A stretch of 64,000 bases of DNA, from contig JASANE010000801.1 in assembly GCA_030248225.1 (NCBI GenBank), positions 47,488 to 111,487 of the forward strand, written 5' to 3'. Position numbers and translations under genes: made by a program. The notes below the pieces were generated by a model. It worked only from the letters and a program-made list of their open reading frames with translations, was not told where the DNA came from and did not search any database. This DNA is from Trileptium ribeirensis (Eukaryota; Nematoda; Enoplea; Enoplida; Thoracostomopsidae). Within the stretch, counting starts at the first letter, position 1. The number at the start of each line of letters is the position of its first letter. Shown here piece after piece: positions 1-64,000 of the stretch.

Positions 1-420
1 CCCAGCGTGCGACTATTTAAATATTAGAGTGCTGTTCACAACAGAAATTACTGGTAACAGTTTCCGGTGGTAAAAACGAACCCGCTGAAGCAGTTAAACA
101 AAGCATCTCTGTGCATGTATAATTTGTATTGTAATTGTAAATTATTTGAGCAATCACTGATCTCTCACCTAGGAAATCTCTCAAATTTAGAAACAAATGA
201 AATGACAACTAAGTAAAAATTGAGCAATTTCATGTGGTATGGGTCTGTGGCATAAGAAAGCTCGCCCGTGGCTTTTGTCTGCTGAGCTATCGGGTGCGAC
301 TCCTACGGCGATGGAGTGTTCCAGTGCTATTTTAGTGCTGAGTTCGTGGTTAATCCACCGTGGACCATAGCAGACATTCAATGTCTAAATCTAGTTAGTA
401 TATAAATAAGTATTTCGGTT
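1..420. other. Unassigned flank
   Basis: No gene or repeat structure is recognised here. Short open frames of about 60 codons occur on the minus strand but show no family motif. The reverse-transcriptase-related reading frame only becomes readable from about position 421. Confidence 0.4.
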
Positions 421-2379
421 AACTTTTATTTCAGGGAATGACGTCGTCAACAAAAAGCTTTCCACAAATTTATGCTGCATATGCACCACTAGAAAAAACG
501 TTACCAACTTCTTGGTCTGCAACGGTATAAAAACCACGCTCTCGTTGTCAAAACTCTCATTTCCAACTTTTATGCAAAAAAACAAGCTGATATTCTGCAG
601 ACTAATGCAAATGCAGTTTATAAGTTTGTTAGAAAACAGAATCGAGTAAATAACTTTGTTATTAAAACATTGCGGAATGATAGAAATGAGTTAAAGTATA
701 AGGAAGCAGATATAGCAGAAATATTAAGCAATCAGTATAAGAAAGTGTTTGTCCTAGACAATGATCTAAACCACAGTTTCGAAAATAGAAATACTTTCGG
801 AATAAACATGACCGATATATTTATAACTGTTGATAATGTTGATAACACGTTACAGGATTTGAATCCAAAAGCATCCCATACCCCAGACGGAATTCCAGCC
901 ATATTTCTAAAAAAATTACATGCTGAATTAGCATATCCACTCTTTCTAATTTTCAGAAAATCAATAGATACTGGGAAAATTGCAAAAAGTTGGAAGAAAG
1001 CACATGTCATACCTGTTTATAAGAAGGGTGAGGCATCAGATGCTCAGAACTATCGCCCGATATCACTAACAAGTGCTGTATGTAGGGTTTTGGAAAGAAT
1101 CGTTCATAAGCAAATATATAATTACTTAGTAGGTAATAAATTGATAACTGATTTACAACACGGCTTTCTTAAACACAGGTCTACTTGTACGCAACTGCTT
1201 GACGTTGTGAATAACATTGCACGCTTAAAGGATAAGGGAATAGCTACGGATATGGTGTATATAGATTTTGCTAAAGCTTTTGACACAGTCCCGCACAAAA
1301 AGCTTTTACAAAAAATACATGCTTACGGTATAACGGGAAATTTATGGTACTGGATAAAGGATTTTATTACAGGTCGTACACAACAAGTTAAAATTAGCAA
1401 TATTTTTTCTCCAACATATAACGTGACTTCTGGCGTTCCGCAAGGTTCCGTTATAGGACCTCTTTTGTTTGTTTTATATATAAATGATATTGTTGATTGT
1501 GTTCAATATTCTCGTGTTGCTCTTTTTGCAGATGATGTAAAAATATATCATAGTGTAGCTAATAACCAAGACGTACAGGACTTTCAAAATGATCTGAGAG
1601 CTATATCCAGCTGGGCAAAAAAGTGGCAACTTTCTATTGCAATTACTAAATGTCAATATCTACGCGTTGGTGATTTTACAATATATCCACAGTACTCTAT
1701 AGATGACATTAATTTATGCTCTATTAACCATATAAATGACCTTGGTATCATTTTAAGTTCTGATCTTAAGTCTGAACTGCAAGTCGAGTCAGTATATAAA
1801 AAGGGTTGTCAAATTGTTAATACATTGTTTAGATGCTTTCCTAGTTGCAATATTGAAAATTTAATTGCGGCTTACAGGAGCTATGTGCTGCCGGTTGTTG
1901 AATACTGTTCTCCTGTATGGTCCCCTCATCTTCAGTGTGAAATCGATAAAATTGAGTCCATTCAGCGACTATTTACGCGAAGACTTTTCTATAAGTTTGG
2001 CCTTGAAAATAGTGGGTACATAGATCGAATAGTAGACTCAAATTGGAGCCACTTCAACTCAGGAGATTGGTTGCTGATTTGGTTATGTGTTACAAAATAG
2101 TACATGGAGATGTTGGATTGGTGCGCGAAGATTTTTTTATGTTTGCAACTGACCCTAGAACACGGGGTCATCCATTGAAGCTTTACTTTCCGCGCAGTCA
2201 AACTAATGTGTTGAAAACTGCTTTCGCCAGTAGAACCATTCCTGTATGGAATTCGTTACCTGAAACTACAAATAATGGGTTACCTATAGTTGCAGCGGGA
2301 AATGTTCAACTATTTAAGAAAAGACTTAAATCTCTAAATCTAAATAGTTGGTTAAATTTTGATAGACACTTACTATAAA
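421..2379 (+). pseudogene. 5'-truncated CR1/jockey-type non-LTR retrotransposon, ORF2 remnant
   Basis: This is the reverse transcriptase half of a non-LTR retrotransposon ORF2. The main open frame runs 670-2100 and stays readable back to about 421 except for two in-frame stops (near 439 and 490). Visible RT landmarks are NYRPISLTSAVCRVLER (block 2a), DFAKAFDTVPH, SGVPQGSVIGPLLF and the catalytic FADDVK. After RT comes the usual C-terminal block with EYCSPVWSP and an R/Q-rich helix. A one-base frameshift near 2030-2045 moves the end of the protein into another frame (2043-2378), which carries the family's terminal RTIPVWNSLPE motif. The N-terminal AP endonuclease and ORF1 are absent, as expected of 5' truncation during target-primed reverse transcription. 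It resembles the minus-strand copy at 12.0-15.1 kb more than the PHD-bearing copies. The clade is assigned from RT motifs only; jockey is the alternative. Confidence 0.85.
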
Positions 2380-2740
2380 TTATCGTAATAAACTCCAGTG
2401 GCGTAACTGCTAGTGGCTTGCTGCCCTTTTACGTCACGGAATTTGATCCTCAAACATTGTCTGTTTTTGGATGTTATATTTTCACTTCCGCTTTAATACA
2501 TTGCTTTGCTGTTATGTGTTGTTGCTACTAATATTTTATATGATTATGCTGTTTTTATTTGTTTGGTATTAATAGTATGTTTACCAAATTTATAAATTGG
2601 TTATTTCTATTGATGATAATATATATGATACTGTCTGTTTTAGTTTGGTATAGTGTTATATTTTTTTTTGTAATAAAGTGGAAGTTGGAGAGAGTATCCG
2701 CATGAAGCCTAACTGAGGTTTCTTTTTCCAACTCTCCCAA
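2380..2740 (+). other. Probable 3' untranslated tail of the preceding element
   Basis: AT-rich sequence after the last RT codon, with a T run and an AATAAA-like stretch near 2672. The exact 3' junction of the element was not found, because no tail repeat or target-site duplication is obvious. Confidence 0.35.
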
Positions 2741-2814
2741 ATTTAATTAATTAGCAACAAGCAGGCACAATTTGCGCAAGTTTTTGCACTAAGGTCAAGC
2801 TTTAAAACTCGGAC

Positions 2815-2935
2815 AGCGGTCAAGTCACCCTCAGGGGAGGGGGTGCTGCGCACCCCCAGGGGGGGTAACCCCCCCTGGCCTTTCGGCCTCGGGGGGGGGG
2901 GGGGGGTTCTGTAGCCCCCTACCCCCCCTGCCGAC
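2815..2935. repeat. GC-rich hairpin block with long C and G tracts
   Basis: In an AT-rich setting this block holds two consecutive self-complementary segments. One is GGGGGTGC-TGC-GCACCCCC (about 2840-2859). The other pairs a C tract plus TGGCC with GGCC plus a G tract across a short TTTC loop (about 2870-2905). It ends in a long uninterrupted G run. Strong hairpins or a G-quadruplex could form, but no gene can be assigned. Confidence 0.6.
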
Positions 2936-2940
2936 ATGTA

Positions 2941-3977
2941 TGTCTTTACATCTGCCAGAAATTGCTGTACCTTTTAAAAACATAGCTAATGCGTTATTCG
3001 AAAATTTTACGGTATTAGCAAGTTTTGGGGGTCCGGTAGGCTAAAAAGGGTTCCTTGGGTCTAAATTCTGTTAAAAAATTATTTTTGGGTTTTACATAAA
3101 TTGCTACATTTATTGGTCTTTTCCTTTGCGTTCTGTTTTGTTAAATTTTCAACTTCTTAATTTGCAGCTAAGAAGTTTAATTTCATTTTAAGTCTTGTCT
3201 TAGTGTTCGTGAAATTAGGCTGTGTTGCGCAAAGAACTGTGCTTAGATTAATTGTTTTAATTTATCATTGTTTTAATAACCGAGTGGTTACCCAACTAAC
3301 AAGCTACGTGGAGTTTGTCTAGTTATTTGCTGATGTGATATATTACGGGTCGAGTTATGTGGAAGTCATTAAGCTTGTTTATACATACCATGTGAATCTT
3401 TTTGAGTAGTTTACATCGTGGAAAGGCTTAACCTTTTCAATAGCGCAAAAGAATTGCGTTGAGTGGAATTAACCTGGTTTGTAAACGGTGAACCTCTAGA
3501 GTGATAGTGGATATTTTAAGACCTGGAATCGTGAGCGATATAGCGGTAAATATACATGTTATAGTTTTATACATATACATATTATATAAAACAATATGGC
3601 TGGTAATGTATATGCAACTCGAAATGGCCTGTAGTCCATGGCGACCGTTTCACAGATTGTCTTATCGATATTGGCGCTTTGCTGCGGTGTTAACTGAAAT
3701 ATTTGATTTAAAAGTATAACCAAAACGTGCTCTCGGTTGTATTGTTTAGATGTAAATGTGTGACGTTTAACGTATATTCTACTAGTTCAACATCTTATAC
3801 TAGTTTATATATATATATATATATAGGTTCCCACCAAACGTCATTTTGGGACAACGGAAGTCGCAGTTCCGCGTCTAAGCTGATAAACTTAGTAGAAAAT
3901 GTTATATATATACATAAAACGCATATACATTTGATTCAGGTTGTATTGATTCGTAAATAAATAAATAGCATATTACA
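2941..3977 (+). other. Noncoding stretch, probably 5' UTR of the next CR1-type element
   Basis: No protein-like frame is present. The stretch ends directly at the ORF1 start at 3978 and contains a (TA)n microsatellite near 3808-3826. By position, its right part is likely the element's 5' untranslated region and internal promoter. The left boundary of the element is not visible. Confidence 0.35.
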
Positions 3978-4826
3978 ATGCCATTGCTTGCTGATAATGA
4001 TGATCACCGGGAATGTGGCGATCCTGATTGTCGAAATGAAATCACCGATATGGACTCAAAGATCGCTTGTGGAAAATGTAGAAAAGTATTTCATCGAAAA
4101 TGCTCAAAGGTAACCGTCAACAGCATGTTTGCGGATGCCACAAAACCAGACAGCGGACTCAGATGGTTCTGCAGTGTTTGTCGACCTGTTATTGATGATG
4201 ACTTCGCTGTTTTGGTAACGTTGGAGGGTCGTTTAGCTATGTTTGAAAGTCGGCAAGAAAAACTAGAGTCTCTTGTTATCGCCCTATCAGAAAAAATGGA
4301 TGCGTTTGCTTCTGGACTGACCCCCCCGACGACCACAGCCGCGTCTGTCACTGGTGGCATCCGTGAACAATCTGGTGACTTTTCTGTTAATAGTGAGTCT
4401 CAAATTACGTCACGTATTATGTCTGAGATTGATGAGCGTAACAGACGCAAACGTAATATTATCGTTGCTCAAATGGCCGAATCAACTAGCGACTCTACCG
4501 AAGAACGAAAGCAACATGATTTGAATTTTTTCTTGGAATTGGCAGACCACTGCAAATTGAGCATCAAGACAGAAGATGTAGTGTCAATTTTCCGCTTGGG
4601 GAAAAAATCGACCAAGCCCCGTCTCCTTAAAATTGTGCTCAATAACGAAGATTCTCGTAACACCGTAATCGCGGCTGGTCCACAACTCAGAGGTCTTCAG
4701 GAAGACCATAAATTTTATGGCATATTTTTAAACCCCGACAGAACCCCTTTAGAAGTTAAATTGTTTAATGAGATTCGTACGAAACGTAAAAATGCAAGGC
4801 AAACGTCGGGGGACGGTCGGCGTTAA
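3978..4826 (+). CDS. CR1-type retrotransposon ORF1: PHD-finger RNA-binding protein
   Basis: This frame of 282 codons encodes an ORF1 protein, the nucleic-acid-binding partner that packages element RNA. Residues about 12-65 form a PHD-type zinc finger: CGDPDC, CGKCRKVFHRKC and FCSVC supply the C4-H-C3 spacing. A helical, coiled-coil-prone region follows (about 75-110). Then comes an RRM-like/transposase-22-like segment beginning NIIVAQMAES and including VVSIFRLGKK, a motif common to CR1 and L2 ORF1 proteins. The ATG at 3978 lies just before the first zinc ligands. ORF2 starts downstream in another frame. The C-terminus is short and ends in an arginine-rich tail, and the neighbouring frame stays open across 4805-5251, so a small indel may have trimmed the natural end. 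A PHD finger in ORF1 is known for CR1 elements; its histone target here is unknown. Confidence 0.88.
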   Translation: MPLLADNDDHRECGDPDCRNEITDMDSKIACGKCRKVFHRKCSKVTVNSMFADATKPDSGLRWFCSVCRPVIDDDFAVLVTLEGRLAMFESRQEKLESLVIALSEKMDAFASGLTPPTTTAASVTGGIREQSGDFSVNSESQITSRIMSEIDERNRRKRNIIVAQMAESTSDSTEERKQHDLNFFLELADHCKLSIKTEDVVSIFRLGKKSTKPRLLKIVLNNEDSRNTVIAAGPQLRGLQEDHKFYGIFLNPDRTPLEVKLFNEIRTKRKNARQTSGDGRR

Positions 4827-7815
4827 ACAGACCGCCAGTAAATAGTAATTCTGTTTTTTATTTGTCAAACGTTTCTAATGTAAATAGCGTAAATATTTTG
4901 TCTTCTGTTGACAGTTATCATATTTTGCAACGTGGTAGTAATCATTTGTCATGTAAAAATAAAAATAATTTTAATATTTTGCAAGATAGTTCTGAAACTT
5001 TGTCATCGCCGAAGCGAAATAGACGTAAATGTGTTTACAGTTATGGTTATAAATGTGTTTTGATCAACGCGAGATCTATACGTAATAAATTAACTGAACT
5101 TGAGCTTTTTGTTTCCTTGTACAACTACGATGTTGTTTGTGTTACCGAAACTTGGGTAACCGGCATAAATGAAGACAATGAACTTACCATTCCCAACTAT
5201 ACGATTTTTCGGCAAGATAGAAGCGATGACAGACGCGGCGGGGGGTCATGATCCTTGTCAAATCATGTCTTAATGCTATTCCTTCGCGGTTGTTCATCAG
5301 TGTCTGTTTCCAAGACGCTGTCTTTTGTGAGCTTAGAACAAATGGCCGTAAAATTCTAGTGGGATGCCTTTATAGAGCGCCATCATCGGATGCTAACAAC
5401 GACAGTCTCTTACGTTTTCTTTTCAACCTTACTGGCAACAACGATGTCTATTGGGCAGTTTGCCTATGTGGTGATTTCAATATGCCTACAATTGACTGGG
5501 TAAACTTTTCGTGGCTGCCAAAAGATGATGAATTCATGGACTGTATTGTCTCTGGCGGATTTGTACAGCATGTCGAATCGTGTACTCGAGGTACAAACTG
5601 CCTTGATCTAATATTTTCAAATGGTGACAATATTTCAAACGTGGTAACATTAGCACCCCTGGTCTCGTCAGATCATTTAGCTGTTGAGTTTTGTTTGTGT
5701 TACTTATCTCCGTGCGACTATAACACAAACAGGCGAAATGAAGCAATTTATGACTGGGCCCGTGCACCATGGAATCTAATTTGTGACTCTTTGAGAAACA
5801 CCGACTGGTCACTAATATTGGCTACTGAAGATGTTACACGGTCGTGGCAGTCAATGTTAGGAGTGTTTCAAGCAACTATACAGAAATTTGTGAAATTGAA
5901 ATCCAGCAATCAACGACGAAAACCAATTTGGGCGAATGGTGCAGCTTGGAGAGCGCTGAAACAGAAACACAACGCCTTCAGGCGTTTCAAACGTTGCAAT
6001 TCTGCACAAGCTTGGGCGAAATACGAAGAGAAAGCGCTTCTTGCAACTCTTCATTCTAATGAGGCTATAAAATCATACGAGCGCAAGCTTGCAGCAAACA
6101 TTGACTGTGATCGAAAATCATTTTTTAAATATGCGCTCAGCAAACAATCTATCAAGCCAAGTATTGGGCCGATGCGTCGTGATGACGGAATGCTTTGTGA
6201 AACTCCAAAAGACGATAGTGATTTGCTAAATCGCTATTTCGCATCAGTGTTTAACAACACTGTGTTCGAGCCTCCAAATGTTACTAAGCGAACCTGTAAT
6301 CAATTGTCGTTTATCCAATTCAGCTCAAATGAAGTTCTTAACGCATTAAATCAAGTTAAAATAAATGCTTCTCCGGGGCTAGATGGTATCACGAACTTGT
6401 TCCTACATAATAGTAAAAAAGTAATAGCGAAAATTCTAACGAAGCTCTTTAACAATTCCCTCAGTTCTGGTACATTTTTAGACCAATGGAAGGATGCTAA
6501 AATTGTTCCAATTTATAAGAACAAGGGCGACCGTTCCGTGTGTAACAATTATCGCCCGATTAGTTTAACTCCCGCTATTAGTAAAGTTCTGGAATTGTTT
6601 GTTAGAAACAAGCTAATTGACTTTCTTACAGAGAACAAACTCATATACTCTTCACAACACGGCTTTGTAGCACATAAATCTACGACAACGCAACTACTAG
6701 AATACTTAAATTTCGCAACTAAAATAATTGACTCTGGAGACTGGTTGGACGTCGTTTATATTGACTTCTGTAAGGCGTTCGATAAAGTTAATCATGATGC
6801 ACTGTTGTATAAACTTGAACTATACGGTGTCTGTGATACGTTGCTTGATTGGTTTAAAAGCTATTTAAAAGGACGTCGCCAATTTGTCAGTGTAAATGGT
6901 GCCAACAGCGATTGGGAAACTGTGACGAGTGGAGTCCCACAGGGCTCAGTGTTAGGTTACGTAAATGATATTGATGACTATGTGTCGGGTGCTATATATA
7001 AATTTGCTGACGATATTCGCCTAGCTCGCAGAATTACCCGAAAACTGCCTGATATTGGATTTGACGCCCTTCAGCTTGATTTGGACGGTATGTCACACTT
7101 CTGCAATGACTGGTTGATGACTGTGAATAGTGACAAAAGTCATGTGATGCACTGCGGCTTTGATAACCCTAGAGTTGTATATTCGCTGGCTGGTAATATT
7201 CTACAAATTACCGATCAGGAGAAGGATTTAGGAGTGCTTGAATGCAGTAATATGAAATTTTCTGACCATTGTGGTATGGTTGCGAAGCGGGCAATCCGTG
7301 TTGTGTATCTGCTACGGCGTACAATACATCATTGGACAAAACAAATCTGGTTACAATTGTATAGATCGCTCATCAGACCTCATGTTGAGTATGCAATAAA
7401 TGTTTGGTGCCCATACCTGGAAAGGGATATTGTGATGCTTGAGCGCGTTCAACGAGTGGCTACTAAACTGCTGCCGGCAATCCGCAATCTCGATTATCAC
7501 GAACGACTTCGTTTTCTGGGTCTCCAAACTCTTGCCACACGTCGAATACGTAGCGATCTCATTTTAGTATACAAGCTGTTACATGACGATGTTGCACTAG
7601 ACACTGCAAACTTCTTCACTCATGGGTATGCACTTACCAGGGGACACAATATGAAATTGGAAACTCTCGATATTCCCCATCTCGAACTTCGGCGCATTTT
7701 TTTTTCACACAGAGTTGTCAGGGTTTGGAACAGCTTACCCAATAACGTGGTCAACGCCCCGTCATTGTCTTCGTTCAAGTGCCGGTTGCATGCGTCCCAC
7801 TGTTTACCATTGTAA
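4805..7815 (+). pseudogene. CR1-type ORF2: AP endonuclease plus reverse transcriptase, frameshifted and internally deleted
   Basis: ORF2 nicks the target and copies element RNA onto it. The endonuclease begins at INARSIRNK (about 5065) and continues with VTETW, GDFNMP and SSDHLAVEF. The RT follows, with NYRPISLTP, YIDFCKAFDKVNHD, SGVPQGSVLG, the catalytic FADDI (about 6997) and a C-terminal domain ending in RVVRVWNSLPNN. Two lesions are visible. The reading frame shifts at the G run at 5239-5245, splitting the product into 4862-5251 and 5248-7815. Between VPQGSVLG and YVNDID about six residues present in related elements are missing, an in-frame 18-base loss inside the RT core (near 6957). 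Otherwise the 855-codon frame is intact, which points to a fairly recent insertion. The frameshift sits in a homopolymer and could be a sequencing error, but the deletion would not be. Confidence 0.9.
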
Positions 7816-8010
7816 TTTGCTTTTATATTGCATTTCCGATATGATCTGGCCTCGTCAATACGAGGCTGAATCGCCCCTGTGTTCAAGACTGGTCTATCAA
7901 ACTTGGTGATATACTTCCTCGTGTGGCAGTGCAACAACGACCGGTCTGACGGGGGACGAAGGTGAAGGTATAGTCATACACATACACATATACACAAACT
8001 ATACTCTATT
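7816..8010 (+). other. 3' UTR and short-repeat tail of the CR1-type element
   Basis: Follows the ORF2 stop directly. It ends in a CA/TA-rich simple sequence (about 7976-8000), typical of CR1-type elements that finish in short tandem repeats rather than poly(A). The exact terminus is uncertain. Confidence 0.5.
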
Positions 8011-11000
8011 TTCGGTCTTAAATAGGACCCCAAAATGCTGTTGCAAATCTTTTAAATTTATTTTACTGCCTCATGGTATAGCTGCAAGTGCAGAGACCCA
8101 ACACCTCAAGCGTATTCTACCCGCTTTTGAGGTGACGACCAACCTCACCCACAACTACCCTATACAGACAAATATGGATAAAACTGTAAAATATGACAAG
8201 AAATAACAAAATAGATACATAAAAATTAACAACATAAAATTTGGATACGTGCGTACGTCAAATATGGCTGTCAACTTTTGGGCAGGTCCAACCTTGTATA
8301 TACTCTTCCCTAGGCACCATATTCCCTTGGTTTTAACCTAATTACTAAAACCATACCGATTTCCTTATCCTTCCTTGGGGATATCCATTCTCCCACAGGG
8401 GTGACTCCTATATTTACCTCCGAAAGGGAGAAAACTATCCAAATTCTGGATTACACCTCTCATTACTTACCCCTATCTGGTGATTACCTCTATACCCTGA
8501 CATTATACTCAATTTTACCCAAAAATCAACTTTTTCACCTTATTGGTAAAATTATAACTATATTAGGATTTCATCAACTAGGAACAAATTCTGTCCTAGG
8601 GTGGGACTACATTTTATCTTTTCCCTAGGTTAAGAATACCTTAATTATTACAAAATTCTATTTTTCTTAACCTTTGGTATCTTCTAATTTCTACCATTTT
8701 TCAAATACTTCGATATTTAACTTTTTCTAATCTAATATGATTCCTTAAACCTCTAAAGCTATCAAACAGGGTCCTACCTACTTATTTCCATCCGGAAATC
8801 TACTAAGCCCCTCTGGAACACCCTTAAATTACCCTTTTTTCCTTATCCCAAACATTCACCAACTTTACTGCAAATATATATTAAATTTAATAATTTAAAA
8901 ATTTGTTACTAAATAAATTTACGTAGATAACTGTATCTCTACTGTGTGGGGATAGCTATTCGTTTGGTAGGATTATTAGTCGACGTATTAGTGTTGTGTA
9001 CAATATTAGTCGACGTATTAGTGTTGTGTACAATATTATTCGACGTGTTATGTAGTTTTTTCTTTTTTTTCTTCTCGGTGGAGTTGCAACATTTCCTTTA
9101 CTGATGTTATAATGCGTGTTGTTATATATTGTGCGATTTGAAGTTTTTGTTTTCTTTCGCGTTCGGTTTTTCCTATGGACTTTTTTGGTTTGGTCGTTAA
9201 GTGTTGGAAATTTCAATTTCCATTACTTGGTAGTGTGCATGAACTAAAACGATCTATAGGGTTCCTAGCATCGTTACGTTAAAACTACCAGATGTTTACA
9301 CGCCCGGCATGCGTATTTCCCCTTACCTACACACACGCATATTATATAGGATATTCCTAGGCTCACTCACGGTGACTTTGCAGGAGGTTACCTGCATTTC
9401 TGGACCCTGTCGAGGAGGCGGGTGCGCTAGGCAAAGTAAGCCCTAGCCGGGTTTAAGTCAGACCAGAAAAAGGGCAGCCCATCCTCTAAACGGGAACCTC
9501 TGAGTGGGATTGGTCTTTCTACCTTTCCGGCACCTTTTTACCACCCGTTGGATCCCAGGCTGCCGCCACATGGGCTGCTCTATCGTCGAAGGCTGTGACA
9601 TTGTAAACATTCTCTAGGGTGGGACATAGTTGTCGGAACTATATCTTCGCGCAAGCCTCGCCTAAGGGTTGTCCAATGCACAGACCGGGGAAATTTCACG
9701 CTTAGGGGGCTTGGCAGTTATGGGCCAACACCCACGTTCTATTTAGGGAAAATCCTGTGTCACTTGTCCCCTTAACACTAACACTAACAAAATTTTCCAG
9801 ATTTTTCAGGCCTACGAACCCCACGAACACTCCAGGTAATGTTACGATTTAAGGTACATGTATCCTATAATGCATGATCGCACTTAGCTGTTCATAGAAG
9901 TTATATATAAAATCTATAAAAACTGTTGCAGAAAGGTTGGTTACACGGTTCGGATCTATCGGTTATTACTGGTTCCCAATATTTGGGAAGCTCGTTATCG
10001 TTACTTACCTAGCGCATAATGCTGGGGCCTTGTTAAGTTTTTTCTTGTCATTACATATCGTTTTCTTGTTATATTTTAATCGTACTACTATATAATCTTT
10101 AAAACTTTCCAGCTAACTTCGGGTAATAAAATTCTTACTATACGGCTGTGCGTGTTATCTGTCCGGCAGGAGCTAATGGTTTTGTTTTCTTTAAATTTAT
10201 TGGTAGTTTATTGGGAGGTTACTTACCAGTGACTCAATGGCGCTGGCCACTAGCACATGCGTTAGTTTTTATTGAATACTCAATGTGGCAGGGCCACGGT
10301 ACCTTTCTAACACTTGCTTATTTGGAACTTGGAATTAACGGTTATTGAAGGCGATAGTTAATGCAAAGCTGAACGTGTTACTTTAGTGTGTTGATCTTTA
10401 TTTATTTTTAGACACCTTGTAAATATTTATAGCTTTAGCGTTCTGGTGCAATCCCTCTACACTGGTAATACTACCTTCAAAGGAAACCACCGGTTTTTGT
10501 TTTATGTGTGGATTAATGATTCATATGAAAGGAAATTTCAATATTTGCAGAACAAGCTAACAGTCTTACGGGAAGTCCCTCATAGCTCCAGTCTGTGTCT
10601 CAACTCTGGCCGCTTGTCGAGCTGAGACAGAGCTTGGATGCCTTCAGAATTAATATAGTTCAATCCTACTCTTGTTTGATCACCCATGATAACATTTCTT
10701 AGTTCAAATTTTCCCACTTTGTTTTTCAAAACCATGCTAAAATTTATTCAAATTCTATTGCCTACGCGCTACAGGACTGTTACGCGAACTTTTCGCCGTA
10801 GTAATATTTTGCATGAAATTTTTTAATATTAAATCCAGAACCTGTGTTCTCAGGCACGTTCTGGTGGACTCGAAGTTTAGGGGTGTACTAGCCTACACGG
10901 GCGCGGTACCACCGTACAAAATCATATAATTAAGAAACCCTTAAATAAATCATCGTTTTAATTCGTCACATTGTAATTCTGTTTTTTCCTTCTAGCTTCA

Positions 11001-11990
11001 AAACCTTTTCACAACCCATTTTTAACTACGTTTTAAATGTCTTCATTTTCACAATTCAAACTTTACACAAAAGTTTCGTCTATAGCTATAATCTAGTGTC
11101 CCTAAGATTATATACTACCTATATACCACGACTCGTTATACGAATTCGACGTGGTACAACTGGTCAAGAGCATGGTTACTCGAACCCACTCACTGGCGTA
11201 GCCAACATTCGCATGTTTACTTTCGAAACTTTTTAGTTCCATTTAGACTTTGCTAACGTAACTTCATTACCCACGGCACGTTCTTCGAACTCACCAGGGT
11301 ACAGTCAATATTAGCATGGATATGCGATCCTGCTAACCGAAATTCAAATTAGCATTAGCTTAACTCTGGAGATGTTACGGCTAAAAGGGTGCCGTGTGCA
11401 CAAATCCTGTCCATAACTAAACTTCCAATTTTTATTCCTGAGCAATTTACTTTTCCACACAACCAATGGTCTAAGTTGCTTGGCTCGTGAGACGAAATGG
11501 GTAATCAACTCAAATTGGTTTAGCCGTCGTTTTTAGTTTACAAACGTTTACACGGCCTATTCAGCTTAGTTCACAATCCAGCATCTGACATTGACCTAAA
11601 CTCGATATCCCTGCCCGGGACAATGACATGTCTACCACTTGGAACTCGCGCAACTCTCATTCAGTGAGAAAGGGTATCTCCGACCGCTGGTAGACCGGTC
11701 CATCCCTTTGGTGGCTCCTACCCCTTATTCTTGATTTTACTACTATTTTCGGGTATTCCACGAACTCCCTCTGCTTCCACCCCTTTCCGTCTGGCCACCA
11801 TTGGAGATGTCGGTTCCGTTTTGGTAAGAAGCGTGCCGCGGAGAAGGCCGATAAACTCACAATGGCTATAAATCAACAGCTATACCACAAAAATACGGAT
11901 GGTAGAGAACAGGACAGAAAGGGGTGAGCCACCCTCTGACAAGCTGCCCTGAACAACAAGATATCTAAATAATCATTATGTATAGGTTAG
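8011..11990. other. Long stretch without a recognisable gene
   Basis: About 4 kb in which no frame carries a known family motif on either strand. The longest frames (86 codons at 8956-9216 minus, 67 at 11657-11860 minus, 66 at 10148-10348 plus) are low-complexity or unremarkable. It contains a 30-bp tandem repeat (listed separately) and an imperfect inverted repeat around 10594-10635. It is probably old repeat-derived sequence. Confidence 0.4.
8971..9050. repeat. 30-bp tandem repeat, about 2.5 copies
   Basis: The unit AGTCGACGTATTAGTGTTGT plus ten more bases starts at 8978 and recurs exactly at 9008. A diverged third copy begins at 9038. The period is 30 bases. Confidence 0.8.
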
Positions 11991-12018
11991 TTTATTGATG
12001 AAAAAACGTCACTATTGA

Positions 12019-14280
12019 TTACGCACGGTTATCTTTAAGAAATCTAGCTAGATTAATTGTGGTTAATCTTCGGTAAAAGATTTTTGCATTTGGTGCATTG
12101 ACTACGTCGTCAGGTAAGCTATTCCAAATTTTTACGATTCTAAAAGAGAAAAAACTTTGCGGAATTGCTTTATTTGAACGTAAGAGGAATAACTGTTTGC
12201 TGTGACCACGAGTATTTGATTGATTGAAAACAAAAAATCAGTTAATTTAAGCCCAATCTGCGAATGTACCAATTTATAACACATTACCAGGTCAATTCCT
12301 AAACGACGCAGCTCTAGTGGGTTGAGTTTTAAGTGCCTAAGTCGAGTATTGTAATCAACTCGAGAAAACCTACAGCGAAAGAACAATCTTCTCGTGAAAT
12401 ATCGTTGTACATTCTCTAAGTTGTCAATATCACCCAAAAGACATGGGTTCCATACGGGTGAGCAATACTCCACTATTGGAAGAACATAACTTTTGAACGA
12501 CATAAGAAGGGCGTCAACATTTGCACATTTAAAACAATTAAACAACATGTTAATAATACGATAAGCTCTCATACAAACACCAGTAATATGTGTCGACGGT
12601 TTGAGAGAAGTGTGAAACACCCCACCCAAGTCTTTGTATTCGTGTACAACCTGTAACCGATGATTATTGATTAAATGTTCACATGGTAAAGCAGACTTAC
12701 CAAAACTAGGACTGCACATTTTGGTAGTGATATACTGAGTCCCCATTTTTAGACCAATCACTTATCTCATGTAAGGCTTCTTGAAGTTGTTTGCAGTCAG
12801 TAACTGATCGGTTAATTGTGTAAAGTTTAACATCATCAGCGAAAAGTTTCAACCTAATATTTGGTTTAGTTACAGTTAAATCATTAATAAAACATTGAAT
12901 AGTAACGGGTCTAAAACTGAACCTTGGGGAACACCCGACCCTACACTAGTATTAGACGAAAATGTGTTACCCACTTTAACCTTCTGCAATCTATCTGATA
13001 GATAATTACTTATCCACGATAGGAGATATGCTGTAATCCCGTTACGATGCAGTTTTAACAACAAGTTCGAGTGGCAAACAGTATCAAATGCTTTGGAGAA
13101 ATCGATATAAATAACGCCAATGGCTTCTCCAGAATCGATTGCACGTGTGCAGTCATTCATCATTTCTAATAGCTGACTACAAATAGAACGATTGCTAACG
13201 AAACCATGCTGAAATGAGTTGAAACTATTTTGCTCCCTTAAAAACGCTATAATTTTATTTCTTATTATATAGCTTTTCCATCACACGGCAGGCAACACTA
13301 GTAATTGAAATAGGTCTGTAGTTATGTGGATCAACGCGATCACCTTTTTTATACATTGGGCGAACGTCAGCGAATTTCCAAACAGAAGGAACACGTGATT
13401 GAACATAGAAATATTAAATATATAACACAAAGGTATAACAAGACCATAACTCAATTTAGAAAACAACATTGCAGGGAATCCATCAGGTGTATGACTACTC
13501 TTTAGCTTGGTAGAATGCAAGACTTTGAACACTTCATGAAGAGTAAACTGAACATAAGACAAGTGAGAAACGCAATCTCTGTAATCAAAAAAGTCAATAT
13601 ATGTGTTAGGAAAATCAACGAAAGTATCAGCAAATACTATATTCAGTATTTCACTTTTTTCGTCATCATCAAGGGCTAATGTACCAGTAGCAGGAGATCT
13701 CAACGGACCTATGTCATTTACTGAACTACATTTTGAATTGAAATATTTGTAAACTTTATGGACATCCTTACTCATTAACAACTTGTTTTCTTTAATCATG
13801 TGAAAGTTCGATATTACTTTGTGACATCCTTTTGCACATACATCATACAAAATCATACCACCAATACGGTTTCGCTTTCTCCACAACTTCTTTTTAGTAA
13901 TAGTACACGAATATGTCGTGGATAACGAAATGGGGAAATCCGTCTAGTAACAAAGGGAACGAAACGATACATACCACTACGCAAAATAGAAGCAAATGAA
14001 TCCCAAACATGATTTAATGAATCGAGTCCCATAAGCATATCATTCCAATTTTGTATTTTCAAGTACTGCCCAAACTCAAACCAATTTGCTTTCTTAAAAT
14101 TGTAAAATCCACTGGATCCTGATGTATGATTGGTCTCTAAAACGACACAGAAGTCAACAGAACAGTGGTCACTGGCCGAAAAGTTTTCCGTAACAGTAAC
14201 ATTACAGACATCTGAATAAGACGTGGAAGGACAAATATCGAGAACGTGGTTACCATGAGTAGGATCGCCTGGGATTCGTT
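12019..14280 (-). pseudogene. Decayed CR1/jockey-type ORF2 (endonuclease C-terminus and RT)
   Basis: Reading on the minus strand from 14280, the first recognisable part is the end of an AP endonuclease with a SASDHCSVDF motif. A linker (13281-13886) and RT follow: YIDFSKAFDTVCH and SGVPQGSVLDPLLF (12876-13163), then the FADDVK catalytic motif in a shifted frame near 12835. The C-terminal EYCSPVWNP domain is at 12132-12761, and the last codons end in a stop at 12019-12021. At least four frame changes separate the pieces, so it is inactive. The N-terminal half of the endonuclease is missing: the ORF1 end abuts endonuclease C-terminal sequence at about 14280, so there has been an internal deletion. 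The family is close to the copy at 0.4-2.4 kb. Confidence 0.85.
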
Positions 14281-15140
14281 TCAAAGGAAAGACGACTCAT
14301 CAAAAACAAAATCACGATCATAAACACCTCTGCCAATTGCACCATTTGGTTTGACAATACAGTCTTTATAATGAACAACCTTAACCTTGTCATATACAAC
14401 AACATAACGAATACGAGCGGATTTAGACTGTTCATTGAGCTCATTGCATTTTTTGCGCAATAAATGACAACGACGCAGTTTGTCAGACGACATTGAACGA
14501 CGGATTTAAACACTTGACCACATGGCAGATGAACGAATCTTTGGCGATTCGCTTAAAATCGAGCGTAAACAGTGAGATGAATGAAAGTGTACTTTAAGTA
14601 ATCGAGGCCGATTTTCAGTCTTTTCCCCATTCTAAACACGTCAGCAACGCTAACGCATTGATCCAATTCAGCGCAGATAGATTTAACGACTGCTAAATCA
14701 TCGTTTGACTCATCGACGCAAATAAACACCGCGCTGCGACGGTTTGCTTCATCATTCTGCATAGTTTGTATTTGATCTACTGTCACAACTTTTGCATTTG
14801 TGGCTGCTACTTCAGCCCACGACTTATTATGAGACTCCTCTTTAGCCGCACTAATTTGCTCGACTTTTGTCGCTAGCGAATCCAATTTTGTAGCGAGTTC
14901 TGTTACCAAGCCTTCTAAAACAAAACAGCTTGTTGAGACGTTTTTGTGGCGTTTTTACGGTTATTACAGTATACATTGACAAAATCATGGTCTAGTATTG
15001 AAATGTCTATATCAGTACCAAATCTACACATCGTATGCATCCAACTGGAACACGAAGAGCATTTTTGTTACATAAGTAGCACTTGTAGTCGCCACGAGAT
15101 GACGACCCTTTACTGTCGGGCATATCTTGGTAAAACTAAC
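14281..15140 (-). pseudogene. ORF1 remnant of the same minus-strand element, with a zinc-finger-like N-terminus
   Basis: Read on the minus strand, the piece nearest 15.1 kb encodes YKCYLCNK followed by GCIRC, a CX2C...CX2C zinc-binding pattern (about 15050-15110) unlike the PHD fingers of the other two copies. The next readable part (14553-14909) has a coiled coil (ELATKLDSLATKVEQ) and an RRM-like stretch with VADVFRMGKR. The last part (14281-14493) holds a basic C-terminal domain with RRCHLLRKKCNELNEQ and RYVVVYDKVK. Frameshifts and stops separate the three pieces. The assignment rests on order and motifs. Confidence 0.7.
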
Positions 15141-16107
15141 TATATAAAGAACTAGCTATGTACGTAGTTTTTTAGTTCCTTATTATTATTGGCTACAAAA
15201 TTATAATTTAGTTTTTTAGTTCTACTTTTCTGATACTGTAGATAGGATTGACTATAAGGTAAGCCCTAAGGCACCCATATAATTAATGATACGAATTTTT
15301 TCACTCGAGTTTTAGGTCTATTATATAGTAATTTAACATTAAATGCAAGTCATTTAACTTAAATTTTCTGTGATAATAATTGGAAAAGTTTTCGCGTCAA
15401 AATGGTAAAATTATGTCACTTTGTACGTGTAAGTACAACTCACCTAACTTTTTATGTGGCACATATTAATAGTTACGGCTGCAGTTGTGTCCTGCCCGCC
15501 GCCTGCGAGATATGTAGCATCGTTGATCAGCGAACGAGCATAAAATTTTAAAAATAAATTTTTGACCAGGTTCTCAGCTAGAATGGAAGATCCTTAGAGT
15601 TAGTAGCGGGTTTTTTCGACGACCGTTACATTTTTCAACATAACCATTGCATATCTGAACAAGATTTAATTTTACATTATAATCATTTACCAGCTGGTTC
15701 TTTTTGGCGAGCAAGACTATTAGTGAACATAGTATGTCAGTGGATATTAAATCAAGCGAGCTAGAACGAGAGGGTTTTGAATTAAAGTCCACCATTAAAT
15801 CGATATCGCAGATAACCACTTCACGTATTTTTGGCTGTACCCGGACTTTGCAAAATAAAATAACTGAACCCGGAATGTTTGAAAACGAATACCCAGATCC
15901 GGAATTTTTCGTTAGAAATAACCGGAATACCCGTGCCCGGATACAACTCTACGACGGATATTAAGTTTTCAAAACACTGTATTTTCGTTTGCCGATGTGC
16001 TCGGTCTGAGAGACACTGTTAAGCAGAACAACTAAATTTTGGCATAAACGAAAATGGCTTTCCCTTCATAAAGCACTTTTTCGCCCAAGCGTAAAAATAT
16101 TCAACTG

Positions 16108-16233
16108 TGGTGCTCCTTCTATCCATGGGATAATATAGATCTTATCAAATCTGTTCAACGTCATGCGACAAAGGCAATGTCTCAAATTAGAAATTTAACC
16201 TACCACGATCGAGTACGGTATCTTGGCATAATC
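16108..16233 (+). pseudogene. Short fragment of a non-LTR reverse transcriptase C-terminal domain
   Basis: About 42 codons read in one frame with the pattern IDLIKSVQRHATKAM followed by RNLTYHDRVRYLGI. It matches the post-RT domain seen in the longer elements in this window (ERVQRVATKLL...LDYHERLRFLGL at 7.4 kb). The frame dies on both sides. It is a relic of another insertion. Confidence 0.75.
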
Positions 16234-16499
16234 CTTTATTCGCCGTGGTATGTGAACGTACATGGGGCCATTGCTTAAAACTGCAAGAGCTGCAGGACAT
16301 CGTCCTAATCACCCATATATTTTAAAGGTATTTATGTAGTGGTGAATAAAATATCGTCATTATCATAACCGGGCGCAATGGTGTATTAACCTGATCATTC
16401 AGGTGCGCATAAAGTCTTATAGAGGGTTATTTGCTCTACAAAATAAACCAATTTGACTCAGATATCTACACAAGTTGCCGAGCTACAATAAGTGATTTT

Positions 16500-16660
16500 T
16501 GGGGCTCCTTCAGGACCCGACCCGAGCCATTGACCCACCTTGGAAGATGATAGAATCCATCTTCGGGCCTAACTAAACACACAAATGAGCTATCGTGCAA
16601 ATCAATCTGCCCAGCCGAATTTAAGTTATGCGTATCACCCTAAAAGCTCACTAATGGACA
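16500..16660 (+). repeat. Dispersed repeat, copy 1
   Basis: Shares GAGCTATCGTGC followed by CCCAGCC, CACCCTAAAAGC and the preceding GAAGATG/GCCTAACTAA segment with the interval 20025-20185, in the same order and orientation. It has no coding potential and is probably a short transposon or fragment. Confidence 0.65.
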
Positions 16661-17677
16661 GTATCAGCCGGCTCGGATTAAAAACAGTCGAAAACGAACT
16701 CGCAACCGCTCGAATTATGTGGGTGTATCGGTATAATTTCGTAGAGCAATTCGTGTTCCATAAAGCTTCATATTGTACGGTGCTATTTAGGCTGCAGGGT
16801 TTGGTCGAGATGGGTTTTTGAATGGACTTACGAACCTCAAAATTCATGTAAACATCACTGACTCTTCTATGGCAATTCTACGATAAACTTTAGTCACGGT
16901 TGACATAAATTACCCATTCCATGCCCAGAATTTGTCGCTTTGGTGATGAGACAAGCCACTACATAGACATCGATGTAAGATGGGGATTTCGAATATAGCT
17001 GCTATCTGTTGTGAAGTCGGTCAGTGATAGATCATTCGATAGAGCATTTAGCATTGTCTTCGAAGACAGAAGGATTGTTAATCTCCGGATGTGGTTTATA
17101 CTGTTTTATGATGTGGTTTGATCTACTTACGGTCTTATATAGTTGCGCTTTTTATCCTGAATGGAGGGTACACTTCATGATATAAAAACTTGTGGGAACT
17201 TCGATCTTTCGGGAACAGTTTTTTTTTATTTATACAATATTGCTAGAAACGATAGCTATTTAAAATTTTGATAAAATACTATTACATAGCCCTACATTTT
17301 TATGAGATGCGCCCCATTAATTCCTTTTCTCGAGAACTCTCACTATAGGCACTAGTTTCCACAGCGGGTTGACAGAGAGAAAGTTTACTGAATAGCCATC
17401 CGTGGCAAATCGATTGTGCCTTGAAATGGAGTGTTGGTTGCTTCTCATGGCAAATATATTGATCGGTTATGGTGCAAAACCCCACAAATGTGCACCCCAA
17501 AGCGAAACATGTTTTAAGATAATGGTCAATAAAACTTGTGTAAAATTTATAGCGTATTAAACATTAACGTATCTTCATTTATAAACGTTAGTTTCGCGAT
17601 GACATAACCTCATTTGGGCCCAATATTTGTCTGTTTGTGTGTGAACGATTTTTCCGGAAAGTCTGTTCAAGCAGACG

Positions 17678-17765
17678 ATGAAAGTGGTATTCATTCATCC
17701 AGATCTAGGAATCGGAGGAGCTGAGCGGCTTGTGGTTGATGCTGCGGTTGCGCTAAAATCAAAAG
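17678..17765 (+). CDS. ALG2: ALG2 exon 1 (start codon)
   Basis: Encodes [20 protein letters not shown] and continues to ALKSK. This is the glycine-rich N-terminal loop of a GT-B fold that contacts the acceptor and sugar nucleotide. The ATG at 17678 fits because it lies a few residues before the conserved HPDLG block. The donor AAAAG|GTAAAT leaves phase 1. Confidence 0.9.
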
Positions 17766-20700
17766 GTAAATTTTATATGTTTAGTAATTTCGATCAATCC
17801 AAAGGTTCCGGTTTCTTACATTGGTATTTTTTGAATTGATTTTGTGATTGTGTACCGTTGATATGGAAATGAAAGCAGGATAACGTGTACTTTTTCTACT
17901 CCAAGAAGTTAAGGAACACACTTGTTATGACGTTATATTGCAGAAGAATAATCTTCCGTCGAATTGCACTTCTCTGATCGCGGCGGGAATCGATGAAACT
18001 GGTTTTGATTAAAAAATGTTTTCTATTATGAGCAAGGCCTTTGTTATGACGTTATATTGCAGAAGAATAATCTTCCCTCGAATTGTACTTCTCTGATCGC
18101 GGCGGAAATCGATGAAACTGGTTTTGATTAATAAAAAAAAATGATTTATATTAATAGCAAGGCCTTTGTTATGACAGTGTAGAGTTTCGTTAATCGTTTC
18201 CAATAACCCCTTTTCATTGAAACGTTCGCCTTAGAAACACCGTCGAGAACAACGTTCCTGTAAAGACGACACCCCATGTGTCATATTTGAGGAGTAGGTT
18301 CGTCATTAGGCTCAAATAAGGCACAACTGTTAAGAAGACATGTATGCCATGAGATATTTTCTTTCAAACTAATATATATTAATATTTTCACTACCTCGGA
18401 ATGCTGATTACTGCTGAATAATATATAACGCCTATAAGTCTAGTACTCGCGGCGAACGAAAACGGTGTGAAATTAGCTAAGTTCGCTTGTCACGTACGCT
18501 GAAGAAGGGTAATTTCATTGTACTATTCGACCACGGAAACCCGAGGCAGGTCATGTCGATCGATTAATAAAGTAATTAGCCATAAGCCCTCCAATGTTAG
18601 ATTGGTTAAACCAAGTTTCGGTTCCATCTAAAATTTGCAGTTATGGTTCAGCTTCCCACTAACTTGCTCACTGATCGTCTGGGAACTGTTATTGACACTG
18701 TTCAGTCGATTCTCGCGTGCTGTGGTGAAATACATTGTTTGATACAGTTCGACAATATCAATAAATTTATGACATTTGATTTTAGGACATTCGGTTCAGT
18801 TTCTAACGTCTCACCACGACCGCTCACATTGCTTTCCGGAAACTATTGACGGAACACTTAGAGTAACACCAATAGGTAAGTCGCCTATCGTCTTGTTAAA
18901 AGCATTGATAATGCGCATCAATGTCAGGATGTACTCATTAATCAGGTTAGCTGTTAATGCAAAAGCTTCTCCTTTCCTTTTCATTCCTTTCTACTTAGTA
19001 ACTTCAATTTTTAGATGCCGATGCCTCATGTTCAATTTCCGCGTCATGCAATTGTGTTCCAATTTAACCACATTCGAGTAAACCCTGCAAAGTACGCAAC
19101 CATTTCCGCTAGTTTCTGGGCAATTCTGTTCGCCATTGTAAATGTTAAGTCCAGTCGTTTCAAACGAGTTACCATGCTCCTGAAAGCTGCTCCTTCACTT
19201 TGGATAATATTCGCCTAAAAACTACTATTTCGGTGTTAACACGCGGTCCTGCCAGTAAGAAACGTATTTTTTTTCAATCTGTTCACATATTGTGAAACGA
19301 CTGAAGGTACCAGATAGAAACTGAAATATGGGTGGAAAACTTTTTACATATTTATTGTCTCATTTTCTGGTTTGCTGAACGCATTAATATATTATACAAT
19401 GTGATATTTTAGTAAAGTTGTGTGACAATATGTTCATAAAGCAATGACGACACTTCTTTAAATTTCAAAACAAATATCTAATTAAAACGGAGCGAACGTA
19501 GCCAGAAAAATTCGTTCCCTGAAATAGTTCACAAAAATGTTTTTAATCTAACACATAACTTCACAATATTAATGGATTTTTGAAGTTTTCTATTCGTCGT
19601 GTAACAAGATGTAGTTGTGCACACAGTCTTATTTTTACCTGCTTCAATTATTTTCGCATCCAAATTCTTACAAAATTCACACAAATTGAAGATTTTTTGC
19701 CAAGGAGATTGGGGCGCGGCCTCCCGGCTTCGAAATCTCAAATAAGCAAAACGCTGTGGTTTTTCAGAGAAAACACTCTAACATTATTAACAAGTGGACT
19801 CAGAAACAGTGTAAACACTTCTCTTTTAAGATTAAAACGACTCCGAATCAACTTGTTTACTAAAATTGATCACATTTTTAGGTTCAAAAAGGAATTTTAT
19901 AAACATTTTATCAAGTTTTTATATCACTGTGGATATTTTTACCCGGAGGGGTGGACGCTAAACAGTTTGCCAGGAGGCACCGAAAATGCTTGGGGCCGCC
20001 CCCTCACTGTGAGAATGCCAACTTTCGGGACTCCACCCGAGCTCGCTTTTTCTGAGGGAAGATGTTAGAATCAGGCCTTGCGCCTAACTAAAGGGCACAA
20101 ATAGAGACTTTTACAAAAATGAGCTATCGTGCGGATCAGTCCACCCAGCCAGCTATGTGTGTCACCCTAAAAGCCCAGTAACGGAAATTGTCAAATTTCA
20201 CCACTATTACTGCAAGTAAGCATTCTTCGCTTTGCTCGTTTCGCTCACTACACTCAGAATTCCGTTATCAAGTACACCAGAAGCTACAGTATTTAAAGAA
20301 ATTCTAAGAAGTCAACATACAGAATTCGCATAATTAAAGTGACTTCCTGAAACGTGCCTTATAGAGCAGGTCTGGCGCATTGGAAGTAATGAATTTGCGA
20401 CATTGTCGACTTAAGCATTACTAGTTTTCGCTTTAAACGAAATAGTAAGAATCATAATCCATTACAGTTTTTCCTTTCAGAGATTAATTCTGAACTAGCA
20501 GATGCGGTCGTATGTTAGTTGGTTGTATCCTGTTCCATGTGCCTCAACGGCACTGCTGTAGCGCATGTATTTGTGGGTCACCAAAAGAGCGAATATTTAA
20601 TTATCGTAAATATCGACAACAGTAAAACGCTTTTGTACCCAAGGAAAATAAAAAGAAATCCTAAAAACCACACCAAACACCAGAAAATACAGTTCTTTGG

Positions 20701-23700
20701 AAAAAAACTCTAGAAAAAATATAAATAATCACAAAGAACAGTTGTACTATTTATATCATCTCACAGGAAAACATAAAAAAAATTGTATAATACGGGACGG
20801 GCCGCCCGATCCAACGCCCGACCGAACCAACTAACGCGGCGCGCCCCCCCATATCTCTTACGTTGGGTTTTTTGCTTTTTCCGTTCGGCCCTTGGGGGCG
20901 GACGGAAGGTGGGGGGAGCGGGGGAGAGGAAGAGTCCTGTTTTTCGACTAGAATTCGGGGGGTATTCCGTTTCTCAGGGTTCCCTAAACAGACCATTTCA
21001 GCTAGAGAAGGGGGGGAAACGCTAAATTTTTTTGTAGTACTTTATATACGCGTTAAAAAAAAAAAAACCCCCCGCTTCATCTATTGTTTTTACAAAGAAA
21101 ATAAAATTTATTTTCAAAAAAAATAAAACTAAAGAAATTTGTAATAAGTACTGATTTAATTAATTTTAGGCTCATAGCTTAGAACTTTGGAAATTGAGGC
21201 TTTTGGTTTGTATCTGGGTGGAAATTGCAAAAATTCAAAAAAAATATTGAAAAAACTAGTAGGTTTTATGGAGAGTGTTTATATGAATTTCTTAAATGGT
21301 TCTCCAAAACGGGAGCAAAAAGAGGATGATTAAGAAGTCAAATAATACAAAACTTATAAGAAAACAAACATGACTATAACAAAAGTGAAATATGATATAT
21401 AAATATATCTCTTATACCTAATCCACCCCCCCCCCCTTCCCTATATCGTACCTCCATCGACACCGCCAGCAATACCAAGAGCGAGACAAGGGAGAGCAAA
21501 GATACACGCGGTGACTAGCCGATCCAAGTCGGCAGTGCAATATTGATCGTGGCAAATTCTAAAATTGAAGAAGAGCGAGGCAGAACCAAGGCGGCAGTCA
21601 CAGCTCTGGTAATGCTGGCGAGACATGTAGACGGCGTTTAAAAGTTGCTAGAGATGGAGCAAAAACAACGTCCGGGCCAAGCGAGTTCCAAACACTAACA
21701 GACCTGCATGAAAAGCTGAATCGCTGGAGATTTAGTCTTGGGATGAACTTTGAACGTAATTTTAACTGGTGCCCACGCAAACCTGCATGATCAATAACAT
21801 CGAAGAAATAGGATAGGGAGCAGTCGACGAGGCCATTAGCGAGACGATATATCATAATAAGATCGGCACGTAAGCGGCGAGTTTTTAGAGTTTGCAAACC
21901 AAGACGTCTCAGTCGATCTTCATAAGGAAGATGAGCAAGTAGGTAAACTGATTTCGTCGCTCGCCTCTGTACATCCTCCAACAACTTAATGTCTCGCTGC
22001 AGAAAGGGGGACCAGCAGCACGAAGAATATTCCAGCTTAGAGCGAATGAGACTTTTATAAATTGGAAGGAATGTTGCAGGAGATAGATGAACGAAGCGAC
22101 GACGAATAAGGCGGATGATAATGTCACACTCACGAGCAACCCTACTGCAATGTTCACTCCACTTAAGATTTTGACTAATTGTGATGCCCAAATCTTTTTG
22201 GGAAGCAACATTGGGTATATTTAGCGTATTCATTGAATAACAGTAGTTTGGGTTGTTAAACCCCATGTGAATACACGAAGATTTTTCGCAATTGAAGGTC
22301 ATCTGCCAAGTTGATCCCCAATCCACGATACCATCGATGTCTGATAACATGTCCATTTTAGCTAAAGTAGGGTAGCCCGACAGAACACGACGACACAATT
22401 TAGTATCATCCGCAAATTTGAACAACATACCACTCACATACTCATCAATGTCGTTAATGTAATAGAGGAAGAGCACAGGACCAAGAACAGTACCCTGAGG
22501 TACTCCGCTGGATACAGGGCACCAAGAGCTACAAACGCCATTAACGGACACTGACTGATAACGATTGGTTAAAAATGATCGTATCCACTGCAGAAGTCTA
22601 CCACGGATGCCATATGAATGCAGCTTAAGAAGTAGCCGTTCGTGTGGGACTTTGTCAAAAGCTTTACTTAAGTCGAGATACAATACATCGACGCCATCTT
22701 TAGCATTTAAAATTTCATTTATCCAGTGTATGAATTTCATCAGTTGAAGTTCACAAGAACGGCCTTTTAAAAAGCCAAATTGGGAAGTATGAAATATATT
22801 GTGTGTAGAGGCAAAATCAATCATAGCATTGGCGATAATACGCTCCATTAATCTCGAAACCGAGGAGGTGAGTGACACTGGACGATAATTGCTTACTAGC
22901 TGACGAGACCCGCTTTTGAAGATTGGTATCACAATGGCTTTTAACCAGTCAGAAGGTGAAAAGGAGTTAGACAAACAAGAGGTAAATAATTTAGCAAGAA
23001 ATCCACAAATAACTGGGGCACATTCCTTAAGTAAGCGGTTTGGAATTCTATCGGGGCCGGGGGATGAGCTGGATTTGATTTTAGCGAGTATTTTATCAAC
23101 ACCTGTACTACTAAATGAAACATCTTCCAATGATGCATCAACACATTTCGGTTTATGAGGAAAAGTTTCAATGTTTTCAGTCGTATAAACAGATGCAAAA
23201 GCCAGGCTAAAAGATTGCGTAATAGCTTAATAATCAGAAACAGTATCGCCTGTTGGGCTAATTACAGGACCAATGGCCATGCTACCTTTTTGTTTCCCAT
23301 GTACATAGGCCCAGAAGCTTTTAGGATCTGCTTTGAGGTTGTTAGAAAGCTTGTGCTCAAACTGTCGGCGGGCCCTTGTGCATTCGGAGTGAGCAGTATC
23401 ACGCGCGGCATTATATGCTAATAGGTTGCGAATACATGGGTTGCGTTGAAATCGACGTTGAATAGTAGAAAGATAACGTAAAGAACGCATTGCTCGAAGG
23501 TCGACACAGCAAGGTTTGCTTTTGAAAGGTCTTTGGTGATGAGACATTGTCAGCATATTTAAGGCCGCGTGCATTGCTGTTGCAAAAGCTGACCACATTT
23601 CTTAGGGTCAGAAGACGTACAATCACGTAATAAACGGTTAACACAGTCACGAATACTATCCCAGTTTGCGTGCGCGAAATTTAGCCGAGGTCGTTGAGGA

Positions 23701-26700
23701 TTAACGATATCAGGACGAGACGCATCAAGTCGAAAAGTTATAACAAAATGATCACTTTTGCCTAAACCAGCAACTATATTAATATCACACACGAAGCTTG
23801 GGTTGGAGGAGAAAACTAAGTCAAGTGTGTTTAACCCGCGAGTTGGTGAAGTAACGTGTTGGAACAAACCACATTCAATGATAGCCTCCATAAAGTCATC
23901 ACATCTATAAGTCCATCGATATTCAGACCAAGAAATTTCCGGATAGTTGAAGTCACCAACTAACAGGACTTGGTCATAGCCGTGCGTAGATAAACTGGAT
24001 ACAATATTACATAGTTGGGAATTCAGTTCCGGCGTGTTTGAATGGCCCGATAAGCACAACAAACAAGGCATTTAAAACCTGTTGGAAGAGAAATACAGCA
24101 AGACACAAAATCGGCATATTCAGTACTAATTTGTTGTGGTGTTGACACGGGACACAAACATTGATGTGCAAATATAATGACTCCGCCACCGCGAGAATCG
24201 CGGTCGGAACGAAATAGCAAATAATCAACAAGCGAGAGTTCAGAGTTGCTAATCTCTGCCGTCGCCCATGTCTCTGCCAACATTACCAGCTCTGGACTGC
24301 CATGAGAATATATCATTAATTTTAACAGATTCATTTTATTAATAATACTTCTAGCGTTCAAAAAAAGACATCTAATTTTCCTGTTAGAATTTGAGAAATT
24401 AAGACAACCGTGTTGCCTATATCTGCCAAATCACAAATAGTTTCACAATTATTTTGAATCTTCGATTTGTTATCAAAAACTTGGTCAACACAAATAGCTT
24501 TATCAATGTCAACAGCCCTAGTATAGTTAATATTTGAAACAATATTGGTGTTAATGTTGGATATATTAGGATTACAAAAACTGGATGACGTTATAAAATT
24601 ATTAGCATTATTCGCCCGACAACCGCGTCGGGCCATTAGGCTAAAGGGTGGTTTGAATGTGCACGAGTATTTTTTTCTGCTGGCAATATCTTACCCTTCT
24701 TTAATACAACATTTTCACCCTTCTGTAAAAGGGTGTTGAGTTGCTTTCGTAGTTGGTCATTCTTTTTTTGTTGCTTAGGAGTCAAATCGTAACGAATATA
24801 GCAGCGTTCAAATCCATCCAAATCCTTAAGTAATTTGGATTTGGAAATAACTAAATGACGTTGTGATTCACCATCAAGTATTACCTTAACCGGGCGACAC
24901 TTATCAGAATCATGATTGATTTTGCCAATTCGAAACAATTTCTTAATGCAGTATTGGTCAGCAGTAAGACCCATTGCGGTCATTAGATCAACAACCTTAT
25001 CATGTAACCAGGATGGAGGTGGATTTACATTGCCAGAAAATTCTGATAAACCAAAAACAATAACATTACTTTTACGCATATTTATGTCATTGATCTCGTC
25101 TATCGCCTGCTGAACTTGCTCATACGCGACGGGTTCTCGATTAGATTGTTCAAGTGCAGATAACCGGTTGTCATAATCTTTGCTTTCGAGCAAAGATACG
25201 CGATTATCAATGTCCTTAACTTGTTTAGCAACCTTAACTAATCCACCAAACAGATCGTCGACAATGGAATCGCAATCATTACAAAAGAAACGCACCGGTT
25301 TGTTTGGTGTTAGAATATCTTTGATGGCGCCCGCGGAAGCACCGCTGCAGGATTGATGAAAGTACTTCTTGCAACACCCACATGGTACTTTGACATCATC
25401 TGGAAGGATTTCACGATTGCAGGAAGCCAAGCCACATATATAAGAAGTGTTGAATGAAGAAGATCGACTGCCTCTGGAGCCAGTATTTGAGTGATCCATA
25501 ACAATTGCAGCAGACGATAATTATTTAGCCGGTATAAACAATTTTAAATACCACAGTGGCGTAAATAATATATAGCAAATCTGAATAAATATATGTACAG
25601 GATTTATCGTTGCTGTTACATTTCTGTACTGTAAGGCGTCAAAATAAGTAGCTGTGGCTATTTGGTGAGGCGTAAAATCTTTTCCAAACTTACATTTTTG
25701 GCGGCTTGTAGTTACGCTTTGTACAAAGATTAAATAGGTTGTTCTGAAAAATGTGGTACGGATTCGAGACTTAATCATATCAACTTTGTTGTGTAATCGT
25801 CCCGTAATGTTTCACTGGTGGAATAAGAAAACGTTTTGTGGTGGCGCCTTCTTTGTTGTGAATGTGCCAATGGTTTGGGAGCCAGCAAGCAATTGTATTA
25901 TTGCTGTAGATTAATTTTAGTTATTGATATTGCAGATTACTTACGCGCTACCGTATTATATTCTACTGTCATTTCCCCGATCAACTGCTGACGAAGCGAG
26001 ACGACATGCTCAAACTTCTGTACCGAGTGCCGCTCGATTGGTTCGAAGAGTTCTCGACCGGATTGGCACATACCATATTGGTCAATAGCCGATTTACTGG
26101 TACGTTCTAACTTTTGTAACGAAAGGTACCACTCGATTGGTTCAGAGAGTTCTCGACCGGGTTGGTACGTACCATATTGGTCAATGGCCGATTTACTGCT
26201 ACGTTCTAACTTTTGTAATGAGAGATGCCGCTCGATTGGTTCGAAGAGATTTCGACCGGGTTGGAACATACCATATTAGTCAATAGCTGATTTACAGGCA
26301 CGTTCTAACTTTTGTAACGAAAGGTACCACTCGATTGGTTCCGAGAGTTCTCAATCGGGTTGGTACATACCATATTGGTCAGTAGCCGATTTACTGGTAC
26401 GTTCTAACTTTTGTAACGAAAGGTACCACTCGATTGGTTCGAAGAGATTTCGACCGGTTTAACACATACCATATTGGTCAATAGCTGATTACGAGTACGG
26501 TACGTTCTAGCGATTACTGAGCTCATATTTAATGCAACTCGAGCGTGACCGGTTGGTTTTATCGCTGTCACACATATCTCGATATGGATTTTGGAATTTA
26601 GTTTGATGGGAGCACAGTCGCGAGAGGTTAAAGTAGACATTTTTTCTAGTAGGCCTTAATATTATCAATAATCGATGATAGTCAATTCTTCTGAAAAGTG

Positions 26701-29700
26701 TGACACCTGCTCTTCATAGTTTTCGTAAAGCGTTAGTTCGCGATTGTTTTCGGTTTTACCGCCTCCCTCCCCCAGGTTTATGATCCACATGGTGAGCCAC
26801 AAATATGATAAGCGTATCCATGTTCTAGGCCCACCAAATTTATGCCCTAGCCAGGTTCTTATACCCCACCGGTGTGTAATTTGGTGGTGCAAGAATGGGG
26901 CCTAAGTCGGTACTCCACGAACGTGGCTTCCGTGTTCACGTTTATGACCCTCCCTATATATAATTAGTCATAAGAAATTTTCAAACCCAATCTTTGCCGA
27001 AGGACAGCATTTTGACCTCGAGGTGCTTTTAATGTTGTGTGTTAAGTTTTTGGTATATATTTATAATAATTCGCATTAGTGGACTAAGTGTAATTTAGGC
27101 TGGAAATGAAGATTTATTTGAAAATTTTATTATCATTGCCATTCTGTTTTGTTACAGCCTCAATTTTTCGCTCCACATTTCGGTCTCTGAGCAAGAAAGA
27201 ACTCACCGTGCTTTATCCATCGATTGACGACAATCCGCCCACAGATGCTCGCGACGGCCACAATGCGGGTGCCCATGAACGGAGTGAGGAAGTTGATAGT
27301 TTGTCATCATCGTTTGAAGAAATCAACACTGTGTCAGAAGACGAAGATATCGATACTTTGGTTCCTAATGAAGCGAAGTACGTGATATTGTCGATAAATC
27401 GCTACGAAAGGAAAAAGAACGTCTCGTTGGCGATACAAAGTTTGGGTGAGTGGTGAAGCGCTAGCGGTCACTTAAAGATTAATTCAACAAGACAGAAAAT
27501 ATATATCGCGTTTATGGCCCTATCGTATCTTTTTAAATTTGGTTGCAAATATTTCCGTTTTGCCGTTGGACTATGTAGTTTTCGCAATTTTTTTACAGAT
27601 TGTGTTGAAAGAAGATGTTAAAATTATTTTGTTACGATTTTTAGATGTTTGTTATTGTTGTACCGGTATAAAGGTGTTTGGACTTTTTAGAAAACTGCCG
27701 TGGCACTGTTACGATGGGGACACCTTGTGGTTCGATGAATCTGTGATTTCACAGTCTCTGCTGAAATGACAGCTGTTGGTTCGAGACTAGCTCGATGTTT
27801 GTTGGAATGTGTCCGACATCTGTTCAAACAGTGTTCGCTAGTATACGTATGTGTCAATCGCGGATTTATTGATAACGAAATCGAACATTTAGTGGACGAA
27901 AAATTAAAAAACCTGATAAAAATAAAAAATCGAAATTGAAGAAAGTGTTTTAGTCTTCGATGTTCGGTGTTCGGTCGTCCGGTCAACGATAGTCATTTCA
28001 GGAAATAGAAATTATTTTTCTGTCTTATGTATTTATTATTTATTATCTATTTACCTCTATAAATTATTTCTGTATTAAATAGAAATTTAATATTTCGTAT
28101 TAGGTATCTTTTAGACTTTTGCGTGATACCAGCAATTAACGCTCAGGTATCTTGATTTTCGGAACAATAGTCGCTGAATGAGATATATATGGTGTTAATA
28201 TGATGTATTATTCTTTTCGAGAAACCCAGAGGTTCTGGCGAAGCGTCGAAATTAATTTAAAGCCGTAGGTTGAATCATAACTTCGTTTTGATTGCCACTT
28301 TATCCACAATTATTTCGGATGATGAAATTTTCTTTAATGGCGACTAAATAACAAAATTTGCAGCGCTCCTGGAACTTAAATTGACACCAAGCGAATGGAA
28401 ATCAACACATCTGGTTGTCGCTGGGGGATATGATAGCAATCTGCCTGAAAACGTGCAACACTTCTCTGAACTGCAAGCGTTGGTCTTAAATTTGAATTTA
28501 AAAGGTAAGTGGCTACATGGTTGCGAGTTATCTTAAGTACACAGCATAGAAATCCGCCCAATCAGTGCAAAATGAATTTATTGGGCTCTACATCTAAACC
28601 ATACCTACCCTAGGACAACAAGTTTATTTATAATCACAACTCAAAAAATCGAACCACGTTTCATTCGAGGAAACGGTTTTTCAAATAGTCGTCTGTAGTA
28701 GATCAGCTCTTATTTGATTTGATTGCGATAATTTGTTTTACTAAAAACGACAGACGAAAGGATTAGAACAGTTTTTTTATTTTAAACTAAATCACAGCTA
28801 CAAAATTAAAATTGATTTTTATAATTTATAAATGCAATATTAAGTTCATTTTTTCAAAGAAGTCGTTTTAATATAATAAATTCTGAATTTTATTGTAAAA
28901 TGATTATACTTTGCTATATTTTATCTAGCTTACGTTAATTTTTACAAATTGGAACATAGCAACCTAAATTCCTTTCTTGGGAAAACGAACCGTTAGAATT
29001 GATTGTGGCCCGTAAGAAGCAACGCTGGAAGGTCTTGTCAGCGTAAATTACCGTTTGTTAGCAGGATGCTACAGGAGCAAACAATCCATGTTTTCTTGAC
29101 GGATAATTTTTAAATGTAACTGCCAATTTTATATTGCCAGCATCTGCGTCCTGAAAATTGTGACATAGGTGTTTTTAGGGAAATGTTTTCCTTCAATGGA
29201 AGTTAATTTTGACTGCGTCGATTTTTTGGCCATATGGTGGTAACTGCGGTTAACGGTGGCTAAAGTTGCTAAACTGGCAAAATTTTGTCATTGATTCAAC
29301 TTATGAAGTTGTATAAATAGGCCAGATTAGTGGAACAGATTCTTGCTGATGTGAAATAGGATGAAAGCAATGGTATTTGCACGCATTTGTCATCCTCCAT
29401 CATGAAAAAATGATACCGACAATTAGTTTTAATTTGCGATTCGAAAGTTTCCGTTGTACGTAAAGTTTATGTGGCTCTGAAATGGACCTTCTCGATGAAA
29501 TGTGTAATATTGTATTTCATTTTGAAGTAATCACTAATTTAAGAACTACTCTTACTCACTGAGTTTTTGCTCGGCCGACGAGATAAATAGATGTGACGTC
29601 TCGAATGAATTGGAGGTGAAAGTGGGAAAGAAGGAGTAAGTTGCAGTCTTGATAACGAATGTCACTGAAATGTTGACCAAGTTGTCGCACCGAAGTGACG

Positions 29701-30275
29701 GCATTGACTGAAAAGGTATCTGCTATACAACGAACTGAAATGTATAGCTGCTCTGTCGAAATAGTTTAGCCGCAATAGTTTAATATTTCGCTTTTTTATA
29801 GCTGTTTAACCACTTATTGTTTTGTATTTGTTATTAATGATTAGATCACGTGACCTTCGTTCGTTCGTGTTCGTCACCGGCCAAACGGGCCCTCCTCGCA
29901 CGGTGCCTATGTCTCGTGTACACGCCAGCACACGAGCATTTCGGGATTGTCCCGTTGGAAGCAATGCTTGCATCGCGACCGGTCATCGCAGTCAATTCCG
30001 GTGGCCCGTTGGAAACCGTAGTCAACAACAAAACCGGATATTTGGTGCCCCCCGAGTCGAATGCGTTCGCCGAAGCGATTGCGCGGCTGGTCAAAGACCC
30101 GGTTCTTGTAAAACGGCTTGGTGATGCGGGTAGTCACCGCGTGAGACAGTGCTTTAGCTACAGCGAGTTTTCGCGACACTTAGATGATATTGTGACGGGG
30201 CGAGAGGAAGAAATTGAGATTGAAGGCTTGGGACGCGGTGAAACTGTTGAAGATATCCAAAGAACTGTCGAATAA
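17678..30275 (+). CDS. ALG2: Alpha-1,3/1,6-mannosyltransferase ALG2 (split gene, one internal segment not located)
   Basis: ALG2 adds the second and third mannoses (alpha-1,3 and alpha-1,6) to dolichol-linked chitobiose-mannose on the cytosolic face of the ER, using GDP-mannose. The located coding exons are 17678-17765, 18786-18875, 25936-26099, 27158-27445, 28364-28504 and 29845-30275. All have AG/GT borders and compatible phases except for one gap. Family landmarks are [13 protein letters not shown] at the N-terminus, [55 protein letters not shown] and the GT4 EX7E motif in [11 protein letters not shown]. The block between exons 2 and 3 (about 50 residues, with DWLPR and CDQ-type motifs in homologues) was not found. 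An antisense CR1 element occupies that intron. The gene may be intact with diverged or tiny exons, or damaged. The identification is firm; completeness is not. Confidence 0.92.
17922..18200. repeat. Tandem repeat in ALG2 intron 1, about 119-125 bp unit
   Basis: The block starting TTGTTATGACGTTATATTGC at 17922 recurs at 18041 with only a few mismatches. A partial third copy starts at 18166 (preceded by AGCAAGGCC like copy 2). The unit contains no coding sequence. Confidence 0.85.
18786..18875 (+). CDS. ALG2: ALG2 exon 2
   Basis: Acceptor TTTTAG|GACATTC and donor ATAG|GTAAGT; phase 1 in and out. It encodes [20 protein letters not shown] and then DGTLRVTPI. This corresponds to the 'HDPxHCFxET' region of ALG2 proteins and follows exon 1 in frame. 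Confidence 0.92.
18876..21429. other. ALG2 intron sequence
   Basis: Should contain the missing ALG2 coding block but no convincing exon was found. It holds dispersed repeat copy 2 (20025-20185) and a GC-rich patch at 20795-20960 with C and G tracts. A strong acceptor (TTCCTTTCAG at 20471-20480) precedes a short frame ending ELADAVVC, which is discussed among the rejected items. Confidence 0.5.
20025..20185 (+). repeat. Dispersed repeat, copy 2
   Basis: Same-orientation relative of 16500-16660, sharing GAGCTATCGTGC, CCCAGCC and CACCCTAAAAGC in order. It lies inside an ALG2 intron. Confidence 0.65.
21598..24636 (-). pseudogene. CR1-type ORF2: AP endonuclease and reverse transcriptase with three frameshifts and one stop
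   Basis: The start codon at 24636 overlaps the ORF1 stop as TAATG. A short leader is followed by the endonuclease: NARSIINK and LAETW (24023-24361), [10 protein letters not shown] and KSDHFVITF (23559-24071). The linker and RT follow in one frame (23598-21598), with [42 protein letters not shown], the catalytic FADDTK and a C-terminal domain ending in [10 protein letters not shown]. Frame changes lie near 24385, 24050 and 23590, and an in-frame stop sits at about 23227. The RT core itself is undamaged over 510 codons. The element is therefore inactive but not old. It belongs to the same PHD-ORF1 group as the element at 4-8 kb. Confidence 0.92.
24636..25499 (-). CDS. CR1-type ORF1: PHD-finger protein, intact
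   Basis: An uninterrupted frame of 287 codons. Residues about 20-75 form a PHD finger ([31 protein letters not shown]). A coiled coil follows, with heptad-like repeats ([28 protein letters not shown]). Then comes an RRM-like/transposase-22-like domain starting [10 protein letters not shown], with IKKLFRIGK, and a basic tail rich in Q, K and R ([15 protein letters not shown]). The protein would bind element RNA as a multimer; the PHD finger may read histone marks. The stop TAA overlaps the ORF2 ATG by one base (24636). The start is the first ATG before the zinc ligands. Confidence 0.9.
   Translation of the reverse strand: MDHSNTGSRGSRSSSFNTSYICGLASCNREILPDDVKVPCGCCKKYFHQSCSGASAGAIKDILTPNKPVRFFCNDCDSIVDDLFGGLVKVAKQVKDIDNRVSLLESKDYDNRLSALEQSNREPVAYEQVQQAIDEINDINMRKSNVIVFGLSEFSGNVNPPPSWLHDKVVDLMTAMGLTADQYCIKKLFRIGKINHDSDKCRPVKVILDGESQRHLVISKSKLLKDLDGFERCYIRYDLTPKQQKKNDQLRKQLNTLLQKGENVVLKKGKILPAEKNTRAHSNHPLA
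25791..25935 (+). other. ALG2 intron end
   Basis: Short intron remainder between the CR1-type element and the FYCHFPD exon. It ends in the acceptor TGATATTGCAG. No exon could be supported here. Confidence 0.5.
25936..26099 (+). CDS. ALG2: ALG2 exon with the FYCHFPD block
   Basis: Acceptor TATTGCAG|ATTACTT and donor ATTTACTG|GTACGT; phase 2 in and phase 1 out. It encodes [20 protein letters not shown], then [20 protein letters not shown] and ILVNSRFT. All of this aligns with the central part of ALG2, the end of the N-terminal Rossmann-like domain. The 3' 67 bases and the first intron bases form the first unit of the 99-bp array. Confidence 0.92.
26033..26510 (+). repeat. 99-bp tandem array derived from the ALG2 exon 3' end and its splice donor
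   Basis: Units begin with CTCGATTGG at 26033, 26132, 26231, 26330 and 26429, an exact 99-base period (33 codons); the last unit is partial. Unit 1 contains the true exon end and donor ACTG|GTACGT plus 32 intron bases. Later units repeat both parts with point changes. The donor GT is lost in units 2 (CT) and 3 (GC) and kept in unit 4. Each unit has TAA stops just after the donor position in the exon frame, so read-through of the array cannot extend the protein. Confidence 0.93.
26511..27157 (+). other. ALG2 intron
   Basis: Noncoding. It ends in TGTTACAG, the acceptor for the next exon. No repeat of note was seen apart from the array at its start. Confidence 0.5.
27158..27445 (+). CDS. ALG2: ALG2 exon with the [11 protein letters not shown] block
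   Basis: Acceptor TTACAG|CCTCAA and donor TTTGG|GTGAGT; phase 1 in and out. It encodes [20 protein letters not shown], a variable acidic and serine-rich stretch of about 45 residues ([15 protein letters not shown]), and the conserved [20 protein letters not shown]. The last block is the start of the C-terminal GT-B domain that binds GDP-mannose. The acidic stretch is longer than the equivalent linker in vertebrate ALG2. Confidence 0.93.
28364..28504 (+). CDS. ALG2: ALG2 exon with the VVAGGYD block
   Basis: Acceptor TTTGCAG|CGCTCC and donor AAAAG|GTAAGT; phase 1 in and out. It encodes [19 protein letters not shown] and then [18 protein letters not shown], the ALG2 segment that links the two conserved C-terminal blocks. 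Confidence 0.93.
29845..30275 (+). CDS. ALG2: ALG2 last exon (EX7E motif, stop)
   Basis: Acceptor GATTAG|ATCACG, phase 1 in, stop TAA at 30273-30275. It encodes [19 protein letters not shown], then [16 protein letters not shown] with the GT4 EX7E pair, and [13 protein letters not shown], which lies at the nucleotide-sugar site. The tail is hydrophilic and glutamate-rich with no membrane segment. Its GC content is clearly higher than that of the other exons and the surrounding introns. Confidence 0.94.
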
Positions 30276-30624
30276 GAGCATAATTAAGTTATTACTAAAT
30301 ATCAATGCAGTGCGCAGGTTTTAGTAAATTGTATGAATGACACATTAGTCAAGATAACATGGATTCGTTAGTGGAACCAGGTGCATATGTAAGATCATGG
30401 TGCTACAACACGGGTGCGGTAGTCATGTTTATGAATCAGCATGTGGTCATCAACTTAAGGAAGAATAAGCCCGAAAACAAGCGCGACGTACGCGGTCGAT
30501 TATAGAGAAAAGCTGAACAGTGTCTTCAGCAGAGTCGACCACCGTAGACTCTTGGTCATAGTAACCAGATGGAAATGCGACTATTTCAACCACAGTGTGC
30601 GCCTAAATATCGAAAAGCTTAACG

Positions 30625-30740
30625 TTTAGTTATTTTTGACGCTTTCTGACTGTTACAGTACTTTATGTTCCCCCGGTTCATCTGAGGGTCCCCCACTTGA
30701 ACTCGGGGAACATAGAGTTGTACTGGTTGCCCGATAGTTA
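30625..30740. repeat. Dispersed repeat fragment related to 56680-56795
   Basis: Contains a TTTTTGACG...CTGACTGTTACAG segment and a CCCCCGGTTCATCTGAGGG block. The reverse complement of 56680-56795 carries the same ordered pieces (GACGTTTTCTAACAGTTGC, TTCAACTGGGAGGACTCCC, ATGAACTAGAGAACC). The similarity is imperfect, so this is suggestive only. Confidence 0.4.
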
Positions 30741-31040
30741 GTTTCAGTTTCAAACAGCGAGTACCCAGGTATAATTGTGGTAGTTTGGAGAAGCTATACA
30801 CTTGGCTAAGGGCGAACATTAATAGTTTCCGCAAAAATCATTACAACACGCGATTACGGATTGGTTCTTGATGTCCTGTCCTACATAAAACTGCTTATTA
30901 TTTTATAGCTTATGGAAAATTCCGGCGTTCCATACAGAATATTGTCGCTCGAAATATTACTGTTGTCATTATTGTTGTACTTTATTCTCATGTATTTATT
31001 ATAAACTTATTTATTTTGGGTTTTTTGTTGCAATTTGTAA

Positions 31041-31391
31041 GTTTTGCTGATAAGATTATTGACACTGTTAAAAATTATCCATTCCTGGGCCAATCCGAAT
31101 AGCGGTGTTCGGATAAATCTCAAGTGTAGTGATATGTGACGAGTACTATGTTAAAACATTTTTGTATGTCAGTTTTTACCCGAGGTTTCATAAGTAACGA
31201 CCAGAATAATTTTGATGAGAACAGTTTTGCTGATAAGATTATTGACACTGTTAAAAATTATCCATTCCTGGGCCAATCCGAATAGCGGTGTTCGGATAAA
31301 TCTCAAGTGTAGTGATATGTGACGAGTACTATGTTAAAACATTTTTGTATGTCAGTTTTTACCCGAGGTTTCATAAGTAACGACCAGAATA
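31041..31391 (+). repeat. Exact 168-bp direct duplication
   Basis: The segment beginning GTTTTGCTGATAAGATTATT at 31041 is repeated at 31224 without a visible mismatch over about 168 bases, up to CGACCAGAATA. The copies are separated by about 15 bases. Confidence 0.95.
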
Positions 31392-33991
31392 TTTAAGTTC
31401 CATCAATTGCGAAATCAGAGCAATGTCCACAAAAGTACTACCGACATCCCAACTACCGTATCCTTGAAATTAACGTAAATGGCCTAACAAGCTGTAGTGT
31501 CCCGAAAAGATGGACATTGACTTGAAGGAACGAGTACTGCTTTCATCCAAATAATTTTAACTTTAGCCCAAAAACGGCTCTGTCTCTGCTTGACTAAAAG
31601 CCTTTTATATATGTGAAGACTACATGCTAATTTGCGATCACATTAAAATTAGCAAATTTACAAGTCTTGTAAACGGTAAAACTTTGAAAATAGGGTTCTT
31701 TACTGGCAATAGGTTAGGATGTGGAGCGAGGAATATAAGTCCCCAAACCGCACCAGTTCGCGCTAAGAGAAAAATTTTTAGCCCACGCCGGCATCGATCC
31801 TTCCAACCCTAGCTAAGTTAACGTCACTCAAGATTAAATATGGTCAGGCCCAAGTACCAACGCGATAGTTGAGAATAATATAAGGCCTACTACCCACGAT
31901 AGTTGGGAAAAGGAATGGCAACTTCTATTAAAAATGGAAGCTATAAATTACAAAAGCGAAATGTTAATTTTAATTAAAACAGACAATGGTGTGAAAGCTT
32001 TCCATCAAGTTTGAGAATCATTGTAAATAGTTAAACCAAGAGTTATTTTTACCTGCTGAATATTAAAACTGTTTGCTTCTATATTATTTCCAATACAGCA
32101 ACTAATTTATCATTTCATTTACACTCTACGTAACGGTATTTATATATAATGCAGTTGGAATGTTTTATTCAACATGTCAATGCTGACTAGACTCATAGTC
32201 GTCAGTTATATATTTCCGCTATTGTTTTGTCGAAGATTTAGTTTAAGATGGGATGTTGTTTTGTATATATTCTCTCTGTTCTGTTTTCCACATATAACTT
32301 ATCGACACCCGCGGGTTTGACGGTGTCAGTATAATTCACAGCCTCAAATAATGGATACAAATGAGAGCTATGACCTCCCAGTAGAAGTTTTCGGGGCAAA
32401 GTGGCTTTCTAGGTTATAATAGACTGCTATGATCAAGACAGTTTCGGGCAATGCCGTATAAGCCGTCCACCTGTTTTTAACCTCTGCTTGATGGCCCATG
32501 GAAATTTGTAGCGGTTGCGACCGCGCAACCCGTTATCTTCGCCATATAATCAACAAAACCTGAACTTGTCGCTGTACATTTACATTAACTCCATATATGT
32601 AAAATCTAGATGGCCAAACTATGAGGCTGTATCGATATATTTTAACACCTGACGTATTTATTGTCTCCAAATTCTACTTGCGCTTTAAGGGACAATAGTG
32701 TGATGAAATCGTTTGGAGAGTCCTGCTTTGCTAACTGTGCTGCTATATCAATAAAGCTTTCGTGTTTGTTTTTCAGTCAAAGCGGATGTGGTTACGAAGG
32801 CAGTATTATAGTTAGCAAACGAATATTAAGAGACAAAACCACCAACAAGTATAGGTTTTGGAAATTTTTTGATTGGTAACATTACAACTGAACAAAGATA
32901 CTTTAGTCTACTTTCTAAGAGGACAAGTAGTCTAAGTTAATGCCGTTTAGTCAGCGAGCTGGGATGTCTTTACGGGGAGTGTGATGAAAATGTCTTCATG
33001 AGTCGCACACCCTCTGAAAACTGAAATTGTGTCACGGACAGCTGAACTACACGCTCAGTGCAAGTCTCTTTTCACGGTCAATTCAAATCGCATTCTTCCC
33101 CACATTTTGCTAGTATATATATATTTACATTTAGCAACAGATAAACCATGTGTCAGCAATTGACGATCTACCAAAATTATGTTCGGTGATTTGACCTTAG
33201 ATGGTCAAAGTCCAAGGGGTTCAGTCAATAAGAGTTGTGGGGGGGCACCGGTGTTCACATCGCAGGCACTTCGTCCGTTCTCTTCCATAGATCTCGTCTG
33301 GCCTTAAAGCTTGCGCCCCATCCGCTGTTTTACGGTTGTACAAAATCCCATCGTCCACTATAAACAGATCTAGCGCAAGGTTTTCGGAATTAAATATTTG
33401 TGAAAATATGCTTTGATGAAATGAATATGCTAGGAATCTGAAATTTAAGTGTAAAATTCCATTTCAGTAGGGGAGTCGGCATCTCACGGTGGAAGTGTAA
33501 ATCTTAAGGGAGGCCGAATCTTATGTTGCCCCATTTTGCTACAAAACTGTTAAATAGTTGATATCGCGGTTTAGCCCAAGCCAAGCTGAAACGCTTAACG
33601 TTATATCCTTAAAAATAACAGCGTATTTCGGAGGACAGCAGCCCCTGACACAGGGGTCAGGCCGAACACCGTGGTTAACCCGCCGGCAGCCCACTAAGGT
33701 AACCGGTTCTATTAGGTTAGCTAGCGGTTCGCCGGGGTCGTCCGGGCGCCACAGCGGGGAATGGTGGTGCAGCTGGGATCGTTTAGGGCCAGTACTGGTC
33801 CTAATGCACTAATAGCAAGGATCTCCGGCAGGGTTGGTTTTTCCGGAAAAAAGTCAAATTTTACTGTTAGTTTTTTACTTGTTATTCTGTTATGAAAATA
33901 GCAGGAGACACAGTTTTGTGCGAAATTACATCCTGTTGTTGATTGTCAATGCCTTAATTACTGAAAAAGGTCTACACCTGCAGTGTTGTCA

Positions 33992-34765
33992 CATGGAATT
34001 TGCGGGCCTTTTCTTTTAGCCCCCTCCATCCCGAATTTGATCAATTTTGAAGATACAGAACTGATTTTGGTATCAATCGATTCAGCTCGATGAGGCGGTT
34101 CAGAAAATGCTCATTTTGCCCACATCTCTGAAAAAAATTTTTTTCATTTTTTGAGGTCTACCCCCATTGGGAACCCAAAAATTTTTTCTTCGGAATACGG
34201 TCATTTTGGGTACCTTTCGTCTTGGTTTGATGAGAGAAATCTACTGTTATGTGTTTTATTGAAATCAAAGCCACCGTTAGAAAGCTATGAGAGCCCAAGT
34301 AAACCTGAAGGGCGGAAATAAATTGCAGGCCATGTCGTTCTCGATACACTAAGTCTTAGTCTTAGCCTAAGCTAAGGTTCTTATATGAGACATACACTAA
34401 GCCTGAAAGCCTATGTCGGGGGTTGCCGCCCCCCGAACCCCCCGCTCTAAGCTGATCTTTTTTCTAACGTTATAACGTAGCCCCTCAGGGTTACTTGGGC
34501 ACCTTATAACTTTCTAACGGTGGCGTAGATTTCAATAAAATACATACCAGTAGATTTATCAAACCAAGACGAACGGTACCCAACATGACCATATTCCGAA
34601 GAAAAAATTTTTGGATTCTTAAGGGGTCTCGAAAAGGCGAAAAAAATTTTTCACGGATGTGGGTGAAATGAGCATTTTCTGAACTGAATCGATTTATAAT
34701 CAGCTCTGTATCTTCAAAATTGACCAAATTCTGGCTGGGGGATAAAAGAAAAGACCTGAATTTGC
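33992..34765. repeat. Foldback repeat, inverted arms of about 280-320 bp
   Basis: The left arm (about 33992-34318) and the reverse complement of the right arm (about 34489-34765) share, in order, CAATTTTGAAGATACAGA, AAAATTTTTTCTTCGGAATA, TTCGTCTTGGTTTGAT, GCCACCGTTAGAAAG and CCCAAGTAA. The arms are separated by about 170 bases, including a GC-rich stretch near 34410-34445. No coding frame is present. Part of an arm recurs at 44840-44960, so this is a dispersed family. Confidence 0.88.
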
Positions 34766-34878
34766 AACCACTACAACACAGTGCAGCTGCACTTAAACCT
34801 TTCCAACGGGCGCGGTTATGCGAAAACCACACGTTGGCTTTAACTCTACGAGTGCGTATAATTATTTGCTTCGAATTA

Positions 34879-36877
34879 ATGCATCATTCACAGAGAAGTG
34901 CGTGCACGAATTGCACACCGCGAGCTATTGCAGGGACCATGTTTTATGAAAATATTGCAATGTCATTGCGTTGTTATAAACATAGTGACATCAATAGCGC
35001 GAGGTAAGGATATTGCTGCTACAATATCGTATGATGCTATTGCATTCCCAATAGCACAAGCTAAACATTGTTGCCACAATAAAATTGTTTTGTATTGCAC
35101 TGTCAATAGCCTAAGCTAGAAATATTGCTTCTGCAACAATACTGCCTTATATTGCATTGCAGCAAAACTGTCGAGCTATTGCTCCATCAAAGGACAAATA
35201 CTCGTTACAATTGCTACAATTGTAGCAATCGACAATTTTTACCCATTTTTTGCGAAGTTTTCCAATCTTGACAATTTTGTCATGATTTTAGCTGAAAATT
35301 TCAGCACGTCTTTGGCGCAACGAGGGGAGGGTCTCACAGGATCGTGCTGCCTGTCATGGAAGATGGTGTTGCCAATACTTAAAGAAGTTGCTGGTGATTT
35401 TGCCCTTCTGTAGAACTGCAAATATAATGAAAGTGTACAATTGGAGTTAAAAATTGCACAAATTACACGTCTGCGTTTTGGTGCTGCTTTTCCTGATTTG
35501 ATTGCAACGTCACGGTAACGTTTTCTCAAATTTCGTTTTAAAACATTAAATCCTGGTGCAAAAATGTTAAGGTGAAATTGTTTTGATATTAGGTGTGAAT
35601 GGCATAAAAATTTGTGTCAAATTATTAATATACCGGATATATCACACATATACTATACATATAATCAATCATATACTATACATATAATAAAAACGTGAAA
35701 ACCAAAAAGGTTAGAATAGAGTTTTGAATTAGAGTTGAGCAAACCATTTTATATTCGATTCGCCTCATTTCGCCCATGTATTCGCTCTCTATTTGTAGTT
35801 TTAGCCACACATAGTTTTATCCATGTATCAACTTGAGTCCAATTGTTTTGCGACTGCGGTAGCACTTCTTTGTACGATTGTCGCTCTCCGCTGCCTATGA
35901 CCATAACTTCATTGCAGGACCAGATAATTAAAGTAATAATTATTTGATGTAAAAATTGTTTTAGAAATGATTATACCGCCACACTAACCTTACCAGCAGT
36001 GTACCTAACTGGTATGACCTTATTGAACGTTATTAAGATGGCAGAGGATGCTTAAACGGAAATCAAGATATATTAAAATATTCTAAATCATTTATCAAGC
36101 GTCGTCAATATTAGACGTTGTAAAACACCTAAAAATTTTGTTAGAAACACTGGAAGCCTTTTAAGCAATGTTTTTGCAATGACTGCTCAATTTTAGGCTT
36201 TCGGAAATGATGATCCCAATGTCTCTATAGAATCAACAGTAACTTCTCTAGGAATTGGCTGTCCCGTCTCCCATGATAGGCAACCCGACCCCGCCCTGCG
36301 CCGAAGGCACGCTGAACTATTTATCTAAAATTTTGAGAAAATTGTCAGAGATTGGAAAAATTTGCAAAAAATTGGGTGAAAACTAGAAAAAACTGGAGGA
36401 GAATAGACAAATATTGGGAAAAAATTTTAAGTCCTAAAAAATGGAGCATTTATTCTCCATGGAGACCTCCTCGCAAAATCAAATCAAAAATATTTTTTAT
36501 TTTTAATGCTTTGGAACAATCTATTGTCGCAGTGATGTTTGAAAGACATGTTTTGTTGCAACAACAACGACTAATTGGCCTTTGACGCGGCAACAGCTCG
36601 ACGGTTTTTTCGTAGCAATATTGTAGCAGCGATATTTCTAGCTTAGGCTATTGACAATGCAATACAATACGATTTTATTGTGGCAGCAATTTTAGCTTGT
36701 GCTATTGAGAGTGCAATAGCATCATATGATATTGTAGCAACTCTATTCTTATCGTGCACTATTGATGTCACTATGTTGATAACAACGCAATGTCATTGCA
36801 ATATTTTCATAAAACATGGTTGCTGCAATAGCTTGCGGTGTGCAATTCGTGCACGCACTTCTCTGTGAATGATGCAT
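34879..36877. mobile_element. Non-autonomous DNA-transposon-like element with terminal inverted repeats over 300 bp
   Basis: The left end starts ATGCATCATTCACAGAGAAG (34879). The right end, read backwards from 36877, gives the same sequence. Inverted similarity continues inwards over GCACGAATTGCACACCGC, the ATTGCAATGTCATTGCG region and a GAGCTATTGC/AGCTCGACGG block. It resumes in a CCAATCTTGACAATTTT-like block (35250-35290 against 36330-36365). The central 1 kb holds only short frames and no transposase. Target-site duplication is unclear (TAAT is near both ends). Confidence 0.82.
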
Positions 36878-37734
36878 AATACTGAAACTACTTCATATTT
36901 TTAGTATTGTGTAAACTTACTAACTGGCGTCCAACTGCCCACCGTCCAAGTAATGCTGGAAGCGCATTAATATAATTGCAATTTATGTAATATGTACTTT
37001 ATGTCTACGATCCAACTGTCGATCTTTTTAGTATATTACCCGTCGTGGTAAAAATGCCATACATGCCCGCAGGTATCTATCACAGGTAAACAGACCGGTG
37101 CGGGGAGTGGGATGGTGGTAGATAATCACCAAGGCGTATAACTCCTAGGTTCTTCTTGGAGGGGGCTGACTTTATCGGTAACCTACCCCCGTTCCATATC
37201 CACCGGTGGGCATGTGTACTTAGCCTGTGTCTGCATAGTTTACTGCTTTCATATGCTCGATACAAATCCCATGGCTCTATTCAATACCGCGCCTATTTAA
37301 TTTAAATTTGCGGTCGGGTAAAAGTTTCTGATGCTGTAAAGGAAGCAAGCTATGCTTATGCTAAGATTATATATCTAGTCGATGCTTAAAAGATAGTGTT
37401 ATACCATTTCTGCCATATAAATCATCAGCATGAAATGTAAAGGCTGCTTAAATGAGTGTAAATAATGCGCACGGCCGTGATATTTTGTTGCATAACGGTT
37501 TTCCAACTCTTTTCGGCTCCAAAATCCTGAAATTATTTTTTCCATTTTATTCGGGGGGTAAAAAACAGAAAAAGCACTTTTTCCGGTGCCCAACCCAGAT
37601 CTCCGGTAAGTCTCAGATAACTCGAAAGCCTCAATTTCTATTTTTCAACCGAATTAAGCACATCTCAGTTTTAGTATCTGTCTGTCGGAAATACATATTG
37701 CCGATGTTTTGATACAAAAGATATGCAAATGAGT
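36878..37734. other. Unassigned interval
   Basis: No gene is recognised. The left part of the BEL/Pao 5' LTR may lie within the last few hundred bases, but its start could not be defined. Confidence 0.35.
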
Positions 37735-37861
37735 GCGGTTATAAACTGATGTAGCCAAGTTTTAGTGACATGCAACTCTTATTGCGACAAGAGAGTTTTC
37801 GTGTTTAGTGTTTTCGTGCATTCAGTGTTTTTTCACTTGCATACAGAATAAAATGGCGATA
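37735..37861 (+). promoter_or_regulatory. Probable right part of a BEL/Pao 5' LTR and primer binding site
   Basis: A TTATAAAC box (about 37739), an initiator-like TTCAGTG (about 37821) and AATAAAA (about 37847) occur in LTR order. They are followed at 37862 by TGGTCCTTCG, which resembles the primer-binding site common in BEL/Pao elements. No partner 3' LTR was found, so the LTR boundaries are inferred. Confidence 0.45.
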
Positions 37862-38108
37862 TGGTCCTTCGTTGATTCGAACTAAATTTTTTTGTTAATT
37901 TTTTGATTCGAGTTTCTGTCTGAATCGGATAGTTATGCCAATAACAATTGAAAATGGCCCAGGGCTAATGTCATTTCTGTCTGAATCAGACTGTTACGAT
38001 TAGTTTTTACAATGTTAGTACGAGCCCGCCATTGATAATAATTGTCTGAGTCAGACAGCACTATTGCTAAGCGATTTCTTGAGTTTGCCAAACTTGATAT
38101 CACACAAT

Positions 38109-41100
38109 TATGACCGAGGTAAAGCAGAGAGGCGGTGTTAGGGCCGTTGTCAAACGGGAAGTACATAAAGTAAATGATATCTTAGCTGGTGATTTGTCTG
38201 CGCGTCTAACTGAAGCTAAGGTGTCGTTGGCAAAACTATCCAACTACAAAGTGAGCTCTTGATTACAAAATTTTGAATTCATTTGATCCGGAAACGCAGG
38301 AAAAGGCTCAGACAACAGAAATTGAACAGACTGCGCTGCACATTGATCAGTTAATTGAAATAATTGCGAAGCTTTCTATTGAAATAGCTACTGCAGAATC
38401 TGCAGTTCCATCGAATTTGAACCAATTTGCGAGTGACGCTTCCTTTAGAACAATCAAACTGTTCCAAGAAGCAACAGCTGCGCCTGCCTAAGTTGGAGAT
38501 AAGCCAATTTGACGGTGATCCGCTATCGTGGCAAAGTTTTCGGGATTCGTTTGAGATTGCGTTTCACAAGAATGAATCATTGTCGAACATTGATTGTTTC
38601 AATAATTATTTGAAGGGTTTTTGTCGGGGGAGGCTACTCGGGTCATTGATGGGTACAGATTGACTTCGGCAAATTAAACAGTAGGAATAGAGACGTTAAC
38701 GGAGAGATTCGGTAAAAAGCAATGAGCTATTTTCGTGCACATCGAAACACTTTTGGCAATACCGAAGTCGACGCACCAGATCGAAAAGTTGCAGCGTACG
38801 TCAGATGATTGTGAGAAACATTCGTTCGCTTGTCGCTCTTGGTGTTTCAGAAGACACGTTCGGTCAATTTTTCGCTCCCATTATGCTGTCCAAACTGCCT
38901 CAGTTCGTAAAGATTGAGCTTTATCGAAAGAATGGTAACAATGAATGGTCTCTCGAGAATATTCGAGCTTGGCTGAAAGACGAAATCCACGCAAGAGAGA
39001 TGGGAAAATCGACATCCACGAAAGAAAGTTCGTCATCAAAGGTTGAAAATATTAAGCCAAAAACGAAGTTTAGCACAGCATCGGCGCTAGTTTCAAACGT
39101 AACGCCTAAGAAGAGCTGCACATATTGTGGTGAAAACGATTTAGGCGATACTTGTCTCAAAGTTTCCACCGTCGCCGCACGAAGGTCGTTTTGTCATTAG
39201 CACAGTCATTGTTTCAGCTGCCTTGGTTCCGGTCATGGGTCCCGTGTTTCTCGAAGATCTGCGTGATATCCTGCTTCGATTTCGATTGAATAAAGTGGGA
39301 ATCGTTGGTGATATCGAAAAGGCGTTTCACGGAATCGGTTTACAAAAATCGCAACGAGACGTCACGTGGTTCCTGTGGGTTCGGGATTCTAGTCGACCAC
39401 CAGTTGGTCACAACTTGATTATGTATCGCTTCAAGAGAGTTGAGCCCGTTTCTGCTAGGCGCGACTATCACACATCACTTGCAAAGGATAGGAAGCGATA
39501 TAGCTGACGCTATTTTGAACAATCTGTACGTTGATAACGTGATCATCACTGTGAACGACACACATGCAGCGCTGACGTTTTACGAAAAAGTCAAACAGCT
39601 TTTCAACTCTGCGTCGTTAAATCTTCGCGAATGGTATAGCAACGATAGTTCTGTCCTGGCTAGAATTCCGGTCGTTGATAGGAGTAGCGGTGCTACGCCA
39701 AAGGTCCTCGGTTTAAATTGGAACGTAAAAACGGACAGACTCGATTGTCCCGCCGGTCGCATTGATTCTGTAGAGCTTTTACGTTATAACTATTTATTGC
39801 GACAAAGCCAACTGTGCAAAACGAAACATAAGTGGAACAATGACAACAACAACGGCATTGACAAAAGTCACATGAACACATATATGCGTGTCAAATATGC
39901 AAATCAACTTGTCATAGCCACGCTTTTCTCGTGCGCGGCTACAGATTCATAGCTCAATACGCCTTTAACAAAGCGTCACGTCTTGTGCACGCTTTCTCGT
40001 ATTTTTGACCCATGTGGGTTGCTTTCGCCAGTTACAGTTGTTGGGAAACTGATGTTTCAGGATTTGTGGAAGCTGAACCTCGGCTGGGATGATCCGGTGC
40101 CCGAAAACGCCAAACTTCGCTGGAACAAACTAGTTCCTGAGTTGAATAGTATATCGGAATTCGATATACCCCGTTACGTTGGGTTTGATGTCACTGCGGG
40201 TTGTCAACTCCATGCCTTCTGCGACGCGTCAACTCGTTCATATGCAGCGGCAATATACATTCGCAGCATGAAGTAACCGGTGAAAATCTGTCTCGTTTTC
40301 GCCAAAACTCGATTAGCGCCACACAAACAATCTTTAAAAGTTCCAACACGACTAGAACTTATTGCGGTATGTATTGAGTTAGATTGATCGCGTTTGTTGA
40401 AGAAAAGATTGGTGTTCCGGTGCGTGATAAGTTTCTGTGGACTGATTCTCAATGCTCGCTGCACTGGTTAAACCGGAATTATGTCCCCACACCTTTCGTT
40501 GAAAACTGCTTGAAGATTATTCGTCAACATCGTCAAATTAGCTTTTGTCTCGTCAATTCTAACAGTAATCCTTCCTTACCACACTGAATAATTTGATTGC
40601 GAACACTCAGTGGTGGGAAGGTCCGGCTTGGTTGAGAAAAGACGAAAACCATTGGCCAAGTGCCTCTAGTGTTCAAATTCCGAATTCGTCTGAATCAGAC
40701 GATCACATAGAATGTGATGCTGTCTTAATAGCCGCAACGCAAGACTCATGCCTGAAATTTACCGACTACTCGAGCCTAGTTCGGTTACTTCGAGTGACAG
40801 CTTGGAGATTCGTGGATATTTGTGGAAAGAAACGTGCTGTTAACCAAGCGCCCGTAGACAGTTCTGAAATTTGCAAAGCCACCGAATACTGGATTCGACA
40901 AACACAACGAAGCGAATTTGCTGATTTTTGGTATGATTCTCGGGAGAACAAAAACGGGATTTATTCAAACAGTTGCACGCATTCGAAGATTCGGATGGTG
41001 TTCTCCGATGTGGGGTCGCATTGCAAACGCTAACTTACCATATGATTCCGTTTATGCGATCCTGCTCCCAAAACATCACCATTTTACCAAGTTGTTAATC

Positions 41101-41543
41101 GAAGACATTCACAAACGCAAGCACCACGCCGGCGTTGGCATCGTTCTGGCCGCAATACGACAGAAATATTGGATCGCTAGTGGTCGAAGTGCCGTTTGAA
41201 CGGCGATAAAGTCTTGTCGTAAATGCAATCGAATCGAAGGAAGTCCCTTCTCCGTGCCGGAAGCGCCTCCGCTTCCCAGTAGCAGAGTCTCGTGCACATA
41301 CCCTTCCCAGCATACTGGTGTCGATCATTTTGACCTTTGAACGTGAAGACCGAAAGTGGAGCTATGAAAGTATGGGGTTGCTTGTTCACATGCATGACAT
41401 TTAGGGCGATTCATCTCGAGCTGGTGCAATCGTTGACTGTCGAGGATTTTTTGCTAGGTCTTCGCCGATTCTGTGCTCAACAAGGCGTCCCTAATAAAAA
41501 TTTTCCAGTTCAAATGTCAAATGGTCACAAATCAGTTGCTTAA
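38109..41543 (+). pseudogene. Degenerate BEL/Pao LTR retrotransposon, gag-pol remnant
   Basis: The gag start is at 38109 (MTEVKQRGGV). The next gag block is LPKLEISQFDGDPLSWQSFR (about 38483), characteristic of BEL/Pao gag. Gag continues at 38805-39200 with a damaged zinc knuckle (CTYCGEN, no histidine). Protease and the RT N-terminus are missing: gag passes almost directly into RT at 39223 (VGIVGDIEKAFHGIGL). The RT catalytic box reads YVDN instead of YVDD (about 39530). The Pao connection domain and RNase H follow (FDPCGLLSPVTVVGK, LHAFCDAS, LWTDSQCSLHWL at 39983-40510), then the integrase (AAIRQKYWI at about 41147; TFRAIHLELV at about 41397). Many stops and frameshifts interrupt it, and the integrase end is truncated near 41543. 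Confidence 0.88.
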
Positions 41544-44500
41544 TGTTTTTGGAGTAAGTGTTAATAGAGCAATTTTTACTTAACGTTTTGGATGTTGCCC
41601 AGACACAAGTTCTATGTTCTCGAGAAATACATTAATCCGCTCTAAACCATAACGAACACGTTGGCGAATTTACTGATATGGCATAAATGTAAATTTTACA
41701 AAACTATTTTATCGATACTTGAAAGGGACTCGTCGTTTGTATTAAGTTGAAAATCCAAGATAAAACGTGGCAAAAAGTTCAGTTTGTATAATCCGTAAAC
41801 TAAAGCGACAGCGTTTTGAAAACGCTTACCTTTCCGCATCAATGCGGACGCAGCTTTAGGCAGTGCTGCAATAACTTATCAGATTCCGCATCTCGATAAA
41901 TAATTCCAATATTTAAACTTAAAATCTACAGAAATTTAATGAGATAATTAAACCAATCTACGAATAAACATCTGGAAGTTGCTGTAAAAATTTACAGTAG
42001 ACAGTTGAAAGATGACAGCCTGGCATACACTTGGAGTCACGCCTGTTGATGGGGAAAGATGTCCTGAAACGCAGTCGTATTTGGCGATGCCAGTGAGTTC
42101 TTGCGCTAATAAGTTGGGTTAGCAATGAAAAAGCTTGATATTCATTTTGTTACACCTACTTGTGACGCAATTTACGCATGTGGTTTACATAACTGTACAC
42201 AAAACAGCAACGTACGAGTCTACATAAAATAGTGTATATACAAATATGGATGCAATAAATATTAAGGTTATACACAAGCATAACTAGCAGCTGTCCTGAG
42301 ACCGTTGGGTTATTGCTTTTAGCTATTTGTTAGCCAAATCAAACCATGAACTGGTAATACTGAGATCACACGCAACAACGACAGTCACTCATAACTAAAG
42401 CTAAAACAAAGAGTATTCTTTTCACATAAGATACGGACGACAACATTTTTGCTCCGTTCTGGTCCATAGAATATTTCCACCCAGAGGTGTGCGCATGCAG
42501 AAATTATTATATCCCGCCGGTACCCTCCACCGTTACCGTCACTAGGACCGTACTCGTGGGCTCAATAAGTTTTTTCGGGCCCGCGATGCCTGCAAGTTAA
42601 TGAATCCTTAATGGCTCAACATATTTATCGCTTTGCGGTTTAAAGCCATTGTAATCTTGTTAACTTTGATATTCTTATTGATAACCTGGCGGTCATATAA
42701 GTGTCGGGCTTGGGTTGGGTCGAGGCTTAGTATATGTATGTAGAATGGCATGCCAGCGTATAACGTCACACCCCTCAACTTGATATTGGCCCTAACATTT
42801 ATGTACGTACCCCAAAGAAACACAAGCAATTATGGAATTTTGAAAAAAGCGTCATGTAGGATAGTGGAACAAACGTGGTAGCTACCTCGCAATAAATCAT
42901 TCGTTAGTACAAATAACATAGCCCGGCAGCTCTTAAATATCAACCTGAAAGCCTTTGGCACATTTGAAATACCAATACGGAAGGGAAGTCATGAAATGCT
43001 TTTTTGGGCACATCAGTAGGGCACCTCTGTGGCTCGGTTATGCAAAATGGCATGCCAGATTGCCAAAATGGGATTTCTCTGCGTTGGTCGGAACCCACCA
43101 TCTCCCCAATAAAAATAAATTTAACACCTTGGCATGGCGGCCCGTCGGCATGTATGATTTTAACTACATTACCCGCATAATACGGTTAGACTTGAATAAC
43201 AATACCAAAACCAATATAAATTTAATTTATGCATAGCTTAAAAATAAACAATATAAAACTATAAAAACTTGTATATACGAAGAAGGATACTAAGAGCCAA
43301 GTGTTGTCGATTTCAAGTATGCAGTACTCAATACGATCGTTCGACAACATAACACCAACTGTGATCAGTCTAAAATTCATTTCACCACCTATATATTGAA
43401 CAATGTGACATTTGGCTTTGGGAGTAGCACGCGGTTGGACGTACTGTTAATAACGTGACCCACCCTCCATTTCTGGTCGCAAAACAAATATTTAACGCAA
43501 TGGGTGGCTATTCTTGAAGTGGAGCATTGCTCGGGTTGAGTTAAATATGTTGTAATCACTTTCCGAAACACGCGGATACCCACTACCCGGGGGCTCAACA
43601 TTGGAGCCAGTATCCGGCCCGGCTCGCTAGTACCCGTAGCCACGCACAGCTCCGTTTCCACCGCTTATTTCGTGGCCATATATAAATGTTGGGATAAACT
43701 CAACGCTATCCGCTTGTCCCAAAATCGATAGATGCATGCTAAAAACTGGACACAAACCAACTATTCCAATCCATATATTATAACTACGACATATAAACGA
43801 AACTTGAGCAATAATATTGCATTTAGAAGTCTATACCTATAGTCTAGACGACGTTAGGAAAATACCAACTTCGAAGGTATAATATGCAACTTACACCCAC
43901 TAGACAAAATACCTCCCGACATCCTCAAGCTTATGGTATCCACATCAATACCTACGCTATTGCAACGCCAGATTGGTTGTCTTCGTTTTCTTATTTAGTT
44001 CTTAAAAGGACTATCGGCTATATGTCATGCCTGTAGTTGCAACAGCACAGGCCATCGGCGCTGAGAAGATGTTCACCACGCCACTTTAACGGTTACCATG
44101 TTATAGGTGGAAATAACCAAATTCGACGTTGATTTAAAATGGGATTTCTTTGGTCCCTGCTCTTGGGAATGGACACATACTGAGAAATGCTCCTACCATT
44201 ATTGCCGATTCCAACGGAAATCAATGGTAAAAAAATTTACATATATCCGGCCGTCCGTTCCTGAGCCATAACCGGTAACCTGGCAACGGGATGATCTGTC
44301 ACTAACACATTTACAACTATTGATTACTAATTTACACCTAAATTGGCTCATATTGTTTGGAGTTGTATCTGTCGCAATATGTGTCGAATGGTTCCTAGGC
44401 GACGGTTCCCTCTGTCTACAACTTAGAACATCATTTGGATGTTTTCATCATAAATTTCAGGAACAAAAGGGCTTTTTGCCGAATGTTTCGTATTATCTAT

Positions 44501-45971
44501 GGTAAATCCAACAATATTACACATTATAAGTAAGCAGCCGTAAACGGCAAACCAGGTGCAATATATACATAGATTATTCTTTAGCGCATGGTGGATACCT
44601 TGGCGGTCCTTATAAACACTAATTCCAGAGTTTCTGTAACAAGGTAAAATATAGATCTGTTTTAGAAAAATACTAGGTAGGTTTGTAGTAGTCATGGACA
44701 AATTAAGCATTTGCAACTCAGCGCGTCGAGGGCATTCTAAGGGACGCTAAACTGCGAAATCCGTGTAGCACATCACAGAAGCTACCTACCGTATCTCGTA
44801 AGCGAAACAAAAGCTTTTCCGTTAGCGCTCCCCCAGATCGCAGTTGCTCAATTTTGAAGATACAGCCATAATTTTGGAACGATTCGACTCAGCACCATGA
44901 GCTGATTCAGAAAACATGTACGCTCAGTAACAAAAATTTTCGAAAAAAAAATTTTTCTCGAACCGCATTGAGCAGCTAAATCGAACGGTGGTTCAATCAG
45001 CTAATCGGTTACCGCGTTAAGAAGTTATTTTCATTTATAGTAGACTTGGCATTTAAGGGACATCAACTTTTGCAAAGGCCTATATTAAGGGAATTACACT
45101 GAATTTTTGTACATATCTAAGCAACCGGCGATGAGACAACCTGCATTCGATAGATAATCTTAGAGCCTATTGCATGATGCTTTTTCATCTCATTATTTCT
45201 CTAACAGACATATTAGCTCAAAGATATTTTGTAACGCGAAATCGTGCAATTAAGGGACACCCAAAATTCCACGAAACTTTACAGAAAACATCAACATACA
45301 CAAAATAATGCAATGATAAAGCAACAATTACGCACGTTATCACTGCTGACGGTGTGGTTTCCGACGTTTTTTAGTTTTGCCATGTCCAAAAATACACCAC
45401 AATTTCAGTTTATCTGCGTGAAACAATTCGAGTTTCGTTACTTAAACTTGCCAATGCAAATAGCGTGCCAATTATAGTAGTAGTTATCTTTATAAATATA
45501 TCAGGGAATAACCGGAACCAGCAACCGGAACTGTCCATTTAAACCGGATCCTGGTCTTCGAGATTTATATGTAGTAAAACAGATGAAGGAAGAAATTAAG
45601 GCATAGTAGATTTAAAATGTATTAAAAATAACTTTTACATTAAACTTAATGTATTGCGATGGCGTTATTGCCTTGCTGAAACTTTAATGAAACTGAGGAA
45701 GCTAATAATGTTTATTTATTGATCAGAGCCAAAGCAAAAAAATGCATTCCACTATCACACCCTTGATACACTGCGTCAAACTGAATGTTCTTACAACGCA
45801 TGGAGTGTAGAATAAACACTTTCGCTCTGTCTCCAGTCGCTGCCCTTTACTACACATACGTTTGTTGCATGTTTTTCTGTAAGAAATTTGAAATTATTGG
45901 ATTATATGGTTCTAAGCGAAAATAATAGAAGATAGTTTTTTGATCAGTGGTCAGAGACACTGTTTATGTGC
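41544..45971. other. Long noncoding interval
   Basis: About 4.4 kb with no recognisable exon or transposon protein on either strand. At 44840-44960 it carries a relative of the 34-kb foldback arm. Frames of 60-97 codons (for example 44423-44716 minus) show no family motif. Confidence 0.4.
44840..44960. repeat. Diverged relative of the 34-kb foldback arm
   Basis: Contains TCAATTTTGAAGATACAG, then a GATTCGACTCAGC segment, TTCAGAAAA and an AAAAATTTTT run, in the same order and spacing as 34040-34150. Confidence 0.7.
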
Positions 45972-46446
45972 GAGTAAATTTAAGGTGACCCCACCACCAC
46001 TGCTATTTTGTATTTTTGCATAAAATTCGTTACGGAACGCTTTTTGGTCAATTGAAATTCGGCGTAAAAGTGATCGCAAACACAGCGCTTGCGATTGAAA
46101 TCTGACCATTTTGCGTTTGCGAAAGTTCAAGTAAAATTACCCAAATTTTTGAGAAAGAAAATTTGTCGATTTGATTGTAACTTCACTTTCGCATTAAATT
46201 TGTTCGCTAACACGGAATAATACATTTAAATGCTAATGCAATAGGGAACAGAATTTCTGCAAACTGAAATCCCCGATTCTGTATTGTTCGAGCACAAGGT
46301 CTAATTTCTTGCTCTTGAATTTGATTTTGTCAATTTTCGGTTAGCGAAAAACCGAATGAAATTAAGCCTTTTTCGGTTACAAGGGTTTGCGATTCGATAT
46401 CGGTAATGACAAAATAGATGGTTGGCGGGGTCACCCTAAGTTTACT
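45972..46446. mobile_element. MITE-like element with GGTGACCCC terminal inverted repeats
   Basis: The left end GAGTAAATTTAAGGTGACCC (45972) matches the reverse complement of the right end, GAGTAAACTTAGGGTGACCC (from 46446). The matching region runs about 38 bases to CTATTTTG. The element is about 475 bp, has no coding capacity and is flanked by AT-rich DNA. Confidence 0.8.
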
Positions 46447-46516
46447 CAGGCATTAGGCTAGCGTTGGGCAAACAGTGCCCGTCAGTTACATGATAATGGT
46501 GATAACTTTCTAATCA

Positions 46517-47345
46517 GAATGCTATAAATGAGACACACTGTGATGCTGCTCGCACAGTTTCAATAAATACAGTTCTTTGCCAAGAAAGCAGTTTCTAGCT
46601 GCGTTGCAGATACACGTTAGTTTACTTCAATTTAGACTGATTTACCAAGTTTACAAGCGCATTGGCGGGTGCCTGACGCAATTTATGTTAGCCAAGCATA
46701 CCCTAAGTACTTCTGCGTAAGCCATACTCTGTTACCGAGTTGGACCGGTTTAATTCAAACGTATCCCACAGATTTCTGGATGTGTAAAATAGCTGCTACA
46801 AGCATCGACCTGGTTTGATTCAACAAACTCCTGCAGGTTATTATGAAAAATTCCAACTGAAATTATGTGCCCTACTTAAGTTTCAAACGGCAAATTGCTC
46901 AGTTAATCTTTTGTTTTGCTTGGTTGTATTGGAGCTTGATCATTGTATAATATATATTACATATGTTTGGATCACAGATGAATCAAAAAAAGTGGAAAAT
47001 TTCAGAAAACTTTTTAAACCGGAATTCCGGTTCCGGTATTGGTTTTGCCCTTTGCCGGAACCGCAACCGTAGCACGATTTTCGCCGGAACCGGAATGCTA
47101 TAAATGAGACACACTGTGATGCTGCTCGCACAGTTTCAATAAATACAGTTCTTTGCCAAGAAAGCAGTTTCTAGCTGCGTTGCAGATAACGTTACTTTAC
47201 TTCAATGTAGACTGATTACTAACGTAAATTGCTGAGTTACTTTTTATTTAGGTTGGTTGTACTGGAACTTGATCATTGTATACATATATATGTTTAGACC
47301 ACAGATTAAGCAAAAATGTGGAAAATTTCAAATAAAATTTTTAAA
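46517..47345 (+). repeat. Imperfect direct duplication
   Basis: The segment starting GAATGCTATAAATGAGACAC at 46517 recurs at 47093 for about 100 bases. A second segment (GGTTGTATTGGAGCTTGATC at about 46921) recurs at about 47255 and ends at AAACCGGAATTCCG in both copies. The second copy is shorter between the two segments by roughly 240 bases. TATAAAT and AATAAA motifs within the repeat make a short LTR possible, but no element body is seen. Confidence 0.75.
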
Positions 47346-50300
47346 CCGGAATTCCGATGTAAAGCGTCCGGGCTGGTGAGATGTGGGTCGAATAGTCTCT
47401 TGTGCTTCCCGAATACGTCAAGAGATTTTTGCGGAAGTATATATTGGATAGAGACTGCTGAGAATTTCTGTTGAACTACGTTGAGACCGAATTGGCTCGT
47501 GATCAAACCCTAATTCAGGACTTGGCCTGTACTCGCTTAAACTAATATCATAAAGTATTTTAATGTCCCGTATTAATGCACTAAAGAATTGGAGGTATTT
47601 AACGGACAACAAATTTCAATAAAAACCATGTTCCTTAATACCCAAACCATGTCTCTAACTACCCGTTTTTCGCCAAAACTGGAACGTCAATCAGGTTTGG
47701 GGGTTTGTACGCCAATATGCTTAAAATATTTCAAAAATTCACGTCACTAGATAGAAAAATCTATAGCAAAACTTAAAACAAAAAATATTTAGATCGCTTA
47801 ACTGCAACTCGCGGCACGATCGCTTAAACTTTCGATACAAATCGGCAGCGATTAAAATTGTTTTTTAGTGTCCGGCTATTATAACGTTCAGCCTGTAGTA
47901 CAAAGTGTACGAACAATTATATTAAAAAAAATACTAAGTTAGCAAATCAAATGCACACATGGTTTTTTGTACAGTATTGCGAAGCTGTTCACCTTGGAAC
48001 CACGGTGAAAAATATTCGCGGACGTTATTACTGTCTAATGCTATGACATTATGAGTGTTCAGTCGCAGTGTTGTGTACATTATCAGCATATCTACACACA
48101 GTTCGCGCCACAATTGAGTTACGAGCGATTGAAACCCACAAAATCATGCATAAATCAAAGGGGATCCGAGAGCTTGTAGTATTAAGCTAGAACGGGTATA
48201 TTGGTCATAGATACATTCAAACAAATCTGACCATTTTCAGAATCCTCCAAAACATTTGTACCAACAAATGCAACGACTTATAACATTACGTTGAAAATCC
48301 CGGAATCGTTGGAAAGGTCGGGGAGAGGTCTCATGAGATACAGGACCATTCCAAAAAGGGTACATCGGTCATATATACATTCAAATGAATGACTCAATTG
48401 TTTTCAGTGACCCCAAATAAAGGACTACAAGCTATCGTAAAAGACCCCATAAGAATATCTATAGAAAAAATTGCACGGACGGACGTATGGGAAACCAGTG
48501 TGCATACAAAGAAATAATGCTTACTCGCTTCGCTCGCTACGCAACTGCAATATAATTGCACAAAAACACGGCGTTCTCTGCCCAAATACCCGCAGCATCA
48601 TTATGACCGCCAAGACCGGCAGATGCTGACCAGTTCTGTGATCCGGAGTACAGCCTAAAAGAAAGTCGAGCGTGACAAGGCATACCAATGGCATATTTAG
48701 TGCACTCATAGAAGTGGGCTAATGCGGCTAAACCAAAGCTATGAGTGGGCGCATGTGAGTACAGCGTCAAACCTTTAGCCCGTCGTGTACATACCTGAGC
48801 AGCACTAGGCGCTATCGTCAAAATTACTACATGGGTGCTGTCTAAAACACACCGCTATGCCCTTGACTAGGCGATATTACCAAGATTTGGTGGGCGCTGT
48901 CCAACTTAGTCCCTTTTTGTGTTCCTGGGTTAACCAAATAAATGACGAGATTGCTTTGTTTGTTGGACGTTGTTTCAAACAATGCCTAGCGGGCGCTGTC
49001 TATAAAACACTTTCGTTAGTGTGTAACCGTCTGAAAATTGTGTGGTTCTTTGACTCAACGCAATCAAGACGATCACGTCGGTTTGTGCTTTACGAAAGTG
49101 TATCACGTGATAGTCGCTCGGAAAGTATCCTCTATAATAAAGCTAATATAGTAGGTTGGTTCTGAAATGTAGAACGGTGAACTTGAAAGCGATCAGTATA
49201 GCTTTGTAGTTCTTTGAAACATTTTATAAGCCAGCGGGTGCGGGCGCAGTCATCTACGGGATCTAATTTGTTGTTGCCACTTGGAAGGGTCCACTTCCAG
49301 ACTAAACACATCACCATATATTAGTCTCAACACAAACCACTTTTTTCTTTAATCCGACATATTCAAAAGGTAAAAGCTCGAGAATTCGCTGCAGAACCTA
49401 CTCCAAACGCGGGGTGCTAGATTTGAAAAAGGCACAGTGGTACAGAGTTCATTCCGTGGTGACGTAGTTAAAAAGGCTGAAATTCAGTTTTGTATATAAG
49501 GCAAAAAGTATATTGACCTGTTGGTCCTTTTGTATTCGACTGCGAATTTATAACAAACAACTGCAATACAAAATGTCTGTCGCTAGCTCGCGACTCGCTC
49601 GGAATTCATTCTGTTGCAAAAACATCGAAATGCTACAGTCATTTTAGGCGGGTACTGTCTCAGCAAAAGATCAGAGCTTGTCGGTGTATTAGCAATGAAG
49701 GGTAATTTTAGGCGAAGCCTGAATCATGGCACTATTTTTATATTATTGGAACACGAAAAATAGCATGGCTCCAGTCACAGCCATTGCTTGCAAGTAACTT
49801 TTAAGCTTGGTAGTAAAATGGCTGAACACAAGTTGCATAAAAACTCTAATTTCACAGCTTGGATTTTGCTACAGTTACGGACAGAAATAAAAGCTGTTCA
49901 CTTGGTATTCGCCAAAATGCTTTTGCCACAAATGCAATATACTGCAAATCACAAAATAGCAGCACTTTATAGTAATAAGAAAATACCTGGAGCTATTTTT
50001 GTTACGATAGAGATTCAATTCTAATCTGATTACGATCAAAATGGAGACGCGAGATCACCTGTAAGTGTGATAGCGCTAGTTATACAATCAGACTTGGCGA
50101 AAAATATGGCAAAGCGTTTGAGATAAAATACCGTTTATTAATGAAGACGCGGTGACAGAAATCGAAGTTTTTATCAATTTCAACCTAATTCTCTAATTAG
50201 ATCTCACAAGGGCTGCGCCTAATCTGACGGTTTGAGCGGGTCAACATTTTAGATAGAGACGTTCGATTTCTCCAAAAATTTCGCTCGAAAATTTTATTAT

Positions 50301-51095
50301 GCTCGATCGCTAAAAAGTCAACAATTATATCCGCCAAGGACTCGTCAACCTGATATCAACAATACTGTGGATCCTCAACAACAAGTTTACATCCAGAGTC
50401 TCGATCAAAAATAACTGCAATTGAAATCGATGGAAACTTTATAAAAACTTGGAATTTAATTCTACCTGACTCCATGTGGCTTTAATAGCAGCTAAATACA
50501 AGTCGATCGAAATTTCGGTCATATCGATTCTGATTTTTTACTTTGCACTTATTTCTGGCCCCGGCTGTATAGCGATGCAACCTGCTTATGTGCCAGAATA
50601 AAGAAATCCAGAGAAGTGTTCATATTCGTGGTAGACCGCAAAACAACGATTTCGTCATCTGGGTCCCTGCTGGGAATCCGTTGGCCGAAAATTAAATGCC
50701 TATAATGTTTTCTCGCATCAATTATTGAGTTCTCCTTAAAATACATTTTCATGCACACAGTTTACAGATAATACATAATAATACTGAGCATCAATAACAT
50801 CTGAAAGCTCCTGGACAAGACCCCAACACCAGGCCGTGTAGCAATAATTATAAATGAGAAAGTATTACTTTTGAGCGTTTGAATCGACCCATATTATGTA
50901 CTGAATGGATGCTAAATACTAAATATTTAAAGAACAAAGCGAAGGAGAATTGAAACAATTTCAGTGCTAAATGCAATGAGCGTTTTATGGTTCGTTTCAC
51001 GGCGATTTCCGCATGGCGATATCGCCGAAAGTTGACCGTCGACCACGTTTCACTCGATAACCACACCGGGGCGGTACTCCTTGCCGCTGTTCTAG
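47346..51095. other. Noncoding interval between repeats and the ACAP 3' end
   Basis: No gene is seen. Three short, diverged segments containing GGGTGCTGT or GGGCGCTGT lie at about 48832, 48890 and 48991. The rightmost part (50848-51095) should be the ACAP 3' UTR on the minus strand; no clear polyadenylation signal was found. Confidence 0.4.
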
Positions 51096-51328
51096 TTATC
51101 TGCTTGCGACTTCGTTTGACGAATTTATACAATTCCGCATACCAATATCGCGATTATTATTATTGTCGATCGTTGCAAGTCGGCCACTTTCTGTCTGAAC
51201 CGGTATCGCGCGTTCACTCTGTGGCGTTATTTTGCCGATTCCCACGCCTGGAGCAGCAGGCGTAGATAACGCTGACGTGGATGCCATTAGCGTAAAATCC
51301 TTCACTACTTCGGTAAACGTAGCATCGT
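51096..51328 (-). CDS. ACAP: ACAP last exon
   Basis: Acceptor CGCTTTAG|ACGATGC on the minus strand, phase 1 in, stop TAA at 51098-51096. It encodes DATFTEVVKDFTLMAS, aligned with the DIFRDFSQMAS tail of ACAP2. A lineage-specific Ser/Thr/Pro-rich and asparagine-rich end follows (IDNNNNRDIG). Confidence 0.85.
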
Positions 51329-54300
51329 CTAAAGCGCAAAATGTGACATCTGACAAAACGTTTCTTTGATCACAATAACCAGAGACTGCAAAAAAGGCAT
51401 CTCGTGAACTCTTCTATCTGGTTCCGTCTAAATCTTAATCGCTCATGTGTGCCGCTCACATTAGTTTATCGTACTAACACCGGATACGTTCGGTTATTGT
51501 GCCATACGATATTTACAGCAATAAGGGTCTGTCGCGTTTACAATACAAACGAGTAGGTTTGAAAAATTTTACTAGAATCTCGCAAGCGAGGAAAAACGGA
51601 GCGAGCGTAGTTTCACTTTTAAGTTATCATTTTGTGTAATCAGTCGTATCAGGTTGTGTTTCATTACCACCCTAAATCCTCAAGTACCCTGAATTAATTT
51701 AAAATCCTAAAACATCGCCAACCCTAAACACATCTAAAATAACTGACAACGCATCAAGTATTTGTGCTGGTCTCTGCATAACTAAACCATCGTATGCAGA
51801 GTACCAAAGCCTACTGGCCTTGTCCGCAGAGGGGGGACCAACACTTTTCGAATCCCCCATGTTCCTGAGATTTCCCCCATGTCAGCCCAACCCCCACACT
51901 CGGCCGAAACCGACATGTTCAACTAAATCCAAAATTTTTAGTCTGAAAACTTATGTTTTTTATTTGCAAATTGTTTTTAAACATTAATTACCACTATTTA
52001 TAATGCTAAAACGTCGTTTTAAAGTTTCAAAACGGCAGTAAAACTACATGAAAATATTATTTTAATATTTTTATGCAAAATTTATTCCCCAACTTTAAAA
52101 TTACGCCGATAATGAACATGGGGCCCTCTAAGTTCCTCCCCCCCCACTTTTCGGTGGGTTATGGACAGGCCATGCCTTTATAGACCATCTTTGGTACACT
52201 GTACGCAATACATAACCAAACTATACTGTGATAGACTATGTTCTCAAAAATTAGGTTCATTTATGCTATTAAAAACCTTTGAAAGGCATGAAATATTCCT
52301 GCTGATCTACATATAACCAGAGCATTGTATTCAGCATACCGAAATACCTCTATACACTATTTCTGATGCCATGTACAAAACTACTGAAGACAGACTATTT
52401 TTTGGGAATCGCGCTCATTAACCGTAAATCTATTAAAACCCCATAAAAGACATTATATATACTCGATGGACCCTATATTACCATATCATTGTAATCAGCC
52501 TTCAAAAAAACTATATAGCGCATTCTTGATACATAATCAACGAAATAAAAACATCTTGAAAATCGGGTTCGTCCACCGCTAATCATTGAATCCCCATGAA
52601 AAAGTATAATATACTCAAGTTGGACCGTACCTTCTTAACCTGCTTGCTCTCATTATCATGTAAAACACGCAATAACCTGCCCAACTCTGAAAACTTTTTT
52701 GTCAAAGGGTCGCCGAACTATATTCTGGCCTACAACAACCAAGGGAGTGCAGCTGCCACAAAAAGATCTGGTCAGTAAGTTTGCAAATCTCAATGAGTTG
52801 ACTCAGAACAGTACAAAAGTTTCGACAGGAAGTCTATGGGCTGCGAAACACTGGTACCCGTATGGCGATATTTGGCAGAAACCCTTAAAATCCTGTTTTT
52901 TTGCCATTTTGATGCGAAATAGGGACGGAGCTGTTCGCGTTCAACTAAAGGGCACATCTCCAGCACTTTTGCTCTCGAAACAAAAATTTTGTCGAAATGG
53001 ATCCAGCCGAAGACGACTTATGAATGACAGACAAAAAATGTTCACCATTTCTTCGCTTCAATAAAATTTAATAAATACAAAATAACATCAAACAACCATG
53101 AACGAACGCGCAGATAAGGCTTACATTTATTGTGCCGTGTAATGTAGCTATCAACTAGATGCTTCGCACGGGCTGTTGTGTTGGGTCATATGTTCAACCT
53201 GAAGCCAGTTACCTTGTGATCCATGCTTCTATGGTCACGCGTTAATTTGTGAACCTGCATAATCACGACCATGGCATATAAATTCATCTTTTGTCAATTC
53301 ACATCAATGGAATAAACGACATATCGAGGACTTCAATGACATTTTCTTAGTGCCATAATGATTAATGTTAGCAGCAACATTTACTTGGTTCTAATAAAAA
53401 GCGACTCTAAATGTAAAAATTAAGATGTTGGTGTGAGTTGAACCAACACCTTATGTATTGCTAGGACGGGAAAGCACGACAGGCTACTCCACCGGGTTCT
53501 AACAAATGTGTCCTGCATTACACGAAAAGCTATCTACCCGAATTTTGCTGTTAGAGCCAGCAAAACCGTTACAAAACTATTACGGAAAGACTTGCGTCCC
53601 CTTTTATATCATAGCCCATGCATCTTTCTTGTTTGTTCAGGCAGTGTTTAAAAAAATCCTAAAGATTGTAGCAGCAGTTGTTTAGTTTCTTCAAACGTTA
53701 CGCAGCAGCAGAGGAACAATAATTAATGGTTGTCATTACCTAACGCAAACCTAATAGTAAAAGATTATTGAAATACATTTTCTAGGACTGCAAACTCAGA
53801 CAACTCTAAGAGAAAATACGAATAGATACTACCCTTTTAGCAGATTTGCCATAACTAAGAAAACTGGAGTTAGACGCCTTCGGATCTGAATTTATCGAAG
53901 GAACGCTTACCAAATCCCGACCATTCATCGTCCTCCCGTATTTCGGAATTAAGCTTGGCAAGACGGAGTCTGCAAAACAAAACAAAATTCTACCGAAAAC
54001 AAAGAAGCATCGCAGCAATTTGTTTTAAGCTTCGAAGCCGTTCCAACAGCGCAATCAGAATTTGCGTGGCATCATATTTTGTTCACACTTTTTTGATGTT
54101 TGAAACACAGAAATTGTAAGGACAATCTAATTCACAAATTATAAAAAAACTGTTTTTGAACAAAAATACCCGGTATTATTATCATCCATTCAAAATCGAC
54201 TGCTGCCGAATACGTAACGTTCTAACAGTATTTATTATTTAGAAATTAGCAATAACTTTGTCTTTTCCGACAAATCACTTCATCTGATCAAACCGTATTG

Positions 54301-57300
54301 ATTATCAGCGATTCTTGCTGTTTAACTTCTTTTGCTGATTAACTGAATAAATTTATTGATACCTGCCTACATGGCTTCCAAGGATTTGCCATGTAGCTAG
54401 TTTTTTCTAGTCTGCTGTAAGCTGCGCACTCATTAGTTGTGTCCATTTGTAAAGGTTTATCCATAGGAATCCGTCGGTCGGATCCAGGCAACATGTCACA
54501 TAGGTAGGTGGGTGCGGGGCTCCAGGGCAGGCGACACCTCGGGCGGGGTGGGTGGTGCGGCGCCCTGGGGGCGGGGGCTGCGGTGCTTCGCGACGGCGGC
54601 ACCTAGGGGACGAGACGTTCGTCGCCTTGAAAGGAGAGGCCTGCTGCCTCGGGGTGGTGGGGTTGCGGCACCTCAGCGGGTGCTATGGCGCCTCGGCAGG
54701 TGCAGCGTTTCGGGACAGGGGGGCGAAACCACGGATGGGTGGCACGTTCGGGGTTACGGAGCCTAGACAACGATTGCGGAACCTAAGAAGTGCGAGCGGT
54801 AAGCTTCCGGACAGGAATGTGGCGCCTCAGGCGGAGGTGCGGTGCTTTTAGAAGGTGCAGCACCTTGAAAGGTACCGACCTCGGGGGATGGAAATTTGGA
54901 CGTGCAGTACCTTGGGAGGAGGGGCACTGAGTGGAGCGCAGCGGGGACACCTCGGGATTCTTCTACCGCGAAATCCAGGATCCGCCACTGCCTAGAAATT
55001 TACTGGATATTATAGGTGGCAAACAGCCACGTTTTTCAAGTCCTTGCTCCACTCGGCTCTTCGTCAAAGCTCTTCTTCTCGGTTCGGCTTTTCCGATAAC
55101 AAGCTAGAATTAACTCAGGCTACCAACAACAAAAGTTTGCGGCTTCCTAATATTAAGAGAACACATATGCAACCCCTGAAATAAACTATTATAGTCGTTT
55201 AAGAGCCGAGCAGATGTATTCTCTACTGCTCTTGCTTTTGGCATACTATTGTGCTATAACATCACTTGTTATAATAAATGCTTGTTGTTGTACAAGAAAG
55301 CTTTTAAGAGCCAAACTCAGATTTTCCCTATACACTAGACTCCTCTCTCTCAAACATATCTTGGGCTCTGGCTACGCTCTTCATATATCATGACAGACTC
55401 GGCTCGGCTCTAGAACTGAGCCGAGCCTAGAGCCCAAATTCTTAATTGCATTGAAACTTCGTCGTTATTTTTTCACGTTAATTTAACCCTGAATCTGAAG
55501 TAGATCTCGTATCCATGTAAAAGAATTTATACAAGGCATAACGCTACGATGTAAAATGCATTTCATGTAAAATCTTTGAACAAGATTTGAACAGTTTAAT
55601 TTTATGTTCACCGTGTTACAAAATACGTTTTAATGAACTGGTTGTGCTACACAAGGTTCCCTTATAATAGCCACAAACACGTATGACTACGGTAATTTTG
55701 CCGGAGATGCATACATAAGCAAACGGAAGTGTAAGCCAAATTCAACTTTTTCAAATACCTACGGAAATTATAAATTAAAAAAGTCTTAAAATAAAAATTT
55801 TAAGCAGAAAAATAAATTTTGTCTGCGCCATTTTTAACCACTGTACACAAAGTGTCTTAAAAATCAAAGATTAGTTTTATTCAGACTTCATTATGCACTA
55901 TAATTATATGTTCATGAGGCATATATCTGTTCATGAGGCCCTGCGTAGGCTACAGCAATGTATCTCTATAGTAGTTGTTGACAATACCGGAGTTGCCAAT
56001 CAAATTGCTTGCATAAAGGAGCGTACTAGCTATACAACTAATGTTCGTAGAGCTCGAGTTTGCTGTGACGCCTCAAATCACAAAATCAACTCACAGCGTA
56101 ACGATGTCCGCGTTTTCCGCGTCCATAGCGATATCGAGTGGCGTCTGGCCACCGTCAATTGTTCGCAGTTGCTGATTCGCACCACGCTTCAATAACTGAC
56201 ACAGAAGGCTGCAAAAGCAAAATTACTCGTCGTGAAAGTATTTCTGAACGCTGAAATTAGGTTAAAGTTTGGTGGTTATTTCATACTTATGCAGTAGTTT
56301 GATGTATAATTTCAAATTTTCTTGTCAACGTTCAATAATAAATTCAGAGCAAACTTAAATAATTGTCGCGGTGGGTGGTTATCCGCCGTTTAAATGACTA
56401 CTTTACTCCGATTGAACTGCAGGTGAGGACATCGACTATTAGGATTGGGTGCGGAGGACGACTATTTGGAGAGGAATCAACGACTATTCCAAGCGAGGCT
56501 CAAGGACAACTTCGAGTGGGAAATCATTCGGATTCAGTTTTTAGAACGGGGGGAAGTCCATTGAGAAGCGGTCAGTTGCCCCCTGCTACACTCATAAGGT
56601 TAAATAAATTCATGTTTATTATACAATTCTGACTTATGTAAACTACCAAAATTATACTTGCTGGCATGCGCTGTGGATCCCCCAGTTCGGAACTGGGGAG
56701 CCGAAAATATCTATGGGGTGGTTCTCTAGTTCATTTGGGAGTCCTCCCAGTTGAACAGGTTGATCAATAGCAACTGTTAGAAAACGTCAAAAACGTGTAA
56801 TTTAGCAACTGACTGCAAATGCGGTTTCATAAGTTAGTCGGTAGTGAAACTACATTTGTGAGCGGAGCTTGGGCTGTGGCATTACGAATGTACTCAATTT
56901 TATGTTCTTGTAACTACATTGCATAGGGCATAGGGCTTTATCATTGGTAAAAATATTATATTTGAATTCTTCGACCCAAAAACCCTATAATGGTTTGATC
57001 AAAACGATTCTATTTCAATAAATAACACAAATATTGCAAAATTCTCTATTTTAGCTGCATAAGCTTAACTAATTAGCTAATTACTAATTAACCACTCAAA
57101 ATTTCTTAATCCCAAATATCAGGTGCACACTCTGACATGATAGGCTTTCAAACAAAAAAAAGTTTTTTTAAAATCCGTTCAGTGGTTCTTGAGATCCGTC
57201 GGACCGAACGAACGAACGGACGGACATCGACCTTTTTACTCCCAGACAGAAAATAAAAACGCTTCGCTCGGGTTCGCCGAGCTCCGCTCAACAATTTTTT

Positions 57301-60300
57301 GTGGTTTTTAGCCTTGCAGGGGAAAGATGTGGATTTTTAGTCGAAATACGAAAAATTCATGTATTTTTAGCCCATCAGAGAAAAATTCGGTAATTTTAGT
57401 TATCAGGGAAAGCATCTGTAGTATCTCTGTTGCATGAACTGGACGAAGCCAAACTTTACCCCGGGGCATGAGCTGTGAAACCTGAGGCAGGTGGAAATAC
57501 CTGGCCCCCATTTGGAGAAGCCAGCAACTACAACTATGAAACATGGCTGGAATATTTATTTGCGCCAGAAAACAATAATTAAATACGAAAGCTATCATTG
57601 TGTTGGGTTTCTTATTTTAGAAAAAAAACTTCATTCCATGTGTCGACCACACAGATATTGATAATAACAATTAACACCACTGAATAGTTCGGACGTTATT
57701 TATTTTCCTAAATTCATTGTTAACAAAAATACCTCAGGTTACGCGTCCAATTAGACGCGCTATGAATTCATTTTAATTCCGCTGGCTCCACACCAATCAG
57801 CTCATCAGACTTAAAATTTTATTGTGCACAGCCTTTCATAATCACACAAACCCACCAGTTTCAAAAGAAATACATATTAGAGTAAGAGTATAATTACAGA
57901 TAAAAATATAATACCCAGTGTTTCCGGTAAGACATGCAATGTGCAATGCTGTGAGGCCATCGGAATCTTGAACGTTCAGCTTGGCGCCGTTCAGCAGGAG
58001 ATATTCAACGATTTCTGGGCTTTCCTGAATTATTGATACAAACATCTGGCGATAAACCAACGCGTGGGTCAGATAACTGCAAACCACTGCCAAAACTCTA
58101 TTGGACTGGTGGAAGTGTGAAACGAAGTAAAATTATATACCGAAAAATCGATGTTCCTCATTAGATATGCGGAGTTTAGTTAGTTGGTCGTTAAGTTACG
58201 CATTTTTATCATTATCTCACAATAATTTGTGGATCCTTCTGCTCAATTGGGAGATGTTCCAGATAAATTTGTGGGAGTCGCTCTCGTGTATTTTCGGTTT
58301 ACTTGGCCTTGATTTGGTGGATCGCCAGGTATGTAGAACAAGTCAGGGTTATTGGCTATACCAAGTGTTTATGATGGCTCCTTGAAAAGAGTATCAAAAC
58401 TCGTGCCATATAAACACACCGGACGTGATGCGACCTATTTTGAGCTTACCCCATTGGTTGCGGCGGTTGCCCCCTCATTTTGTGGGGTTCTTGGTTTTGT
58501 GATAACAATTTTTAAGATCCACCCAGTTTTGGAGTACGTTTAAAAATTTTTCTGGAGCCCTCTTACAAAACTAGGCGGGTCGAGAAAATTTTTTTCAAAG
58601 GATCCTCTAAAACTGAGTGGAGGAGATCGCAACAATTTTGTCTGCAAATCCACGTCCCCCAATAGTGAGGGGTAACCCCTGAACCAGGGGATAAGATCAA
58701 AATGATTCGCGTCATGAACGGCCGGTTTATATGGCGATGGCGAAAAGTGTTATACTCTTCTCAAGAAGCCATCACAAACTCTTGGTTTTACCAACTCGTG
58801 TGAACTAATGCCCTGAAAATTTCTAAGGTCGTGTATCAATATCTATTTGCAATATTTTAAAACAATCTCCACAGACTTTTCTGAAACAAATGTTGAAACA
58901 GATGGTCTATCGCTCCAGCTTTTGCGTTTTGATGAGCGACTGAGCTGTTATCTATGCCCAAACAGCAACTAAACTTAGAGGGAAATTTTGGGATAAAGTA
59001 GACACGAATAATGGGAAATCAACTGGGAACGACAACAGAAAATAAACGATAGGATCACTAGCGATGGGTAATACAAGGCAAGGGCTAGTTACAAACACGG
59101 AACTGGGAGTAGCAGTTATCGCTAAATTTCTAGAGCTTTGACACAACTTTCACGGGAAATGAGCGCCACTCGCTCAAAAGTCTATGTAACGATAACACTC
59201 AATAATCCTTAGTCCAACTGCTACTTTTTCGTCGAAAAAATCCTACAAAACGCAGCTCCTGAGATAAAAACATCTGACAGTGCCGTAATGAAAAATCAAC
59301 TGAACTGAATCTTATCAAATCTTAAATCTCACCGTCTGCACGGCTTCAAACAACGGAGTCCTGTGAGCGGCGTCAGGACACGTGGAATTGACGTTGGCAC
59401 CCCGCGCTAGTGCGGTCACAATGCCGCCCATATTCTTGGCACTCACAGCTTCGTAGAGCGATCGATTGAGCAGCGATACTGTTGACCGGGACACAATTTG
59501 ACCTTGCGTCGCGTCTGGTTCTGTTAAAACACTAGCGCCAACACCGTTTCAACAAATTATGACAATAAATATGGACTACGCAGCTGGGATGTATGAAGGC
59601 CCCTGACTTTTATAACAATAAATCTTAAAACATACCGCTGATATTCTATAAACTATTACGATTTCGAAAGTCAAAAGTGGAACGCTCATCAGATTAATAT
59701 TCCGTATGGTATTAGGCCAATTCGCCAAAAGCTATGTACTTCGAATAGTTTAGATTAAGATAGTTTAAGCATAGAAAAGCCATAAATATTCTCAAGGGAA
59801 CGTCAATTTCACAGTAACAAACACATTGAAAACTGCGAATTATTTTAAAAATAATTAGAAAAACACCTACTTTTCGCCTTGCTGTCAGCAAGATTCGAGT
59901 CAGACCCGGCCGAGCTAAGTTTGGTCTCGCGAATGGTTGACTCCGAGTCGGCGCCTGAAAAATTGGGTTTATACTGTAAAGTATTGACTGACTATTGGTA
60001 CTGACAAAATTGTGGCAAAACATTTAATTACGAATTCATGAGATGTCGATTTGATTTTATTTAAAAACAGCAAAAATATTTACCGTAACACTTTTTATTC
60101 GACTACCTAATTTTCATAACAATGTTCTTTCAAACTCTAACTAAACCAGAAAAGTTATTGCACTAATATTTTGCGTAAAGACATCATGCTGAAATGACAG
60201 GAAATCGCACACAAATACATTATTAGCTTGGACGACTACATTAATATATTATAAAGAATTTTAAAACCTCCATCATTCAGTTTTCCAAACAAGGTACAAA

Positions 60301-60437
60301 AATTCTTTGAGTCGCTTTACATTACATAGCATATAGAAATTATCTCCAAAACGTAGCAAAAGTTACTTATAAAACGAAGAATTCTTACCTACTTCAAAAG
60401 ACACTTTCTCCAAACTAAGCGACTCAGTGGAACAATT
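51096..60437 (-). CDS. ACAP: ACAP-type Arf GTPase-activating protein, 3' exons (ANK repeats and C-terminus)
   Basis: ACAP proteins (Arf-GAP with coiled coil, ANK repeats and PH domain; centaurin-beta) inactivate Arf6 on recycling endosomes and plasma membrane. Only the C-terminal part is in the window. Exons in coding order are 60437-60389, 59954-59871, 59520-59333, 58024-57915, 56208-56095, 53969-53911 and 51328-51096. Every junction has AG/GT and phases join without a gap. The landmarks are LYEAVSAKN...ALARGANVN, RTPLFEAV, VEYLLLNGAKLNVQDSDG, LHIACLTGNTG, LLKRGANQQ, ENADIVTLLRLAKLN and FTEVVKDFTLMA. These match the ANK repeats and C-terminal tail of vertebrate ACAP2/3 in order. The BAR, PH and Arf-GAP exons must lie beyond base 64000, or between 60438 and there. 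Confidence 0.9.
51329..53910 (-). other. ACAP intron
   Basis: Noncoding. It includes C-rich patches near 51850-51900 and 52140-52160 and an otherwise AT-rich sequence. No transposon protein is seen. Confidence 0.5.
53911..53969 (-). CDS. ACAP: ACAP small exon (LLRLAKLN)
   Basis: 59 bases; acceptor TTTTTGCAG|ACTCCG and donor GATTTG|GTAAGC, phase 2 in and phase 1 out. It encodes LRLAKLNSEIREDDEWSGF, matching LRLARMNEEMRESE of ACAP2. Confidence 0.9.
54480..54970. repeat. GC-rich island of degenerate short repeats in an ACAP intron
   Basis: About 500 bases far richer in G and C than the flanks. They are built from variants of GGCACCTCGG/GGCGCCTCGG/GGTGCTATGGCGCC spaced 15-40 bases apart. Open frames here (54512-54851) are a by-product of base composition. 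Confidence 0.7.
55060..55435. repeat. Cluster of GAGCCGAGC-like repeats
   Basis: Copies of GAGCCGAGC, CTCGGCTC or close variants recur, for example near 55056, 55083, 55203, 55390 and 55421. The last two form the inverted pair ACTCGGCTCGGCTCTAG / CTGAGCCGAGCC. It lies in an ACAP intron and has no known function. Confidence 0.6.
56095..56208 (-). CDS. ACAP: ACAP exon, third ANK repeat
   Basis: Acceptor CTTTTGCAG|CCTTCT and donor TTACGCT|GTGAGT, phase 2 in and out. It encodes LLCQLLKRGANQQLRTIDGG, then QTPLDIAMDAENADIVT. ACAP2 has CLFLKRGANQHATDEEGKDP at the same place. Confidence 0.93.
57170..57300. repeat. Transposon-like tail with GAAC/GGAC repeats
   Basis: Contains TTCTTGAGATCCGTCGGACC followed by ACGAACGAACGGACGGACAT and a CGCTTCGCTCGGGTTCGCCG palindromic segment. 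Related CGCTTCGCTCG and GGAGCGAGCGTAG motifs occur near 48527 and 51597. It looks like the end of a dispersed noncoding repeat. Confidence 0.5.
57915..58024 (-). CDS. ACAP: ACAP exon, second ANK repeat
   Basis: Acceptor AATAATTCAG|GAAAGC and donor ACTGG|GTATTA, phase 0 in and phase 2 out. It encodes ESPEIVEYLLLNGAKLNVQD, then SDGLTALHIACLTGNTG, a full ankyrin repeat with the TALH tetrapeptide. Confidence 0.94.
58350..58800. repeat. Foldback repeat in an ACAP intron
   Basis: The left arm (about 58355-58455) reads TACCAAGTGTTTATGATGGC, CTTGAAAAGAGTA, GCCATATAAAC and ACCTATTTTGAGCTTA. The reverse complement of 58690-58790 reads AACCAAGAGTTTGTGATGGC, CTTGAGAAGAGTA, GCCATATAAAC and AATCATTTTGATCTTA. 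The spacer is about 230 bases and there is no coding frame. Confidence 0.85.
59333..59520 (-). CDS. ACAP: ACAP exon, first ANK repeat
   Basis: Acceptor TTTTAACAG|AACCAG and donor CAGACG|GTGAGA, phase 1 in and phase 0 out. It encodes SLLNRSLYEAVSAKNMGGIV, then TALARGANVNSTCPDAAHRT and PLFEAVQT. This is the start of the ankyrin block of ACAP proteins. Confidence 0.93.
59871..59954 (-). CDS. ACAP: ACAP exon, linker
   Basis: Acceptor ATTTTTCAG|GCGCCG and donor CGAAAA|GTAGGT, phase 1 in and out. It encodes ADSESTIRETKLSSAGSDSN and LADSKAK, a serine-rich, charged linker expected between the Arf-GAP domain and the ankyrin repeats. There is no domain motif; support comes from splice sites and phase. 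Confidence 0.75.
60389..60437 (-). CDS. ACAP: ACAP exon, linker (tentative)
   Basis: 49 bases bounded by GGATTTTAG|AATTGTT and GAAGTAG|GTAAGA, ending in phase 1 to join the next exon in frame. It encodes NCSTESLSLEKVSFEV, linker-like and without a domain. It could be a chance open segment. Confidence 0.5.
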
Positions 60438-61088
60438 CTAAAATCCTTGTAGTGTTCTGATGTTTTATCCCAGGCGAAATAAAGCTGTAACGATGTATTA
60501 TCGTGGGAACTATTCCGGTGGGAATATACAAGCATTGCGTCATCTGTTTATCATGTGTGTATTCATGTATGTGTCGTGTAATTTATTCCCCTCATACATT
60601 CATTACATTCATGTGTTTATGACGGCATAATTTATGTGTAATTGTTGGTTTGTTTATTACATGTGGTTCGTGTATAGTACGTGTAACTATGCATATGTGA
60701 TGCAAGTGTGTGTAATTGTTTGTTCATTGCGTGTGAGTCGTGTGTATTGCCAGAAAATTGCAATAGTTTTTGAGATAGAATTTTCCCAGCACATTTCAAC
60801 AGAATTTTTAAGAACTACAGAAATGGAATTAAAGTGGACAGGGGGATGGTTTGGCCATATGCGGATTTTGATTCGAAATGCCATAGGGCACGTTGTAGAT
60901 TATACATACCAAATTTGGCATCATTTGGCCCACCCGTTAAGGAGTTACGGACCTCATCCCCTCTGCAATTTCTGGTCCTAATAATTTTGCTAATTCTTGT
61001 AATTATTAAGATTAAGAGAGTGTAAAACAATTAAAAATTGTAAAATTTGTGTGTCAAGGCTGTGGTTTACTTACCTATCGGATTTGAG
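60438..61088. other. Probable ACAP intron upstream of the LTR element
   Basis: No exon is recognised. A TG-rich, ATGTGT-type low-complexity stretch runs from about 60540 to 60750. Confidence 0.4.
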
Positions 61089-61366
61089 TGTAAGCCCTGG
61101 GTGCCTTAAGTATTACACTTACATTAGCGGAAATGTAAGTGTATTTCTGCTGGATTTTCCAAAATTTTGTTTTGAGTTAGGGATTCCGAGAATTTTATAA
61201 AAAGATATTCTCTAACGCGCAAATTTTCGTTTAAGTTTGGGAGCGGATTTCTCAATTCCAAGAATTTCTAATTCTTAAATGTGTAAACCTCGCTTTAGAG
61301 AAATTCCCAGGTTTCTGGTCCGGGATAAAAGTTTATTTAAGCTCACGCGCGCTAAGCTTAGGCAAT

Positions 61367-61373
61367 TCAGTTC
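61367..61373 (+). promoter_or_regulatory. LTR initiator (TCAGTTC)
   Basis: An arthropod-style initiator sequence with a TATA-like TTTATTTAAG centred about 30 bases upstream. It is the predicted transcription start and U3/R border. Confidence 0.5.
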
Positions 61374-61498
61374 ATTACAATCGGTGATCAAAGTGGTGCA
61401 ACATTTGTGTGTACTATCAATCGGTGCTATTGCTATACTATTGTGAACGTAAGTATATTTTCTTATATATCTATATGTTCATTGTATGTGAGAAGTGT

Positions 61499-61504
61499 AA
61501 TAAA
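61499..61504 (+). terminator. LTR polyadenylation signal AATAAA
   Basis: A canonical hexamer about 130 bases after the predicted start, where R should end. Confidence 0.6.
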
Positions 61505-61652
61505 ATTTTGGGTGGAGATTGTGGCTTCGGATATTTCACATTTGTCTTAGAAGCTAAGACAACTCCTGAACCATCGTTGGGCCTTAGTCTACTGTACGAC
61601 CCCGCTCTACGAATACAATTACTTTACGCTAGGACTCACGCGGGCTACATTT

Positions 61653-61670
61653 TGGTGCCGCAAGCCTGGA
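61653..61670 (+). other. Putative primer binding site
   Basis: Begins with TGGTGCCGCAAGCC three bases after the LTR end. TGG matches the complement of a tRNA CCA end. The specific tRNA was not identified. Confidence 0.55.
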
Positions 61671-61690
61671 CGAGGAAGTCTTAAGCATAA

Positions 61691-64000
61691 GAACTTAGGA
61701 AATATAATCTGGATTCTGAGACTTATATTGAAAAAGCTTATCGTCGATATACAGGTGGTCCACGTGAGTCGAAATCTAAGATAAATAAGTTAGTTCTGGA
61801 AGCGATGCCAAATTCAACAGTAGCTACTCCCGGGGGTTCCCAACCTGTTGCTGCAACCTCGGGGGGTTATCAATCCGATCACCGCCTTATTCCGAGTCAG
61901 TATGGTTATAGGTCTATCGAGATTAAAAATATACCCCTCTATGCGGGAAATTTCGGGGACGATTTTGAGGAATGGCTAAGCACCTTTGAGAGAATTGCAT
62001 TGGCCAACGAGTGGGACCATACTGAGATGGCCCGATTATTACCTGCATATTTACGGGATGAAGCAGCGCGCAAGTGGGAGTCCATCCCCCCTGGCATACA
62101 GAAAAATTACAGTATGGTACGGCAGTCGCTTAAAGAGTACCTAATAACTAAGGAAACTGCTAATCAATATAGCATTCAACTGCGGACGAGAAGCCAAGGG
62201 CCGAATGAGCCCGTGGAAATTTATGCACGAGATATAGAGCGCTTAGTGAGGAAGGCTTATCCAACCATTGAGGGGGACAGTAGAGATCGACTTGCTATGG
62301 ACAACTTTCTGAATGGGCTCAAGGGCTCTATCAAGAGGTTTGTCATGACGTCAAATCCTACTTCTATGCAGGCAGCCATTTCGAGAGCATGTGAGCAAGA
62401 GTGCTATGAGAGGATGGACCAGCCTTCCCATTTAAGTAACTCTAGAATGGAAGCTATGTTTACTGATGCTAAGAAAATGGAGTTTCCTAATGTTTTGGAG
62501 AGAAAAATGGATGATATGCTAAGGGTAAATAGGGAATTGCTTCAAGCCGTAGTCAGTCTTAAGGACAACAACAATAACAATTTTCGCAACAACTTTGATC
62601 AAAATCGAAATAGGATGACAAACGACGGTCGAAAAATCTGTGATTTCTGTAGAAGGCCAGGTCATATAAAATTCAATTGCCCGCAACGGCGTCAAAACTT
62701 TTCTCAAAATAGATCTATGCAAAATTTAAATAGATGGCCACCAAATCGAGCTCCTCAGCCCTTCTGGCGTCCGAGTAATTTTCAAGGTAATAATCAACAG
62801 AGACCGGAACCGAACAGGTGGCAAAATATTTCCCCTCAGTTGAATCAATGTCAGGGCAATGGGGGAAGCCAATCCCGATGTAATGATGAGCGCCAAATAT
62901 CAAATCGTTGGATGGATATGGAGCAAACGAATGACTGGAAAGCCGAAGTTTTGCGACTTAGGGAGCAAAACGAAAGGTTAGCTAATAGGATTATGGAATC
63001 TGATACCACGCCCAAATCACCGCACTCTGCTATGATGTGCCATTTCCGAAACCGTGGGGCGGAGAACCGGGGATATACTATATTTGTAGAGATGACATAT
63101 TATGATAACCAAATCGATCTACCGAGCCGAGAGTGTCTGACTCAAGATATAAGTAAGGAAAATTTATGTGATACGACCAAAATTTATGAGTACCCGTACA
63201 GTGCCAAGTTAATAAATTACAGGAAATACGGTGTTTATAATTTAATTTATGATCAGGTAGTTTTACACTGCATTGACCTGAATCACTTGAATAATCAAAT
63301 TAGGAATATTGAATTCACCACATTTATTTTATATTACAGAAGAATGTGCGACAATCCTTTGGCAGTCCCCGTGGTTGCCGGGCGAGGTGCGGCGAATGGA
63401 GGTGTACCCCCAGGTCCATGTTGGGCTCCTCGTAGGGCCTACCCAGAGCGGAAAACCATATGTCCGGGTGAAAAACATCGGGCCATCGTCGAAGCAGCGG
63501 AGGACCCGAGGTGCATTTGGGTGTCTTTGACAAAAGAAAAGTGTTACATGGATCTGATAAATGCCTGCATCCCTTATGTGGACGAACTCCTCGTCTTACG
63601 AGAAGACGAAATTTGGACGAAAAAGCGTGTGGTCGTTGTTATGGCAGGCCAGCCTCTACGCGGGGAAGTTATAGGTATTCCATCACCGCGACAATACAAC
63701 GTTTGGCTGGTAGACGTTGGAAGGGGGAATTTATGCGATATTGACGAAGTATATGAAATGCCGCGTCATCCGGTATTGGTCAATACACCCCCTCAGTGTT
63801 TTCGAGTAGAGCTGAGTAACATTATGCCACCTCATGGGCGAATGGAGTTTGGCTCGTATTCGTTTAGTTTACTCCAGCGTCTGGTGAATCAGGAGGTTTT
63901 TCTGAATTTTGTTGGGTTGGCGACCCGCGATTCTTTTGTCGTAGAAATGACACTAGGGCTGCGATACGGCGTAAGCGAAATGCTTGTTGCTCACGGTCAG
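61691..64000 (+). CDS. Gag-zinc knuckle-Tudor polyprotein of an LTR retrotransposon (open at window edge)
   Basis: The frame is open from the stop at 61688 to the last base. The likely start is ATG at 61805, giving at least 732 residues. Residues about 42-200 are a retrotransposon Gag/capsid domain (IPLYAGNF...FEEWLSTFERIA, YARDIERLVRKAYP). A CX2CX4HX4C zinc knuckle follows at 279-292 (CDFCRRPGHIKFNC) for RNA binding, then an N/Q/R-rich stretch and a coiled coil at about 370-400 (WKAEVLRLREQNERLANRI). A linker leads to an extended Tudor domain from about 558: a preceding strand-helix part (AIVEAAEDPRCIWVSLTKEK), the Tudor barrel at about 605-670 (YNVWLVDVGRGNLCDIDEVY, VNTPPQCFRVELSNI) and the SN-like continuation. 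No protease or RT is reached before the edge. The frame has no stop or frameshift, so it looks young. A domesticated host gene is the alternative, but the LTR argues against it. Confidence 0.88.

Follow-up and report, generated by a model that had tools for sequence, protein, structure and literature searches.

A Tudor-NADAR cassette between Gag and protease in a multi-copy Ty3-type LTR retroelement of a nematode

At its right end, the analysed window, a 64,000-nucleotide stretch of nematode DNA, joins a Gag region to a Tudor domain, which raises the question of what an LTR retroelement would use such a domain for. All features described here lie on the + strand. The Gag-linker-Tudor open frame (61691–64000) comprises 770 codons without a stop, has its first ATG at 61805 and runs off the window end. 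None of 5000 Markov shuffles of the frame stayed open, which excludes a chance open frame and bears out the single unbroken frame of Gag, CCHC knuckle and Tudor domain described in the earlier note. Since the contig stops exactly at 64000, the window copy is cut there and cannot be read further downstream. Neither an Rfam scan nor a tRNA scan gave a hit in the window.

The frame is preceded by a 5′ LTR (60492–61649), delimited by blastn to the 5′ flanks of five fetched copies. Its left part is diverged or truncated, and the LTR in fact begins at 60492 or further left. The left limit of similarity was found at 60492 for copies C16411 and C1847, at 60499 for C9184, at 60831 for C9860 and at 61098 for C18068. 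The LTR start at 61089 proposed earlier had to be abandoned, because the similarity extends further left in four of the five copies. Its right end at 61649, where the LTR terminates in ..GGGCTACA, was retained, as was the PBS-like sequence TTTTGGTGCCGCAAGCCTGG immediately 3′ of it (61650–61669). The latter is exact in C16411, C1847 and C9184 (three of the five copies), differs by one change in C9860 and is present as the core only in C18068. The motif AATAAAA at 61499–61505 reads as a possible polyadenylation signal. The window LTR region is also similar to one 3′ LTR (blastn). In copy C1847, a complete LTR measures approximately 1.3 kb, and its 5′ and 3′ LTRs align over 1.2 kb at 83%; no 3′ LTR was found within the fetched stretches of the other four copies. 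The LTR pair of C1847 and the recurrent PBS-like motif are in line with a Ty3/mdg4-type element.

For the Gag capsid region (residues 60–340; 61868–62710), a search through 661 candidates gave a single database relative, P0001 (E 7e-18), with 31% identity across 59% of the region, which supports the earlier assignment as Gag. At the DNA level, the region is 73–91% similar to relatives. The sequence contains a CX2CX4HX4C zinc knuckle at 62639–62680, whose Pfam zf-CCHC score of 14.1 bits is below the cut-off of 20.8. The Gag module ends with EVLRLREQNERLANRI (62945–62992), which is conserved in the copies and, judged by eye, coiled-coil-like. A hypervariable AT-rich linker follows (63052–63343), with a GC fraction as low as 0.30. 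Here, blastn similarity to relatives stops at or before 63051 and resumes at 63398–63480 in L006, L011, L016, L020 and L022, while L030 has the linker in common with the window copy. The chance of a single open frame across 63141–63342 is 0.0035 (shuffles). The linker resembles the 3′ portion of an intron, yet in 16 of 29 copies an uninterrupted frame connects the coiled-coil motif to the Tudor domain, the rest having stops, an altered motif or a locus edge. A reading as intron only was thus rejected, and both the intronic and the coding reading were kept.

The order in the relatives is Gag, CCHC knuckle, Tudor domain, Cys/His module, NADAR domain, protease, RT, RNase H, integrase and an env-like ORF. 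The NADAR domain lies past the window end and is hence invisible in the window sequence. Copy C9860 yielded Pfam matches to RVT_1 (6e-34), RT_RNaseH (7e-41), Integrase_H2C2 (3e-19) and Integrase_p58_C (2e-8), and a match to rve (4e-7) just below its cut-off. In the pieces of this copy RVT_1, RT_RNaseH, H2C2, rve and p58_C follow each other in the order of a Ty3/mdg4-type Pol. A DTG protease motif is located upstream of RT in five copies; the Pfam protease match is weak (0.029). The third ORF, 3′ of pol, is longer than 260 amino acids in four of five copies and features a basic site and hydrophobic stretches, recognised by eye; the two pieces scanned matched no Pfam family.

Genome-wide, 153 Tudor matches were obtained with 150 of 243 candidates scored, and 29 of 30 fetched Tudor places are free of stops within the match. 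For RT, 74 of 131 scored at an identity of at least 64%. Pairs of copies reach 99.8% identity over a length of 2.6 kb, which indicates recent copies. Judged by sequence, the right end of the window holds the 5′ end of a member of a Ty3-type LTR retroelement family with dozens of copies, some of them recent. The pol genes and 3′ LTR expected by the earlier note beyond the window were sought in same-genome relatives: pol is present, and both LTRs were found in one of the five copies read. A single-copy domesticated host gene is ruled out by the many copies, the pol genes and the LTRs. With the Tudor matches given below, neither this outcome nor the absence of a Tudor match, both named beforehand as arguments against the element, applies. 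Two sister elements that were read carry other, membrane-protein-like (glycoprotein-like) cargo in the slot between Gag and protease. Database searches with the Tudor region and with the Tudor-NADAR region yielded no relative, and none was found among viral contigs.

The extended Tudor domain starts at its own ATG and covers 63344–63998 (core approximately 63476–63820). Taken alone, the window copy scores 19.4 to 22.0 bits, just below the Pfam TUDOR cut-off of 23, yet all 17 aligned copies match this family (best 2.6e-6) and no other at E 0.1. The further relatives L076, L077 and L078 exceed the cut-off with 37.2, 35.4 and 34.1 bits. Comparison of the element Tudor profile with Drosophila Tudor (4q5w) resulted in an E value of 0.0011; of the two flanks, which are SN-like in extended Tudor domains, the N-terminal one aligns with 4q5w, and the C-terminal one is conserved and unmatched. 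The DVGR motif is invariant in 17 of 17 copies. A dN/dS of approximately 0.065 was calculated, with only 4 of 78 pairs unsaturated and most dS values saturated. A single-sequence structure model (pLDDT 35) was of no use for interpretation. Taken together with the pol genes and the copy number, these results support an LTR retrotransposon with an extended Tudor domain. That Gag itself carries this domain holds only in part: the two are in frame, but the Tudor domain opens a Tudor-Cys/His-NADAR cassette before the protease and has an ATG of its own, preceded by a splice-acceptor-like site.

The four aromatic positions which we take to form the cage are replaced in all seven element copies compared (LRG..WLVDVGRGN in the window copy), whereas four of four host Tudor repeats in the same single alignment retain them. 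The element domain thus lacks the TDRD-type aromatic cage of sDMA binding, and methyl-arginine binding is not supported. The cage Asn may be retained, depending on the alignment: MAFFT places Arg at this position, while HMMER aligns Asn after a two-residue insertion. In one sublineage, most of the Tudor domain is deleted and NADAR is retained; its long open frames and several copies indicate that the Tudor domain is dispensable there.

Between Tudor and NADAR, a Cys/His module of the form CxxC..CxxCxHxxxH was found in 9 of 11 copies translated. It is damaged in L012, with Arg for one Cys, and in L008, which is devoid of a part; both were excluded from the module alignment. No convincing Pfam family and no solved structure was found for the module (best E 0.019, ribosomal mL38). 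The NADAR domain was matched in pieces of C9860 (4.9e-24) and C16411 (1e-27) and in all 12 aligned copies, where every E value was 0.01 or lower and the best 2.1e-28; the first member of the alignment scored 88.0 bits (cut-off 35.1). Among solved structures, it is similar to 8bau (5.6e-14) and YbiA 2b3w (1.9e-5). Its dN/dS is 0.15, with 15 of 55 pairs unsaturated. The active-site Glu (E88 in E. coli C7) is present in all 12 NADAR domains of the Tudor elements. The position of K95 of E. coli C7, a residue reported to be catalytic, is occupied by Q or E in all 12 of these domains (ungapped alignment) or by C under a one-residue gap introduced by HMMER, and by K in neither alignment. The Glu and Lys pair of catalytic NADAR/YbiA proteins is therefore incomplete, although a shifted active site could remain catalytic. 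Placement of the third catalytic, acidic residue of the last strand is ambiguous and was not used. NADAR genes are abundant elsewhere in the genome, some beside Polinton-type ATPases and one in a helicase-linked unit. These other NADARs, including some that adjoin mobile-element genes, have the Lys (27 of 27 covering the site, of 30 fetched).

How the cassette is expressed is suggested by a 3′ splice-site-like sequence, TTATTTTATATTACAG (63324–63339), 4 nt upstream of the in-frame ATG. A pyrimidine tract with YAG-N(2-4)-ATG occurs in 12 of 14 linker-distinct lineages, compared to 0.29 expected in shuffles, and is missing in the other two; the test was designed post hoc, after inspection of the sequences. 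As the motif doubles as a recurrent Arg-x-Met, a constraint on the protein could contribute to its recurrence. In the Tudor-reduced sublineage the ATG is changed to ACG and the acceptor is intact (four of four copies examined). A candidate donor, GTAAGT, is present in the LTR/leader at 61449–61454. It recurs 132–206 nt upstream of the U5 end or the PBS in five of seven LTRs (window, C16411, both of C1847, and C18068) and is absent from those of C9184 and C9860. Based on the acceptor-like motif and ATG in 12 of 14 lineages, Tudor-NADAR-Pol is predicted to be made from spliced RNA as well. Unspliced RNA would give Gag and, via the open linker, a Gag-Tudor-NADAR-Pol fusion. Splicing that joins the donor in the leader to the acceptor at 63339 would give Tudor-NADAR-Pol from the ATG at 63344 and would set the ratio of Gag to Pol. 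The element protease would then release the Tudor-NADAR cassette.

The role of the cassette was assessed against the background of the host. The earlier note had suggested that the element may use the Tudor domain to enter germ granules, be passed on through the germ line or interfere with piRNA silencing; for this, the domain would bind PIWI proteins in their methylated form. The extended-Tudor fold and the multi-Tudor open frames of the host (C12796 with six matches, C4711 with three) are in favour of this proposal, which the loss of all four cage aromatics in 7 of 7 copies makes highly improbable. It is further weakened by the Piwi-domain matches, of which 26 were found on 12 contigs. All 11 exons examined, from 11 contigs, are Argonaute-clade-like (five compared to solved structures, six by eye), including the divergent exon L092 (Argonaute 3.5e-10 vs Siwi 2.6e-7). 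No PIWI-clade protein was seen among these 11 exons, which represent 11 of the 26 matches and every contig with a match except C5121, in an assembly that may be incomplete. A cellular RdRP is present in the host. Germ-granule entry may still take place via another surface.

With the key residues lost in both domains, docking parts are a likelier interpretation than a methyl-mark reader and an enzyme. We give an even chance to the view that Tudor, Cys/His module and NADAR of this multi-copy Ty3-type element enter particles together with Pol and serve for docking on RNA-protein complexes of the host, with neither methyl-arginine reading nor ADP-ribose hydrolysis. The cage-less Tudor domain would most likely bind unmodified peptides of host granule proteins, comparable to Krimper eTud1, and NADAR would most likely bind NAD-like ligands or ADP-ribosylated nucleic acid but not turn them over normally. 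An active counter-defence enzyme, in which NADAR strips host-added ADP-ribose from the element's nucleic acid and the Tudor domain is the targeting arm, would fit the strong NADAR fold with its invariant Glu, the hydrolysis of guanine-linked ADP-ribose described for NADARs (PMC11543638, PMC11125620) and the Lys of the other NADARs of the genome; the replaced Lys in 12 of 12 copies makes it unlikely. The cassette might also be purely structural, in which case it would bind no host partner and act within Gag-Pol as a spacer or in assembly. Loss of functional residues in both domains despite purifying selection, the other material in the slot of two sister elements and the loss of Tudor in one sublineage point in this direction. 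We consider it doubtful, as whole folds and conserved motifs (DVGR in 17 of 17, CxxC..CxxCxHxxxH in 9 of 11) exceed the needs of a spacer.

Beyond the docking view that we prefer, the slot between Gag and protease of these env-carrying elements might be a splice-served site for swapping functional cassettes, with glycoprotein-like cargo in the sister lineages and Tudor-NADAR here. The repeated acquisition of NADAR by mobile elements that are not related to each other (LTR, Polinton-like, helicase-linked unit), all within one animal genome, would then reveal an ADP-ribosylation-based defence against mobile DNA, met here by a catalytically silent, shielding or decoy NADAR; we regard this extension as speculative and rather improbable. 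Two folds known for host interaction are thus combined in a single LTR retroelement, and no PIWI-clade gene was seen among the exons examined in its host. Both folds are conserved in shape under selection and have lost the residues of their usual jobs, which poses the question of what purpose Tudor and NADAR folds serve in retroelements. Natural comparisons are provided by lineages that have or lack Tudor and by the sister elements, whose slot holds different cargo. The abundance of NADARs in the genome, some near genes of mobile elements, is a hint that host and mobile DNA in animals may be in a conflict based on ADP-ribose.

Errantivirus-type (env-carrying) Ty3/mdg4 elements feature LTRs, gag, pol and an env-like third ORF, as does the element described here, which differs in its Tudor-Cys/His-NADAR cassette behind a recurrent acceptor and ATG and in env-like ORF pieces that match no Pfam family. 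Foamy viruses produce Pol from a separate, spliced mRNA; a comparable use of splicing to express Pol independently of Gag is predicted here, but many copies have an open linker and may also make a Gag-Pol fusion. Krimper eTud1, which binds unmethylated Ago3, is likewise an extended Tudor domain with a non-canonical pocket in place of the full aromatic cage, but belongs to a host piRNA protein and is described as missing three of the four cage aromatics (PMC8249470), whereas all four are missing here. The nematode protein SNA-3 has three NADARs, the first of which is also devoid of the conserved residues, but is a host protein of RNA processing (trans-splicing) with no Tudor domain in its published description (PMC9303266).

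Tudor and NADAR together in one element were not found in the open-access literature searched, while each alone has been reported in separate elements. A Tx1 LINE of Crassostrea carries NADAR in ORF1 and is likewise an animal retrotransposon, but non-LTR and, in the account given, without mention of Tudor (PMC12477816). Closer in type is a Ty3/gypsy lineage of the brown alga Ectocarpus with a YbiA-family NADAR at the N-terminus of Pol, and thus on the same side as here; compared by description, no Tudor domain is reported alongside it (PMC12477816). Another Ectocarpus element, Gypsy-10_Ec32, does have a Tudor domain, and its authors state that they were aware of no earlier Tudor-bearing transposable element (PMC12477816). 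That domain sits at the C-terminus, and a role in reading chromatin is discussed for it, whereas the one described here lies between Gag and protease, is of the extended type, cage-less and joined to NADAR.

The window copy of the element is a single open frame of 770 codons without a stop (61691-64000), a frame that stayed open in none of 5000 shuffled sequences. Its Gag, which matches the database relative P0001 with an E-value of 7e-18, is followed by a CCHC knuckle and a short stretch resembling a coiled coil; a linker of variable sequence then leads to a Tudor domain. The contig ends with the window, cutting this copy inside the element. The start of the LTR, placed at 61089 in the earlier note, has to be moved: similarity to other copies in the genome begins at 60492, and only at 61098 for the copy on contig C18068. 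Complete LTRs are about 1.3 kb long and extend, in the copy C1847, from TGTGAAGCTGGG to GGGCTACA. Among five copies compared, C1847 carries both LTRs, whereas no 3' LTR was found in the fetched stretch of the other four. The two LTRs of C1847 are 83% identical across 1198 aligned positions, a low value for a copy whose frame is open, and one that may be caused by recombination. The motif resembling a primer-binding site 3' of the LTR recurs exactly in three of the five copies and slightly changed in C9860.

Elsewhere in the window, non-LTR retrotransposons with a reverse transcriptase (RT; profile match to RVT_1) were found at 493-2100, 3969-7815 and 21598-25520, one of these elements featuring an endonuclease and a PHD-like finger just under the cut-off. 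Fragments at 38700-41033 resemble, by eye, a BEL/Pao-type element, and an exon of a glycosyltransferase group 1 gene is located at 29841-30275 (6.5e-23).

A genome search with the Tudor region, in which 150 of 243 candidates were scored, yielded 153 matches; these include fragments and split matches, and their open frames reach 2405 codons. Five copies were read piecewise and showed, after the Tudor domain, a Cys/His module, a NADAR domain, a DTG protease, RT, RNase H and integrase. The pol genes expected from the earlier reading as an LTR retrotransposon are thus present in relatives, the window contig itself having ended. A third ORF 3' of pol exceeds 260 codons in four of five copies and is truncated in C9860; by eye its ends are hydrophobic and a basic site precedes a hydrophobic stretch, and the two pieces scanned matched no Pfam family. 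Since pairs of other copies are 99.8% identical across 2.6 kb, their sequences indicate that some of the copying is recent. The replication core is that of an ordinary Ty3-type element, to which a cassette of Tudor, Cys/His module and NADAR is added between Gag and protease.

The window Tudor scored 19.4 to 22.0 bits, slightly below the Pfam TUDOR cut-off of 23 bits. TUDOR was the sole Pfam family matched at E 0.1 in 17/17 aligned copies, three further relatives reached 34 to 37 bits, and the element profile matched Drosophila Tudor 4q5w (E 0.0011) across the Tudor core and the flank N-terminal to it. The Tudor domain reported in the element frame is therefore upheld, and sequence comparison makes its identity firm in the relatives. 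A TUDOR profile search of the whole genome gave 53 matches among the candidates scored (101/101), many of them element copies. Host open frames with several Tudor domains were observed at G000:C12796:66596-70747 (1560 codons, six matches) and G000:C4711:5801-8548 (1476 codons, three matches). NADAR was found in 12/12 element copies (best 2.1e-28). In the Cys/His module, C41, C44, C69, C72, H74 and H78 are invariant in nine aligned copies out of 11 translated; the alignment leaves out the loci L012, where an Arg replaces one Cys, and L008, where part of the module is missing.

DNA similarity between the window and its relatives (73-91%) stops at 63051 or earlier and resumes at 63398-63480 in five relatives; between those blocks blastn found no similarity, except for L030, a locus with the same linker. 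Across the 16 copies in which it was determined, linker GC is 0.35-0.39. The end of the linker is formed by a pyrimidine tract, YAG and, 2-4 bases further on, an in-frame ATG in 12 of 14 lineages, defined as linkers sharing less than a quarter of their 10-mers (shuffles expect 0.29); this rule was formulated after the sequences had been seen. The exceptions are L004, with YAG and a more distant ATG, and L029, which has lost the motif. GTAAGT is present in the leader part of five of seven LTRs and absent in C9184 and C9860. Splicing would yield a separate mRNA for Tudor-NADAR-Pol, and the open linker would also give a Gag-Pol fusion beside the spliced product. The window Gag is nearest to that of L012 (90.9% DNA identity), but the two Tudor domains share only 70% protein identity, which suggests that Gag and Tudor-Pol modules are exchanged between copies.

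In an RT search, 131 of 6289 candidates were scored, of which 74 showed at least 64% identity and 57 showed 49-54%. The latter include a high-copy family whose members score identically for RT and have single open frames of up to 4741 codons (C7014, C11613, C13831, C15157 and others). No contig of the 57 occurs in the genome TUDOR list, from which weakly scoring element copies, that of the window included, are absent too. In two sisters, C56 and C7014, about 2 kb 5' of RT was read, and neither Tudor nor NADAR was present there. In C56 (L095, G000:C56:14518-16600), a match to a viral fusion glycoprotein (PF24664, 6.7e-8) with a hydrophobic segment shares the open frame of protease and RT and immediately precedes them. 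In C7014, the segment that precedes protease includes a hydrophobic stretch and matches no Pfam family. The cargo carried before the protease thus differs among the lineages read. Most of the Tudor domain is lost in C11797, C5158, C16327 and C16802 (L094, L097, L098 and L099), and the Cys/His module is missing as well from C11797, which was read to RT and keeps NADAR (1.8e-23). The site resembling a splice acceptor is kept in this sublineage, with ATG changed to ACG in all four copies examined.

The earlier note took the Tudor domain as a possible route to germ granules or the piRNA pathway through methylated arginines. Alignment with four host Tudor repeats argues against such binding: all four aromatic positions that we take to be methyl-arginine cage residues are replaced in 7/7 element copies (M, I or V stands for the Y/F that precedes the turn, L for the Y of YR and likewise for that of FYVD, and V for the DYG aromatic). 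In this alignment an Arg takes the place of the Asn that follows DYG, but HMMER pairs that Asn with one two residues later, so that loss of the cage Asn is not certain. The element NADAR retains the glutamate, and Q or E stands in place of the lysine, seven residues further along, in 12/12 copies (C if HMMER's gap is used). In other NADARs of this genome K is kept in 27/27 covering the site (30 fetched, three not covering it). Both domains are under strong purifying selection, with dN/dS of about 0.065 for Tudor (4 of 78 pairs usable) and 0.15 for NADAR (15 of 55), most pairs being saturated. Replacement of these residues under such selection indicates that both domains have retained their fold and probably lost their usual chemistry.

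Some nematodes silence by RNA-dependent RNA polymerase (RdRP) and Argonaute rather than piRNA. A Piwi-domain search gave 26 matches of 32 scored, across 12 contigs, and 11 exons from 11 of these contigs were fetched. Argonautes scored best for the five compared with solved structures, by a modest margin for the divergent exon L092 (Argonaute 3.5e-10, Siwi 2.6e-7); the remaining six were assessed by eye, and no PIWI-clade exon was seen among the 11. Two contigs carry cellular RdRP (13 candidates scored, 11 matches). Together, the Argonaute-like exons and RdRP fit an invertebrate host whose silencing relies on these proteins rather than piRNA, which argues against a PIWI-related role without settling the matter.

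NADAR itself is widespread in the genome (2317 candidates; 150/150 scored pass the cut-off). Neighbours scanned at three loci among L046-L075 were two Pox_A32-type ATPases (6e-6, above the cut-off, and 7e-5, at the cut-off), of the kind that Polinton-like elements carry, and a match to a superfamily 1-type helicase (L074; AAA_12, 1e-28); several other fetched loci look similar by eye. NADAR is also listed in phages and in DNA and RNA viruses (PMC9503650), and the ORF1 of an oyster Tx1 LINE contains it (PMC12477816).

The literature searched held no report of Tudor and NADAR in one element, nor of Tudor between Gag and protease, and the complete cassette was not found described there. According to PMC12477816, Gypsy elements of Ectocarpus carry NADAR at the Pol N-terminus and another Gypsy element a C-terminal Tudor, to its authors' knowledge the first transposable element reported with this domain; here, both occur together, with Tudor between Gag and protease. 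Partners of Vreteno eTD1 are bound through a second pocket (PMC10711660). Catalytic residues of the E. coli C7 NADAR are E88, K95 and D171 (PMC11543638). Krimper eTud1, an extended Tudor that lacks the full cage, is able to bind an unmethylated peptide of a PIWI protein (PMC8249470). In SNA-3, a NADAR that lacks the conserved residues forms part of an RNA-processing protein (PMC9303266).
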